Shown in pieces: positions 1 through 64,000 of a stretch of DNA of 64,000 bases (position 1 is its first letter; the number at the start of each line of letters is the position of its first letter). The notes under the pieces are model-generated. The model saw only the letters and a program-made list of their open reading frames with translations. It did no database searches and was not told the origin of the DNA. The position numbers and the translations under genes are program-made. Location of the stretch: assembly GCF_017592825.1 (NCBI RefSeq), contig NZ_JAGFMD010000006.1, positions 62,001 through 126,000 on the forward strand. Reading direction: 5' to 3'. This DNA comes from Roseivirga sp. E12 (GTDB lineage: Bacteria > Bacteroidota > Bacteroidia > Cytophagales > Cyclobacteriaceae).

Positions 1-711
1 AATTTGTGCTGAACTATTAGCAATAGCGGCTGCACTGGCATTGCGCACTACACAAGGTACTTCTACCAAGCCGGCCACCGGATCGCATACCAAGCCCAAC
101 ATACATTGCACAGTAATTGCCACTGCATTGAAAACTTGATCGATATTTCCACCTAAGCAATACACCATGGCTCCTGCCCCCATCGCTGCAGCACTACCGG
201 TCTCGGCTTGACAACCGCCAACTGCGCCTGCAATTGAAGCTCTCTTTTCCATAATGAGGGCAATACCCGCCCCTACTAAAAGCCCTTTCATAATACTGCG
301 ATCTGGAAGGTCATGAAGCTCTTGCAGTGTTACTAAAACCCCTGGAAGAATTCCTGAAGCACCTGCCGTTGGCGCGGCAACCACCCGACCCATGCATGAG
401 TTAACTTCTTTGGCTGCCAAGGCCCGTGAAATGAGCACTTGAAATTCTCTTGAAAGCACAGGCTTTGGATAATTATAAACCTTTTTTGCCCCGTTGTTTA
501 TCATTCCAGAACGAGAAGTCATCTCTTCAGTTAAACCCGTTTGGACCGCTTCTTTCATTACCTGATAAGCCTTGCCCAAGCCTTCCCACATCAGTTCTTC
601 TGTGGCCTGCTTTTGGTCAACTTCATATTCAATGACAGACTGGGGTAATGACACATTGTTCGTTGTGCAGTATTCTTTCCAGCCTTTAAAATCTTCAAAC
701 AAATAGCTCAT
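1..711 (-). CDS. sdaA: L-serine dehydratase (ammonia-lyase), iron-sulfur type, alpha domain; 3' end outside window
   Basis: The first 237 residues of an Fe-S L-serine ammonia-lyase, which deaminates L-serine to pyruvate and ammonia in the cytoplasm. The ATG is at 709-711 and the frame is open to the window edge, so the C-terminus is missing. Family hallmarks are seen: a TAGASGILPG segment near residue 115-124 and three cysteines that match the [4Fe-4S] ligands of the family, Cys167 (GGCQAE), Cys209 (CDP) and Cys220 (VPC). It lies 59 bp downstream of the response-regulator gene on the same strand, so co-transcription is possible. The missing part cannot show whether the beta domain is fused or separate. 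Confidence 0.93.
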   Translation of the reverse strand, partial: MSYLFEDFKGWKEYCTTNNVSLPQSVIEYEVDQKQATEELMWEGLGKAYQVMKEAVQTGLTEEMTSRSGMINNGAKKVYNYPKPVLSREFQVLISRALAAKEVNSCMGRVVAAPTAGASGILPGVLVTLQELHDLPDRSIMKGLLVGAGIALIMEKRASIAGAVGGCQAETGSAAAMGAGAMVYCLGGNIDQVFNAVAITVQCMLGLVCDPVAGLVEVPCVVRNASAAAIANSSAQI

Positions 712-770
712 CTCAACTCGTTTGCTCAAAGCTAATCGATTTTATACAAACGATTGAGGATTTATGTGCA

Positions 771-1472
771 TCAAGAATAACGATCTAAGAAGGATCTTAC
801 ATGGAGCCGATAAGTTTGGCTGATGGGTAGGTATTCCTCCATAATTTTCACCTTGTCATTAGAGATGGATTGAAGATGCTCTAGATTAACAATGTATGAC
901 TGATGAATTCTTATGAATTGGCTTTCAGGAAGGTCATTTTCAAGATCTTTTAGATTCATGAGACTCAAAATTTTTGAACCTCTCATTTGAAACTGTACAT
1001 AGTCCTTCTGACCCTTTATGTACAGAATATCCTTGAAATACACTTTAACCAATTCTCTTCCGTCCTTGATAAAAAGGAAATCTTTAGCCTTCTCTTCCCC
1101 GTTTTTCGAGGCAACACTTTCAACAGCTTTCAGTCGGTTAATCGCTTTGACAAACCTGCCGAAATCAAATGGCTTCAATAAATAATCAACAGCATTGAGC
1201 TCAAAAGCATCCACAGCATATTCAGCGAATGCCGTTGTGAAAATTATACTTGGTGATTGGCCAATAGATTTGCTCAGTTCAAGCCCTGAAAAATCTGGCA
1301 TTTTTATATCCAGAAAGATCAGGTCAACCGTATGATCTTTTAGAAAAGTTAAAGCTGTCAACCCCGAAGAAAAATCCCCAAGCAATTCGATATAGTCCAC
1401 ACGTTGGCAGTAATCAACGAGTAGTTTTCGAGCCAAAGGCTCATCATCGATGATTATACATTTTAACTTCAT
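771..1472 (-). CDS. LytTR-family response regulator (system 1)
   Basis: A cytoplasmic LytR/AlgR-type response regulator of 233 residues. The receiver domain (about 1-118) has the acidic pair after strand 1 (IIDDE, D9/D10), the phosphoacceptor Asp55 (LIFLDIKMPD) and the conserved Lys100 (LLKPF). A LytTR DNA-binding domain follows (about 130-230), with the typical FIRIHQSYIVN motif. Its start overlaps the stop of the kinase gene by 4 nt (ATGA), so the two are translationally coupled. The target is unknown; repeated motifs at 2554-2628 in front of the divergent secreted-protein gene are candidates. It is paralogous in architecture to the regulator at 9745-10521. Confidence 0.95.
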   Translation of the reverse strand: MKLKCIIIDDEPLARKLLVDYCQRVDYIELLGDFSSGLTALTFLKDHTVDLIFLDIKMPDFSGLELSKSIGQSPSIIFTTAFAEYAVDAFELNAVDYLLKPFDFGRFVKAINRLKAVESVASKNGEEKAKDFLFIKDGRELVKVYFKDILYIKGQKDYVQFQMRGSKILSLMNLKDLENDLPESQFIRIHQSYIVNLEHLQSISNDKVKIMEEYLPISQTYRLHVRSFLDRYS

Positions 1473-2497
1473 TTTAGCTCCAATTTTAAGGTAACCCTGA
1501 AGTCCTCAGCTGAAGGTGATATATCAAGGCTATACTGATCTCCATAGCTAAGGTCAAGTCGTTTCTTTACATTTTCTAATCCAAAGCCCGATCTCTCCGA
1601 AACCCTTTCAACATGCTTATTGAGGCTATTTTCAACCTGAAAAACCAAGTCTGTCTTAGTAGACTGAAGTTTAATACAAATGCTCGATTTATCATTGGCA
1701 TCGCTAACCCCATGCTTAAAGGCGTTCTCTACAAAAGGGATCAAAATCAATGGAGGAATATCAATGTCGAAATCGACTTCTGATGTATCAAAAGTCAAAT
1801 CGAAAGACTTATTAAGGCGTATTTTTTCCAGGTCTAGGTAGTCTCTTAAATAGGCAATTTCACTATGCAGAGGCACAAGGGGCTTATCGGATTCGTAAAT
1901 CATGTAGCGCATAATATTCGAAAGCTTAACAATCACTTCTGTCGCCTCATCGCTTTTGACCTGGGTGAGATAATTCAGGTTATGCAGTGTATTAAAAAGG
2001 AAGTGGGGGTTGATTTGAGCCTTTAGATAATTCAATTCGGCATTGAGCTTCTCATTTTCGAGTGTTTTCTTCTCTCCCTCCAAGACAAACTTATCCTTGG
2101 TAAACTTCATTAAAGATGTGAAAAGGATAAATGAGGTAGTTGTCCAAAAAATATTGAAGACTCTAAGAAAGTCGATTTTGGTATAATAGTCTGTCCCAAA
2201 AACCTTGTCAAAAAATATTGCTTCTAGCTGGGTACGCCCTAAGATCACGACAAACATCAGAAGCAGAAATAGTAGCAGGTATTTACCATAGCTCTTGCTC
2301 TTAAAAACTAGCGGAAGCAGGAAAAAGTAATGAACGTAAGAGGCAATAATATTGAATCCATTCTGCACGCCAAGGAGTTTCAAAGCCACAGCTGTCTGCA
2401 AATTCTGATTGTAGTCAATGAATTTGAATGACAGAAACAATACCCAAAAGGCGATATGTATAACTAGGAAGAGTCTCTTGTTCACGTTGTTCATCAA
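1469..2497 (-). CDS. LytS-like sensor histidine kinase (system 1)
   Basis: A membrane sensor kinase of the His_kinase (LytS/YehU) family, 342 residues. The N-terminal part has about four hydrophobic segments (near 10-28, 45-65, 72-88 and 112-130) and no obvious extracytoplasmic sensor domain. A short coiled linker leads to the phosphoacceptor motif NPHFLFNTLHNL (His165). The N-box of the ATPase domain is at about 254-263 (PFVENAFKHG). It is the first gene of a two-gene operon with the LytTR regulator. The second Met of the MM start is an equally possible initiator. The signal it senses cannot be told from the sequence. Confidence 0.93.
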   Translation of the reverse strand: MMNNVNKRLFLVIHIAFWVLFLSFKFIDYNQNLQTAVALKLLGVQNGFNIIASYVHYFFLLPLVFKSKSYGKYLLLFLLLMFVVILGRTQLEAIFFDKVFGTDYYTKIDFLRVFNIFWTTTSFILFTSLMKFTKDKFVLEGEKKTLENEKLNAELNYLKAQINPHFLFNTLHNLNYLTQVKSDEATEVIVKLSNIMRYMIYESDKPLVPLHSEIAYLRDYLDLEKIRLNKSFDLTFDTSEVDFDIDIPPLILIPFVENAFKHGVSDANDKSSICIKLQSTKTDLVFQVENSLNKHVERVSERSGFGLENVKKRLDLSYGDQYSLDISPSAEDFRVTLKLELK

Positions 2498-2553
2498 CCA
2501 ACAATTTCCAGGATTTTGAAGCCCAAACCCATTTCAATCTACAATTTGCCCCT

Positions 2554-2628
2554 TTTAGTCGACAACTCGGATAGAAAGATTAGATTCTACCAATTGTCGT
2601 ACTAAATGACTCAGTCTGTCGATTAGTA
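2554..2628. promoter_or_regulatory. Cluster of related TGTCG/TAGT motifs in a divergent intergenic region
   Basis: Between the kinase gene (start 2497) and the secreted-protein gene (start 2663) are three related motifs: TTTAGTCGACAA (2554-2565), TTGTCGTACTAAA (2594-2606, nearly its inverse) and CTGTCGATTAGTA (2616-2628). Such clustering fits an operator, and the neighbouring LytTR regulator is the obvious candidate; this is inference from position only. Confidence 0.4.
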
Positions 2629-2662
2629 GAATAAAATCCTGGAGTCAGTCACATATTGGTGC

Positions 2663-3421
2663 ATGAAAGCATCAGTTCAAACAATTATTGGTTTAGTCTT
2701 AGTTTTTAGCCTTGGTCAAGTTCAGGCCCAAGACATCGATCGTCCCGATACCATCAGAGTTGGTCATAAATTCAAAAACTTCCAAGACCTAGAAATGGGT
2801 GTCACGAAAGACATTATTTACACCAAAGCGATGGGGAAAATAATGAGTGTCACTATAAATATTAAAGAGACAAAGACGATAGAAGTTGATGGTCAGAAAC
2901 TACTCTACTTCTCCCATAATATCCAAGGACCAAAGCCCGATTTTAATGGTTCATTCGAATACATCTGCGAATATGAAACTTTGAAACCTATTCAACTTAT
3001 CAGTGATTCACCAAGGGCTGGTAAAGAAGGCTTCAAATTTTCAGAATCTCTTATCACCAGTCTCGATACAGTGACGGACAACAATCGTAAAGACTTTGCT
3101 CTGGTTCTAGACCAACCCACATTCAATTGGCAAATAGATCTGGAAACATACTCATTACTACCCATGGAGGAAGGATATCATGCCGTAATGAACTTCTATC
3201 ATCCTGGCAGTCAAACGGAACCTAAATTCTATCATTTAAAAGTTATTGGGTCTGATATGGTCCTACTTCCTGACAGTCGTAGTATGGACTGTTGGATTGT
3301 TTACACAGACTATGGTGGCACTCAACCCACACGCTTCTGGTATACAAAAAAGGGTCAGAATTTCGTAAAGATGGAAGGAAAATATAAGCAACTGACAATT
3401 CTAAAAGAGCGGATATATTAG
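2663..3421 (+). CDS. Secreted protein of unknown function, DUF3108-like
   Basis: A 252-residue protein with a clear signal peptide (about 1-22, ending VQAQ), so probably periplasmic or outer-membrane associated. The rest is beta-rich and lacks membrane segments or catalytic motifs. The general pattern (a segment on chemical equivalents of an intermediate, then WYTKKG near the C-terminus) recalls DUF3108/lipoprotein-localisation-like exported proteins, but the match is loose. It is transcribed divergently from the LytS/LytR-like pair, which may regulate it, and ends 25 bp before hemE. It is a real gene by length, signal peptide and codon use; its function is unknown. Confidence 0.8.
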
Positions 3422-3434
3422 ATCAAACTATCAT

Positions 3435-3442
3435 TATCTTTG
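3435..3442 (+). promoter_or_regulatory. Possible -7 element (TATCTTTG) of hemE promoter
   Basis: TATCTTTG matches the Bacteroidota -7 consensus TAnnTTTG and ends 4 nt before the hemE ATG. If used, the transcript would be nearly leaderless. No good -33 TTG/TTTG is seen at the right distance, so the call is weak. Confidence 0.3.
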
Positions 3443-3446
3443 CCGC

Positions 3447-4496
3447 ATGGAATTGCAGAATGATTTATTGATTAGAGCGGCAAAAGGTGAAAAGACAGAA
3501 AGAACCCCTGTATGGTTAATGCGCCAAGCTGGACGTATTCTACCTGAGTACCGCGCTGTGAGAAACTCTCTTAGTGGTTTTATTGAGCTTGCCAAAACAC
3601 CCGACCTTGCTGCAGAAGTAACCATCCAACCTGTCGACATTTTGGGAGTTGATGCTGCCATTATCTTTTCTGACATTTTGGTAATTCCTGAGGCCATGGG
3701 CCTGAAATATGAAATGGTTGAAAAGAAGGGACCATGGTTCCCAGAAACCATTAATGGCTATGATGATTTCAATAAACTAAAAAAGGCAGATGCAGAATCT
3801 GATCTTGCTTATGTACTCGAAGCGATTAAAATCACAAAGAAAGAGCTTAATGGTCGCGTTCCTTTAATTGGATTTGCGGGTGCTCCGTGGACAATCTTCT
3901 GCTATATGATCGAAGGGCAAGGGAGCAAGACCTTCTCAAAGGCCAGAAGGATGCTTTATACTGAGCCTCTTCTAGCCGATCAATTACTACAATTGATCAC
4001 GGATAGCACCATCGATTACTTAAAAGCTCAGATTGCAGCAGGAGCCGACATTGTACAAATCTTTGATTCTTGGGCGGGCATTCTTTCACCTGAGCACTAT
4101 CAAAAGTATTCGATGAAATACATCACTCAAATCTGCGATGCCATTGATGAGGTGCCGATAACCGTTTTTGCCAAGGGCGCTTTCTTTGCGCGCAGCGAGA
4201 TGCGTCATCTCAACTGCCAAACGATCGGACTAGACTGGAATATGGATATTAAAGAATCGAGAAGGCTTATTGGCGAAGGTAAAACCCTTCAAGGTAATCT
4301 TGACCCATGTGCTCTTTATGGATCGACTGTCGAAATAGAGACCGCTACAAGAAAGATGCTCGATACTTTTGGCACCAGCAGACACATTGCCAACCTTGGT
4401 CATGGCGTCTATCCGGATACCAATCCTGATAAGGTTAAGGTGTTCATCAATACTGTAAAAGAGTATAGCGCTGTCATGCGTAGTACTGTTGACTGA
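3447..4496 (+). CDS. hemE: Uroporphyrinogen decarboxylase
   Basis: A cytoplasmic heme-pathway enzyme that removes four carboxyl groups from uroporphyrinogen III to give coproporphyrinogen III. The length (349 aa) is normal for the family. The N-terminal signature [16 protein letters not shown] is at residues 21-36, and the region with the catalytic Asp ([14 protein letters not shown]) lies near 75-88; the second signature ([16 protein letters not shown]) follows at about 150. The start is fixed by the N-terminus being just ahead of the signature, as in homologues. It appears monocistronic here; another heme gene, hemC, is 31 kb away in the window. Confidence 0.98.
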
Positions 4497-4563
4497 CCGA
4501 AGCAGTAGTTTTTCTTTTGGTTTATTCAGGTTTAAGCTAATTTGATGCTTCAAACTAATAACT

Positions 4564-5880
4564 ATGAAGAGATTATTTTCTGTCTTTGTTGCGCTGGCCA
4601 TGGTAACCCAGCTCACTGCATCAACCATTAAAACTGATCCCAAACCCTCTCTTAAGGAAAGAGTCATAACCCTTTCTAAAGAAATTGAGCCTAAAGTTGT
4701 CAATTGGAGACACTGGGTGCATGAAAATGCTGAGTTATCCAATCGAGAGTTTAAAACAGCTGCCTATGTAGCCGCTCATTTGAAAAGCCTCGGTTTCGAA
4801 GTACAGGAAAATGTAGCCAAGACGGGTGTAGTCGGAATTCTCAAAGGGGGTAAGCCGGGTCCTGTTGTGGGGTTAAGGGCAGATATGGATGGGCTTCCCG
4901 TGAAGGAGAGAGCCGATATTCCATGGGCTTCGAAGCAAATTGGAGAGTATAATGGCGAAGAAGTGCCTGTAATGCATGCTTGTGGGCACGACACTCATGT
5001 GGCTATTCTGATGGGTGTAGCAGAAGTACTGAACTCGGTGAAAGACGACCTGCGAGGTACAGTAAAATTTATCTTCCAACCTGCCGAAGAGGGAGCACCT
5101 CCTGGTGAAGAAGGTGGCGCAGAATTAATGGTTAAAGAAGGCGTTATCGAAGGAATGGATGCCATCTTCGGTTTGCACATCAATTCAAAGACCGAGGCAG
5201 GAAAAGTACGATATCGCCCTGCTGGAATTATGGCTGCAGTTAATAGCTTCAACATAAAAATCAAAGGCGTTCAAACTCACGGTTCCACTCCTTGGACAGG
5301 AGTCGATCCTATTGTAACCGCTGCCCAAATCATTAATAACGCGCAGACTGTGGTGAGTAGAGGCTTACCATTGACAAAGGCCGCTGCCGTTTTGAGTTTT
5401 GGTAAAATCGAAGGTGGTGTACGTAACAATATTATTCCTGAAGAGGTGAATATGATTGGAACGATAAGAACATTGGATGCTGGCATGAGAGAAACACTTT
5501 TTGAGCGCTTCCATACCATAGTAAAGAACACTGGCGAAAGTAATGGCGCAGAAGCCATTCTGACGATTAACAGAGGCTATCCAATCACCTATAACAACCC
5601 TGATCTGACAGCCATGATGGCCAGCACTTTTACGGAAGTGGCAGGTACAGAAAATGTTGAATCAAGCATGGATGCGATCACAGGTGCGGAAGACTTTTCC
5701 TTCTTCCAAGAGAAAATCCCTGGCTTGTATTTCTTTATCGGTGGAATGAGAAAAGGGCAGGATCCAAAGACTTCAGCACCGCATCATACCCCTGACTTTT
5801 ATGTAGATGATTCAGGACTTCTTACTGGCATCAAGCTCATGAGTAGAATGGTGGTGGACTATGGGGAAAAGAGGAAGTAG
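4564..5880 (+). CDS. Exported M20-family amidohydrolase (N-acyl amino acid / peptidase-like)
   Basis: A 438-residue metallohydrolase of the M20D amidohydrolase group (relatives include hippurate and N-acyl-amino-acid hydrolases). A signal peptide covers about residues 1-20, so it acts outside the cytoplasm. Metal-binding signatures are present: HACGHDTHVAILMG with Cys140 and His142, PAEEG near 175, and a C-terminal HHTPDF. A dimerisation (bacterial exopeptidase) insert lies between. The gene starts 67 bp after hemE on the same strand and ends just before a long inverted repeat at 5901-5973. The substrate cannot be predicted. Confidence 0.93.
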   Translation: MKRLFSVFVALAMVTQLTASTIKTDPKPSLKERVITLSKEIEPKVVNWRHWVHENAELSNREFKTAAYVAAHLKSLGFEVQENVAKTGVVGILKGGKPGPVVGLRADMDGLPVKERADIPWASKQIGEYNGEEVPVMHACGHDTHVAILMGVAEVLNSVKDDLRGTVKFIFQPAEEGAPPGEEGGAELMVKEGVIEGMDAIFGLHINSKTEAGKVRYRPAGIMAAVNSFNIKIKGVQTHGSTPWTGVDPIVTAAQIINNAQTVVSRGLPLTKAAAVLSFGKIEGGVRNNIIPEEVNMIGTIRTLDAGMRETLFERFHTIVKNTGESNGAEAILTINRGYPITYNNPDLTAMMASTFTEVAGTENVESSMDAITGAEDFSFFQEKIPGLYFFIGGMRKGQDPKTSAPHHTPDFYVDDSGLLTGIKLMSRMVVDYGEKRK

Positions 5881-5900
5881 TATTGGGTAGGGCGTAATGC

Positions 5901-5973
5901 GTATTGCGTAGTGAGTACCTCGTATTGAGATTAATAGAGAAGGTCTCAATACTCGATACCAAGTACGCAATAC
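5901..5973. repeat. Imperfect long inverted repeat of GTATTG-type units
   Basis: A left arm (5901-5930) beginning GTATTGCGTA and containing GTATTGAGA faces a right arm (5944-5973) containing TCTCAATACTCG and ending TACGCAATAC. The arms are about 30 nt, with a 13-nt centre, and fold into one long hairpin. It lies exactly between the stop codons of two convergent genes, abutting the second. It may serve as a bidirectional terminator, and its patchwork of near-identical 10-mers suggests an interspersed repeat family. Confidence 0.8.
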
Positions 5974-6297
5974 TTACAAGTAATCCTCTCTTACCGGGCT
6001 AAAGACATCCAACAGTTGGCAATCCGTAATTGCTCTACCGCTATGTACTGCATTTGAGGGAATAACGGCTATGTCACCGGCTTTCATAACCTTAGACTCT
6101 CCTTCTAATGTCAATTCAAATTCACCAGACATTACTTGGGCAGCAACTTGCTCATGGTGATGACTATGCTCAGGTAGGACACTTCCGGCTTTGATATCCC
6201 AATAGGCAAGTGTCATTTTTTCAGTGTGAACAAATTTTACTGAGAATCCCGGGAGCAGTTCTTTGGATTTTACATTCTCTAATTGGATGAAGGGCAT
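5974..6297 (-). CDS. Small cupin-domain protein
   Basis: A 107-residue single-domain cupin. The first metal-binding motif is seen as PEHSHHHEQVAAQVMSGEFE (about residues 41-60) and the second as GDIAVIPSNAVHSG (about 75-88), so the metal site looks intact. Such small cupins are oxygenases, isomerases or ligand-binding proteins, and the sequence does not distinguish among them. There is no signal peptide, so it is cytoplasmic. It is monocistronic and convergent with the M20 hydrolase. Confidence 0.9.
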   Translation of the reverse strand: MPFIQLENVKSKELLPGFSVKFVHTEKMTLAYWDIKAGSVLPEHSHHHEQVAAQVMSGEFELTLEGESKVMKAGDIAVIPSNAVHSGRAITDCQLLDVFSPVREDYL

Positions 6298-6362
6298 ATA
6301 AATTCTTATAAGACAATAATACTAAATATTGGCGCAATGAGGTCTATACTCACCTGAGTCTA

Positions 6363-7124
6363 TCACTCAATCGAGCTCCTCTGAGCAACCAACTGAATGA
6401 CCAAAGAGGCACTCGGCACTTCAAAGTTGACAATTTGTCTTGGGCTCTCTCTACTTATCCAAATTTTGTTGCTCGGCATATTACCATCTGTATTCAAAAC
6501 TATGATGTCACAATCGAAGACTCCCATCTCAGTAAGAATGGAATCACGTGAATCATAAGTAAGCGTAGCTTCAGCCAAACCCAGGCTAGAAGGAACCAGA
6601 GCACTAAACCTGAGCGTGTCACCTTCGCCTATTGATAAGGTTTGAAGTAGCATGTAAAGTTCGCTTCTAACGATATCATAGTCGAAGTTTTGGTCAATGG
6701 GAATCGTTCGGGTAGTGTCACTTGTAATAACTTTTGCTTCACCTTTTACAGACTGTCCTTCCATATTGAGATTCGTAATGATCCGCCTATTAGCCAAAGT
6801 CATATCAATGTGAGTAGAATTGATTTTGAAATTGGTTGTATCAAATCTAAACTCAGCCTGTTCATATACACTACCATCATCAAATTGCGAAGTATCTCTT
6901 GAGACCAATTGACCATCCTCGAAAAAGGTCCCAAAAATCATAGATCCAACTTTATCACCCTCAGCATTAAACATGTGATAAGTATTGACAACCTCTTGAA
7001 TGCTTTTAAAATCTACAGGGTATCCCAACCATTCTTTGTTGATTTCATGACGCCCTGAGGTACAAGCCGTAAAACTTAATATGATCATGCAAAAAAGGAC
7101 GACATATTTCATAGAGGCCTTCAT
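6363..7124 (-). CDS. Lipoprotein of unknown function
   Basis: An open frame reaches 7199, but the start at 7124 (or 7112) is preferred because it puts a lipoprotein signal at the N-terminus (MKASMKYVVLFCMIILSFTAC, lipobox FTAC). The mature part of about 230 residues is beta-rich and has no recognised motif; a stretch near the C-terminus (VFDCDIIVLNTDGNMPSNKIWIS) is like DUF3108-type proteins, which also have a final segment about conversion to substrate. With this start about 280 bp upstream (7125-7405) is free of a convincing gene and presumably holds the promoter. Function unknown. Confidence 0.8.
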   Translation of the reverse strand: MKASMKYVVLFCMIILSFTACTSGRHEINKEWLGYPVDFKSIQEVVNTYHMFNAEGDKVGSMIFGTFFEDGQLVSRDTSQFDDGSVYEQAEFRFDTTNFKINSTHIDMTLANRRIITNLNMEGQSVKGEAKVITSDTTRTIPIDQNFDYDIVRSELYMLLQTLSIGEGDTLRFSALVPSSLGLAEATLTYDSRDSILTEMGVFDCDIIVLNTDGNMPSNKIWISRESPRQIVNFEVPSASLVIQLVAQRSSIE

Positions 7125-7405
7125 TTTTCTTTTGATAAGACTATAGTGATTCAATTTCGGAGTACAATAACTATTGATAACTAGCAATCTTTGTGACAAA
7201 GCAATCTACCGAATTCCAAATACCCTAGATATGGTGAAAACCAACAACTTTTTGAAGTATGGCCTAATTACTCAACTCTGGAATTCAAATTTTCTGAATA
7301 GCGCATTCAATGTTGTTCTGCAAATCAGAATCTCTGGTTTGTATCATAACCACAATGATGATGTCCCTTTCTAAATTCAGGTAAGTATTTTGAAACAAGA
7401 TCATT

Positions 7406-8323
7406 TCAATTAGACCAATAAGGTGCTATATCAGTGTCTTTGTTTTTGGTGATTCTTTCAAGGTTCGTTCCGTCTGAGTTAACAGTAAATACCTCATGGT
7501 TTCCTCCAATCATCACGTTAAAAACAATCTGTTTACCATCTGGCGACCAAGATGTGCGATAAGCCCAGAAGCCTTCCTGTTTAAATCTATCGGCTTCTAA
7601 CTCAGTTGTTACCTCAATCTCTTTACGGTTGCGAAGATCCATCGTAAACAATGAAATTCGACCTTTATCTGATGACAAATAAGCTATTCGACTATCTACT
7701 CTGGAAGCACTGACCGCAAAGGTGTGTCTTTCTTCCTTAATAAGATTTGTTGGTTCACCACCATTAACAGGGACAATGAAAATGTTATAATAGTCTTTAT
7801 ATGCTGATGCATAAACGATTTGCTCGCTGTTCTCCGTCCAGTCAAAAGCTTGGTCAGAGTTTGAAACTTCCACAAGTTCTTTTTGATAAACCCCTTCGTT
7901 ATTGGCTATGCAAAGAGTGGACCTCCTTTTGCCCCAATCATATTCTTGATAGGCAATTTTAGAACCGTCTGGAGAGAAACGGGCATTATACTGGTATCGC
8001 CTACCTTTGCCAAACTTAGTTACGTTTTCAATTCCTGACTCCCTCAAATCTCCTAAACCTAATTTCCAACCACCGAATCGATATGTTGTGAATGCTATTT
8101 TGGAACCGTTATTGGAAGTCGATACATTATACTCTCCCCTTCCCCTTACCGAACCTCTTAAGAGTTTCTTGGTGATACCAGATTTGGGGGTATGCATCAT
8201 CAGTTCAAGAGTACCTCCACTATTGAGGGGACCCTTGCTTTGCGAAAAGATAATTTTCGTTTGAGAAATTGACTCTAGGTTCAAAAGACCTAGGCTCATA
8301 ATAATTAATAGAGTGTGCTTCAT
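7406..8323 (-). CDS. Exported TolB-like beta-propeller (PD40 repeat) protein
   Basis: A 305-residue protein with a signal peptide (about 1-21) followed by PD40/TolB-type propeller blades. The repeats are visible as FSPDGSKIAYQEYDWG, WTENSEQIVYAS and WSPDGKQIVFNVMIGG, and the chain ends with FTVNSDGTNLERIT. It is shorter than TolB and lacks the TolB N-terminal domain, so it is a TolB-like propeller and not Tol-Pal TolB. It starts 4 bp after the FGE-like gene and is the last gene of the DinB-FGE-TolB-like trio. A ligand or partner is unknown. Confidence 0.88.
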   Translation of the reverse strand: MKHTLLIIMSLGLLNLESISQTKIIFSQSKGPLNSGGTLELMMHTPKSGITKKLLRGSVRGRGEYNVSTSNNGSKIAFTTYRFGGWKLGLGDLRESGIENVTKFGKGRRYQYNARFSPDGSKIAYQEYDWGKRRSTLCIANNEGVYQKELVEVSNSDQAFDWTENSEQIVYASAYKDYYNIFIVPVNGGEPTNLIKEERHTFAVSASRVDSRIAYLSSDKGRISLFTMDLRNRKEIEVTTELEADRFKQEGFWAYRTSWSPDGKQIVFNVMIGGNHEVFTVNSDGTNLERITKNKDTDIAPYWSN

Positions 8324-8327
8324 ATAC

Positions 8328-9065
8328 TTACTTATCCTTTACCAGCCTGAAGCCTACAAAAAACATCCTTTTATCTGGTTCTGAACTCTGACGATCGGCA
8401 GATCTTGAATGCCTTTGACGCCCCGAAAACTGTCCTCCCCTTTGTACAAATCTAGTTTCCGTAAACTTATCAGAACACCATTCTAATAAGTTTCCATGCA
8501 TATCATAAAAACCCCATGGGTTGGGCTTCTTTTGTTTTATCGGGTGTGATTTTCGTTCAGAATTACCGCTATGCCATGTCATTTCATCCTTGTCTCCGGC
8601 ATATGGTCCAGTAGTCCCTGCTCTGCAGGCATATTCCCATTCAGCCTCAGTAGGTAACCTAAATTTACCTCCACCTGCATTTACTTTCTTCAAGAACTCC
8701 TGAATGTCGTAGTACGACACTTGATCTACAGGCAAGTTCTCTCCAACATTATTGCTGGGGTTACTACCCATCACCGCTTGCCATTGTTCTTGAGTAAGTT
8801 CAGTTTCAGCAAGCCAATAACCTTTTTCGATTTTGACGGTCCGTTGCTGCTCTCTTTCGGGTGTCCTGCCTACTTCACTTTCGGGGCTCCCCATCACAAA
8901 TTGCCCGGGCTCTACCCAAATCATGTTGACTTTCATTCCTTCGATTAGATCGAATACTTGAACATTGCCGAATGATGTCCCATTGCTTAGCCTCTCAGGT
9001 GTTATACTGACAAGAGTACTAAAACTGAAAAGGGCTGTCAATAATATTGATCTCGTAAGTCTCAT
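8328..9065 (-). CDS. Exported SUMF1/formylglycine-generating-enzyme-like protein without catalytic cysteines
   Basis: The frame is open to 9125; the start at 9065 is chosen because it places a signal peptide (MRLTRSILLTALFSF) first, giving 245 residues. The SUMF1 fold is plain: a FVMGSPESE start, RLPTEAEWEYACRAGT, FYDMHGNLLEWCSD, and a final GFRLV. In active FGE a Cys pair lies in the GGSW...CR segment; here it reads GGQFSGRQRHSRSADR with no Cys, so copper-dependent oxidase activity is unlikely. Similar proteins serve as structural or ligand-binding lectin-like domains, or in gliding. It sits between a DinB-like and a TolB-like exported protein. Confidence 0.9.
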   Translation of the reverse strand: MRLTRSILLTALFSFSTLVSITPERLSNGTSFGNVQVFDLIEGMKVNMIWVEPGQFVMGSPESEVGRTPEREQQRTVKIEKGYWLAETELTQEQWQAVMGSNPSNNVGENLPVDQVSYYDIQEFLKKVNAGGGKFRLPTEAEWEYACRAGTTGPYAGDKDEMTWHSGNSERKSHPIKQKKPNPWGFYDMHGNLLEWCSDKFTETRFVQRGGQFSGRQRHSRSADRQSSEPDKRMFFVGFRLVKDK

Positions 9066-9140
9066 ATTAAAATTTCTAATAAAGAAGGCACGGGCAATCA
9101 CCGCCCATGCCTTCAGTAAAACCACAATCGAATCTACTTG

Positions 9141-9659
9141 TTACCAACCCCTTCCGCCCGCGGGAGTAACTCCTTTCAGCCTAGCATAGGTAATCACTTT
9201 GCCATATTCTCTTTCTATATGATCAGTTAGCGATAAGATAGCTTTGAGTCGAGGCATCTTACTGCCGAACCAATCAACTTCTTGGGACAAATCGCTATCA
9301 CTTAAATTCGATATAGCGTCATTAATGTATTTAAAAGATGCCTCCATAGCCGATATGACTTCCTTCTTGTTCGAATCATCGAAAGAAGGTCTATCTATTT
9401 TGGGGGCATTCACCGTAGGACCAAAAAGATAGTTAGCGCCTATCGTATGGCCCACTAGGCCACCAAATGGCGCAACCTCTTTAGTAGGTTGGTATGTAAA
9501 GTGTTCAGCAGGCATCGCCTTGGTAGTAGTAAGGAACATATTGGTCATATTCTGCCAAGCGCTCACTAAATCGGATTGCTTAATTCCTTGTGCCTTGACG
9601 TTCATACTTCCGATGGCGATGAGGCAAATGATTAAAAAAGTTCTGTTGAGTTTCTTCAT
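9141..9659 (-). CDS. Exported DinB-like four-helix protein
   Basis: A 172-residue protein with a signal peptide (about 1-24, ending VKAQ). The body is helical with conserved His positions of the DinB/YfiT superfamily (VGHTIGANYLFGP near 70-82 and DHIEREYGK near 149-157), which bind a metal in that family. DinB-like proteins are often metal-dependent thiol transferases, but an exported one is not of known role. It is probably the first gene of the three-gene leftward set (DinB-like, FGE-like, TolB-like), with 75 bp to the preferred start of the next gene. Confidence 0.88.
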   Translation of the reverse strand: MKKLNRTFLIICLIAIGSMNVKAQGIKQSDLVSAWQNMTNMFLTTTKAMPAEHFTYQPTKEVAPFGGLVGHTIGANYLFGPTVNAPKIDRPSFDDSNKKEVISAMEASFKYINDAISNLSDSDLSQEVDWFGSKMPRLKAILSLTDHIEREYGKVITYARLKGVTPAGGRGW

Positions 9660-9697
9660 GATATTTTCTGTTATACCATGAACTTACGTCCATAAAA

Positions 9698-9712
9698 GAG
9701 TCTTGGAGACTC
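9698..9712 (-). terminator. Hairpin with T run after the second LytTR operon
   Basis: On the minus strand GAGTCT-CCA-AGACTC is followed by TTTT. It lies 32 bp past the stop of the response-regulator gene and before the DinB-like gene, so it probably ends the kinase-regulator transcript. The stem is short (6 bp). Confidence 0.55.
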
Positions 9713-9744
9713 GGAATGGGATGATCAGAATAGTTTGGGACGAC

Positions 9745-10521
9745 TTACTTGACGAAGTATAAATCCATGAACTGAGTGATCAATGGCTTCTGACTTTTGG
9801 CCGATCGTAAAGTCTTGCCATTCTTCATCTGGAAGCTAAACTCATTGCCGGTGAGGTATTGATAAGATTTCACAAACCGTCTATTAACCAGAAATGACCG
9901 ATGAATTCGCAAAAATTCTTCTTTGTCGAGTGAGCTCTCCATTTGATTCATGGTAGCCCGATAAACATACTGCTGATCACTGGTATGCAACACTACATAG
10001 TTGCCGGCCGACTCAAGAAACTGCACATCATCTACCTTGACATAGATTTCCCGGCCCTTGTCTTTCAACATGAATGTTCTCAGTGTTTCTGCGCTCTCCT
10101 GCGCAACCGAATCAATTAGGTTCTGGACATGCTGATTATAAACTGAAGTTCTCTCAAGCTTCAACTGTTCCTTCGCCCGTGAGACAGATTCATCAAAACG
10201 CTCTTGTTCAAATGGCTTCAATAGATAATCGAGTGCATTTACTTGAAAAGCATCTAGCGCAAATTGGTCATAAGCTGTTGTGAAAATGATAACCGGAAGT
10301 TTCTTGAGACTCAGCTTGCTCAGTACATAAAATCCATCATGACCTGGCATTTGGATATCCAAAAACAGCAAATCGGGCTCGCGTTCGTGAATCAGATCTA
10401 TCGCCTGCTCTGCATTTTTTGCTTCAGCAACTACCTCAATATCGTCATGTACTTCTAATAGTTTAAGAATCCGTTGGCGAGCCAAGAACTCATCATCTAC
10501 TATGATGGCCTTTATATTCAT
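9745..10521 (-). CDS. LytTR-family response regulator (system 2)
   Basis: A 258-residue LytR/AlgR-type regulator. Receiver domain (1-120): IIVDDE at 6-11, phosphoacceptor Asp55 (LLFLDIQMPGHDG), conserved Lys in LLKPFEQ. A linker of about 30 residues leads to the LytTR DNA-binding domain (about 150-255) with FLRIHRSFLVNRRFV. The stop-start overlap with the kinase is 4 nt, as in system 1. It ends in a TTTTATGG-flanked hairpin terminator. The regulon is unknown; direct TACTAAYG repeats at 11645-11668 upstream of the kinase are a possible autoregulatory site. Confidence 0.95.
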   Translation of the reverse strand: MNIKAIIVDDEFLARQRILKLLEVHDDIEVVAEAKNAEQAIDLIHEREPDLLFLDIQMPGHDGFYVLSKLSLKKLPVIIFTTAYDQFALDAFQVNALDYLLKPFEQERFDESVSRAKEQLKLERTSVYNQHVQNLIDSVAQESAETLRTFMLKDKGREIYVKVDDVQFLESAGNYVVLHTSDQQYVYRATMNQMESSLDKEEFLRIHRSFLVNRRFVKSYQYLTGNEFSFQMKNGKTLRSAKSQKPLITQFMDLYFVK

Positions 10522-11612
10522 AGCGGTTGAAACTTTAGAAACGGCACATTCATTTCCACTTTATAACCAGCACCTTCCAATTGGCCGCTTTCAAGTTCAA
10601 AATCATTCTGATAGAACTGAGACAAGCGCTTTAACACATTGCTTAGCCCAATACCCGATCCCGGAACATCACTAGAAACACCTTCTCCATTATCTTGAAT
10701 AGTGATTACCACGCGATCGCCTGAAACCTTGGCTGACAATTGAATTGAGCCTCCCTCCTGCATATCCTTTATTCCATGCTTGATGGCATTTTCAACAATC
10801 GGCTGCAAAATCAGATAAGGTAAGGTGGCATTTAATGCCGCTTCTTCAATGTCATAATGAATCTCAAGTCGATCTTGAAACCTCACATGCTCAATGCCCA
10901 AGTAGTTTTGAATGTACTCAACTTCTTCAGCCAAACTGGCCTCCTGTTTTCTCTCATGGTCTAAAGTACTCCGCATGAGCTGACCAAGTCTTGAAGTCAT
11001 CTTCTGTGCATCTTTAGGATTTATATCAATCAAAGATGAAATGGAGTGAAGTGTATTAAATAAGAAATGAGGATGCAGCTGCATCTTGAGAGCTTTCAGT
11101 TGCGCGAGATTAAGCTCCTTCTGCTTTTCCAGATATTGTTGATAATAGAGAATGGCTATAAACAGGCCTAGCAAAATCCAACCCTGAATAAGGCTTGTTA
11201 AGGTTCCTGAGTACAAAAGCTGAAGATTCTTTTCACTCAGTGGGCTTGCCATAAACCCTGACTTGAAAAAATAAAGACCGTCAAATGCGATGGTTGATAA
11301 AAAACGATGAACGAAGGCCATCAAAAGGGTGGTCAGAAGAATCAATATTATTTTTTTATACCGATCGGTATTTTTATTTAAAACCACTGCTCTGGACTGC
11401 CAGTCAACAATTGGAGTGAAGAGAATCCATATGAAAAAGTTTGTCACAGCCTTGGCTGGCACCGCGTACCAACTGTATTCATAATTAAACTCGTTGACCA
11501 CATAGGTTGTATAGTCTTCGAGGATAACCAACAGGGAAATTACAGTTGCTCCCAAAAACAACCATTTCATCCCAATGGATAACTTATGATATGGATTAAT
11601 CGATATTTTCAA
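10518..11612 (-). CDS. LytS-like sensor histidine kinase (system 2)
   Basis: A 364-residue membrane kinase of the His_kinase family. About four membrane segments (near 14-32, 53-70, 87-105 and 135-157) precede a coiled stretch and the phosphoacceptor motif LHPHFLFNTLHSI (His182). The ATPase part has the N-box PIVENAIKHGI and the G-box DNGEGVSSDVPGSGIGLSN, both complete. It is the first gene of an operon with its LytTR regulator. It is similar in plan, but not closely similar in sequence, to the kinase at 1469-2497, so the two pairs are not a recent duplication. Confidence 0.95.
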   Translation of the reverse strand: MKISINPYHKLSIGMKWLFLGATVISLLVILEDYTTYVVNEFNYEYSWYAVPAKAVTNFFIWILFTPIVDWQSRAVVLNKNTDRYKKIILILLTTLLMAFVHRFLSTIAFDGLYFFKSGFMASPLSEKNLQLLYSGTLTSLIQGWILLGLFIAILYYQQYLEKQKELNLAQLKALKMQLHPHFLFNTLHSISSLIDINPKDAQKMTSRLGQLMRSTLDHERKQEASLAEEVEYIQNYLGIEHVRFQDRLEIHYDIEEAALNATLPYLILQPIVENAIKHGIKDMQEGGSIQLSAKVSGDRVVITIQDNGEGVSSDVPGSGIGLSNVLKRLSQFYQNDFELESGQLEGAGYKVEMNVPFLKFQPL

Positions 11613-11644
11613 GACCCAATGAATGAGGGTTAACTAAACAAAAG

Positions 11645-11668
11645 TACTAACGTAATTTTATACTAATG
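11645..11668. promoter_or_regulatory. Direct repeat TACTAAYG upstream of kinase gene
   Basis: TACTAACG (11645-11652) and TACTAATG (11661-11668) are 16 bp apart in the 102-bp divergent region between the system 2 kinase and the Cys-rich lipoprotein. LytTR regulators bind direct repeats, which makes this a candidate site, but the spacing is not the usual two turns. Confidence 0.3.
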
Positions 11669-11714
11669 TTTCGTTGTTGATTAACGGAACAGAATGTGAC
11701 CAAACCTAAGAACC

Positions 11715-12155
11715 ATGTCGAGACCTTTCGCTATCCTATGTACAATTCTGTTACTTTCATCTTGTGGGCAAACCAAGGAACGGACAGACGTATCCGCCAT
11801 AACCTACAGAGAGTTCTACGACCTGATGTTCGAGGACTATGCCAATCGAGTCGAGTGGCATGAGGATGATTTTAACCAAGAGGCTACGGCCTTTATTCAA
11901 CTCAACAACAAGGGTGCTTGTGAGTCCGAAAACTGTGGAGAAAAAACATTTGTGAAAAACGAGAGTACTGATCGTTCGATTAGAGTAATTGTAAAAACGG
12001 CCTTCTCAATACCTAATACGCTTCCTTATATAGCCAATCAATTCGTGTTGGCACCGGGAGAAGAAGTCTACCTTACTTGTACAGAGTTTTGCTTAAATGA
12101 TGAGCACTACGATTTAGACCAGTCTATTGTAGTCGCTGCCTTTGTCAACGATTAA
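11715..12155 (+). CDS. Small Cys-containing lipoprotein of unknown function
   Basis: A 146-residue protein with a lipoprotein signal (lipobox LSSC, Cys17). The mature part is acidic and carries two close cysteine pairs, Cys69/Cys74 (ACESENC) and Cys122/Cys126 (TCTEFC), likely to form disulfides or hold a metal in the periplasm. No family is recognised. It is divergent from the second LytS/LytR-like operon, which may control it, and its stop overlaps by 4 nt the stop of the convergent heptose-kinase gene. Confidence 0.8.
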   Translation: MSRPFAILCTILLLSSCGQTKERTDVSAITYREFYDLMFEDYANRVEWHEDDFNQEATAFIQLNNKGACESENCGEKTFVKNESTDRSIRVIVKTAFSIPNTLPYIANQFVLAPGEEVYLTCTEFCLNDEHYDLDQSIVVAAFVND

Positions 12156-13144
12156 AGAAGTTCGAATCTCTCGATTTCTTTCTTAAGGTCTTCCTTTTCA
12201 ACCGGCACTACACCCACATGCTCACACACCAAGCCACCACCCAAGTTAGCAAGGGCTGCAGTCGTTTTCGCATCAAGTCCTGCGGCTAAACCACAAGCAA
12301 CAATACTGATCACCGTATCTCCTGCACCTGAAACATCCGAAATCTGACGAATGTGAGCTGGAATCAAATGAGTGTCTCCGTTGTCTTTGATAAAAACACC
12401 ATGCTCAGAGAGCGTAACCATCACCATTTTGGCATCTAGAGCTTCTTGAAGAGCCTTAGCACCTGATTTCACTGACTCTAAATCAGTAGGGTCACAATCA
12501 ATTTTGAGGCCTTCTCTCAACTCCTTCAAGTTCGGCTTAAAGAGTGTTGCGCCTTTATAGTCCAGGAAGTTCCTCTTTTTAGGGTCGACCACGGTTGGTA
12601 TGCCAAGTCTATTGGCTTCGGCAATGGTCTCTGAAATGATGGTCTTATTAATTACACCTTTGTCATAATCCTCAAAGATGACTGCATCACATTCGGGAAG
12701 TAAATTCTTGATGTGCGCCAAAAGACTCTTCTCCTCAATAGGAGATAATCCTTTGTCCGTTTCATAGTCAACCCTTAGCAGCTGATGCGCTCCCGAAAGC
12801 ACTCTTTCCTTTACAGTAGTCTGGCGATCCGTACTGACAATTACTCCTTTACCGGGAATGCCTCTTTCCTTCAACCTTTTCAAAAAGAACTCTCCATCAA
12901 TATCATCGCCTACAATGGCACATGGAATTGGCGTGGCACCCAAAGCCTGTACGTTCAAAGCAACGTTGGCTGCTCCTCCTAGTCTTTTGTCTTTTTTGCT
13001 TGCAAGAACCACTGGTACAGGGGCCTCCGGAGAAATTCTAGAAACTCCACCAAATACATATGAATCCACCATTACATCTCCAATGACGAGAATCTTCAGT
13101 TTGCTGAAAGCTTCAAATAGAGAGTTGGCGTCTGAAAAATTCAT
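12152..13144 (-). CDS. D-glycero-beta-D-manno-heptose-7-phosphate kinase (RfaE1/HldA type)
   Basis: A 330-residue PfkB-family sugar kinase. It shows the family start (KILVIGDVMVDSYVFGGVSRISPEAP), the GGAANVALN substrate motif (56-64) and the DVSGAGDTV anion-hole and catalytic motif near 269-277. It phosphorylates heptose 7-phosphate to the 1,7-bisphosphate for LPS heptose. The adenylyltransferase half of bifunctional HldE is absent, so this is the stand-alone kinase. It is the last gene of clpS-recR-aminotransferase-kinase; the isomerase gene gmhA is 29 kb away at 42297. Confidence 0.9.
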   Translation of the reverse strand: MNFSDANSLFEAFSKLKILVIGDVMVDSYVFGGVSRISPEAPVPVVLASKKDKRLGGAANVALNVQALGATPIPCAIVGDDIDGEFFLKRLKERGIPGKGVIVSTDRQTTVKERVLSGAHQLLRVDYETDKGLSPIEEKSLLAHIKNLLPECDAVIFEDYDKGVINKTIISETIAEANRLGIPTVVDPKKRNFLDYKGATLFKPNLKELREGLKIDCDPTDLESVKSGAKALQEALDAKMVMVTLSEHGVFIKDNGDTHLIPAHIRQISDVSGAGDTVISIVACGLAAGLDAKTTAALANLGGGLVCEHVGVVPVEKEDLKKEIERFELL

Positions 13145-14341
13145 TTATGAAAGTTTGGCTAGGGCTTCTTTAATTCGTCTAATGGCTTCTCTTAAGTCTT
13201 CTTCCGAAGCGGCATACGAAAGTCTGATACAGCTAGGGTCTCCGAACGCTTCACCTGTCACAACCGACACCTGTGCATGATCCAAGATAAACATGCTCAG
13301 ATCGCTTGCATTGTTAATACTTGTTTCCCCATCAGATTTACCGAAGTAGGCACTGATATCTGGGAAGAAGTAAAATGCACCTTGAGGAAGGTTGGTTTTA
13401 AAACCAGGAATACTATCGAGCAAATCTTTCACAAGATCCCTTCTGCGAAGATATTCCTTAGCCATCTCGCGTGTAGGTCCTAAGTCTGAGGTTAGTGCAG
13501 TATAAGCCGCTCTTTGGGCAATACCACAATTGGCAGAAGTAAATTGACCTTGTACTTTATTACAAGCCCTAGCCAGCCAAAGTGGAGCTCCAATATAGCC
13601 AACCCTCCAGCCAGTCATCGCAAAGCCTTTGGCCATTCCGTTTACCGTCACGGTTCTATCAATCATACCTGGCAGCGCGCCAATACTGGCATGTGCACCT
13701 GTATAATTGATATGCTCATAAATTTCATCGGCTATAACAACTAGGTTTTCATGTCCTAAAATGACTTCTGATAACTCAAGAAGTTCTTCTTTGGTAAACA
13801 CCGAACCTGTCGGATTACAGGGGGATGAAAAGATTAATGCTTTGGTTTTTGGCGTAATGGCCGCTGCTAGTTGATCCGCAGTCACCTTGAAATCAGATTC
13901 GATGCCCCCATTCACATACACTGGAACTCCGCCAGCTAATTCTATGAGCGCAGAATAACTCACCCAGAAAGGTGCGAAAACAACAACCTCATCGCCTTCA
14001 TTAATCAGGGCCTGAAAGACATTGGCTATTGATTGCTTAGCACCGTTGGAAATTACGATTTGATCTGCCGAATACTCCAGATCATTTTCTCTCTTGAATT
14101 TCTCAGAAATGGCCTGACGTACATCTAAGTAACCGTTGACGGGTGGGTATGCAAAGTACTTCTCCTCATCAATGGCATCTTTCGCGCCTTGTTGAATATG
14201 CTTTGGCGTTTTAAAGTCCGGTTCTCCCAAACTTAAACTAATGACATTTATACCTCTCGCCTTGTACTCTCTGGCTTTGGCAGCCATGGCCAAAGTAGCC
14301 GACTCGGCCATGTTTTTAATACGATCTGAAAGCATTTCCAT
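13145..14341 (-). CDS. Class I PLP-dependent aminotransferase (aspartate aminotransferase type)
   Basis: A 398-residue fold-type I aminotransferase of the aspartate aminotransferase Ib subgroup. Seen are SLGEPDFKTP (37-46), the substrate-loop SSPCNPTGS (172-180), the PLP-Lys motif NGMAKGFAMTGWRVGY with Lys238, and the C-terminal CIRLSYA holding the carboxylate-binding Arg. It transfers the amino group between aspartate (possibly other amino acids) and 2-oxoglutarate in the cytoplasm. The stop directly abuts the kinase start, and recR is 8 bp upstream, so it is part of one operon. Exact substrate not provable from sequence. Confidence 0.93.
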   Translation of the reverse strand: MEMLSDRIKNMAESATLAMAAKAREYKARGINVISLSLGEPDFKTPKHIQQGAKDAIDEEKYFAYPPVNGYLDVRQAISEKFKRENDLEYSADQIVISNGAKQSIANVFQALINEGDEVVVFAPFWVSYSALIELAGGVPVYVNGGIESDFKVTADQLAAAITPKTKALIFSSPCNPTGSVFTKEELLELSEVILGHENLVVIADEIYEHINYTGAHASIGALPGMIDRTVTVNGMAKGFAMTGWRVGYIGAPLWLARACNKVQGQFTSANCGIAQRAAYTALTSDLGPTREMAKEYLRRRDLVKDLLDSIPGFKTNLPQGAFYFFPDISAYFGKSDGETSINNASDLSMFILDHAQVSVVTGEAFGDPSCIRLSYAASEEDLREAIRRIKEALAKLS

Positions 14342-14349
14342 ATTCGGAC

Positions 14350-14955
14350 TTATTCGTATGTTGTTCTAGTCATGATACTCCTACCTAAGGTTACTTCATC
14401 GGCAAATTCAAGTTCTCCACCAATTGGTATGCCTCTGGCAATTGAAGTGATTTTCACACCGTATTCCTTAAGCTTCTTTGTCAAGTAAAATGCGGTTGTA
14501 TCGCCTTCCATTGTAGGATTCAGTGCCAAAATTACTTCTTCTATTTTAGGCTCACTATCTTTTATCCTTTTTATTAAAGTATCAATATTCAGCTCCTCTG
14601 GACCGATACCTTCAATAGGTGAAATTACCCCTCCTAGTACATGATAAAGTCCTCTGTATTGAGCTGTATTTTCAATGGCAATTACATCTGGGGTGTCTTG
14701 CACCACACAAACAGTTGTCAGTTCTCTTTTGATGGTTCTACAGGTACAATCAGTGGTATCGGAAATGATATGACAAGTATTGCAATACTGAGTGTCTTCT
14801 CTTAATCGATTCAGGGCATCCGATAGATGAGTGGTGGTAATCTTATCTTGCTTTAAAAGGTGAAGTACTAACCTTAAAGCAGTCTTCTTACCGATCCCAG
14901 GTAGTTTAGATATCTCCTCGATTGCATTTTCAACGAGTTTGGGAGGGAAATTCAA
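14350..14955 (-). CDS. recR: Recombination protein RecR
   Basis: A 201-residue RecR that works with RecO/RecF in loading RecA at gaps. The N-terminal helix-hairpin-helix (KLPGIGKKTALRLVLHLL, about 17-34), a zinc finger (58-72) and a Toprim domain (VCVVQDTPDVIAIENT onward) are in the usual order. The finger reads CNTC then CTC: Cys58, Cys61, Cys70, Cys72, one residue shorter than the usual CxxC second pair. It is second in the clpS-recR-aminotransferase-kinase run. Confidence 0.96.
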   Translation of the reverse strand: MNFPPKLVENAIEEISKLPGIGKKTALRLVLHLLKQDKITTTHLSDALNRLREDTQYCNTCHIISDTTDCTCRTIKRELTTVCVVQDTPDVIAIENTAQYRGLYHVLGGVISPIEGIGPEELNIDTLIKRIKDSEPKIEEVILALNPTMEGDTTAFYLTKKLKEYGVKITSIARGIPIGGELEFADEVTLGRSIMTRTTYE

Positions 14956-14982
14956 GGTCTTTTTTAAGGATTAAGGAATGAA

Positions 14983-15264
14983 TCACATGACCGTGGCAGT
15001 AATGCCGGCATCCAAAATATTCTCACACATTGGACGCAATTCTGTGAACGATCCTGATTTAACAGTACACTTTCCTTTATAATGAATTAAAAGTGTGCAT
15101 TGCTCCGCTTGTTCTGCAGAATGACTACAAATCTTTATCAATGTATTAATGACATGCTCAAAAGTATTCACATCATCATTGAAAACGACCAAATCACAAA
15201 GGTCATCCTCAACGGCTACTTCCATCAATTCAACTTCCTCTTCTTCTTGGTAATTCAAATGCAT
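14983..15264 (-). CDS. clpS: ClpS adaptor of the ClpAP protease
   Basis: A 93-residue ClpS. The N-end-rule recognition core is clear: LVVFNDDVNTFEHVINTLIKIC (about 25-46), then HSAEQAEQCTLLIHYKGKC. ClpS hands substrates with destabilising N-terminal residues to ClpA/ClpC. The N-terminus is acidic (QEEEEVELME). It is 27 bp ahead of recR and is probably the first gene of that operon. No clp ATPase or protease gene is nearby. Confidence 0.93.
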   Translation of the reverse strand: MHLNYQEEEEVELMEVAVEDDLCDLVVFNDDVNTFEHVINTLIKICSHSAEQAEQCTLLIHYKGKCTVKSGSFTELRPMCENILDAGITATVM

Positions 15265-15318
15265 CGCTTAGAATTTTGACAAATTTAATAAAATTTCAAC
15301 TCTCAAGCCACTCTACAG

Positions 15319-16104
15319 CTACTGGTTCTTCTGTTCGATATTCTCCATTCGCTGCATCAGCGCTTTCAATTGTTCTTCCACAGAATGTACTTTCTCTTCA
15401 ATCTTTTTCGGGGAATTGAGATGAGTACTCAATTTACCTCTGACCACCCATAGTTCAATAAGAGATTCCATATCAATTGACACCGGCTTAAAGCTTGGAT
15501 TATCGGCAGCCAATTCTAGGGTGTCAAACTTCTCTAATCTACCAACAGCAATCACCTCCTTCGTCACTGCCAAGAGTACTGAATTCTCGTGAGATTGATC
15601 TATACTATCCCAATCCACCTTTTCACAAAACAGAAAGTCACCATGATGAAGCCCTTGTTGGTCAACCACCATATGGTCACCTATCATTTCGAATAGTCGA
15701 TTGACTCCTTTTCCAAGAAACGGCAATTCGCACTTGGGTAAGGACTCCAAAAAATCACGCTTTTGATGATTGACTATATAATTGAGGTGTTGTGATTGAA
15801 GGACGAGACTGGCTTTGCTGGTTTGTTTAGGTGAGGGTACCCCTTGATGCAATGCATCCAGCTTTTGATTAACTAGATTAAAGCTATATAGATCATTAAC
15901 CGTCAGCTCTTTGGTCAATAACACGTCAATTGATAAGCCAAAATAATGAGCAATTTCGATCAATGTCTGAATTTTTGGTTCAGATCTACCCTCCTCATAG
16001 GCCCCTACACTTGGTCTGGCCAAATTAAATAATTCGGCAAAATTAGCCTGAGACAGCTTTCTGACCGCTCTAATGCGCTTTATGTTCTGACCTACGTATG
16101 ACAT
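15319..16104 (-). CDS. XRE-family regulator with degenerate S24/LexA-like C-terminal domain
   Basis: An open frame runs to 16227, but the start at 16104 fits best, giving 261 residues with the helix-turn-helix at once (about 4-60: IRAVRKLSQANFAELFNLAR then PSVGAYEEGRSEPK). The C-terminal part (about 130-225) looks like a LexA/CI dimerisation and autoproteolysis domain, but the catalytic Ser of GDSM is His144 (GDHM) and the Lys of the KRL motif is missing (AVGRLEKF), so self-cleavage is not expected. A coiled coil ends the chain (232-261). It is divergent from the psp-like operon and probably regulates it. Confidence 0.88.
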   Translation of the reverse strand: MSYVGQNIKRIRAVRKLSQANFAELFNLARPSVGAYEEGRSEPKIQTLIEIAHYFGLSIDVLLTKELTVNDLYSFNLVNQKLDALHQGVPSPKQTSKASLVLQSQHLNYIVNHQKRDFLESLPKCELPFLGKGVNRLFEMIGDHMVVDQQGLHHGDFLFCEKVDWDSIDQSHENSVLLAVTKEVIAVGRLEKFDTLELAADNPSFKPVSIDMESLIELWVVRGKLSTHLNSPKKIEEKVHSVEEQLKALMQRMENIEQKNQ

Positions 16105-16135
16105 TGAAAAATAATTGCTAATTTTTTGAGCAACT

Positions 16136-16286
16136 CTAAAACTTTTTGCATATTTGTTTCGTAAACATAGAGTAATTAATTCAAAACATAAACGGTCATG
16201 ATTAAAAATAAGCCTCCAAGGCACCAATTCAAAAGTTTTAGGGCACCACCAACTCTGGTAAATCCCTAAACTTAAGGTAACCTTAA
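16136..16286. promoter_or_regulatory. Operator-like inverted repeats between XRE regulator and psp-like operon
   Basis: Two elements are seen. The first is a widely spaced 11-bp inverted pair, CTAAAACTTTT (16136-16146) and AAAAGTTTTAG (16231-16241). The second is a compact palindrome TTAAGG-TAA-CCTTAA (16272-16286) placed where the -33 box of the rightward promoter would be. Their position between a regulator and its divergent neighbour makes them candidate operators. Confidence 0.5.
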
Positions 16287-16291
16287 ATTTC

Positions 16292-16299
16292 TAAATTTG
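16292..16299 (+). promoter_or_regulatory. Candidate -7 element (TAAATTTG) of the psp-like operon
   Basis: TAAATTTG matches the Bacteroidota -7 consensus TAnnTTTG exactly and lies 37 bp before the first ATG, giving a leader of about 30 nt. No TTTG is seen at the -33 distance; the compact palindrome overlaps that spot. Confidence 0.5.
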
Positions 16300-16336
16300 A
16301 TGTTATCAAAAAACAGACAATAAAATCAACTCAAAA

Positions 16337-16732
16337 ATGGATAACTACTTTCAGAAAGTTAAAAACTACATCACCGACCTAGACTATGCCATACTCATGG
16401 AAGATGAGGCGGATGGTCTAATGGTCATCGAAAGTGAAGAAGACGGAATCAAGAATCTTGTCTTAGGTATTGAAGAACCATTACTCATTATAGAGCAATC
16501 ACTGGTTAACCTTAACGATACCTCGGCAGAAACATACCTCCACTTACTTCAGAAAAACAGAGATATCGTACATGGAGCCTTTGTGGTAGATGAAACCGGT
16601 AAGCGAGTAATCTTCAGGGATACGCTACAGTTAGCTAACCTTGACCTAAACGAATTAGAGGCCTCATTCAATTCTTTGGCCTTACTACTGAGTGAATACT
16701 CAGAACAATTATTAAGTGTAGCAGAAAAATAA
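16337..16732 (+). CDS. YjfI-like (DUF2170/YbjN-like) small acidic protein
   Basis: A 131-residue acidic soluble protein, first gene of the rightward psp-like operon. The layout (beta-rich first half, then TYLHLLQKNRDIVHGAFVVDE, then a helical tail ELEASFNSLALLLSEYSEQL) is like YjfI and other small proteins with the type III secretion chaperone-like fold. E. coli yjfI also directly precedes a PspA-type gene (yjfJ), which supports the assignment by position. It may bind or chaperone the PspA protein; this is inference. It starts 37 bp after a TAnnTTTG element and is followed after 11 bp by pspA. Confidence 0.75.
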   Translation: MDNYFQKVKNYITDLDYAILMEDEADGLMVIESEEDGIKNLVLGIEEPLLIIEQSLVNLNDTSAETYLHLLQKNRDIVHGAFVVDETGKRVIFRDTLQLANLDLNELEASFNSLALLLSEYSEQLLSVAEK

Positions 16733-16743
16733 AAAATAAAGAT

Positions 16744-17451
16744 ATGAACGTATTCAAACGAATGTTTAAAATGGGCCAGGCAGAAGCACATTCTGCATTG
16801 GATCAATTGGAAAACCCAATCAAGTTAACAGAGCAAGGCATAAGAGATCTTAAAAAGGATCTTGACGAAAGCTTAAAAGCTTTGGCCGAAGTAAAGGCAA
16901 TGGCAATTCGCTCAAAAAATGATCTTCAGACTTCTAAAAGCAAGGCTAAGGATTATGAAAACAAGGCCATGCTTCTATTGAAGAAAGCACAGAACGGTGA
17001 TTTCGATGCTTCTGAAGCAGACAGACTTGCCAGCGAAGCTTTGGTGAAAAAAGAAGAAGAGCTAGAGCACGCCACTAGATCACAGGAAGAGGTAAATCGT
17101 TTCGAAACTAACATTGGTCAGTTGGATCAGAATGTTAAGAAAATTAGAGCGACCATCAGTAAGTATGAAAACGAACTGAAAACCTTAAAAGCTAGGGTAA
17201 AAGTGAGTCAAGCAACAAAAAAGCTCAATAAGCAGATGGCTCAAATTGACTCATCTAGTACTGTGACTATGCTTGAGCGTATGAAGGATAAGGTTGCCCA
17301 AGATGAAGCCTTGGCTCAGTCTTATGGAGAAATTGCTAACGAGAGCAAGTCCATCGATGATGAAATCGATAAAGCATTAGAAGGTGGTGAAAGTCAGGCG
17401 AAAGCTGCTGACAGTCTAGCTGCCCTAAAAAACAAACTAGGAATGGAGTAA
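16744..17451 (+). CDS. pspA: PspA/IM30-family membrane-stress protein
   Basis: A 235-residue PspA/IM30 (YjfJ-like) protein. The N-terminus (MNVFKRMFKMGQAEAHSALD) has the amphipathic character used for membrane binding; the rest is nearly all coiled coil, with the KLTEQGIRDLKKDLDESL segment typical of the family near 26-45. PspA proteins are ESCRT-III-like and coat and repair damaged inner membrane. Unlike enterobacterial psp there is no pspF/pspB/pspC here. The gene is second in the operon, and its companions (DUF4178, DUF350, spermidine synthase) match the yjf type of PspA neighbourhood. Confidence 0.93.
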   Translation: MNVFKRMFKMGQAEAHSALDQLENPIKLTEQGIRDLKKDLDESLKALAEVKAMAIRSKNDLQTSKSKAKDYENKAMLLLKKAQNGDFDASEADRLASEALVKKEEELEHATRSQEEVNRFETNIGQLDQNVKKIRATISKYENELKTLKARVKVSQATKKLNKQMAQIDSSSTVTMLERMKDKVAQDEALAQSYGEIANESKSIDDEIDKALEGGESQAKAADSLAALKNKLGME

Positions 17452-17488
17452 TCCATTCTTAGTTTTTCAACCAAAAATAATCACGGTC

Positions 17489-17704
17489 ATGATTACCCAA
17501 AAGTCAAAAAGCTCAAAATATGTCAGCCTCACTATTGGTGTTGTAGTAGCACTTCTATCGGTTTGGCAAGTAAGTGGTAGATCCATTCATTTGAGTAATC
17601 GATTTAGAAAAGCAACGAAAAAAGCCGTTCTGGTACCAGCTATTTATAGCAGTGCCATGACAGCCATTTCGTTACACATTAGTCAATATTTTATTTATCA
17701 GTGA
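17489..17704 (+). CDS. Small membrane protein of unknown function
   Basis: A 71-residue basic protein with one certain hydrophobic segment (about 11-28, VSLTIGVVVALLSVWQVSG) and a weaker one (about 46-66). It lies 37 bp after pspA and 1 bp before the next small gene, inside the operon. No family is recognised. Being short, it rests on operon context and on being followed immediately by further coupled genes. Confidence 0.6.
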   Translation: MITQKSKSSKYVSLTIGVVVALLSVWQVSGRSIHLSNRFRKATKKAVLVPAIYSSAMTAISLHISQYFIYQ

Positions 17705-17705
17705 G

Positions 17706-17870
17706 ATGAGAAGTTTAAGTTATATGGGAGATTTAATTAAAGGCATTTTAGCGATAGCAGTGATCGTCTTTGTCTTCGGATTCGTATTCAGTTTCCTTTT
17801 CAAAGTAGGAATTATACTATTGATCGGGTTAGGAATTTTATACCTGATCCGAAAAGTGTTTATCGACTAA
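17706..17870 (+). CDS. 54-residue membrane peptide in the psp-like operon
   Basis: An ORF of 54 codons starting at ATG 17706 (a second possible start is Met7, 17724) and ending TAA at 17870. The translation is dominated by two hydrophobic segments: about 11-32 (ILAIAVIVFVFGFVFSFLF) and 34-47 (GIILLIGLGILYLI), closed by a basic RKVFID tail. It begins 1 bp after one gene and ends 2 bp before the next, which strongly suggests it is real and translated. It resembles the short PspG/PspB-sized membrane helpers by size only. Confidence 0.65.
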   Translation: MRSLSYMGDLIKGILAIAVIVFVFGFVFSFLFKVGIILLIGLGILYLIRKVFID

Positions 17871-17872
17871 GA

Positions 17873-18373
17873 ATGATTCCTTGGTATAACAAGTTACATC
17901 AAGTTGCATATGACACTCGTGAATCGACTCTTTCATCCGAAGAAATTAGGCATAGAATGGTTGAGCACTTCGAAAAAATAGAGATTAATCCAATCGGCTT
18001 TTTTCAAAGAGCAAAAAACCCTTACGGCTTGAAGTTTAGAAAAGATGATAGCTTCGTAATTCGCCAAACTAATAAGCCTCGTGGAGGAATAGATCCATCA
18101 GAAGCAAGCATAACAATTATAAAAGGAGTTTTAATTGACTTAGGTCAAAATAGAGAGATTAAGTTTGTAGGACAAATACCTTGGATGTGGTTCTTAGGTT
18201 TATTTGCTGCTGTATTGATAACATACTCAATTGGTCTCTTTGCATTTATCTTCTCATGTCTAATCGGATTCATTATTTTAATGTGGTTTAGATATGGTGT
18301 CAAATCAGATATGCAAAAAGTTGATATTGAACTATACAAATGCCTGAAAGAAAAAGAAAATGGGAGTATTTGA
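17873..18373 (+). CDS. Membrane protein of unknown function
   Basis: A 166-residue protein with a soluble basic N-terminal half (about 1-100) and two adjacent membrane segments (about 104-125 and 127-140, LGLFAAVLITYSIGLFAFIF), then a short charged tail. It is more AT-rich than its neighbours. It begins 2 bp after the 54-residue gene and its end overlaps the DUF4178 gene by 14 nt, so coupling is likely. No family recognised. Confidence 0.78.
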   Translation: MIPWYNKLHQVAYDTRESTLSSEEIRHRMVEHFEKIEINPIGFFQRAKNPYGLKFRKDDSFVIRQTNKPRGGIDPSEASITIIKGVLIDLGQNREIKFVGQIPWMWFLGLFAAVLITYSIGLFAFIFSCLIGFIILMWFRYGVKSDMQKVDIELYKCLKEKENGSI

Positions 18374-18905
18374 TTTTCTAAAAAAGAAAAAAGAACCGGC
18401 ATATGATGTCACCAATCTCAGCGTAGCTGATTTGGACGAGGGCTTTGTGTTTGACTACAATCTTAAAAGTTGGGTGGTCAAAGAAGTCTATCAGTACGAT
18501 TGGGGGAAAAACATTTTCACCAAAGAGTTTAAAATAGATGCCGGAGACGAAGCAGCATATTTGAGTGTCGCCAACGAAGGTGAATTATCGTTGAGCATTT
18601 CTAAGTCCATCAAGATTCAAGAGCTGGGAGATGGCATCCGAGAAAAAATTCGGAAGGCCGAAACAGCTCCAGAGAAATTAGAATATCAAGGAATCACCTA
18701 CTATCTGGATGAAGATTCTGCAGGCTATTTCAATGATGTTTCAGCAAAAAAGTCAGATTGGGAAGAATTGGTTAGCTATGACTACCTAAACGATGATGAG
18801 ACACTTTGTGTCAATATCACCCAATGGGACGAGCGCAATTTTGAGGCGTCTGCCGGTAAAGTCATCAAGTCATACGAGATTTCTAATATCACACCAGACG
18901 CATAG
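18360..18905 (+). CDS. DUF4178 domain protein
   Basis: A 181-residue cytoplasmic acidic protein. It starts with the short basic MGVFDFLKKKK then a DUF4178-like fold: VADLDEGFVFDYNLKSWVVKEVYQYDW, a beta-sandwich, and a second related half from about 97 (LEYQGITYYLDEDSAGYF) to WEELVSYDYLNDDETLCVNITQWD. DUF4178 proteins are found next to PspA-type, DUF350 and spermidine synthase genes, where E. coli has yjfK (DUF2491) instead. The molecular role is unknown. It overlaps the preceding gene by 14 nt and is followed after 80 bp by the lipoprotein gene. Confidence 0.85.
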   Translation: MGVFDFLKKKKEPAYDVTNLSVADLDEGFVFDYNLKSWVVKEVYQYDWGKNIFTKEFKIDAGDEAAYLSVANEGELSLSISKSIKIQELGDGIREKIRKAETAPEKLEYQGITYYLDEDSAGYFNDVSAKKSDWEELVSYDYLNDDETLCVNITQWDERNFEASAGKVIKSYEISNITPDA

Positions 18906-18985
18906 TGGCCTCTAAGAGGATTTACTTAACTTTAACATATTAGACCTGGATGTATTTCCAGTTTTAAATCAAGACTAAAGGTTTT

Positions 18986-19747
18986 ATGAAATACGCCAAA
19001 TTAACCGCCATCACCCTTCTGCTTATCGCAGTATCTAGTTGTGGTGGTCGCAGAGATGAGTTTGTCAAAAACCCTGTTGATGATCTCGTAAGAGACATGC
19101 CAACCGATAGGGTCTTTTCCATCGCCCTATACGATATGAACGTAGAGGGCAATTTCTTTGAAGATTACTACCATAAGTATCGAATCATTGAAGAAACAAC
19201 CCCAGGGCAGCCTGAAGAAAGAATAACTGACTGGTATCAAGTATCAGAGAGCCAATTCAAACAGCATGTCGATGACATGGGAATGGAACTCGTCTCACGT
19301 GGTGAGGACGGCAAATTGGTTAAGGAGGTCAGCCCGCCAGGTTACAATAACTATGTTGGTAATGAGAAATATGGTCAATGGACCCAAAGAGATGGTGGCA
19401 GTTTCTGGGAGTTCTATGGCAAGTATGCCTTTATGTCTTCCATGTTCCGGATGTTTACATATCCAGTAAACAGATCATACTACAATGACTACAGGGGCAA
19501 TTACTACGGAAGAGGTAGAGCGTATTATGGACCTACTTCTGGTGGTAGTTCTTACTACGGCACTAACAGTAATTACACCAGAACTAGTAGATCCAATTCT
19601 ACCTGGAGTAACAATAGGTCATCGTTTAAAAATAGGGTCAACAGTAGAACTTCTAGATCTAGCAGTTCTACCTCAAGAACATCACGCTCCTCATCGAGAT
19701 ATGGTGGTTCTAGTTCTCGTTCGCGAGGCGGAGGATTCGGTAAATAA
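18986..19747 (+). CDS. Lipoprotein with Ser/Arg/Tyr/Gly-rich low-complexity tail
   Basis: A 253-residue lipoprotein (lipobox VSSC, Cys19). Residues 20-160 form an ordinary mixed domain. From about 163 to the end the chain is low complexity, first Tyr/Gly/Asn-rich and then Ser/Arg-rich, ending SSSRSRGGGFGK. The plan (lipoprotein, disordered tail ending RGGFG-like) recalls YjfM/YgiB (DUF1190), whose gene stands in the equivalent place in the yjf operon, though the core is not clearly that domain. It lies 24 bp before the DUF350 gene. Partner or ligand unknown; the tail might contact peptidoglycan, nucleic acid or an acidic surface. Confidence 0.8.
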   Translation: MKYAKLTAITLLLIAVSSCGGRRDEFVKNPVDDLVRDMPTDRVFSIALYDMNVEGNFFEDYYHKYRIIEETTPGQPEERITDWYQVSESQFKQHVDDMGMELVSRGEDGKLVKEVSPPGYNNYVGNEKYGQWTQRDGGSFWEFYGKYAFMSSMFRMFTYPVNRSYYNDYRGNYYGRGRAYYGPTSGGSSYYGTNSNYTRTSRSNSTWSNNRSSFKNRVNSRTSRSSSSTSRTSRSSSRYGGSSSRSRGGGFGK

Positions 19748-19771
19748 GCATCAACCCAGACTAACAACCTT

Positions 19772-20632
19772 ATGCAATACTTAGACGGAATACTTTACTC
19801 AATCTTATACCTAGCCGCTTCCTTTATACTTTTCTATATTGGTAAAGTGGCTTACCAACTTTTCCACCCCAAAATTAAGGTAGCCGAGGAGCTAGTTGAA
19901 AAAGACAACTTTGCTTTTTCTGTGGCCTATGTGGGCTATTTCATAGGACTGGTAATTGCGTTGGGTGCCGCAGTATATGGTGAGTCCAATGGCTGGCAAA
20001 TCGACTTGATGGACATGGGAGTTTACGGACTCTTGACCATAATATTGATGAACGTCTCTCTGATCATCAACGATAAAATTGTACTTAGCAAGTTCAGCGT
20101 CAAAAAAGAGATTCTTGAAGATCGGAATGTTGGTACTGGAGTACTCGAAGGGGCCAATGCCATAGCTACAGGACTGATTGTTCTGGGTGCAATTCACGGT
20201 GAAGGACATGGCTTTGGAGGTCCTTTAGTAACCGGTGTTCTTTATTGGGCCCTAGGTCAATTCTTGCTTTTCGTTACTGCTAAGGTTTATGATGCCATTA
20301 CTCCATATGATGTCCATGCTGAAATAGAAAAAGACAACGTGGCGGTTGGTATCGCTATGGGTGGGGCAGTCATTGCCATTGCTAACTTGATTAGGTTTGC
20401 CTTGATGCATGACTTCGAGAGCTGGATCATTACCGTTGAAGATGTAGCCATCGATGTTGCGATTGGTTTGGCCTTCTTACCATTGGCCAGATTGCTTACT
20501 GATAAAATCTTGCTCCCTGGCAGAAAACTGACTGATGAAATCGTCAATCAGGAAAAGCCAAACAATGGAGCAGCTCTTATCGAGGCTTTCGCTTATATCG
20601 GAGGGTCTGTACTGATTACTTGGGCACTCTAA
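19772..20632 (+). CDS. Double DUF350 (YjfL-like) inner membrane protein
   Basis: A 286-residue membrane protein made of two DUF350 repeats (about 1-140 and 145-286) with some seven to eight membrane segments. The repeat is visible by eye: VEKDNFAFSVAYVGYF against IEKDNVAVGIAMGGAV, and NVGTGVLEGANAIATGLIVL against NNGAALIEAFAYIGGSVLIT. E. coli YjfL is a single DUF350 unit of about 130 residues, so this one is a fused duplication. Its function is not known; it follows a PspA-type gene in E. coli as well. A REP-like doublet lies directly after its stop, before the spermidine synthase. Confidence 0.92.
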   Translation: MQYLDGILYSILYLAASFILFYIGKVAYQLFHPKIKVAEELVEKDNFAFSVAYVGYFIGLVIALGAAVYGESNGWQIDLMDMGVYGLLTIILMNVSLIINDKIVLSKFSVKKEILEDRNVGTGVLEGANAIATGLIVLGAIHGEGHGFGGPLVTGVLYWALGQFLLFVTAKVYDAITPYDVHAEIEKDNVAVGIAMGGAVIAIANLIRFALMHDFESWIITVEDVAIDVAIGLAFLPLARLLTDKILLPGRKLTDEIVNQEKPNNGAALIEAFAYIGGSVLITWAL

Positions 20633-20637
20633 TTGGG

Positions 20638-20690
20638 CGTCATTGCGAGTGTGGAAAGTCTAAGAGACTTTTTGCCGAAGCAATCCCCCA
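20638..20690. repeat. REP-like unit, left copy of an inverted doublet
   Basis: The unit starts CGTCATTGCGAG and ends GAAGCAATCCCC; ATTGC pairs with GCAAT, and an inner stem AAAGTCT-AAG-AGACTTT closes the hairpin. The CATTGCGAG...GCAATC pattern resembles interspersed palindromic repeats known from many bacterial genomes. It begins 5 bp after the DUF350 stop codon. Confidence 0.8.
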
Positions 20691-20726
20691 ATTTAACGCA
20701 CTATCTTAACCCTCCTTAAAAATATT

Positions 20727-20766
20727 GAGATTGCCGCACCTCACTGCGTTGAGGCTCGCAATGACG
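20727..20766. repeat. REP-like unit, right (inverted) copy of the doublet
   Basis: The unit starts GAGATTGCCGCAC and ends GGCTCGCAATGACG, the reverse of the left copy, with its own inner stem CCTCA/TGAGG. It ends 7 bp before the spermidine synthase ATG, so hairpins on the mRNA would sit close to the start codon. Confidence 0.8.
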
Positions 20767-20773
20767 ACAAACC

Positions 20774-22312
20774 ATGTCAAAATCCAACATACTCAAATTA
20801 GCTTTATTTGCTACCGGTCTTTCCGGTATTGTAGCTGAGTATGTGCTATCTACTCTGGCTACCTACTTTTTAGGCGACTCCGTTTTTCAATGGACCATGA
20901 TTGTTTCTATCATGCTCTTCTCAATGGGTTTGGGAAGTAGAATAAGCCGATATATTTCGGGTGACCTATTAAAGCGATTTATCTATATAGAATTTATACT
21001 CTCCTTACTCACAGCATTTGTTTCAGTAATTACCTATTTGAGTTCTGCTTATTACGGAGACAATACCATAATCATTTACGGTCTTAGCATTTTGGTTGGG
21101 CTTCTCATCGGTATGGAAATACCCATTGTTATGAGGCTCAATGATGAACACGAAGAATTAAAGATCAATGTCTCTTCAGTGATGGAGAAGGACTACTATG
21201 GCAGTCTGCTTGGAGGTGTCTTTTTTGCCTTTATAGGCCTACCCTATTTAGGGTTAACCTATACACCTTTCATTCTTGGAAGCATCAATTTCCTAGTGGC
21301 CTGCCTGCTCATTTATATCCTGTGGAAATCCATTGAGAGAAGTCTTCAAAAAAGGCTTTTTGTTTTAATTGCTGGTGTAGCACTAATCATTGGGGCAGGA
21401 GCCTTTACCGCAAAGCGTATCATTGACTTCGGTGAAGAACTGCGCTATAAAGACAGGGTAGTTTTCTCGGAGCAAACCAAGTATCAAAGAATTGTAATCA
21501 CCCAATCTAAAGAAGCCTATTGGTTGTTTATCAACGGTAATCAGCAATTGAGTTCTATAGACGAAGTCATGTACCACGAACCATTAGTTCACCCGGTAAT
21601 GGGTCTTTTGAAAAACCCAAAACACATTTTAGTAATGGGTGGCGGTGATGGTGGTGCTGTTCGCGAAATACTAAAATACCCTTCGGTTGAGAAAATCACT
21701 CTGGTAGACCTAGACCCAAGAATGACAGAATTGGGTCAAACCCAAGAATGGTTAGTGAGCATGAATCAAGATGCGTTGAATGATTCTAAAGTCGAAATAA
21801 TCAATGCGGATGGTTTCACATGGTTAGAAAATAATCAAGACTACTTCGATGCGGTAATCATAGACCTACCTGACCCTAAGACTGTAGAGTTGGGCCGACT
21901 CTACTCCTATGAGTTCTATCAGTTATGCTACAATCATCTCAGGCCATATGGTGTCATCACCACTCAAGCAGGATCTCCTTATTATGCCGCAAGGGCATTT
22001 AACTGCATTGACCAAACCATGACAGATGCAGGTTTCACTACTGCACCACTGCACAATCAAGTAGTGACTTTAGGAGAATGGGGATGGGTTATGGGTGTCA
22101 AGGAAGGCGATAAACAAGAACTCAAAACTGCACTTCAATCCCTCAGTTTTGAGGGAATAAAAACAGAGTGGATGAACCAAGAATCCATGACCCTGATCAC
22201 CTCATTTGGTAAACGAGTTTTTCCAGACGATGATAAGCCAGTGGAGACCAATCGTATCCATAACCCAGTTCTCTATAAGTACTATTTAAAAGGGAAGTGG
22301 GATTTGTATTGA
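20774..22312 (+). CDS. Membrane-anchored polyamine aminopropyltransferase (spermidine synthase-like), canonical copy
   Basis: A 512-residue protein with about seven membrane segments in the first 210 residues and a spermidine synthase domain (about 228-500). Motifs of the active enzyme are kept: GGGDGG (289-294) for the decarboxylated SAM site, VDLD (311-314), the catalytic region IIDLPDP (Asp364), and the amine-side DEVMYHEPLVH (about 263-273). It would transfer an aminopropyl group to a diamine such as putrescine near the membrane. No SAM decarboxylase gene is seen in the window. A degenerate paralogue lies at 25760-27208. It is separated from DUF350 by the REP-like doublet. Confidence 0.92.
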   Translation: MSKSNILKLALFATGLSGIVAEYVLSTLATYFLGDSVFQWTMIVSIMLFSMGLGSRISRYISGDLLKRFIYIEFILSLLTAFVSVITYLSSAYYGDNTIIIYGLSILVGLLIGMEIPIVMRLNDEHEELKINVSSVMEKDYYGSLLGGVFFAFIGLPYLGLTYTPFILGSINFLVACLLIYILWKSIERSLQKRLFVLIAGVALIIGAGAFTAKRIIDFGEELRYKDRVVFSEQTKYQRIVITQSKEAYWLFINGNQQLSSIDEVMYHEPLVHPVMGLLKNPKHILVMGGGDGGAVREILKYPSVEKITLVDLDPRMTELGQTQEWLVSMNQDALNDSKVEIINADGFTWLENNQDYFDAVIIDLPDPKTVELGRLYSYEFYQLCYNHLRPYGVITTQAGSPYYAARAFNCIDQTMTDAGFTTAPLHNQVVTLGEWGWVMGVKEGDKQELKTALQSLSFEGIKTEWMNQESMTLITSFGKRVFPDDDKPVETNRIHNPVLYKYYLKGKWDLY

Positions 22313-22321
22313 GCTATTAAA

Positions 22322-23095
22322 ATGAAACTCAGTTTAAAAAGTAAGCTTAAAATCTTATTTATTCATACCAATTACTTGGTAGCCATTTCCATGATTTTTA
22401 TAGCTGTTTTTATCATAAGTAATTATGATTTCTTTGAACTTAGGTCTGCATACTATCTAAAGTCAGAAAGTGAAACTACGAAAGGGGTAATAACTAAGAA
22501 GTGGGTAGCAAACGATCAATATGACTTCAAAATGGCCTATGATTTCTCCTTTCGATTAGACGACTTTGGAGAATTCACAGGAACTAGCTACTCCAAATTC
22601 GACAAGTTCAGTAAAGGAGACACCATTTATATTGATTATGTCCCTTGGGGTCCTTCGTACTCCAAGATTCAAAGATTTGAATTAATCGAAAAGTCAACAG
22701 CTACCCTGTGGATTAGTGGGTTTCTCTGTCTATTCTCCCTAATATTATTTCTTTACTCATTCTTCGATAGGCTATCACTCATCAAAGAACTGAAGCATGG
22801 TCAAATAATAAAAATTGAATTTGACTTTGTCTCATCACCCGATTGGTTTATTAAAAAAATCTACTCTCCAGAAGATGGTTGGGAGTTAAATGACTTTTTC
22901 AGAAAGTATACCTTCTCGTATCAACTTGCCGGTGAAAAGCGACAAGTATTCAGTCTCGTCAGATTTTCGAGGGAAAAATATAAATCGAAAAACCAGTTCG
23001 GCTTGACAAGAAAAAATAAAAGGCCCCGCCTGTTAGTACTCTTACCAAAGACGATACTCAATTCATTTCTTAAGCAATCAGGGCATGAGAATTAA
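22322..23095 (+). CDS. DUF3592-like membrane protein
   Basis: A 257-residue protein with membrane segments at about 13-33 and 128-150. Between them is an extracytoplasmic beta domain with the DUF3592 pattern: GVITKKW, FSFRLDDFGEFTGTSYS, KGDTIYIDYVPWGPS. The C-terminal third is a separate cytoplasmic part with no recognised motif. It follows the spermidine synthase by 9 bp and is the last rightward gene, meeting the leftward operon tail to tail with 11 bp between. It is AT-rich. Function unknown. Confidence 0.8.
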   Translation: MKLSLKSKLKILFIHTNYLVAISMIFIAVFIISNYDFFELRSAYYLKSESETTKGVITKKWVANDQYDFKMAYDFSFRLDDFGEFTGTSYSKFDKFSKGDTIYIDYVPWGPSYSKIQRFELIEKSTATLWISGFLCLFSLILFLYSFFDRLSLIKELKHGQIIKIEFDFVSSPDWFIKKIYSPEDGWELNDFFRKYTFSYQLAGEKRQVFSLVRFSREKYKSKNQFGLTRKNKRPRLLVLLPKTILNSFLKQSGHEN

Positions 23096-23106
23096 AGACA
23101 CGGTCG

Positions 23107-24141
23107 TCAAATATCAATAGCATCAAACCCATCGAAGTCACCCATATCAAACCAGCTGCCAGAGTCACTCACATCGGCCACTGATTCAAAGCCATCCGTG
23201 TCTCCGAAGCCATCCAGTTTGGAATCAAAGTCCAGATCGTCATTGAATAGGTCGGCCTCACCAGCATCTAATCCTGCACTATCAATGGAACCTATGATAT
23301 CGGCTTCCTCCCCCACTAGGGTAACATCACTTATATGCATATGATGATCATGCAGAAGTTCCGACCATAGGAAACTGTAAAGAAGAATTTCTCCGAAACC
23401 AAAGTACCCATCAAATACCGGATCGTAGTCTCTGGTAGGATTCTTCCTCCGCCCTTTCATGATCGGCTTTCGATCTTTTGATTTTGGTATTACAACTCGC
23501 TTATCGATTTCAATCTTCACATCATCGACTTTCATGTGCTTTCTAACTCGCATTCCCAGATCGTTGACAAAGGTCTCGAAGGCTAATTCCTGCTCATTCA
23601 CAAAGCCATTCAAAACTTCCTGAGAGCCAAATCGAGTTTTCATTCTCGCTTTAACACTTTCCTGATTTTCGCCTGACTCTGCCTTAAATTCCTTCATCAA
23701 ACCATTAATCTTGATTTCAATGGGATAGGCACCAACGGCATGAGATCTATTGATATTGATCTCCATGAGGTATACAAAATTCTTGTCCTCATGCTCTAAT
23801 ACCATATACAATGTTTCGAAATGATGCGACATGGCATCATTGATGGTCAATTCATAGTTATCAACCGCTTCTTTTAAATCATCTTCTTTGCCCTCCTTGT
23901 CGTAGTAGATGTCTATATCATCATGAGACAATCGGATGATGTTATTGATGTTCAGCTCCCAAAAAAGCCTGTTCAATTGTTGAAGCACTGAAACTGCAGT
24001 GAAGGTCTCTCTTTCAATTTTTTTGGAAGTAGCACCAGAAGTAATGTAATGCAAAAATTTCTTGAACATTTCATCCGGCTCCACGCGCTCAATCTTGGTG
24101 AGTTGGGATGGATCTATAGAAAGTCGGGCACTGAAATACAT
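23107..24141 (-). CDS. Cytoplasmic protein with Asp/Gly-rich acidic tail, unknown function
   Basis: A 344-residue protein without signal or membrane segments. The N-terminal 245 residues are charged and mixed alpha/beta; a short FGEILLYSFLWSELLHDHHMH stretch lies near 245-268, with three histidines; the last 70 residues are strongly acidic and rich in Asp, Gly and Phe (for example FGDTDGFESVADVSDSG). No known family is seen. It is the last gene of the leftward operon after the flavin amine oxidase-like gene (92 bp). The acidic tail might bind cations, polyamines or basic partners, but that is speculation. Confidence 0.8.
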   Translation of the reverse strand: MYFSARLSIDPSQLTKIERVEPDEMFKKFLHYITSGATSKKIERETFTAVSVLQQLNRLFWELNINNIIRLSHDDIDIYYDKEGKEDDLKEAVDNYELTINDAMSHHFETLYMVLEHEDKNFVYLMEININRSHAVGAYPIEIKINGLMKEFKAESGENQESVKARMKTRFGSQEVLNGFVNEQELAFETFVNDLGMRVRKHMKVDDVKIEIDKRVVIPKSKDRKPIMKGRRKNPTRDYDPVFDGYFGFGEILLYSFLWSELLHDHHMHISDVTLVGEEADIIGSIDSAGLDAGEADLFNDDLDFDSKLDGFGDTDGFESVADVSDSGSWFDMGDFDGFDAIDI

Positions 24142-24233
24142 GGAGTATTGGTTGAATTAATAGAAGTATCAAGATACAAGGAAAGCGGGGCTTCTACCTG
24201 CTTTTCATCAAGAGATATTTCCGCTTATGGCGA

Positions 24234-25745
24234 TCATTTGCCTAATAGTTTGGCAGCCTGTATTCCGGAGTCCATTGCTTCGAAAAATAGAGGTAATCTA
24301 GCGTTGTCAACGCCTGCGAAAGTCATGTTTGTGTATAGGCGATTCTCATTCTTGTCATCGAACAAATAGTCAGGTGTTGGTATTGGCATCGCATGCCCCA
24401 TCACCTTAATATGCACCTCTTTGATCATACCTGAAATGTCTTGATCAAAATACTCGTTTAAGTATCCCACTGTCTTTTCAACGATCACTTCTTTGTTCGC
24501 TTCAACATTTTTAAGATCATTTCTTGAAGCTGGTGGCAAACAATAGTAGGCGGTCAAAACCCGACTTTCAGTATCTCCGGTCTCTTGCATGTCTGAGTCT
24601 ACGAAACCCATAAAAGTTTCGTCTTCCATTAGCATCTCGTTTTGCCAAAAGCCTTTCTTGTCGAGTTTGTTGTCGAGGATAAAATTAAGCACCAACCAAG
24701 GAGCATAAGTGTTTTGTTCGAAGTAGGTGTACTGCTCTGGCATGATGTACTTTAGGGCATGCTTTTGTCCTGCATACACAACATTCAGAGATTCAATCTC
24801 CTTTACCGTCTTGGAAGCAATGTCAACTACCTGAGTTACAAAACCACCATCGTTAGCCTGAATCGACTTTACCAAATGACGAGTGCGCAGACTTTCAGCA
24901 GGTAGGTTACCAGCTAGTCTTTTAATGAAATAGCCATTGCCATCTGGTGGAGAAAATAGGTCGACTACTTGTGTTTCATAGGGTCGGCAGGTGAAATAAT
25001 GTATGCCTGCCAATGCAGAAACCTGATCAGTAGTTCCTCCCCAATCGTCTAGCATATGATAGTCCAATCCTCTTTTGAAGGTTGGCGTGAGGCTCAAATT
25101 TTGATTGAGGAAGTCATGAAAACTAATTTCATTTAGCCCTTTGAGATCCTCATCGATCTCAGTTGTGGGCATAGGCATTCGGCCATAATAAGGCTTGAGC
25201 AAGCTTTGAAAATTCTGTTTCAACTCTCCTTCTGGCAAAACATCAGACCTCATCTTTCCATCTTGAAAGCATTGGTTTTTCCGAGGGTTCGGAATAATGA
25301 ATTGTCTGTCTTTAAAAGACCATGAGTCTTTCCAAGGTTGATATTCAACAATGTCTAAGGACGCTAAAAGCGCCAAGCCTTCTTGACCGTAATTAGATGG
25401 ATAAGCCAAGTCATAATGTGCACCCTGGGCGAAGGTGGTCCCATTAGAATCGATTGAAGAGGAGGTCCCTCCAAGGTTATCTGATAACTCGCAAAGCATA
25501 AAGTCTTGCCCCTTCAGATAATTGGCAGCACTTAGTCCGGCAACACCACCTCCAACAATTAATGTCTCCGTGGTGATCTTTTCATCTTTAGGAAAGGTGC
25601 TACTCTCAAAGATGAGATGACCAGTATGTATATCCGTATAAACAGTAATAGCGAAGTCCCTTTTTGGCGAAGACCAATCACAAGACTTCAAAATCAAAGG
25701 CAGTGTGGCAAGTGACGATATTTTTAGAAACTTTCTTCTCTCCAT
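24234..25745 (-). CDS. Exported FAD-dependent amine oxidase-like protein
   Basis: A 503-residue flavoprotein. The N-terminus has a twin-arginine-like start (MERRKFLKIS) and then LKSC (Cys22), a weak lipobox, so it is probably exported by Tat and perhaps lipid-anchored. The Rossmann motif IVGGGVAGLSAANYL is at 63-77 and the C-terminal FAD motif (GVDNARLPLFFEAMDSG) is near 480. The plan is that of flavin monoamine/polyamine oxidases. It lies 14 bp after the degenerate spermidine synthase gene, which suggests a polyamine substrate; the amine specificity itself is not shown by the sequence. Confidence 0.88.
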   Translation of the reverse strand: MERRKFLKISSLATLPLILKSCDWSSPKRDFAITVYTDIHTGHLIFESSTFPKDEKITTETLIVGGGVAGLSAANYLKGQDFMLCELSDNLGGTSSSIDSNGTTFAQGAHYDLAYPSNYGQEGLALLASLDIVEYQPWKDSWSFKDRQFIIPNPRKNQCFQDGKMRSDVLPEGELKQNFQSLLKPYYGRMPMPTTEIDEDLKGLNEISFHDFLNQNLSLTPTFKRGLDYHMLDDWGGTTDQVSALAGIHYFTCRPYETQVVDLFSPPDGNGYFIKRLAGNLPAESLRTRHLVKSIQANDGGFVTQVVDIASKTVKEIESLNVVYAGQKHALKYIMPEQYTYFEQNTYAPWLVLNFILDNKLDKKGFWQNEMLMEDETFMGFVDSDMQETGDTESRVLTAYYCLPPASRNDLKNVEANKEVIVEKTVGYLNEYFDQDISGMIKEVHIKVMGHAMPIPTPDYLFDDKNENRLYTNMTFAGVDNARLPLFFEAMDSGIQAAKLLGK

Positions 25746-25759
25746 CTATGCGTGGCCCT

Positions 25760-27208
25760 CTACTTTAAGGCATAGTTACCATTTAAATAGTACTTGTAAA
25801 GTGTAGGCTCAATCATTGTATTCACTTGCAGGTCGTTTGTTACACGTGTTGGCTTGCCAAAACTCAGCATCATCTGCATAGCCTCTTGGTTGAGCCACTG
25901 TGTTTGAAAGGCATCAAATTTTGAATTAAAGAGCTTTTCCCTTAGCCTCTCACCTACATCCGCATTCGCTCCAATAATCCAGGACCACTCTCCTAAAGTC
26001 AAGATTTGATTGTGAAAAGTAATCGGGTCAAAGCCGGCTGAATGCACTGTTTTCTGAACTACTTCAAAGGCCTCAGTGGCGAAATAAGGACTACCGGATT
26101 GTGTGACGAACAGACCATCATCTTTTAAAGCAGTTCCAACCAGCTCATAGAATTCCTTGGTAAAGTATTGGTTTCTTTCAAGGTCAATGGGATCGGCAAC
26201 ATCGATAAATATCAAGTCAAAGGATCGTGGATTGTTATTTAGAAAAGTAAAGACATCATCGTTGACATAATCGAGTGTCTTATTTGAGAGACTATTTTCA
26301 TTGAGTGCTGTAAACAGTGTCTCATTTTGAGCCAGTTCATGTAGTTCTTTATCAATCGGGATCAGTTTTAGGTTAGTAATTCTTGTACCTTCGAGCTCTT
26401 TAACCAGCATACCATTCTCTCCCCCAATGACCAAGACATGCTCATAACTTTTGGCCAATTGCAAGGCGGGGTAAACGAAGGGTTCATAGAACAGCCATGA
26501 GTCTATAGAACTGAATTGGTTGACACCATCAGTATAAAACCAATGGTTGCCTCGCCATTCTGTGATATCAATGACTTGCAAATCCGTCTCATAAGAGAAA
26601 ACAAGTTTATCGTGATACTTTGCCTGTCTTTCAAAAAACTTTGGCGATTCAAACACCTGAGCTAAGGCAACAATTCCCAACCCGAAAACCAAGATTACGA
26701 ATGCCTTCATCTTGGACTGCTCCCAATTGTAAGCCAGCAAACCAACTACGAAAAAGAGCACTAACAATCGACTAAACTCATGGTCAGTTGAGAACAAGCT
26801 CATGATAAAACCCGCGCCCATGGCGGGAATTAAAAGAAGACTGATCCAATTCGGGTCTTCTGTATTCCTGCCAAAACGTAGGACTGACACCATTATACCA
26901 GCCAATAAGACCAGCAATATGTAGGTCACAAACTGAGGCGAATTAAGTTGAGAATACAGCCAGAATTCTAGTTTTAACCAGGCTAAGGGAAGTATTAGAA
27001 GTACGAAAACCAGATTCTTAATCCAGTTCTTTTTTGAAAGGTTTTTCCATATGATATAACATGAGGTCAAAAAAATGACACCAAAGACCACAAAGTCAAT
27101 TTGGGGTTTTTCATAGAAATACTTAGCAAGCACTATAGGGTAAGCCAAGCAATAGCCCACAAGCAAACCTCCTGAAATCAATAGTTGTCCTTTCAAGACA
27201 TTGTTCAT
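25760..27208 (-). CDS. Membrane-anchored spermidine synthase-like protein, degenerate paralogue
   Basis: A 482-residue paralogue of the protein at 20774-22312: several membrane segments (first 190 residues), then an aminopropyltransferase-like domain. The key motifs are altered: GGGDGG reads GGENGM (262-267), the amine-side DE...YHE...VH reads DS...FYE...VYP (about 236-246), while IDVADP keeps the catalytic-region Asp. So a canonical aminopropyl transfer is doubtful; it may be a regulatory subunit, bind another ligand, or catalyse a different transfer. It is 4 nt overlapped with the K+ channel upstream and 14 bp from the flavoprotein downstream. Confidence 0.88.
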   Translation of the reverse strand: MNNVLKGQLLISGGLLVGYCLAYPIVLAKYFYEKPQIDFVVFGVIFLTSCYIIWKNLSKKNWIKNLVFVLLILPLAWLKLEFWLYSQLNSPQFVTYILLVLLAGIMVSVLRFGRNTEDPNWISLLLIPAMGAGFIMSLFSTDHEFSRLLVLFFVVGLLAYNWEQSKMKAFVILVFGLGIVALAQVFESPKFFERQAKYHDKLVFSYETDLQVIDITEWRGNHWFYTDGVNQFSSIDSWLFYEPFVYPALQLAKSYEHVLVIGGENGMLVKELEGTRITNLKLIPIDKELHELAQNETLFTALNENSLSNKTLDYVNDDVFTFLNNNPRSFDLIFIDVADPIDLERNQYFTKEFYELVGTALKDDGLFVTQSGSPYFATEAFEVVQKTVHSAGFDPITFHNQILTLGEWSWIIGANADVGERLREKLFNSKFDAFQTQWLNQEAMQMMLSFGKPTRVTNDLQVNTMIEPTLYKYYLNGNYALK

Positions 27209-27996
27209 TCTTCTGCCTTCTCCCCTTTTTTATTTTTCTTCTTGCTACTCAGTTCTGACTCAAAGCCTCCAGCTATAATACCGGCTGGTAGTGCAAAGAG
27301 TCCAACTCCCAAGATGGCGATAACTGCGCCAAGTACTTTGCCCAAAGCGGTGACAGGATAAACATCTCCGTACCCTACAGTAGTAAGCGTGGCAACACCC
27401 CACCACATGGTCTCCGGAATACTTTGAAAACCAGCTTTATCCGGCTCATATTCGATATAATACATCAAGGTTGATGCAAAAATCAAGAGGATAATCAATA
27501 GAGTCAATGTGACAACCAACTCTTCTCTTCTCTTCTTAATAACGGTGGTAATCAAGCCGAAGGCGAGTGAATAGCGTCCAAGCTTAAATATTCTAAAAAG
27601 CCTAAAAAGCCTCAATACTCTTACTATTCTTCCGTCTGCATGATTGATCAGGAATGGTAAGTAAAATGGAATGATTGCTAAAAGGTCTATAATGGCTTCG
27701 ACAGAAACCATGTATTTCAGTCTACCCCAAAGTGGGTGTTTATACTTTTCAAGAGCAGTACATGCCCATACACGAATTATATATTCTACACTGAATACAA
27801 TAACAGAAAAGATCTCGAAGTACTCAAAAACCAATTCATATTTACTATGAATCGAGTCTACGGTTTCAACAATGACCGCTGCCACATTGAGCAGGATCAA
27901 GGCCATAATGAACTGATCAAACCGCTTACTGACGATGTCTTTTTCGTCCGCTTTGTCTAGCGTTCTAAGTACCTTTTGTTTAGCTGACTTACTCAT
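27205..27996 (-). CDS. Voltage-gated-type potassium channel
   Basis: A 263-residue six-segment channel. S1-S4 occupy about 28-140, with a regular array of arginines in S4 (RIVRVLRLFRLFRIFK, 123-138). The pore has the K+ filter TVGYGD at 206-211, flanked by S5 (162-181) and S6 (221-242). A basic KKKNKKGEK tail ends it; no RCK domain is present. It is the first gene of the leftward operon and overlaps the spermidine synthase paralogue by 4 nt, so the two are coupled. It is likely to let K+ flow when the membrane is depolarised, in keeping with a membrane-stress role. Confidence 0.94.
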   Translation of the reverse strand: MSKSAKQKVLRTLDKADEKDIVSKRFDQFIMALILLNVAAVIVETVDSIHSKYELVFEYFEIFSVIVFSVEYIIRVWACTALEKYKHPLWGRLKYMVSVEAIIDLLAIIPFYLPFLINHADGRIVRVLRLFRLFRIFKLGRYSLAFGLITTVIKKRREELVVTLTLLIILLIFASTLMYYIEYEPDKAGFQSIPETMWWGVATLTTVGYGDVYPVTALGKVLGAVIAILGVGLFALPAGIIAGGFESELSSKKKNKKGEKAEE

Positions 27997-28078
27997 TTCA
28001 GAAAGATAAAGATTTAAGAGGCTTTGGTCACTCTTAAAAATTCAATGATATTGAAATTTAAGTAAACCCTGATATTTC

Positions 28079-29509
28079 ATGAGCCCAGGTTTGGTGATCG
28101 GCTTAATAGCCGGATATTTTGCGCTATTGGTGGTTGTCGCCAAAATCACTTCTAAAGGAGCCACCACAAGCACCTTCTTTACTGCCAATAAACAGTCTCC
28201 TTGGTTTCTTGTAGCCTTTGGGATGATCGGGGCCTCCCTCTCAGGAGTTACTTTTATTTCTGTCCCAGGAGAAGTTGGCAATAGCTTCTTCTCATACTTT
28301 CAAGTGGTCTTGGGTTACTTACTCGGTTACTTGGTAATTGCCAAGGTTCTCTTGCCTCTATACTATCGGCTCAACTTAGTATCTATATATGGCTATTTGG
28401 AGCAGAGGTTCGGGTTCTGGTCTTACAAGACAGGTTCTGCATTCTTTCTACTTTCAAGGGCTGTTCAGGCTGCCTTCAGGCTCTTTTTGGTTGCCATAGT
28501 TTTACAGACTGCCTTGTTCGATAGTTTCGGAGTCCCTTTCTGGGTTTCTGTGGCTGTCACTATCTTATTGATTTGGGTGTATACCTTTCAGGGAGGTATC
28601 AAAACGATCGTCTGGACCGATACCTTGCAAACCTCCTTCTTACTTATCGCAGTGGTTACCACCATTTTTATTGTCACTAAAGAACTCGGTTGGAGTCTTT
28701 CCGAGGCGATTGGCGAAATTCAGGCAAGTGAACTTTCCAGAACTTTCTATTTCGACTGGGGCAGTGCACGCTTCTTTCCAAAGCAATTCATTTCAGGAGC
28801 GCTTATCGCCATTGTGATGACTGGTTTGGATCAAGATATGATGCAAAAGAACCTGACTTGCAAGTCGCTCAAGGATGCACAAAAGAACATCTTCTGGTTC
28901 AGCGTCATCTTGGTTATTGCCAATATTCTTATCCTCAGCATGGGGGCACTTCTATATTTCTATGCTGAGCAAAATGGCATTTCTGTTCCTGATAGGACAG
29001 ATGGACTATATCCGTTGTTGGCTTTAAATCATCTAGGCACATTTGCCGGTATAGTATTCCTGCTCGGCATCATCGCTGCGGCCTATTCTAGTGCAGACTC
29101 TGCATTAACTGCACTGACCACTGCTTTTTGCGTTGACTTTCTGAACTTCGATAAGAAAGAAGAAAGTGACAAGAAACGCACAAGACTTAAAGTACACATT
29201 GCCTTCTCTGTCATATTGTTCTTAATCATACTTGTCTTCAATGCAATCAATGATGACAGTGTAATCAACTCAATTTTCAGAGCTGCAGGCTACACTTATG
29301 GGCCTTTGCTAGGCTTGTTCTCCTTTGGGCTTTTGACCAAGCGATCGGTCAGAGATAAGTATGTAATGATCGTTTGTATTGCAGCACCATTACTATCCTA
29401 TGCTATAGATCTAAATACCAATGGCTGGTTTGGCTTCTTTGTGCTCGCATTAAATGGAGCACTTACCTTTTTAGGTCTCCTGTTTATCTCAAAGAGAACT
29501 AGCCCGTAA
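28079..29509 (+). CDS. Sodium:solute symporter (SSS family)
   Basis: A 476-residue, about 13-segment transporter of the SSS (SLC5-like) family. Hallmarks are the GASLSGVTFISVPGE segment (about 50-64), YRLNLVSIYGYLEQRFG near 100 and AAAYSSADSALTALTTAF near 336. It takes up a solute with Na+ across the inner membrane; the solute is not deducible. It is divergent from the K+ channel across 82 bp. Its stop overlaps by 11 nt the end of the convergent TerC gene. Confidence 0.92.
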   Translation: MSPGLVIGLIAGYFALLVVVAKITSKGATTSTFFTANKQSPWFLVAFGMIGASLSGVTFISVPGEVGNSFFSYFQVVLGYLLGYLVIAKVLLPLYYRLNLVSIYGYLEQRFGFWSYKTGSAFFLLSRAVQAAFRLFLVAIVLQTALFDSFGVPFWVSVAVTILLIWVYTFQGGIKTIVWTDTLQTSFLLIAVVTTIFIVTKELGWSLSEAIGEIQASELSRTFYFDWGSARFFPKQFISGALIAIVMTGLDQDMMQKNLTCKSLKDAQKNIFWFSVILVIANILILSMGALLYFYAEQNGISVPDRTDGLYPLLALNHLGTFAGIVFLLGIIAAAYSSADSALTALTTAFCVDFLNFDKKEESDKKRTRLKVHIAFSVILFLIILVFNAINDDSVINSIFRAAGYTYGPLLGLFSFGLLTKRSVRDKYVMIVCIAAPLLSYAIDLNTNGWFGFFVLALNGALTFLGLLFISKRTSP

Positions 29510-30236
29510 TTCGTTTCTTGAGTTTTAGTGCTGCGACCTTACGTCTTCTGCGCATATTCAAAGACTCTACAGTCAAAGAAAAGAATACGGCAAAATAGAT
29601 ATAGCCTTTAGGAATATGCTGACCAATACCTTCCAGTACTAGCATAAAACCAATCAATATTAAGAATGACATCGCCAACATCTGCAAAGATGGATGCTTG
29701 TTAATGAAGTTACTGATGCGACCCGCGAAAGTCATCATTACAATCATCGCAATAATAACCGCCACTATCATAATTGTCACCTCAGTAGTCAAACCCACGG
29801 CTGTTAAGATAGAGTCGAATGAAAACACCATATCCAAAGCTACAATCTGAAGAATAACCTTACTTATAGAAGTGGCGACTTTTTCCGTTTCCTCATGTTC
29901 ATCCACTTCAAGAGACTCATGAATTTCGGTAGTACTCTTACCAATTAAGAATAAGCCACCAACAATGAGAATAAGGTCCTTGATACTGATCTCATATTCA
30001 AAAGCAGTAAACAGAGGTTCTGTAAAACCTATGATCCAACTGATCCCCAACAGAAGTCCGATGCGCATTACAAGCGCCAAAAATAAACCAAGGTTTCGCG
30101 TTTTGGATTGCTGATGCTCTGGCAATCGGTTTGAAATAATCGAGATAAATATGATGTTATCTACCCCTAAGACTATTTCCAAAAAAGTAAGGGTAAGTAA
30201 GGCGATAATGCCTTCTGAGGTCAATAAGACTTCCAT
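29499..30236 (-). CDS. TerC-family integral membrane protein
   Basis: A 245-residue TerC protein with about seven segments; the conserved acidic residues in membrane segments appear in LEIVLGVDNIIFISIIS (about 19-35) and ALDMVFSFDSILTAVGL (about 130-146). TerC proteins of this kind act in manganese/metal homeostasis or secretion-linked metalation; tellurite resistance is a historic name. It is convergent with the symporter and lies 38 bp downstream of the alkyltransferase-like gene. Confidence 0.92.
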   Translation of the reverse strand: MEVLLTSEGIIALLTLTFLEIVLGVDNIIFISIISNRLPEHQQSKTRNLGLFLALVMRIGLLLGISWIIGFTEPLFTAFEYEISIKDLILIVGGLFLIGKSTTEIHESLEVDEHEETEKVATSISKVILQIVALDMVFSFDSILTAVGLTTEVTIMIVAVIIAMIVMMTFAGRISNFINKHPSLQMLAMSFLILIGFMLVLEGIGQHIPKGYIYFAVFFSLTVESLNMRRRRKVAALKLKKRITG

Positions 30237-30274
30237 TTATATGAGAAAAATGTTGATGTACAAATATAGGAGAA

Positions 30275-30613
30275 TTAGAGTGCTAGTTCCTCGGTGGGGT
30301 CCCAGTAGACTTCTTTCAAGTTTTGAATTTTATCATTAACCACAATAACGCCCTCTGCCTCCAATCGTTCTTGCATTGGGTTGATCGTACCGAAATGATG
30401 TTTACCGGTCAGTATTCCAGCTCGATTTACCACTCTGTGTGCTGGTACATCTTCATGAATTCCAGAGGCATTCATGGCCCAACCCACAATTCGAGCACTA
30501 CCTTTTGTACCCAGATAATGAGCAATGGCTCCATAACTTGTCACACGGCCATAGGGTATAAGCCGTGCCACATCATATACATTATTGAAAAAATTGGTGT
30601 GATCTTTTGCCAT
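30275..30613 (-). CDS. Alkyltransferase-like protein (MGMT family, acceptor Cys replaced by Ala)
   Basis: A 112-residue MGMT DNA-binding domain. A start at 30640 is open, but it would lie inside the terminator of the upstream gene, so Met at 30613 (MAKDHTNFF) is preferred. The helix-turn-helix and arginine-finger region (IPYGRVTSYGAIAHYLGTKG) is intact. The active-site motif PCHRV is PAHRV here, so it cannot accept an alkyl group. Such ATL proteins bind O6-alkylguanine and hand it to nucleotide excision repair. It is followed after 38 bp by terC. Confidence 0.92.
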   Translation of the reverse strand: MAKDHTNFFNNVYDVARLIPYGRVTSYGAIAHYLGTKGSARIVGWAMNASGIHEDVPAHRVVNRAGILTGKHHFGTINPMQERLEAEGVIVVNDKIQNLKEVYWDPTEELAL

Positions 30614-30630
30614 AGTTGAAGCTAATAAAA

Positions 30631-30657
30631 AAAGTCCCAACCATTGGAAGGGACTTT
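30631..30657 (-). terminator. Terminator after the Na+-dependent transporter gene
   Basis: On the minus strand AAAGTCCC pairs with GGGACTTT around an 11-nt loop, followed by a T-rich run (TTTTATT). It lies 21 bp after the stop codon of the transporter at 30679-32076. Confidence 0.85.
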
Positions 30658-30678
30658 AACATTTTGAAATATTTGGAA

Positions 30679-32076
30679 CTATCCTCCGCCTGCAAAAACG
30701 CCAAAGACGCCTAGCATATTCAATAGCACAGCCAAAATTACAAGAGGGCAAATATACTTTATGAAGAACATTAATCCCTTTGCCTTAGCAGTCCCTGATT
30801 GAAACTTCTCAGAACCTTCGGCTAACTCATCAATAATTTTGTTTGCTCCAATTTTCCAGGCAGCATAAATACTAGTGACTAGTGCCACAACGACTATGAA
30901 AAATTCACCAAACAAATAATCCAAAATGTTCTGGAACCCAACCTTAGGCTCATCTAGCCATGGCAAAGGCAATGACATGTTCGTAAAAAACTCACTCGAA
31001 TTATGTGAAAGTGCCGAAGGAATACCAACTAAGAACAAAAGACCACCAACAACCCAAGCAGATTTACTACGACTCCATTTCTTTTCGTCCATAAAATAGG
31101 AAGCTGGCACTTCCAACATAGATACTGATGAAGTTAATGCTGCAACCAAAAGTAGCAAGAAGAAGAAAGCGCCTATAATAGCACCGCCCGGCATGCTTGC
31201 AAACACTACAGGCAGTATTTCAAACACCAATGCTGGCCCGGCAGCAGGATCCATACCAAAGGCAAACACTGCTGGGAAAATCATAAATCCTGCAAGTAAG
31301 GCAACGCCAGCATCCATAAAACCTACCCAGACACCACTACTCACAATATTGGCCGATTTAGGCAGGTAAGATCCATATGTGATCATAATACCCCACCCTA
31401 TACTCATAGAGAAGAAAGCTTGTCCAAGTGCTGCCAAAACAGAGTTCCCATCAATCTTACTGAAATCAGGTTTTAAATAGAACTCAACTCCGGCCATTGC
31501 ACCTTCCAAAGTCAAACTTCGAATGGCCACAACTGCGATTAGAATAAAAAGTACTGGCATCAAAATTTTTGCTGCCTTTTCGATTCCACCTGAAACACCG
31601 AGTCTCACAATTAAAATAGTAGCAATTGTAAAAACACCCATTAGCGCAATAGCAGTCCCTCCGTCAGCGGCAAAATCTGCAAAGGATTGGGTCGAGCCGG
31701 TCAGAGATTTACCGATATAACCAATCGTCCAACCAGCAATATTTCCATAAAAGGAGAGTACAAAAAAGCTTACAGCTAATGCTAAAATGGCACCAAGTCC
31801 CATGAATAAAGGGTTAGCACCTGTATCTTTAAATGCACCAATGGTACTCTTCTTAGTCATTCGACCAAGTCCCATTTCAGTGAATAATAACGGGACACCG
31901 ATTAGGATAACACATAGCAAATAAACGAGGACGAATGCCCCTCCTCCATTTTCTCCTGTGATGTAAGGGAAACGCCAAATGTTTCCCAGTCCGACTGCTG
32001 AACCCGCTGCAGCCATGATGAATCCAAACTTGGATCCCCACTGCCCACGGTTGTCGGAAGAAGCATTGATTGCCAT
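30679..32076 (-). CDS. Sodium-dependent transporter (neurotransmitter:sodium symporter family)
   Basis: A 465-residue NSS/SNF (LeuT-like) transporter with about 12 segments. The Na+ and substrate site of TM1 is plain (AAAGSAVGLGNIWRFPYITG, 22-41), with FTEMGLGR at 65-72 and FFSMSIGWGIMITYGSY near 217-233. It imports an amino acid or related amine with Na+ . The substrate is not predictable. It has its own hairpin terminator and is separate from the alkyltransferase-like gene downstream. Confidence 0.93.
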   Translation of the reverse strand: MAINASSDNRGQWGSKFGFIMAAAGSAVGLGNIWRFPYITGENGGGAFVLVYLLCVILIGVPLLFTEMGLGRMTKKSTIGAFKDTGANPLFMGLGAILALAVSFFVLSFYGNIAGWTIGYIGKSLTGSTQSFADFAADGGTAIALMGVFTIATILIVRLGVSGGIEKAAKILMPVLFILIAVVAIRSLTLEGAMAGVEFYLKPDFSKIDGNSVLAALGQAFFSMSIGWGIMITYGSYLPKSANIVSSGVWVGFMDAGVALLAGFMIFPAVFAFGMDPAAGPALVFEILPVVFASMPGGAIIGAFFFLLLLVAALTSSVSMLEVPASYFMDEKKWSRSKSAWVVGGLLFLVGIPSALSHNSSEFFTNMSLPLPWLDEPKVGFQNILDYLFGEFFIVVVALVTSIYAAWKIGANKIIDELAEGSEKFQSGTAKAKGLMFFIKYICPLVILAVLLNMLGVFGVFAGGG

Positions 32077-32170
32077 AGAATTAGTATTTAAGGTTTAGTT
32101 GAGATTAAAAAATAACAGACCAATATATCTAAAAACGTGGAGACTTCAACCTAAAATGCGCTGGATGGCT

Positions 32171-33070
32171 TTAGGACAACTGTTTGACTAATATTCCGAT
32201 GCCTTCTTCAAAGGAATGTGGCGTATAGCCCAGTTCTCGGACTGCCTTGTCAATCAAGAGCCCAGTTTTAGGTGGTCGTTTGGCTGTTTGTGTAAAAGTG
32301 GAAGCATCAGCCCTCTCCATCGTTGAAGCATCTAAGTCGAAATAAGCAGCTGTTTTTAACGCCATTTCATAAGGAGTCAAAAGGTCCTTGCCTGAGATAT
32401 TGAAAATGCCTTCTGCTCTTTTATCTGTAATCAAATAACAACCCATAGCCAAGTCCTCAGCCAGTGTGGGACTTCTCCACTGGTCATCAACAACTTTGAT
32501 CGCTTTGCCACCTTCAAGACTCTTTTTAACCCATAACACGATATTTGATCGACTCATATCATGAGCAATTCCATAAACCAAAACTGTTCGGGCAATCGCA
32601 TACTTTATACCGCTCTCCAGAAGAAGTTTTTCAGCAGCCAGCTTGCTATCTCCATAGTAGCTAATGGGGTTCGGAGCTGCCTCCTCATCATAAGGGCCGT
32701 CTTCCCCATCGAAAATAAAGTCTGTTGAAAGGTGAAGGAGAAAAGAAGCATTACGCTCACACGCCCGAATTAGGAAGTCAACCGCATCCACATTTTGCTT
32801 CCAACAATCTTCACGTTCAGTTTCACACTGATCCACATTAGTCATTGCTGCAGTGTGAATAACGACATCGGGAGAATACTTATCTATCACCTCATCTACT
32901 TGGGCCTGATCCGTAATATCCATCTGGTCGAATCTATATCCTGACTCAGGATAAGGCAGTCGATTGGCTCCCCTAGCGGTAGCTATCAAATCATCCCCAC
33001 CCTTGTCCAAAATGAGTTTGACCAATTTCTGACCAAGGAGTCCATTGGCACCCGTTATTAATACTTTCAA
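32171..33070 (-). CDS. RmlD-like SDR sugar-nucleotide reductase (dTDP-4-dehydrorhamnose reductase family)
   Basis: A 299-residue extended SDR protein. The nucleotide motif GANGLLGQ is at 7-14, the catalytic YxxxK at about 138-142 (SYYGDSKLAAEK), and HTAAMTNVDQCE near 71-82 is typical of RmlD. It would reduce a 4-keto sugar nucleotide in cell-wall or LPS sugar supply, but no other rml gene is near, so the substrate may differ. It begins 7 bp after the first cyclophilin lipoprotein. Confidence 0.88.
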   Translation of the reverse strand: MKVLITGANGLLGQKLVKLILDKGGDDLIATARGANRLPYPESGYRFDQMDITDQAQVDEVIDKYSPDVVIHTAAMTNVDQCETEREDCWKQNVDAVDFLIRACERNASFLLHLSTDFIFDGEDGPYDEEAAPNPISYYGDSKLAAEKLLLESGIKYAIARTVLVYGIAHDMSRSNIVLWVKKSLEGGKAIKVVDDQWRSPTLAEDLAMGCYLITDKRAEGIFNISGKDLLTPYEMALKTAAYFDLDASTMERADASTFTQTAKRPPKTGLLIDKAVRELGYTPHSFEEGIGILVKQLS

Positions 33071-33077
33071 AGCGCGG

Positions 33078-33950
33078 CTATTTTGGATATGTAATACCGT
33101 ATTTCTTAGTGATTTCTGACTTACTCATACTTACCACTTTAACATCCATTCGGATATCTTCAAGCGGTCTGTCTCTTTGATTGGTAGCTGTACCAGCGAT
33201 TTGATCAATGACTTCAAGTCCTTCTACCACCTTGCCAAAAACAGTGTATTGCCCATCCAAATGCGGTGCTCCACCAATTGTTGCATACACTTCTTTTGCC
33301 CAGTCCGGGTAGCCCGGATCGGCTTGTGGGCCAAACGCCTCTTCGATTACCTCAATAGAATTAAAGATCAAGTCACGTTGAGCTTGATTGAAGTTGTAGG
33401 TAGAATCTTCTCTAAACTTGTTTACATGGTAGTTATACTTCTCTGTTAAATCTGGAAAACGCTCTGACCTTAGCATTCGCTGGAAGAGCCCTGATAATTT
33501 TAAGTATTGTCTTCTATCAGCACGAGCAGCTAAACCTTCATTATCGAACTTCTCGCCATGCACAATATAGAATTGTGAACCACTTGATTTCTTTTCAGGG
33601 TTTGAAGCATCGCCTGTTCTGGCTGCGGCCAAAGCTCCTTTTTCATGAATGTACTTTTCTGCCATAAATTCGGCTGGCAAAGTGTATTTCACACCTGATT
33701 CTAGTTTACCTGTTGCCAGATTGCCAGTCTGAATCATAAACTCGTTAATCACTCGGTGGAAGAGAACCGAATCGTACATGCCGGACTTAGCCAGCTTTAG
33801 AAAATTCTCTTTATGCAAAGGTGTTTCATCGAAAAGAACAGCAGTCATATCTCCATAAGGAGTTGAAATCACAATAATTTCATCCTGCTCTTCTGAACAA
33901 CCCACTAGGACAATAGCCAATAAGAGGGCTACTAAGAATTTGAATTTCAT
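33078..33950 (-). CDS. Cyclophilin-type peptidyl-prolyl isomerase lipoprotein (copy 1)
   Basis: A 290-residue lipoprotein PPIase: lipobox VGCS (Cys18), then a cyclophilin domain. FHRVINEFMIQTGN (about 61-74) and SGSQFYIVHG (about 122-131) hold the active-site Arg and Gln region. An insert of about 70 residues (from about 140) interrupts the fold before YTVFGKVVEGLEVID. It is like copy 2 (34096-35004) and acts on periplasmic or outer-membrane proteins. It is 7 bp ahead of the RmlD-like gene, and a terminator separates it from copy 2. Confidence 0.92.
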   Translation of the reverse strand: MKFKFLVALLLAIVLVGCSEEQDEIIVISTPYGDMTAVLFDETPLHKENFLKLAKSGMYDSVLFHRVINEFMIQTGNLATGKLESGVKYTLPAEFMAEKYIHEKGALAAARTGDASNPEKKSSGSQFYIVHGEKFDNEGLAARADRRQYLKLSGLFQRMLRSERFPDLTEKYNYHVNKFREDSTYNFNQAQRDLIFNSIEVIEEAFGPQADPGYPDWAKEVYATIGGAPHLDGQYTVFGKVVEGLEVIDQIAGTATNQRDRPLEDIRMDVKVVSMSKSEITKKYGITYPK

Positions 33951-34047
33951 AAGCTTAATGTTGAATCAGGGTGAATTTACATTACACATTCCGATATACA
34001 CACCCATTCTTATAATTCCGTCATTTCTAACTACACCATAGCACAAA

Positions 34048-34077
34048 AAAAGGGCTTCACGTCAATGAAGCCCTTTT
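34048..34077 (-). terminator. Terminator after hemC-PPIase
   Basis: On the minus strand AAAAGGGCTTCA pairs with TGAAGCCCTTTT around a 6-nt loop, with more Ts after it. It lies about 19 bp past the stop of PPIase copy 2, so it closes the GlmU-like/holB/hemC/PPIase transcript. Confidence 0.85.
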
Positions 34078-34095
34078 CTTTAAAATTTTCTGAGC

Positions 34096-35004
34096 TTACT
34101 GCTCCAATACCACAGGATACTTGTATCCATATTTCTCTTCAATTTCTGCTCGTGGCATTACCTCCACAGAAATAAACATTCTGATATCTTCAACAGGTCG
34201 ATCGCCCGGTGCTGTTTGAACACTAGCGATGTTGTCAACAATATCCAAACCTGAAATTACCTTACCAAAAACAGTGTACTCATCGTCCAGAAAAGGAGTT
34301 CCTCCAATGGTGGAATACTTCTCAATACGAGCCTCAGACATAGAAAAGGTTCTTCCTGTCAGTTCCGTCAATCGATCAAGAGTAGATTCCACCTTGGTCT
34401 GAATCGCAGCATTGTCACCAGGATTTTCAGTCAAAACTGTCTGATATTCCTTAGCTAAATCACTTTCAGGATAAGTCTGCATGCACTCTCTAAATGCCGT
34501 AATGATCTTTCTCTGATCAGTTCCTTCAAGTTGTTCTCTTGGCGTCACCGTCCCCTGAACAATATAGAACTGGCTTCCGCTAGATGCTCTTTCAGGGTTT
34601 ACCTGATCGCCTTGTCTGGCAGCTGATAATGCTCCTTTTTCATGAAATAAAGTAGGAACAAACTCAGCAGGAACAGTATAACCCGGTCCACCTGAACCCA
34701 AAGGTTGGCCTTGAGCAGCATTCTTAGACTCAGGATCTCCACCTTGGATCATGAATGAACTGATCACTCTGTGAAAGATCAGGCTATCATAAAAACCATC
34801 GTTGACCAACTTCAAGAAATTCTCTTTGTGCTTAGGAGTTTCGTCATAAAGTATGGCCTTCATTTCGCCCATGCTTGTTTTGATGGTCACTAAATAATCG
34901 TCACCCTCAGCTGCTGGAGTCTCTGAAGACTTGGTCTCTCCACAGCTTGCAATAATAAGTACGAGACATGCTGCACTTAGTATTTGAAATATTCTATTCC
35001 TCAT
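34096..35004 (-). CDS. Cyclophilin-type peptidyl-prolyl isomerase lipoprotein (copy 2)
   Basis: A 302-residue lipoprotein (lipobox IASC, Cys21) with a Ser/Thr/Glu-rich linker and a cyclophilin domain. FHRVISSFMIQGGDPES (about 75-91) and SSGSQFYIVQG carry the active site. It has the same long insert as copy 1 before YTVFGKVISGLDIVD, so the two are a duplicated pair. Its start overlaps the end of hemC by 11 nt, making it part of that operon. It ends in a strong hairpin terminator. Confidence 0.93.
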   Translation of the reverse strand: MRNRIFQILSAACLVLIIASCGETKSSETPAAEGDDYLVTIKTSMGEMKAILYDETPKHKENFLKLVNDGFYDSLIFHRVISSFMIQGGDPESKNAAQGQPLGSGGPGYTVPAEFVPTLFHEKGALSAARQGDQVNPERASSGSQFYIVQGTVTPREQLEGTDQRKIITAFRECMQTYPESDLAKEYQTVLTENPGDNAAIQTKVESTLDRLTELTGRTFSMSEARIEKYSTIGGTPFLDDEYTVFGKVISGLDIVDNIASVQTAPGDRPVEDIRMFISVEVMPRAEIEEKYGYKYPVVLEQ

Positions 35005-35926
35005 TTATCTGATTTTTTATGTCTTTCAAAATTTTTTCTCCGCCCGAAGATAATACTTCTCTGGCGAGTTGTTCACCTAATTCGATCGCTTGATCAGAAT
35101 TGGCCATTCGTTTATATGATATTCTTTCCTCTCCGTTCAGGCTGATAATGCCTCCTTCGATCTCAAGCTTAGATTCATTGAGGGTAGCCCTGGCAAAAAC
35201 AGGTATGCTACAACCTCCATCCACTGTCTTCAAAAAAGCTCTTTCGGCCTTAAGACAGGTCTCTGTTTCTGAGTGATTCAATACTTCTCTAATCCTGTCT
35301 GACTTCTCACCTTGAAGGCTTTCGTGCACTTCGATAGCAACACTCCCCTGTCCTACTGCTGGGATAAATTCTTCGAATGATAGTTCCTTACAGATCATGT
35401 CTTCATAACCCATCCGATGCACACCGGCATAGGCCAAAAGCAATGCATCGCAAGCACCTTCTTTCATTTTTCGAATTCTAGTCTGCAAATTTCCCCTAAC
35501 CGCAACAGTTTTGATATTCGGATAAAAGCGTTTTAAAGTAGCTACTCTTCGGGTTGAAGAGGTACCAAGCACAAAATGAGAGTCTTGGTTCATTTCTAAG
35601 CCGTCCTTATGGCTAATGATCACATCATTGGCTTTTTCTCGCTCCATAAAGGCGATCAATTCAAAACCATTTGGCAAAGTGGATTGCATATCCTTAGCAC
35701 TATGCACAGCAATATCGATTTGTCCGGTCGCCAATTGATCTTCGATCTCCTCTGTAAAAACACCTTTGCTGCCAATTTTTGCAATGGAGACGTCAAGAAT
35801 CTTATCCCCTTTAGTTTCAATGGTCACAATCTCGGTTTCAAAACCCGCGGCTTTTAGCTTTTCCTCTACATGATAAGCCTGCCAGAGTGCAAGCTTACTT
35901 CCCCGAGTACCAATTCGTATTTTCAT
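34994..35926 (-). CDS. hemC: Hydroxymethylbilane synthase (porphobilinogen deaminase)
   Basis: A 310-residue cytoplasmic heme enzyme that joins four porphobilinogens. The N-terminal RIGTRGSKLALWQA (4-17), VHSAKDMQST (75-84), and the arginine run LGTSSTRRVATLKRF are conserved; the dipyrromethane cofactor is on Cys239 (DGGCSIPV). Length is normal. It overlaps the downstream PPIase by 11 nt and follows holB by 32 bp. hemE is at 3447, so the heme genes are dispersed. Confidence 0.97.
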   Translation of the reverse strand: MKIRIGTRGSKLALWQAYHVEEKLKAAGFETEIVTIETKGDKILDVSIAKIGSKGVFTEEIEDQLATGQIDIAVHSAKDMQSTLPNGFELIAFMEREKANDVIISHKDGLEMNQDSHFVLGTSSTRRVATLKRFYPNIKTVAVRGNLQTRIRKMKEGACDALLLAYAGVHRMGYEDMICKELSFEEFIPAVGQGSVAIEVHESLQGEKSDRIREVLNHSETETCLKAERAFLKTVDGGCSIPVFARATLNESKLEIEGGIISLNGEERISYKRMANSDQAIELGEQLAREVLSSGGEKILKDIKNQINEE

Positions 35927-35958
35927 GAGGTATTGAGTTTGGACTTATTGCCTATTGC

Positions 35959-37080
35959 TTAGGCTCGCGCAATTTGGGCAATCGTAAGAGATAAATCAAG
36001 AAAGAGGATTTTAGGATTGGCGTTCCTTTCTATATGGTACTGCGCCTCATCAAGTTTCGGTGAGACTTCCATGATCTTCTCAGGAGTGAACACTTTACCA
36101 AACTTTTGAATAAAGTCCTCTTCTTCGGCAGGTATTCTGCAAATCTCATTGGCCTCAGAGGCAAAAATCAGAGATTCTCTCATAAGACCTGAACCAACAC
36201 CAAGCAACTCCTTCTGAAACTCTTTACCCTTCTTCTGAAACTCATCGGCCATAGAGATAAGCTCTTCAAAATTATAGGTAAAGCACTGCCGAAACCAATT
36301 CTTGAAATAACTCTGAGTCTCATTATCTTCTCCATTGACCATCTGTAAGGCAGTCCGCATACTTCCTTCAGACATATAGGCTATTTGTGACGCTCTTTCC
36401 CTTGATATACTCTCTGAAGCAATAGCCTGCTGAATTTCAGCATCAGAAAAAGAGGGTACTCTAAACTGTTGCGTTCTAGACAGAATTGTCGTCAATAGTT
36501 TATTCGCATCATTAGTCACCATCAAAAAAACTGTCTTCTCTGGCGGCTCTTCCAATATTTTCAGAATACCATTGGCAGCATTGGCATTCATAAGTTCGGG
36601 CAGCCAAATAATCATAACCTTGAACTGGCCTTCAAAAGCCTTCAAGGACAAAGCTTTTACAATGTTCCGGCTCTCCTGCCGTGGAATCATCAATAACTTG
36701 TTTTCCCAACCGAAATGACTACTCCAGTCGGAGACATTGCCATAGACAGATTCTTGAAGAAATACCCTCCACTCATTCAAAAATTTCTCACTAGTAGCAT
36801 CCTCTCTTTTAAGTTTAATGGTTGCCGCTGAAGGGAAAATAAAGTTTACATCAGGATGTATAAATTTTGCATTCTTTTGACAAGAAGAGCACTCACCGCA
36901 TGAATCTGTATCAGAAGGATTCTCACAGTTCAAATACGCAGCAAATGCAAGAGCCATTGCCAGGTTGGCGCTTCCTTCGGTACCCGCAAACAATTGAGCA
37001 TGTGCCACATGATTTGATGCAACCGCTTCGACCAGCTTTTGCTTTGCGATTTCTAAACCAGGAATGTCTTGGAACCTCAT
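35959..37080 (-). CDS. holB: DNA polymerase III delta-prime subunit
   Basis: A 373-residue clamp-loader subunit. The zinc module has Cys52, Cys61, Cys64 and Cys67 (CGECSSC). The Walker A region is degenerate (AGTEGSANLA, no Lys), as expected for delta-prime, which does not hydrolyse ATP. A typical sensor segment (MIIWLPELMNANAANGILKILEEPPEKTVF) follows, with the Ser-Arg-Cys replaced by ILSRTQQF. It overlaps the GlmU-like gene by 4 nt and is followed by hemC. Confidence 0.94.
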   Translation of the reverse strand: MRFQDIPGLEIAKQKLVEAVASNHVAHAQLFAGTEGSANLAMALAFAAYLNCENPSDTDSCGECSSCQKNAKFIHPDVNFIFPSAATIKLKREDATSEKFLNEWRVFLQESVYGNVSDWSSHFGWENKLLMIPRQESRNIVKALSLKAFEGQFKVMIIWLPELMNANAANGILKILEEPPEKTVFLMVTNDANKLLTTILSRTQQFRVPSFSDAEIQQAIASESISRERASQIAYMSEGSMRTALQMVNGEDNETQSYFKNWFRQCFTYNFEELISMADEFQKKGKEFQKELLGVGSGLMRESLIFASEANEICRIPAEEEDFIQKFGKVFTPEKIMEVSPKLDEAQYHIERNANPKILFLDLSLTIAQIARA

Positions 37081-38228
37081 GCCTTATTCTCCCAAATTCT
37101 GTAGGCCGCAGTAAGCTCAAAAACTTTAGATAGCATATCTCTTTCTTGATCATCAAGCTCGATACTCCTACGTTTCATTACTGCTTCTGCCACTTCATAA
37201 AACTTTCTCAGCTGAAATGTAGTTAAACCACTCGCACCACCCCAAGCAAAAGAGGGCACAAAATTTCGCGGATAACCCGAACCGAATACATTAGAACCTA
37301 CACCTACTACAGTCCCTGTATTAAACATGGTATTAATACCGCATTTGGCATGATCACCCATCATAAGCCCACAAAATTGCAATCCAGTATTGGCGAATCT
37401 TCCACTCTGGTAGTTCCAGAGTTTCACTGCAGCATAATTGTTCTTGAGGTTAGATGTATTGGTATCAGCACCAAGATTGCACCATTCACCGATTACCGAG
37501 TTACCCAGAAACCCATCGTGCCCCTTATTTGAATAACCAAAGATTACTGAGTTACTGATCTCACCACCTATCTTAGAATAAGGGCCTATGGTGGTATCAC
37601 CTTTTATTTTTGCACCCATGTTGACATGTGATCCTTCACACAATGCGAAAGCACCTTTTATAATAGCACCCTCATGCACTTGAGCATTCTTTCCAATATA
37701 TATTGGGCCTTCTTCGGCATTAAGAATAGCAGCTTTGATCTCCGCACCTTCTTCAATGAAGATATTCTCACTATTGTAGACTATAGTATTCGGATCAGTA
37801 ATGTCGGCCGAAGTTCTACCCTTAGTCAGGAGAGCATAATCTAATAATATCTGTTCCTTGTTGTGCTGGAAGATTTCCCAAGGATTAGCAATCAGCCTTA
37901 TGGGACCTCTAAATTCCACGGACTCTTTACCCTCCCCAACTTGCGCTAGCACCGTATTTTCAGAAACCAACTTCTGACCTTCTTTTAAGGACTTGATCGC
38001 AGAAACAAGTGATTCATCTGGACATAGCGCACCATTTACTTTGAGGCTACCATTATTTGATTTGAATTTCGCTGAAAGGTATTCCTCAGTCAAGAATCCA
38101 ACGCTGAAACCAAAGTGCTCCCACTTTTCAGAGATTTTTAAGATTCCGACTCTAATATCAGCAACAGGCCTTGTAAAAGTAAAGGGTAGCAGGCTGCTTC
38201 TGATCTCGGCAGGATCGTAGAGGTTCAT
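37077..38228 (-). CDS. GlmU-like sugar-1-phosphate nucleotidyltransferase with left-handed beta-helix
   Basis: A 383-residue protein, starting at 38228 (MNLYDPAEIRSSLLPFTFTRP) because longer options run back towards the rpmE2 terminator and begin with TTG. It matches the alternative bacterial GlmU type (a divergent nucleotidyltransferase half, about 1-150) followed by many hexapeptide repeats (about 150-330, IYIGKNAQVHEGAIIKG and so on). This group is thought to make UDP-GlcNAc in Bacteroidota; the activity is not proved by motifs here. It overlaps holB by 4 nt. Confidence 0.9.
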   Translation of the reverse strand: MNLYDPAEIRSSLLPFTFTRPVADIRVGILKISEKWEHFGFSVGFLTEEYLSAKFKSNNGSLKVNGALCPDESLVSAIKSLKEGQKLVSENTVLAQVGEGKESVEFRGPIRLIANPWEIFQHNKEQILLDYALLTKGRTSADITDPNTIVYNSENIFIEEGAEIKAAILNAEEGPIYIGKNAQVHEGAIIKGAFALCEGSHVNMGAKIKGDTTIGPYSKIGGEISNSVIFGYSNKGHDGFLGNSVIGEWCNLGADTNTSNLKNNYAAVKLWNYQSGRFANTGLQFCGLMMGDHAKCGINTMFNTGTVVGVGSNVFGSGYPRNFVPSFAWGGASGLTTFQLRKFYEVAEAVMKRRSIELDDQERDMLSKVFELTAAYRIWENKA

Positions 38229-38248
38229 GTCCATGCACAAAAATAAAA

Positions 38249-38277
38249 AAGTCTCCAGCTTAATCGCATGGAGACTT
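38249..38277 (-). terminator. Terminator after rpmE2
   Basis: On the minus strand AAGTCTCCA pairs with TGGAGACTT around an 11-nt loop and is followed by TTTTTTATTTTT. It lies 27 bp past the rpmE2 stop codon. Confidence 0.88.
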
Positions 38278-38303
38278 CCTTAAATGACTTATATAGTCTA
38301 AGC

Positions 38304-38549
38304 CTATTTTTTCTTGTATCGTTTGTTGAACTTCTCAACTCTACCTGCAGTATCTACAAATAGTTTCTTACCAGTGTAGAACGGGTGTGATGCAGAAGAA
38401 ACTTCCACTTTAATCAAAGGATAAGTGTTTCCATCTTCCCACTCGATAGTTTCGCCCGAAGTCATAGTAGACTGAGTCATAAACTTAGTTTCACTTGATG
38501 TATCGTAAAATACAACTGGTTTATAGTCAGGGTGAATGTCTTTTTTCAT
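38304..38549 (-). CDS. rpmE2: 50S ribosomal protein L31, type B
   Basis: An 81-residue L31 of type B; the ORF is open to 38585, but homologues begin [16 protein letters not shown], giving the start at 38549. It lacks the CxxC zinc motif of type A L31, so it is the zinc-free form. Conserved HPFYTGKK and [11 protein letters not shown] are at the C-terminus. It has its own promoter (38583-38614) and hairpin terminator and is therefore monocistronic. Confidence 0.96.
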
Positions 38550-38582
38550 TGCGCTAAATTTTACTTCCCTCAAAAAGGACTG

Positions 38583-38614
38583 CAAATGTAGTGACTTGGA
38601 GAATATTACACAAA
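38583..38614 (-). promoter_or_regulatory. Bacteroidota-type promoter of rpmE2
   Basis: On the minus strand TTTG (38614-38611), a 20-nt spacer and TACATTTG (38590-38583) match the -33 TTTG / -7 TAnnTTTG consensus. It predicts a start about 7 nt further on, leaving a leader of roughly 27 nt. Confidence 0.75.
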
Positions 38615-38706
38615 CATATTAGTTTTATAATTCAAAGAAATTCAAGTCTCTTGGATTATTAAAGGTTAGAACCGTTCATTCATTATCTTAGGACTTCGAT
38701 ACGCCT

Positions 38707-40365
38707 ATGAAAAAGCTACTCATTCTGTTTGTGTTTTTGCTGACACAAGGTCTAGCCACTGCCCAAAGCACGTTTATTCCTTACAACCGAGATTACTACC
38801 ATCTCATCGACCGGTTTCAAATCAAGTATGGCAACCCTGACAACTTGCTGCAAACTACTTTCAAGCCGCTCAGGAGGGTTGATCTGGCTAATTTTTTATT
38901 GGGAATGCAAGATGAATATGAGAACCTATCCTCTCAAGACGAATTCAATTATCAGTATTTGATGAACGACAACTGGGAATGGACAAACTCTCCATATAAC
39001 GAGAATGACAAGTCTTGGTGGGACTTGATGTATACCAAAAAGTCTGATTTCCTCTACTATGGAGCCGATAACTTCTCTCTCCGAATCAACCCAGTGATTG
39101 ATTTCTCTGTAGGAAATGACGCGGATGCTCAAAGCACACTCTATACAAATACTAGAGGAATTGAGGCACAGGGAATGATTGACGATAAGATTGGGTTTTA
39201 CACCTTTCTAACCACAACGCAGCTTGTTTTTCCTAATTATGTCAGGAACTCTATTCTAGGCAGGCGAGCGGTCCCTAATGAAGGTTTCTGGAAAGCAGAT
39301 GCTGATGTATATGATTTGACACATGCAAGAGGTTACCTAACTTTTAACGTAACCAAAAGCATCGATTTACAGGCAGGCTATGATAAGAAATTTATTGGCC
39401 ATGGCCTTAGGTCCATGGTCCTATCCGATTTTTCCAGCCCATTTCTCTTCGGGCAGATCAATACCCGACTAGGCAAATTTCAATACACCAATTTATTCGG
39501 GCAGTTAACATCGGATATCATTTTTGCTAATGCCCTTTCTCCAGGTGACGGCAACTACCCTAGAAAATATTTGAGTATGCATAGGTTGGGCGTGAATATT
39601 ACCAAGTCACTTGAGATAGGACTTTTTGAAACCATAATTTCAGAGGAAGCAGATATCAACTATTTCAATCCAATCATCTTCTATCGTGCTATTGAGCAAC
39701 AAAGAGGCAGTCCAGGAAATGCGCTGCTAGGCATAGACTTCGCATATAATTTCAAAGGAAAATATCAATTCTATGGCCAGTTCATTTTGGATGAGTTTGT
39801 TATTGACGCACTGAGAAGTGGTGATGGCGACTGGAGAAACAAGTTTGGGGTGCAATTGGGGGCAAAATATATTGATGCCTTTGATGTAGCAAACCTTGAT
39901 CTTCAGGTTGAGTATAATGTTGCTAGGCCCTATTTCTACGCTTCAGATACAACAGTTCTCAGTTATACCAATTACAGAAACCCATTGGCACACCCCCTTG
40001 GGGCTAACTTCAAAGAGCTAATTCTGTCAGCTCGATACCAACCCATCAATAAACTTTACGTTACGGGTAAGATCATTCGAAGCAATTTTGGTGAGGATGA
40101 AAATGGTCTTAATTATGGTGGCAATTTATTGAGCAGCACGGATGATCGGATTGGCAACACTGGTAATACGATCGGCCAAGGTGTGGCCACTACCAATACC
40201 TATGTCGAACTATCAGGATCTTACATGCTCGTGCAGAACTTGTTCGTAGATCTTAGAACCATTTATCGAAACTTTGACAGTGCTTTGGCTACACGATCGG
40301 CAAGTAGCTTCATTACAATGCTTTCACTCAGGTGGAATCTTCCTCAGCGCCAGCATGAATTCTGA
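38707..40365 (+). CDS. Outer membrane beta-barrel protein, RemB/Wzi-like
   Basis: A 552-residue exported protein with signal peptide (about 1-19, ending TAQ). The N-terminal motif (FIPYNRDYYHLIDRFQIKYG) and the many alternating beta strands ending in a hydrophobic C-terminus (FITMLSLRWNL) recall the Wzi capsule-assembly family and Flavobacterium RemB, a gliding-related protein. It is probably an outer membrane barrel. It is first in a rightward run followed by an MsbA-like exporter, gmhA and yifB; whether these form one operon is uncertain. Confidence 0.8.
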   Translation: MKKLLILFVFLLTQGLATAQSTFIPYNRDYYHLIDRFQIKYGNPDNLLQTTFKPLRRVDLANFLLGMQDEYENLSSQDEFNYQYLMNDNWEWTNSPYNENDKSWWDLMYTKKSDFLYYGADNFSLRINPVIDFSVGNDADAQSTLYTNTRGIEAQGMIDDKIGFYTFLTTTQLVFPNYVRNSILGRRAVPNEGFWKADADVYDLTHARGYLTFNVTKSIDLQAGYDKKFIGHGLRSMVLSDFSSPFLFGQINTRLGKFQYTNLFGQLTSDIIFANALSPGDGNYPRKYLSMHRLGVNITKSLEIGLFETIISEEADINYFNPIIFYRAIEQQRGSPGNALLGIDFAYNFKGKYQFYGQFILDEFVIDALRSGDGDWRNKFGVQLGAKYIDAFDVANLDLQVEYNVARPYFYASDTTVLSYTNYRNPLAHPLGANFKELILSARYQPINKLYVTGKIIRSNFGEDENGLNYGGNLLSSTDDRIGNTGNTIGQGVATTNTYVELSGSYMLVQNLFVDLRTIYRNFDSALATRSASSFITMLSLRWNLPQRQHEF

Positions 40366-40401
40366 AATATTTATCTATAACTTGCCTCCGAAATTGACTC
40401 T

Positions 40402-42234
40402 ATGAGTACTTACGGTCGGATTATTTCATACGCAAAGCCTTATCATAGGTATTTTCCGCAATATGTAATCTTTGCTTTTTTAGCGATCATTTTTGGACTG
40501 GCAAACCTAGCTTTGCTGGAACCTTTATTCACCGTTATTTTTGAAACCAAAGATGAAGCTGAGCTTTTGGAGAAAGCGAATACCGAAGGGTTAAACTTTG
40601 GGATTGACTATCTAAAAGCCTTGTTTTTTCAAAGACTCATTGAATTCAAAACCAGCAACGGACCGCAAGGCGCACTCATTTATGTGAGTATAATTATTGG
40701 TATCTCGGCTTTATTCTCGAACCTGTTTACCTATATCTCCAATGTGATCATGGGTTACATGAGGGCTGATTTGATTGAAAAAATCAGGAATAAGGTTTTC
40801 AATAACACTTCTAAGCTACACCTAGGCTTCTTTGCAGGTGAAAGAAAAGGTGACATCATGTCTAGAATGACCAATGATGTTCAGGAAATAGAAGTGACCT
40901 TAATGAGTTCAATAAAGGTCTTCTTTCGAGAACCGACTACAATTATTGTTTATCTAACTTTCCTATTTGTCACCTCTGTCCAACTCACACTCTTTACACT
41001 GGTCTTTTTTCCAATCATGGGATTGATCATTTCTGAAATTGTAAAGAAGCTCAAAAAGAAGGCGATTCTAAGTCAGGAAAGCCTTGGAAGAATTGTTAAC
41101 CTCATGGACGAAGTATTTGGCGGCATGAGGGTAATCAAAGCCTTTAATGCCCGCGACTATGTAGGCGATCTTTTCGAAAAGGAAACAAGGACTTATCGAA
41201 AGATTAACGTATCCATGGCGCGTAAAAACGAGCTCGCCTCACCTATTTCTCAATTCTTGGGAATTCTTGTTGTTGCTACCTTATTGGTAGTAGGCGGAAA
41301 TTTAGTATTGAATGACGAAACGAACTTAGATGGCGAAGGACTTCTGGTTTATATCATTGTCTTTAGCCAAATTCTGAATCCGGCAAAAAGCCTTTCCCAA
41401 TCCATCAGTAGTATCCAAAGAGGTTTAGCTTCGGCAGAACGTATCTTCAAACTGATTGATGAAAAACCCCAGATTCAAGATAAACCAAAGGCTAAAATCA
41501 AACCTTCGTTTGATTCCAATATCTCTTTTAAGGATGTCGGCTTTATTTACGATAAGGAACCTGTTCTTAGCGATATCAATCTCACTGTTGAGAAAGGCCA
41601 AACAATAGCCTTGGTTGGTTCTTCAGGCGCTGGAAAATCAACCTTAGCGGATCTCGTCCCTCGGTTTTATGACACCACACTAGGCGAGATCAGCATTGAC
41701 GGCATCCCTATTAAAGACATTGAAATCAATTCCCTAAGAAATCTGATGGGGGTTGTAACCCAAGAATCTATCCTATTTAATGACTCGGTGGCAAGGAACA
41801 TCGCCTTTGCTATGCCAGACGCTAAGAAAGAGGACATTATAAAGGCTGCAAAAATCGCTAATGCCCATGATTTTATTATGGCTTTGGAAGATGGTTACGA
41901 TTCAACTGTAGGCGAACGCGGTGGTAAATTATCAGGTGGTCAAAGACAACGCATTAGCATAGCTCGAGCTATCATGAAGAATCCTCCAATTCTTATTCTG
42001 GATGAGGCTACTTCGGCACTCGATACTGAATCAGAAAAACTTGTACAGGAGGCTCTGACTAACCTAATGAAGAATCGTACTTCAATTGTCATTGCCCACA
42101 GGCTGAGCACTATTCAGCATGCCGATCTAATTCTTGTCATGGAGAAAGGTCGCATTGTAGAAAGAGGTAACCATGAGGCTCTAATCGTCCAAAAAGGTAT
42201 TTATCACAAGCTGATTAACATGCAGTCCGTTTAG
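40402..42234 (+). CDS. MsbA-like ABC exporter (fused membrane and ATPase)
   Basis: A 610-residue half-transporter with six membrane segments (about 18-330) and a C-terminal ATPase. Walker A (GSSGAGKST) is near 405-413, the signature LSGGQRQR near 511-518, and Walker B ILILDEATSALD just after. It is the type that flips lipid A or other lipids across the inner membrane, or drugs. An insert of about 40 residues is present between the first two segments (ETKDEAELLEKANTEG). Neighbours gmhA and a Wzi-like protein support an LPS or envelope role. Confidence 0.93.
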   Translation: MSTYGRIISYAKPYHRYFPQYVIFAFLAIIFGLANLALLEPLFTVIFETKDEAELLEKANTEGLNFGIDYLKALFFQRLIEFKTSNGPQGALIYVSIIIGISALFSNLFTYISNVIMGYMRADLIEKIRNKVFNNTSKLHLGFFAGERKGDIMSRMTNDVQEIEVTLMSSIKVFFREPTTIIVYLTFLFVTSVQLTLFTLVFFPIMGLIISEIVKKLKKKAILSQESLGRIVNLMDEVFGGMRVIKAFNARDYVGDLFEKETRTYRKINVSMARKNELASPISQFLGILVVATLLVVGGNLVLNDETNLDGEGLLVYIIVFSQILNPAKSLSQSISSIQRGLASAERIFKLIDEKPQIQDKPKAKIKPSFDSNISFKDVGFIYDKEPVLSDINLTVEKGQTIALVGSSGAGKSTLADLVPRFYDTTLGEISIDGIPIKDIEINSLRNLMGVVTQESILFNDSVARNIAFAMPDAKKEDIIKAAKIANAHDFIMALEDGYDSTVGERGGKLSGGQRQRISIARAIMKNPPILILDEATSALDTESEKLVQEALTNLMKNRTSIVIAHRLSTIQHADLILVMEKGRIVERGNHEALIVQKGIYHKLINMQSV

Positions 42235-42296
42235 ATTAAATCATGTTTTTATTGACTTATATATAATAAATCATTTCCTTCAGTAATCTTGATATA

Positions 42297-42881
42297 ATGA
42301 ATAACCAGCAACTGATCTTAGAAGAATTGAAAGAAGCGGCCAAAGTACTGGACCAATTCTTAAATAATGACGATAACCTAAGTCAGATTGAAGCTGCTGC
42401 ACAATTAATGTCTGATGCCATTAACAATGGTGGTAAAATCTTTTCATGCGGTAATGGCGGCTCACATTGCGATGCCATGCACTTTGCTGAAGAATTGACC
42501 GGCCGTTATCGTGAAAACAGAAAAGCACTTCCGGCCATTGCTATTTCAGACCCAAGCCATATTTCATGTGTTTCTAATGACTTTGGATATGACTTCATCT
42601 TTTCGAGATACATTGAAGGTCTTGGTAAAGAAGGGGATGTTCTCTTAGGCATTAGCACGAGTGGAAACTCAAAGAATGTGCTCCGAGCCGCAGAAGTAGC
42701 ACGGCAAAAAAAAATGAAGGTTGTTGCCCTGACAGGAAAAAACGGTGGAGAACTGGCTGATCTTGTCGATGTAGAAATTCGAGTCCCACACATTGGTTTT
42801 GCTGATCGTATACAGGAGATTCATATCAAGGTGATTCATATTTTGATTCAACTGATAGAAAAACATACCATTGATTCTTAG
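42297..42881 (+). CDS. gmhA: Sedoheptulose-7-phosphate isomerase
   Basis: A 194-residue SIS-domain isomerase, the first step to LPS heptose. The signature [20 protein letters not shown] (about 51-70) and [12 protein letters not shown] (about 118-129) are intact, and the C-terminal [13 protein letters not shown] matches the family. It lies 62 bp after the ABC exporter. The kinase of the same pathway is at 12152-13144. Its last 11 nt overlap yifB. Confidence 0.94.
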
Positions 42882-44409
42882 TAAAGGTTTTGGGAGTGCC
42901 GTCTTTGGTGTTGATGCTCAAATCATCACCATTGAAGTGAATATTGTCGATGGTACTAAATTCCATCTCTCAGGCCTACCCGACAATGCTGTTAAGGAAA
43001 GTCAACACCGTATAGAATCAGTTTTCAAGTATTTCAATTACCGTTTTCCACGCAGGAAGGTTGTGGTGAACATGGCACCAGCGGACATTCGAAAAGAGGG
43101 TTCCGCTTACGATTTACCCATTGCTTTAGGTGTTCTGAAGTCTTCAGGTCAAATCACAGCTGATGACATGGAGCAATATGTCATTATGGGAGAACTAGCA
43201 CTTGATGGCACACTCAGACCAATAAAAGGTGCCCTTCCAATCGCCATAGAAGCACGGAAGAAAGGCTTCAAAGGCTTTATACTTCCCGAGGAGAATGCCA
43301 ATGAAGCAGCCATCGTCAATGACTTAGACATTATAGGCGTTCAAAACTTAATCGAAGCAAAAGAATTTCTGGATGGTAAGAGAAAGATTGAACCTGTCAT
43401 ATACGACACCCGCGAACATTTCTTCGAAAACCTAGACCAGTATGAGGCCGACTTTTCCCATGTTCAAGGGCAGGAAAATATTAAGCGTGCTTTAGAAATT
43501 GCCGCAGCTGGTGGGCACAATGCGATCATGATTGGTCCTCCAGGAGCCGGCAAAACCATGCTTGCGAAAAGACTTCCTTCAATCTTACCTCCACTGAGTT
43601 TGCATGAGGCTCTGGAAACCACAAAGATTCACTCGGTAGCCGGGAGATTAGGCGGCAATGCACAACTCATCACCCAAAGACCGTTTAGAAGTCCTCATCA
43701 TACCATTTCAGATGTGGCTTTAGTCGGTGGTGGTGGGGTACCGCAACCGGGAGAAATATCATTAGCACATAATGGTATACTATTTTTAGACGAACTACCC
43801 GAATTCAAGAGAACTGTCTTAGAGGTGATGCGCCAACCGTTGGAGGAACGCAAAGTAACCATAAGTCGAGCACGTATTTCGGTGGAATTCCCGACCAACT
43901 TCATGCTGATTGCCAGCATGAACCCCTGCCCATGTGGCTACTATAATCATCCTGAGAAAGAATGTGTATGCGGCTCAGGCCAAGTACAGCGCTATCTCAA
44001 TAAAGTCAGTGGCCCACTTTTAGATCGAATTGATTTACATGTGGAAGTGACCCCCGTTTCTTTCGATCAGATGACACAAGATCGCAAGGCCGAAAGCAGC
44101 GCGGATATTAGACAAAGAGTCATCAAAGCACGTGAGATACAACAAGAGCGTCTTAAAGATCTTGGCATACACTCTAATGCTATGATGGGTAGTCAGATGG
44201 TCAAACAAGTATGTCAAATCAATGATGCTGGGAGAATACTTTTGAAGAAAGCAATGGAAAGACTGGGCCTTTCAGCAAGAGCTTACGATCGTATTCTCAA
44301 GGTCAGTCGCACCATTGCAGATTTATCGGCCAGTGAAGAAATTCGAATAGAACACCTTGCCGAAGCCATCCAATACAGAAGTTTAGACCGAGAAGGTTGG
44401 GCGGGGTAA
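42871..44409 (+). CDS. YifB/ComM-family Mg-chelatase-like AAA+ ATPase (TTG start)
   Basis: A 512-residue YifB/ComM protein. There is no in-frame ATG before residue 69; the family start ([14 protein letters not shown]) requires TTG at 42871, overlapping gmhA by 11 nt. The Lon-like N-terminal domain (20-175) is followed by Walker A GPPGAGKT (222-229), [18 protein letters not shown], Walker [11 protein letters not shown] and a C-terminal Cys module ([16 protein letters not shown]). ComM is a branch-migration helicase that aids natural transformation; the role in this organism is inferred. Confidence 0.93.
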
Positions 44410-44640
44410 TACTCAACTCGTTGTCCTATTCATATTTCTTCTACAACACATAACGCGCCATTAAGGAAGACAGCTATCCCTTCTCGCGGATTCAATTCTC
44501 GGAAAGAAAAAACTGGCTTGAAAATATATAACAAGACTAGACCGCATAAATACATGTCAAAGAGACATAATTTCTGAGTACTCTTTGTTATTAATGGGCT
44601 ATAATGCTGCCAAAAGTTTTATTACATCTGCATTTATAAT

Positions 44641-44677
44641 TAGTACTAATTTTTATTCTAAATAAAAATTAGTACTA
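44641..44677. promoter_or_regulatory. Perfect 17-bp inverted repeat 25 bp upstream of a secreted-protein gene
   Basis: TAGTACTAATTTTTATT (44641-44657) and its exact reverse complement (44661-44677) flank a 3-nt loop. Each arm contains the palindrome TAGTACTA. It is in a 293-bp AT-rich region (44410-44702) otherwise without signals. It could be an operator for a dimeric regulator or an mRNA hairpin near the start. Confidence 0.7.
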
Positions 44678-44702
44678 TATCTATAGAAATAAACACAATT
44701 AC

Positions 44703-45941
44703 ATGAAAACAATTTTGCAAACTCTTCTTTTAATAGTCCTATTACTGGGTGTCCCAAATTTTACATTGGTCGGATTTCAATCTGATTATGAGTCCAAGCT
44801 TACTAAAGCGCAAAAAGACTCAGGAAATATAGCTCTGGGTTATTTAACAATAACTACTGAAAAGGTTCAAATCTATGACCACACCAACAAGCCAATTTCA
44901 GGCAAGGAGTATAAAATTGAGAAGGCAGAAATTCGAATTAAAGAGGGCTTTATCTCTGATATTAGAATCTATGTAAATGGTAATCAATACATAAACTCGA
45001 AAGCTCCTATTAACTTAATGAAATTTGGGAAAAGGATTGGAGATAAGTTATACAGTCTGAACGGCAAAAAGAATGAAAAGAATTACATCTTCATCTTCCC
45101 TGCCGTTCGCTATGAAGCATCAATCAAAAACAAATTTGTCCCTGACGATTACGTTAATGATAATTTGATCCCAGGAGAAATCAACATAATTAAAAAAGAT
45201 AAGAACCTAGAGGCTGTAGTCGATTTCAGAATTTATTCTGACTTTCTAGGTGTTATCAATGAAGAAGAAAATGGAATATTACAACTGGAATCCAAGGCTA
45301 AAATATTTCTTGGTACGAGCAATATTAAAAATGCTGATTTAATTCCTCTGAAGTATATAGAACCTTATATGAGTCTAGTCCGTTTTGATCAATCAACTAA
45401 TAAAGTAGCGCTAATTCAGGAAGTCAATCAAACAAATTTTCGAGTATCTGAACCAATGGATTTACTTGAAAAATCATTCTTAAGTGTGGGTGGGCACATT
45501 AATATCTTGTCTTATGGCTTGATGAATGATCACTTTAGCTTTAATGTAAACACAGGCATGGGAGTAAATCTAAGTCGAACTATTACTCCTACTGATAATA
45601 GGGTCTTAGATTTCAATACTTTTCAAGGAATGGCAGAGATGGGAATAGAGGCAAGGAGATTTGAAAACTTTGGATTAGATTTCAGAATGACGGGTATCTG
45701 GCTAAACCCTCTTAGCGTTGATGAAATATCTGACTTCGAAGCATTCTGGATTCTAAAAACTTCTGCTGAGATCAATGGGTATATTGCAAAGGATATTAGA
45801 AAATCAGTTTTCCTCAGATTTAACTATTTCGACAACCTTGCAAGTTCGGGAGGCAGCTTCTATCAACTACAAGTCGGTTATAAAGCTCCACTGAACTTTG
45901 GAAGCGTTAAAGCTCCAAAGTCGATCACCAATGAACAGTAG
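44703..45941 (+). CDS. Exported protein of unknown function
   Basis: A 412-residue protein with a signal peptide (about 1-24, VLLLGVPNF). The rest is beta-rich with many short strands and charged turns, and the C-terminal third (from about 255, SVGGHINILSYGLMNDHFSFNVNTG) has the alternating pattern of an outer membrane beta-barrel, ending FYQLQVGYKAPLNFG. No family is recognised. It is AT-rich relative to most genes in the window, which may point to recent acquisition. It is preceded by the 17-bp inverted repeat. Confidence 0.72.
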   Translation: MKTILQTLLLIVLLLGVPNFTLVGFQSDYESKLTKAQKDSGNIALGYLTITTEKVQIYDHTNKPISGKEYKIEKAEIRIKEGFISDIRIYVNGNQYINSKAPINLMKFGKRIGDKLYSLNGKKNEKNYIFIFPAVRYEASIKNKFVPDDYVNDNLIPGEINIIKKDKNLEAVVDFRIYSDFLGVINEEENGILQLESKAKIFLGTSNIKNADLIPLKYIEPYMSLVRFDQSTNKVALIQEVNQTNFRVSEPMDLLEKSFLSVGGHINILSYGLMNDHFSFNVNTGMGVNLSRTITPTDNRVLDFNTFQGMAEMGIEARRFENFGLDFRMTGIWLNPLSVDEISDFEAFWILKTSAEINGYIAKDIRKSVFLRFNYFDNLASSGGSFYQLQVGYKAPLNFGSVKAPKSITNEQ

Positions 45942-46007
45942 TCCTTTTAATATGCCTTGAGCAAAATTTATTGTTACTTACCCATAATGTTCTTCTAGCT
46001 TTTTTTC

Positions 46008-46565
46008 ATGTATCAGTCATTCCTTAAGTCGATTAAAAAAGTCGGAAATTTCTCCCAAGAGCAATTAGATCAAATTACTGATAGAATTGAGGTACGTACG
46101 CTTAAAAGAAACGACTTCCTCCTTAAGGAAGGAACCACATCCCAATCCCTTTACTTCTTAAATTCCGGTAGTCTTCGGCATTATAAAGACATTGATGGTT
46201 ATTCGGAACTAACTATTAACCTCTTTATTGAAGGTGATTGGGTCCTAGATCATCACAGTTTCGTAGGACAACGACCTTCGGAGAACAACATTCAGGCTTT
46301 TGAAGACTCAACAGTATTGGAACTCCCTATGCACGTTCTTCACGATCTAATTGCCAAGTCACCATCCTTCTTTATGCTTGGTAAAATCCTGGAAAATGCA
46401 GAGCCTACTAAGGAAGAGAGTATCAAATCTCCTGAAGACAAGTATCGTACGCTGATGGAGAACTCACCACAAATCATTCAAAGATTTCCTTTAAAGCACA
46501 TCGCCTCCTACCTAGGTATGACACCTGAAACGCTCAGTCGAGTAAGGTCAAAAATTAAAGATTGA
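46008..46565 (+). CDS. Crp/Fnr-family transcriptional regulator
   Basis: A 185-residue regulator with an N-terminal cyclic-nucleotide-binding-like domain (about 20-115, LLKEGTTSQSLYFLNSGSLRHY) and a short C-terminal winged helix (FPLKHIASYLGMTPETLSRVRSKI, about 160-183). It lacks the cAMP-contact residues of Crp and the Cys cluster of Fnr, so the ligand, if any, is unknown; this is the common Bacteroidota subgroup. The membrane protein gene 70 bp downstream has a 7-bp-arm palindrome at its start, possibly its operator. Confidence 0.9.
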   Translation: MYQSFLKSIKKVGNFSQEQLDQITDRIEVRTLKRNDFLLKEGTTSQSLYFLNSGSLRHYKDIDGYSELTINLFIEGDWVLDHHSFVGQRPSENNIQAFEDSTVLELPMHVLHDLIAKSPSFFMLGKILENAEPTKEESIKSPEDKYRTLMENSPQIIQRFPLKHIASYLGMTPETLSRVRSKIKD

Positions 46566-46617
46566 TTCTTTATTGATTTCGATCAAGCGATTGAAAGTCT
46601 AACAGATTTAACCTTTG

Positions 46618-46636
46618 TGAGATAAAATCTATCTCA
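46618..46636. promoter_or_regulatory. Palindrome TGAGATA-N5-TATCTCA at a start codon
   Basis: Perfect 7-bp arms with AAATC between; the last base is the A of the ATG of the next gene. The Crp/Fnr regulator encoded just upstream is a plausible binder, or the site may act as an RNA hairpin that hides the start codon. Confidence 0.45.
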
Positions 46637-47268
46637 TGAAAAATCAACTCGAAAAAAACGCAGGTATCTCACTGATCATAGGATCAGTCTTAGGTATCAT
46701 CACCATGGTCTTACATCCGGTAGGAGGAAATATCGATCACTTAATTAATATATCCCCTATGATCATTACAAGCCATGTTATTGCCTTGTTCTCCGTTCCA
46801 TTTTTATTATTTGGTTTCTGGGGGCTAAGTGGAAGAATTGGTTTTGATAATTCCTTCTCAGTACTCGGTTTTATCACAGGAAGCCTCGGTCTGGTGGCTG
46901 TACTTATTGCAGGAGCAGTTAATGGACTAGTGGTACCTTTCTTTGTAGATAACCTAGCTGATGCAAGCCCTGACAAAATAGAAATGGCTGAACTTGTTTT
47001 ATCCTATGGCTTCGCTCTAAATCAAGCCTTCGATTATATCTTCATAGGTGCTATTTGTGAGGCATTTCTTATCTGGTCAATTGCCATTATGAAATACAAG
47101 GTTTTCGCAAAGTGGATTGCATTTCTCGGCATTCTACTCGGAATAGGATTCATAGGAATGTTGGTTGCCGGCTTCGTGCTTGTGGACCTTCATGGTTTCA
47201 GAATATTCATTTTCGGAATTGTAGCATGGATGTTGGCAGCTGGCATAATGCTGCAAAGAAGTAAATAG
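46636..47268 (+). CDS. Integral membrane protein, DUF998/DUF4386-like
   Basis: A 210-residue hydrophobic protein with about six membrane segments (for example about 12-30, 42-63, 73-95, 118-140, 148-170 and 175-198). The plan (a first segment with GISLIIGSVLGII, later FAKWIAFLGILLGIGFIG) fits small DUF998/DUF4386-type membrane proteins, but the match is loose. It lies directly after a Crp/Fnr regulator, which may control it, and ends in a hairpin terminator shared with the convergent gene. Confidence 0.78.
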   Translation: MKNQLEKNAGISLIIGSVLGIITMVLHPVGGNIDHLINISPMIITSHVIALFSVPFLLFGFWGLSGRIGFDNSFSVLGFITGSLGLVAVLIAGAVNGLVVPFFVDNLADASPDKIEMAELVLSYGFALNQAFDYIFIGAICEAFLIWSIAIMKYKVFAKWIAFLGILLGIGFIGMLVAGFVLVDLHGFRIFIFGIVAWMLAAGIMLQRSK

Positions 47269-47274
47269 CATAAA

Positions 47275-47304
47275 AGAAGCCCTTGCCAAATGACAAGGGC
47301 TTCT
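47275..47304. terminator. Bidirectional terminator between convergent genes
   Basis: AGAAGCCCTTG pairs with CAAGGGCTTCT around an 8-nt loop, lying between the stop codons of 46636-47268 (+) and 47331-47705 (-). T-rich flanks are weak on both sides but slightly better on the minus strand. Confidence 0.7.
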
Positions 47305-47330
47305 AAACACCTCCAAATCGGTCTTAAAAA

Positions 47331-47705
47331 CTATTCTTTATTAATCAATTTCTTATTCAAGAAGAAGGATATCACAAAGCCTACCCCAAGCATGAAGAAT
47401 ATCCCAAAGAAGTAAGGTCCCGGTCTGTCTCCATAGCCATTATAATAGCCGGCATTTTCAAGCCATCCATCGAGTAAAAACCCTAAGCCAATTCCTAGTG
47501 AGAGGCATACGAAAAGTACTCCCAGCAACATGATAATGAAGTAATTCTTCTTTCTTGGTTCTGATTGAAACAGAGAAGCATCTGCTCCTTTTTCTATCAT
47601 TTGAGTTCTTTCTCTATGTCGTGTAAGCATCCAAAAGAAGACCAAGCCTCCGAAAGAGATCAACAGAGATGACATAAAGAGGAATGCTGCAAATTCACCG
47701 TTCAT
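47331..47705 (-). CDS. DUF6249-like small membrane protein
   Basis: A 124-residue protein with an N-terminal membrane segment (about 5-26), a cytoplasmic stretch (RERTQMIEKGADASLF) and two further segments (about 54-74 and 98-118), as in DUF6249 proteins found next to ECF sigma genes in Bacteroidota. It is divergent from the ECF sigma factor across 139 bp, and an inverted TGTAACCTAT motif faces it, so it may be part of the sigma regulon. Function unknown. Confidence 0.85.
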   Translation of the reverse strand: MNGEFAAFLFMSSLLISFGGLVFFWMLTRHRERTQMIEKGADASLFQSEPRKKNYFIIMLLGVLFVCLSLGIGLGFLLDGWLENAGYYNGYGDRPGPYFFGIFFMLGVGFVISFFLNKKLINKE

Positions 47706-47751
47706 TGTTTTATTAATTTTGTTTCAAAGGCTTTGATGCTGGTCAGACGAG

Positions 47752-47814
47752 ATAGGTTACACCCGTTACGAAAAAACCTCTTTTATCAAATCTCTGTACC
47801 TTAATGTAACCTAT
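47752..47814. promoter_or_regulatory. Facing TGTAACCTAT boxes: probable divergent ECF promoters
   Basis: TGTAACCTAT at 47805-47814 (plus) and its exact inverse at 47752-47761 (minus) face outward from the divergent region. After each TGTAAC, at 17 nt, comes a tetramer ending TC (AGTC plus, CATC minus), like the -35/-10 arrangement of ECF promoters. The predicted plus-strand leader is only about 7 nt, which is a caveat. Confidence 0.6.
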
Positions 47815-47844
47815 TTTCAGATGACATAGTCCAATGAGAAAATA

Positions 47845-48435
47845 ATGCAGAGGGAAAATGAGCAATATGCTATGGAGTTAATCATCGCCAAAGTCAAAGA
47901 AGGCGATATGGCTGCATTTAATGTGCTCATTGATGAACATAAAGCTATGGCCTTCACCTTAGCCCTCAAACTGATGAAGAACCGGGAAGATGCTGAAGAA
48001 GTGGCACAAGATGCATTTCTGAAAGCTTACAGAAACATCCATCAATTTGAGGGGAATTCAAAGTTCTCAACATGGCTTTATACTATTGTTTACAATACCG
48101 CCTTAACACGGTTGCGAAAAAAGAAATTACAGACCACTGACCTGGACTTTCATCAAGAAGAAAATTTGGCTTCATATAGTGAGTCAGATAAGGAATGGCA
48201 TCGATTACAGAAGTTTGAGCGGTCTGGATATATCAAGGAGGCCTTGGATTTGCTTTCTAATGAAGATCAGATAGTGATTACCCTTTTTTACTTGAATGAG
48301 AACTCACTTCAGGAAATCTGTGAAATCACAAATTGGGAATTATCTAATGTAAAAGTTAGATTGCACCGAGCAAGAAAACGACTATTAAAGGCTTTAGAAC
48401 AGCTATTGGACACGGAGGTTAGGTCATTATTATGA
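47845..48435 (+). CDS. ECF sigma factor (RpoE-like)
   Basis: A 196-residue sigma-70 family ECF sigma. Region 2 is clear (about 25-95: LMKNREDAEEVAQDAFLKAYRN then FEGNSKFSTWLYTIVYN), and region 4 near 150-190 (LQEICEITNWELSNVKVRLHRARKRL). It is followed, with a 4-nt overlap (ATGA), by a small membrane protein that is probably its anti-sigma factor or a helper. Facing boxes upstream suggest it drives its own promoter and the divergent DUF6249 gene. Confidence 0.93.
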   Translation: MQRENEQYAMELIIAKVKEGDMAAFNVLIDEHKAMAFTLALKLMKNREDAEEVAQDAFLKAYRNIHQFEGNSKFSTWLYTIVYNTALTRLRKKKLQTTDLDFHQEENLASYSESDKEWHRLQKFERSGYIKEALDLLSNEDQIVITLFYLNENSLQEICEITNWELSNVKVRLHRARKRLLKALEQLLDTEVRSLL

Positions 48436-48821
48436 AAGAGTTTAATCTGTCAGATAAAGAATTAAAAGCACTTCTTCAGAATGAAGGAATGGATGAGCCT
48501 TCGTTGAGTTTCAACAGAAATATTCTGGAGCAAATCAAAAAAGAGGAGGTGCGAAGCACTATCTCTATTCCACTCTGGTCAAAAATTGTTTTCATCATTT
48601 TAGTACTCAGTCCATTGGCTTATTTAGCTTTTACTACCGGAGACATTGACTTGGGATTACAACAATTGAATGAAATTAGAACGCCTAAATTATCGCTTAA
48701 CTTAGGCTTGAGCTCAACTTATCAATACATCTCTTTGCTCGCTGTTGCCGTGATTTGGATGGCCTTTATCTTCAACAGATTTCTGGAGCAGCAGAACGAA
48801 ACCAAGGTTAAAAAGGGTTAA
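48432..48821 (+). CDS. Small membrane protein coupled to ECF sigma (putative anti-sigma factor)
   Basis: A 129-residue protein overlapping the sigma gene by 4 nt. It has a short N-terminal soluble part (about 1-45, with SLSFNRNILEQIKKEE) and two membrane segments (about 50-70, IVFIILVLSPLAYLAF, and 100-118, YISLLAVAVIWMAFIF). The place and plan suggest an anti-sigma or a sigma-linked membrane protein, but no known anti-sigma motif is seen. Real as a gene by coupling; role inferred. Confidence 0.82.
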   Translation: MKEFNLSDKELKALLQNEGMDEPSLSFNRNILEQIKKEEVRSTISIPLWSKIVFIILVLSPLAYLAFTTGDIDLGLQQLNEIRTPKLSLNLGLSSTYQYISLLAVAVIWMAFIFNRFLEQQNETKVKKG

Positions 48822-48872
48822 TCACTTACTTTAAAATACTTTATCTGCCATTTTCGTTTTGTTAATTGACTA

Positions 48873-49634
48873 ATGAAGCGATTATTGACCATATGCACGC
48901 TGTTGCTATTGACTGGCACTGCTTACGCACAAAATCAGCCTGATTTTTTCCTCAAAGGTCAATTGCTTGATTCTGCGACAAAGAGGCCTATGGCGTTTGC
49001 TAGTGTCTTAGTGCTCAACAAAAACAAGGGCATCGCATCGAACCCTGCCGGAAATTTCGAAATCCCTGTCAACCTTGGTGACTCCATAAAAATTTCATCG
49101 GTTGGATATGCTGATTACACATTTGTTGTGACTAGCGAAATGCGTAAACAAGGTTATATGAAAATCATTGAGATGACTGAAGAGGCACTAGCACTTGATG
49201 ACTTTAGAATTTACCAGATGTCTGATAATTTCTACCTAAGAAGAAAAGTCCTTGATACTTTGGATCCTCCTGTTAAAGGCGTCAATGTACTAGGTATGCC
49301 ACTTTATGGTCCGCCTAGCAAGTTCGTTCCTCAAGAAAGTGGGGATGTTACACTACTTTCCATACCTATTTTTCAAGAGATTAGTAAAAATCCAAAGCAA
49401 GCCAGAATCATTAGAAAAATGGAAGAGGCATCTGATTTTCAAGCCCAAAGAAAGAGAGAGCGGGAAAAATACTTTAACAAAGACTTGGTCAAAAGGGTGA
49501 CTCGGATTGACGATCGTGTGATCGATGAGTTCATGGAATTTTGCAACTTCCTCGATGGAGAAATCTTGGGGAGGAGTGAATTCGATATCACTAAGAAGAT
49601 ACTTATCAGGTATCAAGCCTTCCTAAGGCGCTAA
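48873..49634 (+). CDS. Exported CarboxypepD-reg-like domain protein
   Basis: A 253-residue exported protein (signal peptide about 1-19, ending AYAQ). The first domain (about 25-105) is a carboxypeptidase regulatory-like beta-sandwich: FLKGQLLDSATKRPMAFASVLV then GDSIKISSVGYADY. It lacks the TonB-dependent barrel that often follows this domain. The C-terminal half (about 125-253) is charged and helical with no known motif. It begins 51 bp after the ECF-linked gene and is convergent with the SGNH hydrolase (4-nt overlap of ends). Confidence 0.85.
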   Translation: MKRLLTICTLLLLTGTAYAQNQPDFFLKGQLLDSATKRPMAFASVLVLNKNKGIASNPAGNFEIPVNLGDSIKISSVGYADYTFVVTSEMRKQGYMKIIEMTEEALALDDFRIYQMSDNFYLRRKVLDTLDPPVKGVNVLGMPLYGPPSKFVPQESGDVTLLSIPIFQEISKNPKQARIIRKMEEASDFQAQRKREREKYFNKDLVKRVTRIDDRVIDEFMEFCNFLDGEILGRSEFDITKKILIRYQAFLRR

Positions 49635-50278
49635 TCCAAGTGTTTCTTTAAGTTCTGCCAAACGGTCGTTGCAACAATTTGATGCCCCTCCACATTCGGA
49701 TGAATTCCATCTGGTAAATTCAATTCTGGCTCTCCCCCCACATTTTCCAAGAGAAAGGGAATCAACTCTGTCTTGTTCGCCTTAGCAACTTTTGAAAACA
49801 GGGTCCTGAACCTTTCAGTGTATTCTTGTCCAAGATTTGGTGGAATTTGCATCCCCGCTACGAACACCACAACTTCTGGATTTCTTCCTCTGACCTTTTG
49901 AATCATGGTGGTCAGGTTCTTCTCGGTTTCATCCAAGCTTAGTCCCCTTAAACCATCATTGCCTCCTAGTTCAAGAATAAAAATATCTGGTTTGGTCTTC
50001 AAAATCCAATCAATTCTGCTCAAGCCTCCGGCAGAAGTTTCTCCACTTAAGCCAGCATTAATCACCTGATAAGCCATTTCACTGCTGTCAATTTTTTGCT
50101 GAATCAAAGCAGGAAAAGCCTGCTCTGTCGAAAGCCCATACCCAGCGGTAATACTGTCTCCAAAAAAGACAATTCGTTTCTTTTCATCTTGGTCAAAGGG
50201 AGTAAACCAGGCATTCAAAATGCTTAAAGAAAGTAGCAAACCTCCGACTGTATTAAAGAATTGTGTATTAATCTTCAT
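49631..50278 (-). CDS. TesA-like SGNH hydrolase (arylesterase/lysophospholipase)
   Basis: Start at ATG 50278 (an upstream TTG at 50293 is also open), giving 215 residues with a hydrophobic N-terminus that may be a signal anchor. The SGNH blocks are present: FFGDSITAGYGLS (block I, catalytic Ser), GLSGETSAGG (II), ELGGNDGLRG (III), and DGIHPNVEGH (V, Asp-His). It is divergent from a YbbA-like ATPase and YbbP-like permease, exactly as in E. coli tesA-ybbA-ybbP. It probably hydrolyses lipid or ester substrates in the periplasm. Confidence 0.92.
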   Translation of the reverse strand: MKINTQFFNTVGGLLLSLSILNAWFTPFDQDEKKRIVFFGDSITAGYGLSTEQAFPALIQQKIDSSEMAYQVINAGLSGETSAGGLSRIDWILKTKPDIFILELGGNDGLRGLSLDETEKNLTTMIQKVRGRNPEVVVFVAGMQIPPNLGQEYTERFRTLFSKVAKANKTELIPFLLENVGGEPELNLPDGIHPNVEGHQIVATTVWQNLKKHLD

Positions 50279-50349
50279 TAAATCACTAGTCAAACGAACC
50301 TAAACCAAGTAGATTCGTCTTGAATATATCAAACATTTGAATCTCGAAT

Positions 50350-51048
50350 ATGTCAAATATTCTGGAGGTTTCTAACCTCACTAAAACATACTCAAGCGGA
50401 ACAAAATCATTAACGGTACTTTCTGACATTAGTTTTAGCATCCAAAGTGGTGACAAACTAAGCATAGTCGGATCATCTGGGAGTGGAAAAACTACCCTAC
50501 TTGGGCTCTGTGCAGGGCTCGACAGGGCTACATCAGGATCTGTGATATTGAATGGAATTTCATTGGATAACCTTAATGAAGATGAGAGAGCTTATGTTCG
50601 AAATCAGCATGTGGGTTTTGTCTTCCAGAACTTTCAATTATTGCCCACACTAACTGCCTTGGAGAATATAATGGTACCCATGGAGTTGCGCAGGGAAAAG
50701 GGTATTAAGAAAAGGGCCCTGGAGCTATTAGACAGAGTAGGACTGGCCGAAAGACATGATCATTACCCGACCCAACTCTCGGGCGGAGAGCAGCAAAGAA
50801 TTTCGATTGCCAGAGCCTTCTCAAACAACCCACAAATCCTTTTTGCTGATGAGCCTACAGGCAACCTGGATGAAGAGACTTCAGAGAAAATTGAACATCT
50901 GCTATTCGACTTAAACAGAGAATCAGGCACTACGCTGGTACTCGTAACGCACGATCTAGATCTGGCCAGAAAAACAGATCGGATTATAAGACTTAAGGGA
51001 GGAATGGTACAACAAGCCTCAGATGAAATGGTAGCTGAGAATGGATAA
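50350..51048 (+). CDS. ybbA: ABC transporter ATPase, YbbA/LolD-like
   Basis: A 232-residue ATPase of the LolD/MacB-type family. Walker A GSSGSGKT (41-48), Q-loop FVFQNFQL, signature LSGGEQQR (about 142) and Walker B ILFADEPTGNLD are all intact. It overlaps the large permease by 8 nt (51041-51048) and is divergent from the SGNH hydrolase. The start codon lies within a 16-bp direct repeat (GAATATnTCAAAnATT at 50322 and 50346). Confidence 0.93.
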   Translation: MSNILEVSNLTKTYSSGTKSLTVLSDISFSIQSGDKLSIVGSSGSGKTTLLGLCAGLDRATSGSVILNGISLDNLNEDERAYVRNQHVGFVFQNFQLLPTLTALENIMVPMELRREKGIKKRALELLDRVGLAERHDHYPTQLSGGEQQRISIARAFSNNPQILFADEPTGNLDEETSEKIEHLLFDLNRESGTTLVLVTHDLDLARKTDRIIRLKGGMVQQASDEMVAENG

Positions 51049-53632
51049 AAAAATATCGGTACCAGATCAAAAAGTTGCCTGGCGATGGATATTTCTGATG
51101 GCCTGGAGAGATGCTCGGAAAAGTAAATCTCGGTTATTTCTTTTTATATCGTCCATTATCATAGGCATCGCGGCACTCGTTGCTATTAACTCTTTCAGTG
51201 ACAACCTCCAGTCCGACATCAACAGTCAGGCAAATGAACTACTCGGTGCCGACCTTGAGCTGGCAAGTAATGATTCTACATTCAAGTATCCCGTCATAGA
51301 AGCGATGGATCATGTGGTGTCTTATGAAAACAGTTTCGCATCGATGATTTTCTTTCCCAAAAACCAGGAAAGCAGACTTGTGGATGTAAGAGCGCTTGAA
51401 GGAGCATTTCCTTATTATGGAAAAATAGAAACTGAGCCAATAAGTGCGGAAGCCTCCTTTCGTGACGGTAAGAGAAAAGCGCTTGTAGATCAAAGCGTGA
51501 TGGTTCAGTACAATGTTGAAGTGGGTGATTCCATCAGGATTGGTAGAGTAATGTTCAAAATTGAAGGGTCACTCATAAGCTCTCCTTCTCAATCGATTGG
51601 TGCTACGCTTGTTGCTCCAGCGGTCTATATCCCAATGGACTATCTAGACGATACAGAGCTGATTCAAAAAGGAAGTCGTGTGTATTATAGAAGATTCTAC
51701 AAATTCCTAGATCCACCTAATGACTTCGACATAGATGAGCAAATCCGTACAGATAGCGACTCTCTAAGGGCTGCTAAAATCAGCAGTGAAACGATTAGAG
51801 AACGGAAGGAAGATACAGGAGACACTTTTGAAGATTTAGCTGACTTCCTAAATCTGGTTGCTTTTGTAGCATTATTGCTCGGGTGTGTAGGTGTGGCAAG
51901 CGCGGTACATATCTATATCAAGGAGAAAATTCGATTGGTGGCTATTCTGAGGTGCTTAGGTGCCAGTGGAAGAGATGCCTTTTACATTTATCTTACCCAA
52001 ATAGGACTACTGGGGCTCATTGGCTCCATATTAGGCGCAATTGCTGGGACTTTTATTCAAACTGTATTACCAAAAATTTTCTCTGACTTTTTGCCTGTGG
52101 ACGTAACCATTGCACTATCATGGACATCCATTTTGGGTGGAATACTTACTGGCTTTTTTGTCTCTATTCTATTTGCACTTTCCCCTCTAATCTCGGTAAG
52201 AAGGGCCTCTCCTTTGATTACCCTGCGGGGAATTCAAGAGGGTGGAAAGCTCAAACTAGATCGTGTACAATGGCTCATCTACGGTTGCATTTTCTTATTC
52301 GTTATTGGTTTTGCCTTTATACAAATTGGATCGCTTGGTGACAGCCTTGTATTCACCCTCTTTATCGGATTGGCCTTTGGGTTTTTGGCATTAATTGCCA
52401 AAATCAGCATGTGGCTTGTCAAGCGATTTTTCCCTGATTCATGGAGTTATGTTTGGAGGCAAAGTCTAGCCAACCTGCACCGCCCTAACAACCAAACATT
52501 AGTACTTATTTCATCTATTGGGCTGGGGACAGCCTTGATTACCACACTCTATTTCATTCAGACACTATTGATCAATGAGGTAGAAATAACAACCAATAAT
52601 GATCGGCCTAACCTTATGATCTTTGATATTCAAAGTCATCAGGTAAACGAGATTAATGACCTCGCTTTGGAAAGAGGCTTGCCTATTCTGCAAAGTGTAC
52701 CCATAGTCACTATGCGATTAAGTTCGGTGAATGGCATCACTTACAAACAAGCCTTAGAAGACACTTCCATCAACCTAAGAGGGGGCATGTTCAGAAGAGA
52801 ATGGCGAGTTACCTACCGTGATAGTCTCATCGATTCGGAAGAGCTCGCAAGTGGAACATTGACCATTCCCGAAGGGAACTCAGAAGAATATAAAGATTAT
52901 AGTAAGGATGCTGTTTTGGTGAGCCTTGAGGATGATTACGTTAAGCGGAATAATCTCGAACTGATGGATACTCTGGTTTGGGACGTTCAAGGTGTTCCGA
53001 TTACAACGATACTCGGCAGTACTAGAGAAATTGATTGGCAACGGGTTCAAACCAACTTTTTAGCCCTATTTCCAACGGGTGTTTTAGAACAAGCTCCTCA
53101 ATTTCATGTGCTGATTACACGAGTGAAAAGCACAGAAGAGGGCGCGCTTTTTCAAAGAGAGATAGTGAAGGATTATCCGAATGTATCGGTTATTGACGTT
53201 GGTCTTATTCTAAATACACTCGATGATATTCTAGACAAAATTGCCTTCGTCATTCGATTTATGGCCCTCTTCAGCATCATCACAGGATTGTTGGTACTCA
53301 TTAGTTCAGTAATCCTATCCAAATTTCAGCGTATCAAGGAAAGTGTACTCTTACGAACCATGGGGGGCAGCAGGCAGCAAATACTCAGTATTAATAGCTT
53401 GGAATACTTCTTTCTGGGAAGTCTTGCTTCTCTTTCAGGAATACTATTGGCCATGTTGGGCAGTTGGGGGCTAGCTTATTATTCTTTTGACTCTACTTTT
53501 GTGCCGAACATTTTGCCCATTGTGGCAGTCTACCTAATAATTACCGGACTTACCATTGTCATTGGCTTATTGAATAGTCGCGGAATAATAAGCAAACCTC
53601 CTTTGGAGGTGCTGAGAAATGAAATTCAATAA
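51041..53632 (+). CDS. ybbP: FtsX-like permease, YbbP-like, 863 residues
   Basis: An 863-residue permease with two FtsX-type domains and large extracytoplasmic parts. Membrane segments: one near the N-terminus (about 27-48), three in the first FtsX block (about 275-300, 325-350 and 365-388), two between (about 405-430 and 440-465), one at 490-510 and three near the end (about 745-770, 790-815 and 825-850). E. coli YbbP has a similar number and length. Forms a complex with the YbbA-like ATPase. Substrate unknown; partnership with the TesA-like hydrolase is suggested by the conserved gene order. Confidence 0.92.
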   Translation: MDKKISVPDQKVAWRWIFLMAWRDARKSKSRLFLFISSIIIGIAALVAINSFSDNLQSDINSQANELLGADLELASNDSTFKYPVIEAMDHVVSYENSFASMIFFPKNQESRLVDVRALEGAFPYYGKIETEPISAEASFRDGKRKALVDQSVMVQYNVEVGDSIRIGRVMFKIEGSLISSPSQSIGATLVAPAVYIPMDYLDDTELIQKGSRVYYRRFYKFLDPPNDFDIDEQIRTDSDSLRAAKISSETIRERKEDTGDTFEDLADFLNLVAFVALLLGCVGVASAVHIYIKEKIRLVAILRCLGASGRDAFYIYLTQIGLLGLIGSILGAIAGTFIQTVLPKIFSDFLPVDVTIALSWTSILGGILTGFFVSILFALSPLISVRRASPLITLRGIQEGGKLKLDRVQWLIYGCIFLFVIGFAFIQIGSLGDSLVFTLFIGLAFGFLALIAKISMWLVKRFFPDSWSYVWRQSLANLHRPNNQTLVLISSIGLGTALITTLYFIQTLLINEVEITTNNDRPNLMIFDIQSHQVNEINDLALERGLPILQSVPIVTMRLSSVNGITYKQALEDTSINLRGGMFRREWRVTYRDSLIDSEELASGTLTIPEGNSEEYKDYSKDAVLVSLEDDYVKRNNLELMDTLVWDVQGVPITTILGSTREIDWQRVQTNFLALFPTGVLEQAPQFHVLITRVKSTEEGALFQREIVKDYPNVSVIDVGLILNTLDDILDKIAFVIRFMALFSIITGLLVLISSVILSKFQRIKESVLLRTMGGSRQQILSINSLEYFFLGSLASLSGILLAMLGSWGLAYYSFDSTFVPNILPIVAVYLIITGLTIVIGLLNSRGIISKPPLEVLRNEIQ

Positions 53633-53733
53633 TAGAATTCGAGCGATTAACCATCCGAATGTCCGTTCGGCATGGAGCGCACTGAATTTTGGCATAATTG
53701 TAGTAAACTAGAAGCAGAATTAACATTATACTT

Positions 53734-54090
53734 ATGAAAGCAGTATTAGCAATATTTTTTGGAATGATCATGTTGGGTCAATCCAACCCAAACAACAAAG
53801 TAATTGGCATTTGGGATGGCAAACTAGAAGCTGGAGGAGCGACTTATAGACTGGTCGTTCACGTTAGAAATGACGAAGGAAAACTCAAAGGAGCCATGGA
53901 AAGTCCTGATCAAGGGCCTGGTGAAATCGCTACCGATACGATGAAATTCGAAGATGGTAAGCTTACGTTCACTATCACTAATATCGGGGGTTCTTATGAA
54001 GGAACTTTGAAAGATGGAAAATTGGAAGGAAAATGGAGTCAAGCAGGACAGTCTTTCCCTCTAAACCTGACCATGAGAGACAAGAGTTGA
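53734..54090 (+). CDS. Small exported protein of unknown function
   Basis: A 118-residue protein with a signal peptide (about 1-16) and a repetitive beta-strand domain (GIWDGKLEAGGATYRLVVHV, then GTLKDGKLEGKW). This resembles the domain found ahead of exported alpha/beta hydrolases in Bacteroidota, with a MESPDQGP segment typical of it, but no hydrolase follows here, so it is a free-standing copy or the remnant of a longer protein. It lies 101 bp after the ybbP-like gene and 73 bp before the amidohydrolase. Confidence 0.8.
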   Translation: MKAVLAIFFGMIMLGQSNPNNKVIGIWDGKLEAGGATYRLVVHVRNDEGKLKGAMESPDQGPGEIATDTMKFEDGKLTFTITNIGGSYEGTLKDGKLEGKWSQAGQSFPLNLTMRDKS

Positions 54091-54163
54091 TCTCACTCCT
54101 GTAAAGCGTATTGTTAAAGGTTGGCGAATTCTCTATCTTTTGAATTGTCAACCTTTAATTATT

Positions 54164-55747
54164 ATGCGACTTAAAACCTATCTCATCGGGCTTGTATGCC
54201 TGATACTTTTTCCCGCTTCAACTGTATTCTCACAAATTGAAAGAGCTCCTGCCCGATCAGAAGGCGATGGACCTTTTAATCGATTAATCATCAGAGGTGC
54301 CACCCTCATCAATGGTAATGGTGCTCCTCCAACTGGTCCTGTAGACATTGTTGTTGAGCAAAACATCATCAAAGGAATTTTTAATGTCGGGTATCCTGGC
54401 ATGCCGATTAGAGAACGTGATCGGCCGAAAGCCAACCCTGGAGACCGAGAGCTAGATGCCGAAGGCATGTATGTGCTACCAGGACTTATAGATATGCATG
54501 GTCATATTGGTGGTACTGGACAAGGCACACCTTCAGAATACGTATTCAAACTCTGGTTAGCACATGGCATTACCACCATCCGAGATCCTTCGGCAGGGAA
54601 TGGACTCAAGTGGGTATTAGAGCACAAAGAAAAAAGCGCCAAAAATCAGATCACGGCACCAAGGATATTCGCATATACAGGTTTTGGACAGGGTGCAAAG
54701 GAGCCAATATCGACTCCGGAAATGGCCCGAGAATGGGTAAGAAACAATGCAAAGAATGGTTCCGATGGCATTAAGTTCTTCGGTGCTGCTCCCGACATAA
54801 TGCAAGCTGCTCTTGAAGAGAATAAGAAACTTGGATTACGATCGGCAATGCATCATGCGCAAATGGATGTTGTAAGATGGAATGTGCTCAACTCTGCACG
54901 AGCAGGACTTACTTCAATGGAACACTGGTATGGTCTTCCGGAAGCACTCTTTACTGACAGGCGTGTTCAAAACTATAGTCTAGATTACAATTATCGTAAC
55001 GAACAGGATCGTTTTGGCGAAGCAGGTCAACTATGGAAACAAGCTGCTGCTCCATTCTCAGATCACTGGAACAAAGTAATGGATGAACTAATTGCCCTCG
55101 GTTTTACGCTCGATCCTACTTTCAATATCTATGAGGCGAGCAGAGATTTAATGAGGGCCTACACTGCAGAATGGCATCAACAGTACACTTTGCCATCACT
55201 TTGGGATTTCTACCGACCAAGCAGGCGTTCACATGGCTCCTACTGGTTTTCTTGGGGTACTGAGCAAGAGGTGGCTTGGAAAGAGAACTACAAACTATGG
55301 ATGACTTTTGTAAATGAATACAAAAACCGAGGTGGACGTGTCACAGCTGGTTCTGATTCAGGCTTTATCTATCAACTGTATGGATTCGGATTCATCCGAG
55401 AACTAGAATTACTCCGTGAATCTGGTTTTCATCCCTTGGAAGTCATTATGTCTGCTACGCTTAACGGTGCAGAAGCGCTAGGCGCTGATGATATGTTGGG
55501 TACGATCGAAGTTGGTAAGTACGCAGACTTCGCCATCGTAGAGGAAAACCCACTTCAAAACCTAAAAGTACTCTATGGAACAGGCACTATTCAATTGGAT
55601 GACAATAATGAGGTGATCCGTGTAGGGGGCGTGAAATACACCATTAAAGATGGAATTATCTATGACGCCAAGAAACTCCTAGAGGATGTCAAGCAGATGG
55701 TTGACGAAAAGAAAAATGGTATGACCTTCAAACTAACTAACAAGTAA
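54164..55747 (+). CDS. Exported amidohydrolase-superfamily protein
   Basis: Start at ATG 54164 (a TTG at 54140 is also open), giving 527 residues with a signal peptide (about 1-20). The metal sites of the superfamily are complete: GLIDMHGHIGG (HxH), GIKFF (possible carboxylated Lys), the two His of SAMHHAQM and SMEHW, and the Asp of TAGSDSG. The closing GTIEVGKYADFAIV is typical of this imidazolonepropionase/dihydroorotase-like group. It hydrolyses a cyclic amide or peptide substrate that is not predictable. It is 1 bp ahead of a TPR lipoprotein. Confidence 0.93.
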   Translation: MRLKTYLIGLVCLILFPASTVFSQIERAPARSEGDGPFNRLIIRGATLINGNGAPPTGPVDIVVEQNIIKGIFNVGYPGMPIRERDRPKANPGDRELDAEGMYVLPGLIDMHGHIGGTGQGTPSEYVFKLWLAHGITTIRDPSAGNGLKWVLEHKEKSAKNQITAPRIFAYTGFGQGAKEPISTPEMAREWVRNNAKNGSDGIKFFGAAPDIMQAALEENKKLGLRSAMHHAQMDVVRWNVLNSARAGLTSMEHWYGLPEALFTDRRVQNYSLDYNYRNEQDRFGEAGQLWKQAAAPFSDHWNKVMDELIALGFTLDPTFNIYEASRDLMRAYTAEWHQQYTLPSLWDFYRPSRRSHGSYWFSWGTEQEVAWKENYKLWMTFVNEYKNRGGRVTAGSDSGFIYQLYGFGFIRELELLRESGFHPLEVIMSATLNGAEALGADDMLGTIEVGKYADFAIVEENPLQNLKVLYGTGTIQLDDNNEVIRVGGVKYTIKDGIIYDAKKLLEDVKQMVDEKKNGMTFKLTNK

Positions 55748-55748
55748 C

Positions 55749-56687
55749 ATGAAGAATCTACTAGTAATAGGCCTGATCGTTTGCTTATGTCTTTCTTGTG
55801 GTGATCAAAAAAGCAGTGAGACCTATGATGCTGACTCTGTTCAGGCGGTTTCTCTTCTCGGCAATGATTTGACAATTCCAGATCGAAGTGAAGCTCAAGA
55901 AAAGCGATTGAATGATAACTTAAATGAGGCCCAAAAGAACTTCGATGCGGAAGCCAGCGAGATGAATACGATATGGCTTGGCCGAAGGCATGCTTACCTC
56001 TATGATTATAAAAAGGCCATTGAAGTATTTACCGAGGGAATTGCCGCTTACCCAAACTCTTACAAACTATATCGCCATAGAGGACACCGGTATATAAGCA
56101 TAAGACAGTTTGATAAGGCAATCTCAGATTATGAAAAGGCCTATGAGTTAATGCCTAAAGACCAAATGGATATCGAACCCGATGGTGCACCCAACAGGCT
56201 CAATATACCACTGTCCAACACGCAATTCAATATTCTTTACCACTACGGATTGGCGCATTACCTGAAGGGGAACTTTGAAAAGGCCGAAGCGATTTATAAG
56301 AAATGCATGAGTTACTCGGATAACCCTGACCTTGTAGTTGCCACCTCAGACTGGCTTTATATGGCATTACAAAGACAAGGAAAATCACAAATAGCGAGTG
56401 AGCTATTGGGATACATTGACCCTTCCATGAAGATCATTGAAAATGATAGCTACTTCAAACGCTTAATGATGTACAAGGGAGAAATTAAACCTGAAAGTTT
56501 ACTTGAGGCTACTGGTGACGATGCGGCACTAAGCTTGGCTACTCAGGGTTATGGAGTTGGTAACTGGTACTTGTATCAAAATGATACTGCTAAAGCAAAG
56601 GAAATCTTCCAGAAAGTGATTGAAGGCACTTCTTGGTCTGCCTTCGGTTATATCGCTGCGGAAGTAGATCTTTCCAAGATGAACTAA
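55749..56687 (+). CDS. TPR-repeat lipoprotein
   Basis: A 312-residue lipoprotein (lipobox LSC, Cys17) with tetratricopeptide-like helices: AIEVFTEGIAAYPNSYKLYRH and AISDYEKAYELMPKD, and more divergent ones after (NFEKAEAIYKKCMSYSD and AKEIFQKVIEGTSW). It starts 1 bp after the amidohydrolase gene, so it is coupled. It may scaffold or dock the amidohydrolase at the membrane; that is inference. The operon ends in a strong hairpin at 56708-56736. Confidence 0.9.
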   Translation: MKNLLVIGLIVCLCLSCGDQKSSETYDADSVQAVSLLGNDLTIPDRSEAQEKRLNDNLNEAQKNFDAEASEMNTIWLGRRHAYLYDYKKAIEVFTEGIAAYPNSYKLYRHRGHRYISIRQFDKAISDYEKAYELMPKDQMDIEPDGAPNRLNIPLSNTQFNILYHYGLAHYLKGNFEKAEAIYKKCMSYSDNPDLVVATSDWLYMALQRQGKSQIASELLGYIDPSMKIIENDSYFKRLMMYKGEIKPESLLEATGDDAALSLATQGYGVGNWYLYQNDTAKAKEIFQKVIEGTSWSAFGYIAAEVDLSKMN

Positions 56688-56707
56688 TAAGCCGAAAGAA
56701 CAGCAAT

Positions 56708-56736
56708 AAAAAAGGGCTCCGATGGAGCCCTTTTTT
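56708..56736. terminator. Strong bidirectional terminator
   Basis: A perfect 13-bp stem, AAAAAAGGGCTCC and GGAGCCCTTTTTT, with a 3-nt loop (GAT). A-run on one side and T-run on the other make it work on both strands. It lies between the ends of the TPR lipoprotein (+) and the tail-specific protease (-). Confidence 0.92.
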
Positions 56737-56750
56737 GTGAGTTTTAATTT

Positions 56751-58811
56751 TTATCCTCTTCTTTTCTTTCCAGCTTGAATCTGGTCCGCCAAGAGTTTGA
56801 TGCTCTCTTTCAGATATGCATCTTTCATATCGTCTAACGATCTATCTTGAACTTTGTTTGCTTCAAGCTCAGAAAGTGAAGCTCCAATTTTTACGCGAGC
56901 ATCTCTTTTCTTCTGACGATCATCCTGCTCCTTCTTACGCTGATCGTAATTCAAAGACACTTCTTTTCTTGCTCTGTTCTTCTTTAGTTCCTCAATATCG
57001 TATTGAAGGTCCAAGAGTGTTTGATCTTGTTTTAACCTTTGGCTATGCCGTGTTTTCAACATGGACAGCATGCTAGCATCTACATAATCCATAGGCTTGA
57101 ATGGAGCAGCAGCAATTTTATCCCATGGCAGTGCACTTGGTTTAGAACTCTCTCCAAACTCCTGAGCGCTATACACCGAAGGGAATTCAATATCTGGCGT
57201 CACTCCTCTATGCTGCGTACTACTACCAGTTACCCGATAGAATTTGGCTATTGTAAATTTCAATAAGCCCAGCTCCTCATCATCAGGCTGTCTCAAAAAC
57301 TCCTTAAGACCTCTAACATTCTGGACAGTACCTTTACCATACGTCTGCTCGCCTACTACAACTCCTCGCTTGTAGTCCTGGATCGCTCCAGCAAAGATCT
57401 CAGAGGCTGAAGCCGAAAACCTATTGATCATAACATTCAGTGGACCATCATACGTCACACCTCTATTCTCATCATCATACTTTTGAACTTGGCCACGGCT
57501 ATCTTTCACTTGTACCACGGTGCCTCCTGGCAAAAACAGTCCTGTAAGACTTATAGCCTCTACAAGTGCTCCACCACCATTATTTCTCAGGTCTAACATT
57601 ATACCGTCAACCTTCTGTTCTTCCAATTCTTTAACTAAGCGTCTTACGTCATTGGTAGTACTCGTATAATCCTCTCCACCTTTATCATAGCCATCAGGGT
57701 CTAAGTAAAAGTCTGGAACGGTAATAACTCCAATTGTATAATCAGTACCATTTTCAGTGTATTGAACTACTTCGCTCTTGGCTCTTGCCTCATCGAGCTT
57801 AATCTTATCTCTTACCAGTGAAACCACTTTCGTCTCGCCTCCAGGACTAGCGCCAGCTGGCAATAGCTTTAATCTGACTAGGGTACCTTTTGGGCCTCTA
57901 ATCTGGCCAGCCACTTCGTCTGATCTCCAGCCGATGACATCAATCATTTCTCCTTCAGCTCCTTGTGCAACGCCAATTACTCTATCCTCTTTATCCACTT
58001 GACCACTTAGGAAAGCAGGTCCACCGGCTCTCAGGTCTGTGATCTTGGTAAAATCATTGTCTTGTTGAAGCGTAGCTCCAATGCCTTCCAAAGACTTTCT
58101 GCTTTGCATTTGAAAATCTTCGGCATTCAGTGGCGTGAAATAATTAGTATGTGGATCGAAAGCTTCGGTCACCGAATTCATGAACATTTCGAAGACATCA
58201 TTGCTATTATATTTGGCCACATTGCTCTTAAATCGCTCGTATCTAGTTGTCAGAACCTCTTTGACTTTGTCATCTTCTGAACCACTAAGTTTCAGTCCTA
58301 TTGCTTGATTCTTGATCGTCTTACGCCATATTTCATCCAGCTGATTATTACTTGAGGCATAAGGTTCTTTTTCACGATCGAAAGTCAATGTCTCATTTTT
58401 GCGATAATCGAACTTATCACCCACATGATTTAGGGCATATTCCAACCGGGCTTCCAAGCGCTTCTTATAAATATTGAAAATGTAGAAGGCAGGGACCAAA
58501 TCTCCATTTTTGAGCTTATCGTCAAGCTCATAGCGGTACTTTTCGAAAGAACGAATGTCACTCTCTAAGAAGTAGTTCTTGTTGCCATCTAGTGACTCGA
58601 TGAAATTGTTGAAAATGACTGAAGACAGTGAATCGTCTAAATCAGTTTCACGATAATGAAAATAATCTAAAATCTGAACGATTATTCTCGCCTCCTTTAA
58701 GTGTGCCGCTGTAGGCTGTAAAACTTCACTAGAGTCCCTCTCTGCAGCCACAAGTGGTCCTGTAAACAGAATTGCCAGTGAAAGCCATAATATCTTTTTC
58801 ATCATCTTCAT
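56751..58811 (-). CDS. prc: Carboxy-terminal (tail-specific) protease Prc/CtpA, long type
   Basis: A 686-residue periplasmic S41 protease with signal peptide (about 1-23, ending AA). Domains in order: an N-terminal helical part (about 30-230), a PDZ domain (GIGATLQQDNDFTKITDLRAGGPAF, near 240-310), the S41 catalytic domain with Ser in NRFSASASEIFAG (about 468) and the Lys in EQTYGKGTVQ (about 492), and a C-terminal DUF3340-type helical domain. It trims periplasmic or lipoprotein substrates at the C-terminus. It ends the leftward series and uses the strong terminator. Confidence 0.95.
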   Translation of the reverse strand: MKMMKKILWLSLAILFTGPLVAAERDSSEVLQPTAAHLKEARIIVQILDYFHYRETDLDDSLSSVIFNNFIESLDGNKNYFLESDIRSFEKYRYELDDKLKNGDLVPAFYIFNIYKKRLEARLEYALNHVGDKFDYRKNETLTFDREKEPYASSNNQLDEIWRKTIKNQAIGLKLSGSEDDKVKEVLTTRYERFKSNVAKYNSNDVFEMFMNSVTEAFDPHTNYFTPLNAEDFQMQSRKSLEGIGATLQQDNDFTKITDLRAGGPAFLSGQVDKEDRVIGVAQGAEGEMIDVIGWRSDEVAGQIRGPKGTLVRLKLLPAGASPGGETKVVSLVRDKIKLDEARAKSEVVQYTENGTDYTIGVITVPDFYLDPDGYDKGGEDYTSTTNDVRRLVKELEEQKVDGIMLDLRNNGGGALVEAISLTGLFLPGGTVVQVKDSRGQVQKYDDENRGVTYDGPLNVMINRFSASASEIFAGAIQDYKRGVVVGEQTYGKGTVQNVRGLKEFLRQPDDEELGLLKFTIAKFYRVTGSSTQHRGVTPDIEFPSVYSAQEFGESSKPSALPWDKIAAAPFKPMDYVDASMLSMLKTRHSQRLKQDQTLLDLQYDIEELKKNRARKEVSLNYDQRKKEQDDRQKKRDARVKIGASLSELEANKVQDRSLDDMKDAYLKESIKLLADQIQAGKKRRG

Positions 58812-58973
58812 TTCAACGCGGTTTTCTCTTAAACGTTTTCCGAAAAAAGGATTTAAATGTAACGAAAATCACTCAAACTTAACGGAGACGTAACTTATCG
58901 ACTACAAGTATAATACCATAACTGGTCATACTAGTTTCAACATATGGTCATAAGGATGTTAAAAAATGCAAAA

Positions 58974-61355
58974 TCACTCGTAACGCAGTGAATTTGCAGG
59001 ATTAATCGTAGCCGCTTTAACGGATTGAAAAGTCACCGTTAGAAGTGCAATCATAATAGCTGCCAAGGCCGAGACTAAGAACCAAACCCAATTGATATCA
59101 ACACGGTACTCAAAATCGCTTAACCAAGAACTCATTAAATAGTAAGCAACCGGAACGGCCAAAATAACTGCCACACCAATCAGCTGAGAAAACTGCTTCG
59201 ATAGCAAGAGAACGATACCTCCAATGCTCGCTCCTAGTACCTTCCGTACGCCAATTTCTTTCGTCTTTTGTTCTGCTGTGAATGCCGACAAACCAAACAG
59301 CCCGAGACAAGCAATGAAAATTGCCAACCAAGTAAAGCTGAAAACAAGCTTACCGAATCGTTCATCAGAAGCATATTGCTGACCGAACTCTTCATCAAAG
59401 AAACGATACTCTAGGGGGCTATTAGGGAATATCTCATCCCATGCCGACTGAATAAAATCCATAGTCTCACTAACATTGGCAGAAGCAAATTTGACAGCCA
59501 AATTTCCACCTCCATTAGGATTGAAGAACATGGCCAAAGGCTCAATCTTGTGCCTCATATTGGTAAAATGGAAGTCTTTTACTACCCCGATTACAGTTCT
59601 TTCTTGCTGGCCAAAAGTGATTTTTCTTCCTACCGGGTCCTCCCAAGCTAGTTCCTTTACCATCGCCTCATTGATAAGTAGACCTTGCTGCTGATCGGTT
59701 TGCATCTCTCGATCATAACCACGCCCATCTACGATTTCCATATCCATCAATTCCATGAATTTCTCATCGAAATTCAAGACGGAAATGATCCAGGTATCTT
59801 CCTGAGATACTCCCTCCGGACGCACACCTCTTCGACCAAAAGTCCTGCCTGGCATGCCACCGGTACGAGCTGTTGTTATGATATCAGGGCTTTGTTCCAA
59901 CTTGTTGATAAGTACGGGCATCGACTGCTGCAAACTCGGATGCCCAACGTTAAGTGTAACCACCTGCTCAGGGTCAAAGCCTTTATCGATATTGCGTTGG
60001 TGCTGCAATTGATCATAAACAATAGCTGTACCGATGATCATGGTTATGGAAATGGTGAACTGAAAGATCACCAGCGATTTCCTCAACAAGACCCCTTTAG
60101 AGCTTGTCTTAAATGAGCCTCTCAAAATACTAATCGGGTTAAAGCCGGATAACAAGAGTGCTGGGTAACTACCCGAAAACAACCCTAGTAACAATACGAA
60201 AGCCAAAGCTCCAAGTGACCACTCCAGATGACCTAAGAAGTAAATTGCCAAGTTCTCCTCTATTGGAAGGTTAATTAAGGTGCTAGTTATAGCTACTAGG
60301 CCTATCGCTATAACGAAAGAGACCAGACATAAAACCACTGATTCAATCATGAATTGATTGATCAACTGACGTCTAATCGCTCCAAAAACCTTTCTGACAC
60401 CAACCTCTTGCGCCCTATTGGCCGATCTGGCGGTAGACAAATTCATAAAATTGAATGAGGCGATCAGAATGACAAACAGTCCAACAGCCGCTAATGTGTA
60501 TACATAGCCAATGTCGGTTTTATTAAGGTTATAATTCTCAAAGAGAATTCCACTTGAATTAAGGTGAACATCCTTCAGAGGTTGCAGGGTGACTTTGAAG
60601 TTGTCTCCCACATTATTGGCACGAATCAAATCCTCCATTTTTGACTCTACATTTTCTTCACTCCCCTTATCGGCTAGTTCTACATAGGTTACCATGCTTA
60701 TACTCTGCCACGACCTAAGAAATTGGGCAAATCCAGATGTAGTATCAGCTTGTTGCATTGAAACAACCACATCGAAGTTTAAATGAGAGTTATCAGGTAC
60801 ATCAGCCATAATTCCGACCACTTCAATACCCGCCTGATTGCCAATGTCTATGCGCTTTCCAATGGGGTTCTCTGACCCAAATGTTTTCTTCGCCATAGAC
60901 TCCGTGAAAATGACCGTATTGGGTTCAGTAAGGGCTTTTTCGGTATCCCCGTCAATCAATTTGAAATCAAACACTTCGAAAAGCGTTGGCTCAGCATAAG
61001 CAAAGTGCTCAGTATAAAAACCTTGTTGTTCATAGTTGATTAGCTGCCTTCCCTGTGGTATCATTCTCACACGCTTTTCCACTTCTGGAAAGTCATTCTC
61101 CATGGCAGGGCCTAGTGCCGGGAGCGTGATGCCAACCAAATTACTGCTTACACCAAGCGCCTCGTCTATCGTTAGCACCCGAAAGATATCATCCGATTTA
61201 GAGTGAAATCGATCGTAGCTCAATTCATTCTGAACAAAGAGAAAAATGATGATTCCACAAGCCATTCCAATAGAGAGGCCTAGGATATTGATTACTGAAG
61301 TGCCTTTGCTTTTAAGCAGGCTTCGGAAAGCTATCTTGAGATAATTCTTAAACAT
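58974..61355 (-). CDS. FtsX/MacB-type ABC permease, 793 residues
   Basis: A 793-residue permease of the MacB-PCD/FtsX type common in Bacteroidota (start MFKNYLKIAFRSLLKSKG). Two periplasmic core domains and two FtsX blocks are visible: membrane segments near 22-44, about 285-310, 335-365, 378-400 and 425-445, then about 677-700, 735-760 and 765-785. The motif RAQEVGVRKVFGA and later KTKEIGVRKVLGAS are typical. The ATPase partner is not in the window. A palindromic GTAAGCGGTTAC motif lies 63 bp upstream. Confidence 0.92.
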   Translation of the reverse strand: MFKNYLKIAFRSLLKSKGTSVINILGLSIGMACGIIIFLFVQNELSYDRFHSKSDDIFRVLTIDEALGVSSNLVGITLPALGPAMENDFPEVEKRVRMIPQGRQLINYEQQGFYTEHFAYAEPTLFEVFDFKLIDGDTEKALTEPNTVIFTESMAKKTFGSENPIGKRIDIGNQAGIEVVGIMADVPDNSHLNFDVVVSMQQADTTSGFAQFLRSWQSISMVTYVELADKGSEENVESKMEDLIRANNVGDNFKVTLQPLKDVHLNSSGILFENYNLNKTDIGYVYTLAAVGLFVILIASFNFMNLSTARSANRAQEVGVRKVFGAIRRQLINQFMIESVVLCLVSFVIAIGLVAITSTLINLPIEENLAIYFLGHLEWSLGALAFVLLLGLFSGSYPALLLSGFNPISILRGSFKTSSKGVLLRKSLVIFQFTISITMIIGTAIVYDQLQHQRNIDKGFDPEQVVTLNVGHPSLQQSMPVLINKLEQSPDIITTARTGGMPGRTFGRRGVRPEGVSQEDTWIISVLNFDEKFMELMDMEIVDGRGYDREMQTDQQQGLLINEAMVKELAWEDPVGRKITFGQQERTVIGVVKDFHFTNMRHKIEPLAMFFNPNGGGNLAVKFASANVSETMDFIQSAWDEIFPNSPLEYRFFDEEFGQQYASDERFGKLVFSFTWLAIFIACLGLFGLSAFTAEQKTKEIGVRKVLGASIGGIVLLLSKQFSQLIGVAVILAVPVAYYLMSSWLSDFEYRVDINWVWFLVSALAAIMIALLTVTFQSVKAATINPANSLRYE

Positions 61356-61417
61356 GACCGTGAGTTTTTATGATGATGAATCTAAGTGCCTAAAAGTTTT
61401 ATATCACTTAGACTTAT

Positions 61418-61429
61418 GTAAGCGGTTAC
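61418..61429. promoter_or_regulatory. Palindromic motif upstream of the permease gene
   Basis: GTAA-GCGG-TTAC is at 61418-61429, just past the S41 gene stop and 63 bp before the permease ATG. A related GTAAG-TG-CTTAC (62391-62402) is upstream of the S41 gene. Both follow the MarR gene in the same direction, so MarR binding is possible. Confidence 0.35.
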
Positions 61430-61432
61430 GCG

Positions 61433-62377
61433 TTACTTTGAAGCTATGGCTTTTCTTGCTAATTCAATAGCCTTGTCCAAAGCGTTTTCTTCATCCGTTT
61501 GAATGTGTGGCTTTACTCCTTTTCCTTCCCAGTTAGTTTTAGTCACCGGGTTTATTGCTCTGCCTCTTGGCACATTGACAATAAAGTCTCCATCAATGAT
61601 AGAAGGACCCCCAGGGTGCGCTCCACCGCCCGTAGTCTCGCCAATTATTGTTGCACGTCCCATATGCTTAAGGTTGTAGGTAAACTCTTCCGCAGCAGAA
61701 AAGGTATAGTCGCTCGTGAGCACGTAAACTGGAATATTGGGTTTGGTTTCGCTTGCCAATTTTGGATCGGTCCAGGTTTTAGAGTAATTGTCTGAAGGCC
61801 TCCAATAGAAGGTATTAAGGTGCACCGGTTCGTTTCCAAATAAATAACTGGATATAAACCTGATCATGCTTGGTGATCCTCCACCATTCTTTCTCAAATC
61901 GAAAATAATGGCATCTGACTTAATCAGTTTATCCATGGCCGGCTTTGCCACATCCTCAGCCTGACCAATATTCATAAAGCCTCTCAAGTCGAGATAACCA
62001 ATGTTACCCTCTAAAATTTTCACTTCTTCAAAACCAAACTTTCCATTTGACTCAGGTCCTGGGCCGTAATCGCGATTTCTTATAGATTTGGCCCTTTTAC
62101 TATCAAAAACCACTCTGATGTGCTTGTCATTAATTATTGATCTCAGGTCCTCTTGCAAAGCGTCTGCAAAAGATTCTTTAGTGGTGAATTGTTCATAGGC
62201 ATTATCCTTGAGCTTACCCTTGATTAACTCGCTCATCGCCTCACCCTTTTCAGGGTAGACGTAATTCCGGTTCATAATATCGGCTAGCCGATTTACAATC
62301 TTCTTCTTATTGAAATCCTGAGCTGACACTGCGAATGTCGATATGATCAAGGCGGAGAGAATTACGAGCTTCTTCAT
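61433..62377 (-). CDS. S41-family peptidase (short form)
   Basis: A 314-residue exported S41 peptidase (signal peptide about 1-19). Catalytic Ser227 is in SDYTFSAAEE, with the FDLRKNGGGSPS motif at 159-170. No PDZ domain is seen, unlike Prc, and the length is short, so it resembles retinol-binding-protein-3/tricorn-core-like S41 members. It is in a leftward series after marR (76 bp) and before the permease. It may process peptides in the periplasm. Confidence 0.9.
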   Translation of the reverse strand: MKKLVILSALIISTFAVSAQDFNKKKIVNRLADIMNRNYVYPEKGEAMSELIKGKLKDNAYEQFTTKESFADALQEDLRSIINDKHIRVVFDSKRAKSIRNRDYGPGPESNGKFGFEEVKILEGNIGYLDLRGFMNIGQAEDVAKPAMDKLIKSDAIIFDLRKNGGGSPSMIRFISSYLFGNEPVHLNTFYWRPSDNYSKTWTDPKLASETKPNIPVYVLTSDYTFSAAEEFTYNLKHMGRATIIGETTGGGAHPGGPSIIDGDFIVNVPRGRAINPVTKTNWEGKGVKPHIQTDEENALDKAIELARKAIASK

Positions 62378-62390
62378 AAATGTATTTTAG

Positions 62391-62402
62391 GTAAGTGCTT
62401 AC
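62391..62402. promoter_or_regulatory. Palindromic motif upstream of the S41 peptidase gene
   Basis: GTAAG-TG-CTTAC, perfect 5-bp arms, starts 14 bp upstream of the peptidase ATG. The 76-bp region lies between marR and the peptidase gene. It is a candidate MarR or self-regulatory site; evidence is the motif and position only. Confidence 0.35.
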
Positions 62403-62453
62403 GTTTATAATTAAAATGAGTTTTATAAATAACACTTATTAACATTAGCGGGC

Positions 62454-62933
62454 TTAACCCTTAGCGTTCACACGGTCGTACATCGATTGCTCATCTAAGG
62501 CAGACTCGACTCTATCTAGTGTTGTCAACAGATCTCCTGCAGCCTCATTGAGGAGTTCGTCATTGGCAGCTTTGATACGCTCCCAAGTAGTGCTCATCTT
62601 GTTGACCAATTGCTGACCTTTTGCCGAAAGTTTTAGAAGTCGCTTACGCTGGTCTGCAGTATCTTTCCGTTCTTCAGCCAGGCCTTTTTCTACCAAAACA
62701 TTGGCTACTTGATTCACGGCAGGGTGCGTTTGTCTGAGCATAGTAGACAATTCTGTCACTGCCAGTTCTTCCCCATCCTTTAAGGCATAGATCATTGCAA
62801 ACCATCGAGGTTCGAAGTCGAAAGCCGATTCTTTATAAATCTGCGCGACATCACGAGCCAAGCGTTCGCTAAGGTTTTTTAGACGAGTAGCCAGTGCGAG
62901 GCTACCAAGTTCTTCTATGATATTTCTTTCCAA
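62454..62933 (-). CDS. MarR-family transcriptional regulator
   Basis: A 159-residue MarR protein. The winged helix is at about 55-115, with LAVTELSTMLRQTHPAVNQVANVLVEKGLAEE and the wing ERKDTADQRKRLLKLSAKG, in which the Asp-Arg-Lys of the wing is kept. C-terminal helices make the dimer. Its ATG directly abuts the stop of the BNR-repeat gene, so it is coupled to it. Candidate targets are the S41 and permease genes downstream. Confidence 0.92.
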   Translation of the reverse strand: MERNIIEELGSLALATRLKNLSERLARDVAQIYKESAFDFEPRWFAMIYALKDGEELAVTELSTMLRQTHPAVNQVANVLVEKGLAEERKDTADQRKRLLKLSAKGQQLVNKMSTTWERIKAANDELLNEAAGDLLTTLDRVESALDEQSMYDRVNAKG

Positions 62934-64000
62934 TTATTTCTTCTTTTTGGGTGCTATAAAAGGCACTCTTTCGGTGCGGATCAGCTCTGTAAGATCTTCC
63001 AAGCCTTTCTCAATCGCCTTTGCTTGTTCCATCACGGTATCATACTTCACCGTCATATCTGTCACACGTTGTTTTTGCCCGTTTGTAATTGGCGGTTCAA
63101 TTCCGTCAATTGTACCATAAATATGCAGCAGCTGGACTTCTAGCTTATTCTCAAAGTTGATCACATCTTGAAAGGTCTTCTGCTTTGGCTGCACCATTTC
63201 TGCTTCTGAAGTATTAATCAATTCCAACACTTCATCTGCCTTTTCATGTACAGAAGCATAATCCTCTTTAGAAATCCTTGATTTCAAATCATTGATTTGC
63301 GATCTGATCGAACGAATATCATTGGCCTTCTCCTGAAGGCCTTCTATCATCTTTCTTACCCCTTCTAAATACGATTGTTGCGTAGTATAATCATTATCAT
63401 TCGCCTCCCATCGCGGATCTGGGTTGATGGTCACATCCTTTTCTACTACAGCCTCTCCATAGGTGAAAGTCACTTTGTAATCGCCAGGCGCCACACGGTG
63501 ACCACCAGCACCTAAGCCTACAAATACACCATCAACTCCCTTAAAATTGGTCATAGATAAGTTCCAATTGAATCTGTTCATTCCAGACTTCTTGGTGATT
63601 TTCTCTTGACGATCTTTTGAATCCGTTGAGAATGACCTCACCAAGCTGCCTTGGGCATTTTTGAACTCAACTTTGAGATTCAATGAATCAACATTCTCCT
63701 TGATGTAATACATGATAGAGAAGCCAGGGTATGGATTCTGACCTATTGATCTGTTGCCTGTTCTAAAAGCATTGTCCCGAATGGCATTCTCCGGTTCGTA
63801 AACATAAAAGTCTGCGTTGGCTGCTTGACTCAGTTCGTAAAGTGGATTCAAATCATCCATTACCCAGAAAGCACGGCCTTGGGTGGCGATGATAAGATCA
63901 TTGCCATGTACCATCAAATCAGTGATCGGCACGATGGGTAGGTTTCTTTGGAATTCATTCCACTTTACACCACCATCAAAGGATACATAGAGTCCCAATT
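62934..64000 (-). CDS. Exported sortilin/BNR-repeat (VPS10-like) protein; 5' end outside window
   Basis: The C-terminal 355 residues of a large protein; the frame runs to the window edge without a genuine start. The visible N-terminus (LYVSFDGGVKWNEFQRNLP, then GNDLIIATQGRAFWVMDD) is the last Asp-box/BNR blade, with the trailing part of a VPS10-type beta-propeller. A beta-sandwich (about 95-200) and a long helical segment (about 205-340) follow, ending in a basic tail (APKKKK). Such proteins are exported in Bacteroidota; the ligand is unknown. Its stop abuts the marR start. Confidence 0.9.
   Translation of the reverse strand, partial: LGLYVSFDGGVKWNEFQRNLPIVPITDLMVHGNDLIIATQGRAFWVMDDLNPLYELSQAANADFYVYEPENAIRDNAFRTGNRSIGQNPYPGFSIMYYIKENVDSLNLKVEFKNAQGSLVRSFSTDSKDRQEKITKKSGMNRFNWNLSMTNFKGVDGVFVGLGAGGHRVAPGDYKVTFTYGEAVVEKDVTINPDPRWEANDNDYTTQQSYLEGVRKMIEGLQEKANDIRSIRSQINDLKSRISKEDYASVHEKADEVLELINTSEAEMVQPKQKTFQDVINFENKLEVQLLHIYGTIDGIEPPITNGQKQRVTDMTVKYDTVMEQAKAIEKGLEDLTELIRTERVPFIAPKKKK

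What the first reader, a model, noticed from the sequence alone, without database searches (positions are those of the whole stretch)
15319..27996. A PspA-polyamine-membrane locus: membrane stress proteins with two spermidine synthase-like proteins, an amine oxidase and a K+ channel
Two operons meet tail to tail (rightward 16337-23095, leftward 27996-23107). They join an XRE regulator with a dead S24-like domain, YjfI-like, PspA, small membrane proteins, DUF4178, a tailed lipoprotein, double DUF350, two membrane-anchored aminopropyltransferase-like proteins, an exported flavin amine oxidase-like protein, an acidic protein and a voltage-gated K+ channel. Seen directly: motifs, overlaps, operon spacing. 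Known: E. coli yjfIJKLM joins YjfI, PspA-type YjfJ, DUF350 and DUF1190, next to a glutathionylspermidine-synthase-like gene. Inference: polyamines made and oxidised at the envelope tune membrane repair and K+ flow under stress.
Basis: partly seen in the sequence, partly recalled or inferred. Interest (0 to 1): 0.9.

Follow-up and report, generated by a model that had tools for sequence, protein, structure and literature searches.

The report
Membrane-stress operons with membrane-bound aminopropyl enzymes
A Bacteroidota bacterium carries two operons facing each other that join a membrane-repair protein (PspA) to membrane-anchored relatives of the polyamine-making enzyme, an exported amine oxidase-like protein and a potassium channel; one half is already described, but the paired second half, with a worn-out copy of the enzyme kept under selection, is a conserved variant for which I found no description.

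Summary
In detail: all named ORFs lie where stated and domain searches confirm most identities. The rightward operon (CesT/Tir-PspA-DUF4178-lipoprotein-DUF350-7TM/spermidine synthase) is the "second major group" of PspA operons of Ravi et al. 2024 (PMC11237479), so it is known. The leftward arm (K+ channel-APT2-Tat-signal flavin oxidase AOX) is no accident of one genome: 13 loci, window included, have both arms convergent, and AOX occurs in 27 of 148 family genomes, always with a membrane aminopropyltransferase. Two corrections. (1) Only APT1 keeps the dcAdoMet site; APT2 forms one fast-evolving clade, 0 of 20 members keep GGGDG, yet it is under purifying selection: a retained pseudoenzyme-like paralogue, not a second synthase. 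(2) Twelve relatives carry a compact AdoMet decarboxylase in the left arm and no detected soluble SpeE, so dcAdoMet there has no other visible consumer; genomes with a SpeD-SpeE fusion, like this one, lack the local SpeD. Best reading: envelope aminopropylation plus periplasmic oxidation coupled to PspA. The acceptor is unknown.

The parts
15319..16227 (-). XRE regulator with degenerate S24-like C-terminus, divergent from yjfI; true start probably near 16134
   Evidence: HTH_3 4e-11, S24 under cut-off; nine relatives aligned, most of them divergent from yjfI, none with the S24 GDSM motif
16337..16732 (+). YjfI-like CesT/Tir-fold protein
   Evidence: PF22550 1e-51; paired with PspA in relatives
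16744..17451 (+). PspA/IM30 protein, the only one found in the genome
   Evidence: PF04012 2.6e-40; single hit genome-wide
17489..17704 (+). small 1-TM protein, found in no relative searched
17873..18373 (+). small 2-TM protein, found in no relative searched
18360..18905 (+). DUF4178 protein
   Evidence: PF13785 3e-18
18986..19747 (+). lipoprotein with S/R/G-rich tail
   Evidence: lipobox VSSC and tail read directly; conserved in right arms
19772..20632 (+). double DUF350 membrane protein, 8 TM
   Evidence: PF03994 twice, 4e-57
20774..22312 (+). APT1: 7TM domain plus aminopropyltransferase domain with intact dcAdoMet site
   Evidence: NCBIfam PRK03612.1 563 bits, cut-off 472; motifs; model pLDDT 90, soluble part like SpeE, target-normalised TM-score up to 0.80
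22322..23095 (+). m257, 2-TM protein, lineage-specific passenger at the junction
   Evidence: no relative found
23107..24141 (-). ACID: acidic C-terminus, facultative junction gene
   Evidence: relatives mostly elsewhere; at the same junction in L147 and L150
24234..25745 (-). AOX: Tat-signal, putative lipoprotein, flavin amine oxidase-like
   Evidence: PF01593 5e-10; RR nearly invariant, FAD motif; always with a TM-APT in 148 family genomes
25760..27208 (-). APT2: 6-TM protein with degenerate aminopropyltransferase domain (GGENG)
   Evidence: Spermine_synth 5e-22; donor motif lost in all 20 APT2-type proteins aligned; one clade; purifying selection
27205..27996 (-). KCH: voltage-gated-type K+ channel with TVGYGD filter
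   Evidence: Ion_trans 1.5e-37; filter read directly; next to APT2 in L107, L109, L113-115, L117, L119

Best explanation
The locus is a two-armed envelope-stress system. A 7TM aminopropyltransferase (APT1) uses decarboxylated S-adenosylmethionine on the cytoplasmic side to put an aminopropyl group on a membrane-associated amine (a lipid headgroup or membrane-held polyamine), making the membrane surface more cationic. A flavin oxidase exported folded by Tat acts on the product, or on released polyamine, on the outer face and so removes or limits the charge. APT2 is a catalytically lost duplicate of APT1 kept next to the oxidase, probably as a partner or ligand-sensing subunit. PspA, the CesT/Tir-like protein, DUF350, DUF4178 and the lipoprotein read or repair the membrane; the K+ channel restores potential; the XRE protein controls the right arm. 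Shown by sequence: gene content, conservation, intact donor site in APT1, lost site in APT2, SpeD linkage, Tat signal. Inferred: substrate, topology, direction of flow, role of APT2, coupling to PspA and K+.
For: APT1 donor residues are conserved in 24 of 24 APT1-type proteins and shared with soluble SpeE; the soluble domain is predicted to fold like SpeE. Eighteen family genomes carry a compact SpeD, all within about 3 kb of a TM-APT; those aligned keep the catalytic ESHxxxHTxPE. In the 12 such genomes with APT2 no soluble SpeE was found, and no genome carries both a fusion and a compact SpeD. AOX: 27 of 27 genomes have a TM-APT (Fisher 8e-17), 25 of 27 have SpeD; in a phylum sample 12 of 12 AOX lie next to a TM-APT; in other phyla 53 of 70 lie within 400 bp of an APT. 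APT1-PspA: 41 of 43. Both same-genus genomes lack PspA, the TM-APTs, AOX and ACID together. APT2: dN/dS 0.15-0.22, one clade, grouping with APT1.
Against: Thirteen of 48 genomes with a TM-APT have no detectable SpeD, so the donor is not settled there. The PTYP loop differs from soluble SpeE, so the acceptor cannot be read off. AOX matches the amine-oxidase superfamily too weakly to name a substrate; protoporphyrinogen, putrescine and L-amino-acid oxidases score alike. Some SpeD relatives decarboxylate ornithine or arginine instead (PMC10407285). Co-occurrence counts ignore relatedness of the genomes. No expression data. K+ coupling rests on adjacency alone.
Confidence: 0.5

Rival explanations
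1. APT1 is an ordinary spermidine (or related polyamine) synthase that happens to be membrane-anchored; AOX is a polyamine oxidase and the locus simply sets free polyamine levels near the membrane.
For: Donor residues, DxxDP and YHE are intact; NCBIfam equivalog model passed; Ravi et al. propose polyamine sensing.
Against: The window genome already has a SpeD-SpeE fusion; the PTYP loop of soluble SpeE is changed to VTL-G or PSF-G with one residue deleted; AOX has a Tat signal while APT1's catalytic domain should be cytoplasmic.
Confidence: 0.3
2. APT1 is a 7TM methyltransferase or aminocarboxypropyl transferase using AdoMet itself, like the fungal 7TM N-terminal histidine methyltransferase annotated as spermidine synthase.
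For: Precedent for misannotation of 7TM-SpdS fusions (PMC10349129); 13 genomes have TM-APTs without detectable SpeD.
Against: That enzyme is told apart by loss of the acidic residue in GxG(D/E)G; APT1 keeps D in 24 of 24, and compact SpeD genes sit beside TM-APTs.
Confidence: 0.12
3. The two arms are independent modules that are neighbours only because both are gained and lost in the same genomic island.
For: In several genomes the arms lie on different contigs or far apart (G311, G374, G368, G342, G305); junction genes are variable.
Against: APT2 occurs only with APT1 (23 of 23) and in 22 of 23 with AOX; convergent adjacency recurs in 13 loci; APT2 groups with APT1 in the tree.
Confidence: 0.08

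Closest known systems
PspA operon group 2 of Ravi et al. 2024 (PMC11237479), e.g. AAN56744-AAN56747
   Same: CesT/Tir-PspA dyad, DUF4178, lipoprotein, DUF350, 7TM fused to spermidine-synthase-like domain
   Different: Here an XRE instead of an RHH regulator; two extra small membrane proteins; a convergent second arm with K+ channel, degenerate APT paralogue and Tat-signal flavin oxidase
Ravi et al. variants without the PspA dyad that carry AdoMet decarboxylase and polyamine oxidase
   Same: SpeD, DUF350, TM-APT and flavin oxidase linked (seen here as SpeD-DUF350-APT-AOX-MP350 in L153, L162, L165 and others; equating these with Ravi's variants is my inference)
   Different: [quoted passage not shown] the loci seen here have a single, intact APT
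E. coli yjfIJKLMC (group 3 of Ravi et al.)
   Same: CesT/Tir-PspA dyad, DUF350, in the group also a K+ channel
   Different: Uses an ATP-grasp glutathionylspermidine-synthase-like enzyme, DUF1190 and DUF2491, none of which is in this locus
Fungal 7TM histidine methyltransferase NHMT (PMC10349129)
   Same: 7TM domain fused to spermidine-synthase-like fold
   Different: Lacks the acidic donor residue; APT1 keeps it
Trypanosomatid AdoMetDC prozyme (PMC6221367, abstract only)
   Same: Catalytically dead paralogue retained in polyamine metabolism
   Different: Different enzyme (decarboxylase); no complex demonstrated here; analogy only

Membership tests
PspA operon group 2 (Ravi et al. 2024) | CesT/Tir-PspA gene pair | tested here: met
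   16337-16732 PF22550, 16744-17451 PF04012
PspA operon group 2 (Ravi et al. 2024) | 7TM fused to spermidine-synthase-like domain | tested here: met
PspA operon group 2 (Ravi et al. 2024) | DUF350, DUF4178 and lipoprotein in the same operon | tested here: met
   identity of the lipoprotein with the Ctha_1186 domain not tested
PspA operon group 2 (Ravi et al. 2024) | RHH transcription factor as last gene (optional) | tested here: not met
   no such domain found; a divergent XRE gene instead
Spermidine synthase (SpeE), APT1 | dcAdoMet-binding GxG(D/E)G and catalytic DxxDP | tested here: met
   24 of 24 APT1-type proteins
Spermidine synthase (SpeE), APT1 | acceptor-side PTYP loop of soluble SpeE | tested here: not met
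   VTL-G with one residue deleted (only 5 soluble SpeE rows, two identical)
Spermidine synthase (SpeE), APT1 | makes spermidine | not testable with these tools
   needs an assay
Spermidine synthase (SpeE), APT2 | dcAdoMet-binding GxG(D/E)G | tested here: not met
   GGENG in the window; 0 of 20 APT2-type proteins keep GGGDG; 227 bits against NCBIfam cut-off 472
7TM methyltransferase NHMT-like (APT1) | acidic residue of GxG(D/E)G replaced | tested here: not met
   APT1 keeps D292
Flavin amine oxidase | superfamily domain over curated cut-off | tested here: met
   PF01593 39.6 bits, cut-off 19.8
Flavin amine oxidase | oxidises an amine | not testable with these tools
   closest solved enzymes are mixed
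Tat-exported protein (AOX) | twin arginine in N-terminus | tested here: met
   first R invariant, second at least 90% in 24 homologues; export itself not tested
E. coli yjfIJKLMC type | ATP-grasp glutathionylspermidine-synthase-like gene, DUF1190, DUF2491 | tested here: not met
   no such domain among the proteins of the locus
LexA/S24 autoprotease (XRE C-terminus) | catalytic Ser and Lys, score over cut-off | tested here: not met
   GDHM or GSEM in place of GDSM; 15.3 bits, cut-off 23.3; the Lys was judged by eye only
Voltage-gated K+ channel | Ion_trans domain and K+ selectivity filter | tested here: met
   129.6 bits, TVGYGD; conductance not tested

The most novel reading that the evidence does not exclude
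APT2 is a bacterial counterpart of a prozyme: a duplicated, catalytically dead aminopropyltransferase retained by selection beside an exported oxidase, controlling APT1 (or sensing its product) in a pathway that decorates a membrane molecule, not a free polyamine, with aminopropyl groups, and whose state is read out by PspA and a K+ channel.
Probability: 0.25. Interest if true: 0.85.

Novelty: new variant of a known kind. Interest (0 to 1): 0.6.

Why it matters
Membrane-fused spermidine synthase homologues are widespread and annotated as polyamine enzymes, but I found no report of what they make. This locus narrows the question: genomes with a dedicated SpeD and no detected soluble SpeE leave the membrane enzyme as the only visible dcAdoMet consumer, so labelling experiments can show what it modifies. 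The retained degenerate twin gives a natural non-catalytic partner to test, and the tie to PspA offers a chemical handle on a stress system that is poorly characterised outside proteobacteria.

Tried and rejected
(1) APT2 as a second spermidine synthase: rejected on motifs. (2) The whole system as a methyltransferase system: kept only as a weak rival because APT1 keeps the acidic donor residue. (3) ACID as a core component: relatives mostly lie elsewhere, several beside a 146-152 aa partner, so facultative, though it recurs at the junction in two other loci. (4) The first genome-contig scan with APT2 found nothing, probably because APT2 evolves fast; the AOX alignment worked. (5) Solved-structure search with the single AOX sequence: no hit; the profile found the superfamily only. 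(6) Fold search of MP350: best E 0.62, no match. (7) A common palindromic XRE operator upstream of yjfI: none found, only similar sequence around the XRE start. (8) Eukaryote-type AdoMet decarboxylase PF01536 in the 13 SpeD-less genomes: none, but the control also rang nowhere, so uninformative. (10) Li et al. 2019 on a polyamine-independent role of SpeD is not held in the library; known here only by title and through its citation in Ravi et al..
Full report
What is there. The rightward operon encodes a CesT/Tir-type YjfI-like protein, PspA (the only one found in the genome), two small membrane proteins, DUF4178, a lipoprotein with an S/R/G-rich tail, a double DUF350 protein, APT1 (7TM plus spermidine synthase domain) and a 2-TM protein. 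The leftward operon encodes a K+ channel, APT2 (six hydrophobic stretches plus a weaker spermidine synthase domain), a flavin amine oxidase-like protein (AOX) and an acidic protein (ACID). The tails are 11 bp apart.

What is already known. Ravi et al. 2024 (PMC11237479) describe the rightward operon as their second major group of CesT/Tir-PspA operons, with the same DUF4178, lipoprotein, DUF350 and 7TM-spermidine synthase genes. I did not see the second arm with a degenerate APT in the passages read; their supplementary tables could not be opened.

What is conserved beyond that. In 148 genomes of the same family, APT1 homologues of 56% identity or more occur in 43, AOX in 27, an APT2-type paralogue in 23, PspA in 57 and SpeD in 43 (tallied; the APT1/APT2 split was made from identity and place). 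APT2 occurs only with APT1 (23 of 23) and in 22 of 23 with AOX; AOX only with a membrane APT (27 of 27); APT1 in 41 of 43 with PspA. These counts ignore relatedness. The convergent layout recurs: window, L107, L110-L115, G433 and G365 in the family, and L147, L149, L150 from named records, 13 loci in all. In L107, L112-L115 and G433 the APT1 and AOX tails are within about 30 bp or overlap; in the others the tails are further apart, mostly with genes inserted at the junction (m257 and ACID in the window, a helicase in L110, small toxin-antitoxin-like genes in L111). The closest named relative, Roseivirga sp. UBA6061 (L147, AOX 65% identical), shares the flanking order SSF-TerC-MGMT-like-SNF with the window (the last three names are read from the sequences), so the place is inherited. 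Both same-genus genomes in the sample lack PspA, the TM-APTs, AOX and ACID, so both arms are absent together there.

APT1 is intact, APT2 is not. Against solved spermidine synthases APT1 aligns at 1.7e-32 and keeps YHE, GGGDG and DxxDP; 24 of 24 APT1-type proteins keep these. Predicted structure: mean pLDDT 90, soluble part matching SpeE structures with target-normalised TM-score up to 0.80. None of 20 APT2-type proteins keeps GGGDG; many read GGENG or GGDNG, and the ribose-site acidic residue and the YHE histidine are usually lost. APT2 proteins form one clade in all bootstrap trees, grouping with APT1 and not with the AOX-linked enzymes of other phyla, on long branches; long branches make exact placement unsure. 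APT2 is still under purifying selection: dN/dS 0.22 in one pair and 0.15 in a second pair whose synonymous distance is near saturation. So it is retained but probably not an aminopropyltransferase. In L149/L150 the AOX-linked copy still has the donor Asp (GAGDG), so the loss is so far seen only in the window's family and close relatives.

The donor is probably dcAdoMet. In relatives the left arm starts with a compact AdoMet decarboxylase of about 97 aa with the pyruvoyl motif intact. All 18 compact SpeD genes in the family sample lie within about 3 kb of a membrane APT; the 12 genomes that pair it with APT2 show no soluble SpeE. Genomes with a SpeD-SpeE fusion, as the window's, lack the compact SpeD; no genome has both. 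This fits a need for one dcAdoMet source and speaks against the methyltransferase rival suggested by the fungal 7TM enzyme (PMC10349129). Against it, 13 genomes with membrane APTs have no detectable SpeD, several of them near-complete.

The acceptor is unknown. The PTYP loop conserved in the five soluble SpeE rows available here is VTL-G in APT1 and PSF-G in the other membrane enzymes, with one residue deleted. That this loop binds the acceptor in soluble SpeE is from memory of solved structures. The change suggests a different acceptor but does not identify it.

The oxidase. AOX homologues share a twin-arginine N-terminus and FAD motif; export is inferred from this. Its profile matches protoporphyrinogen, putrescine, L-amino-acid, polyamine and monoamine oxidases with similar weak scores, so 'amine oxidase' is a superfamily name. 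In other phyla the homologues lie within 400 bp of a membrane APT in 53 of 70 strong loci; a further few have it within the locus and several are cut by contig ends.

Mechanism and limits. The best-supported reading is an envelope system where dcAdoMet-dependent aminopropyl transfer by APT1 and oxidation outside by AOX alter membrane charge, with PspA and its partners acting on the membrane. Gene content, linkage, donor-site conservation and APT2 degeneration are shown; substrate, topology, regulation and K+ coupling are inferred. No expression or biochemical data were available.

Noticed in passing
L150:6816-7913, L149:8929-10008, L153:6710-7732 and relatives: MP350: a 340-370 aa multi-helix membrane protein with invariant His, Asp and Glu (DxxH, HFxxQQYG, NxxxHGxPY, PQxxHYxxD) linked to AOX and the membrane APT in several phyla; no Pfam, NCBIfam or PDB fold match. 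Not in the window locus.
   Followed up: partly
family genomes G307, G382, G423, G364, G436 and eight others: Membrane APT present but no detectable AdoMet decarboxylase: donor unknown.
   Followed up: partly
window 23107-24141; L147:11855-12943; L150:9446-10588: ACID protein recurs at the APT1/AOX junction in three loci although most relatives lie elsewhere, several beside a 146-152 aa partner.
   Followed up: partly
G000:C11:282461-283519 (L056:7444-8724): SpeD fused to SpeE in one ORF of about 426 aa, the genome's only detected SpeD.
   Followed up: yes
upstream of yjfI, window about 16106-16337: Similar sequence around the XRE start in several relatives (AAAACTTTtGnCAT...CGTAAA) that may be the XRE promoter or operator.
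   Followed up: partly
L108:2776-7767, L128:13788-18728, L129:421-5352: In some relatives the DUF4178-lipoprotein-DUF350-APT1 genes follow a roughly 1650 aa protein; the L129 copy matches DUF3686 and AAA ATPase.
   Followed up: no
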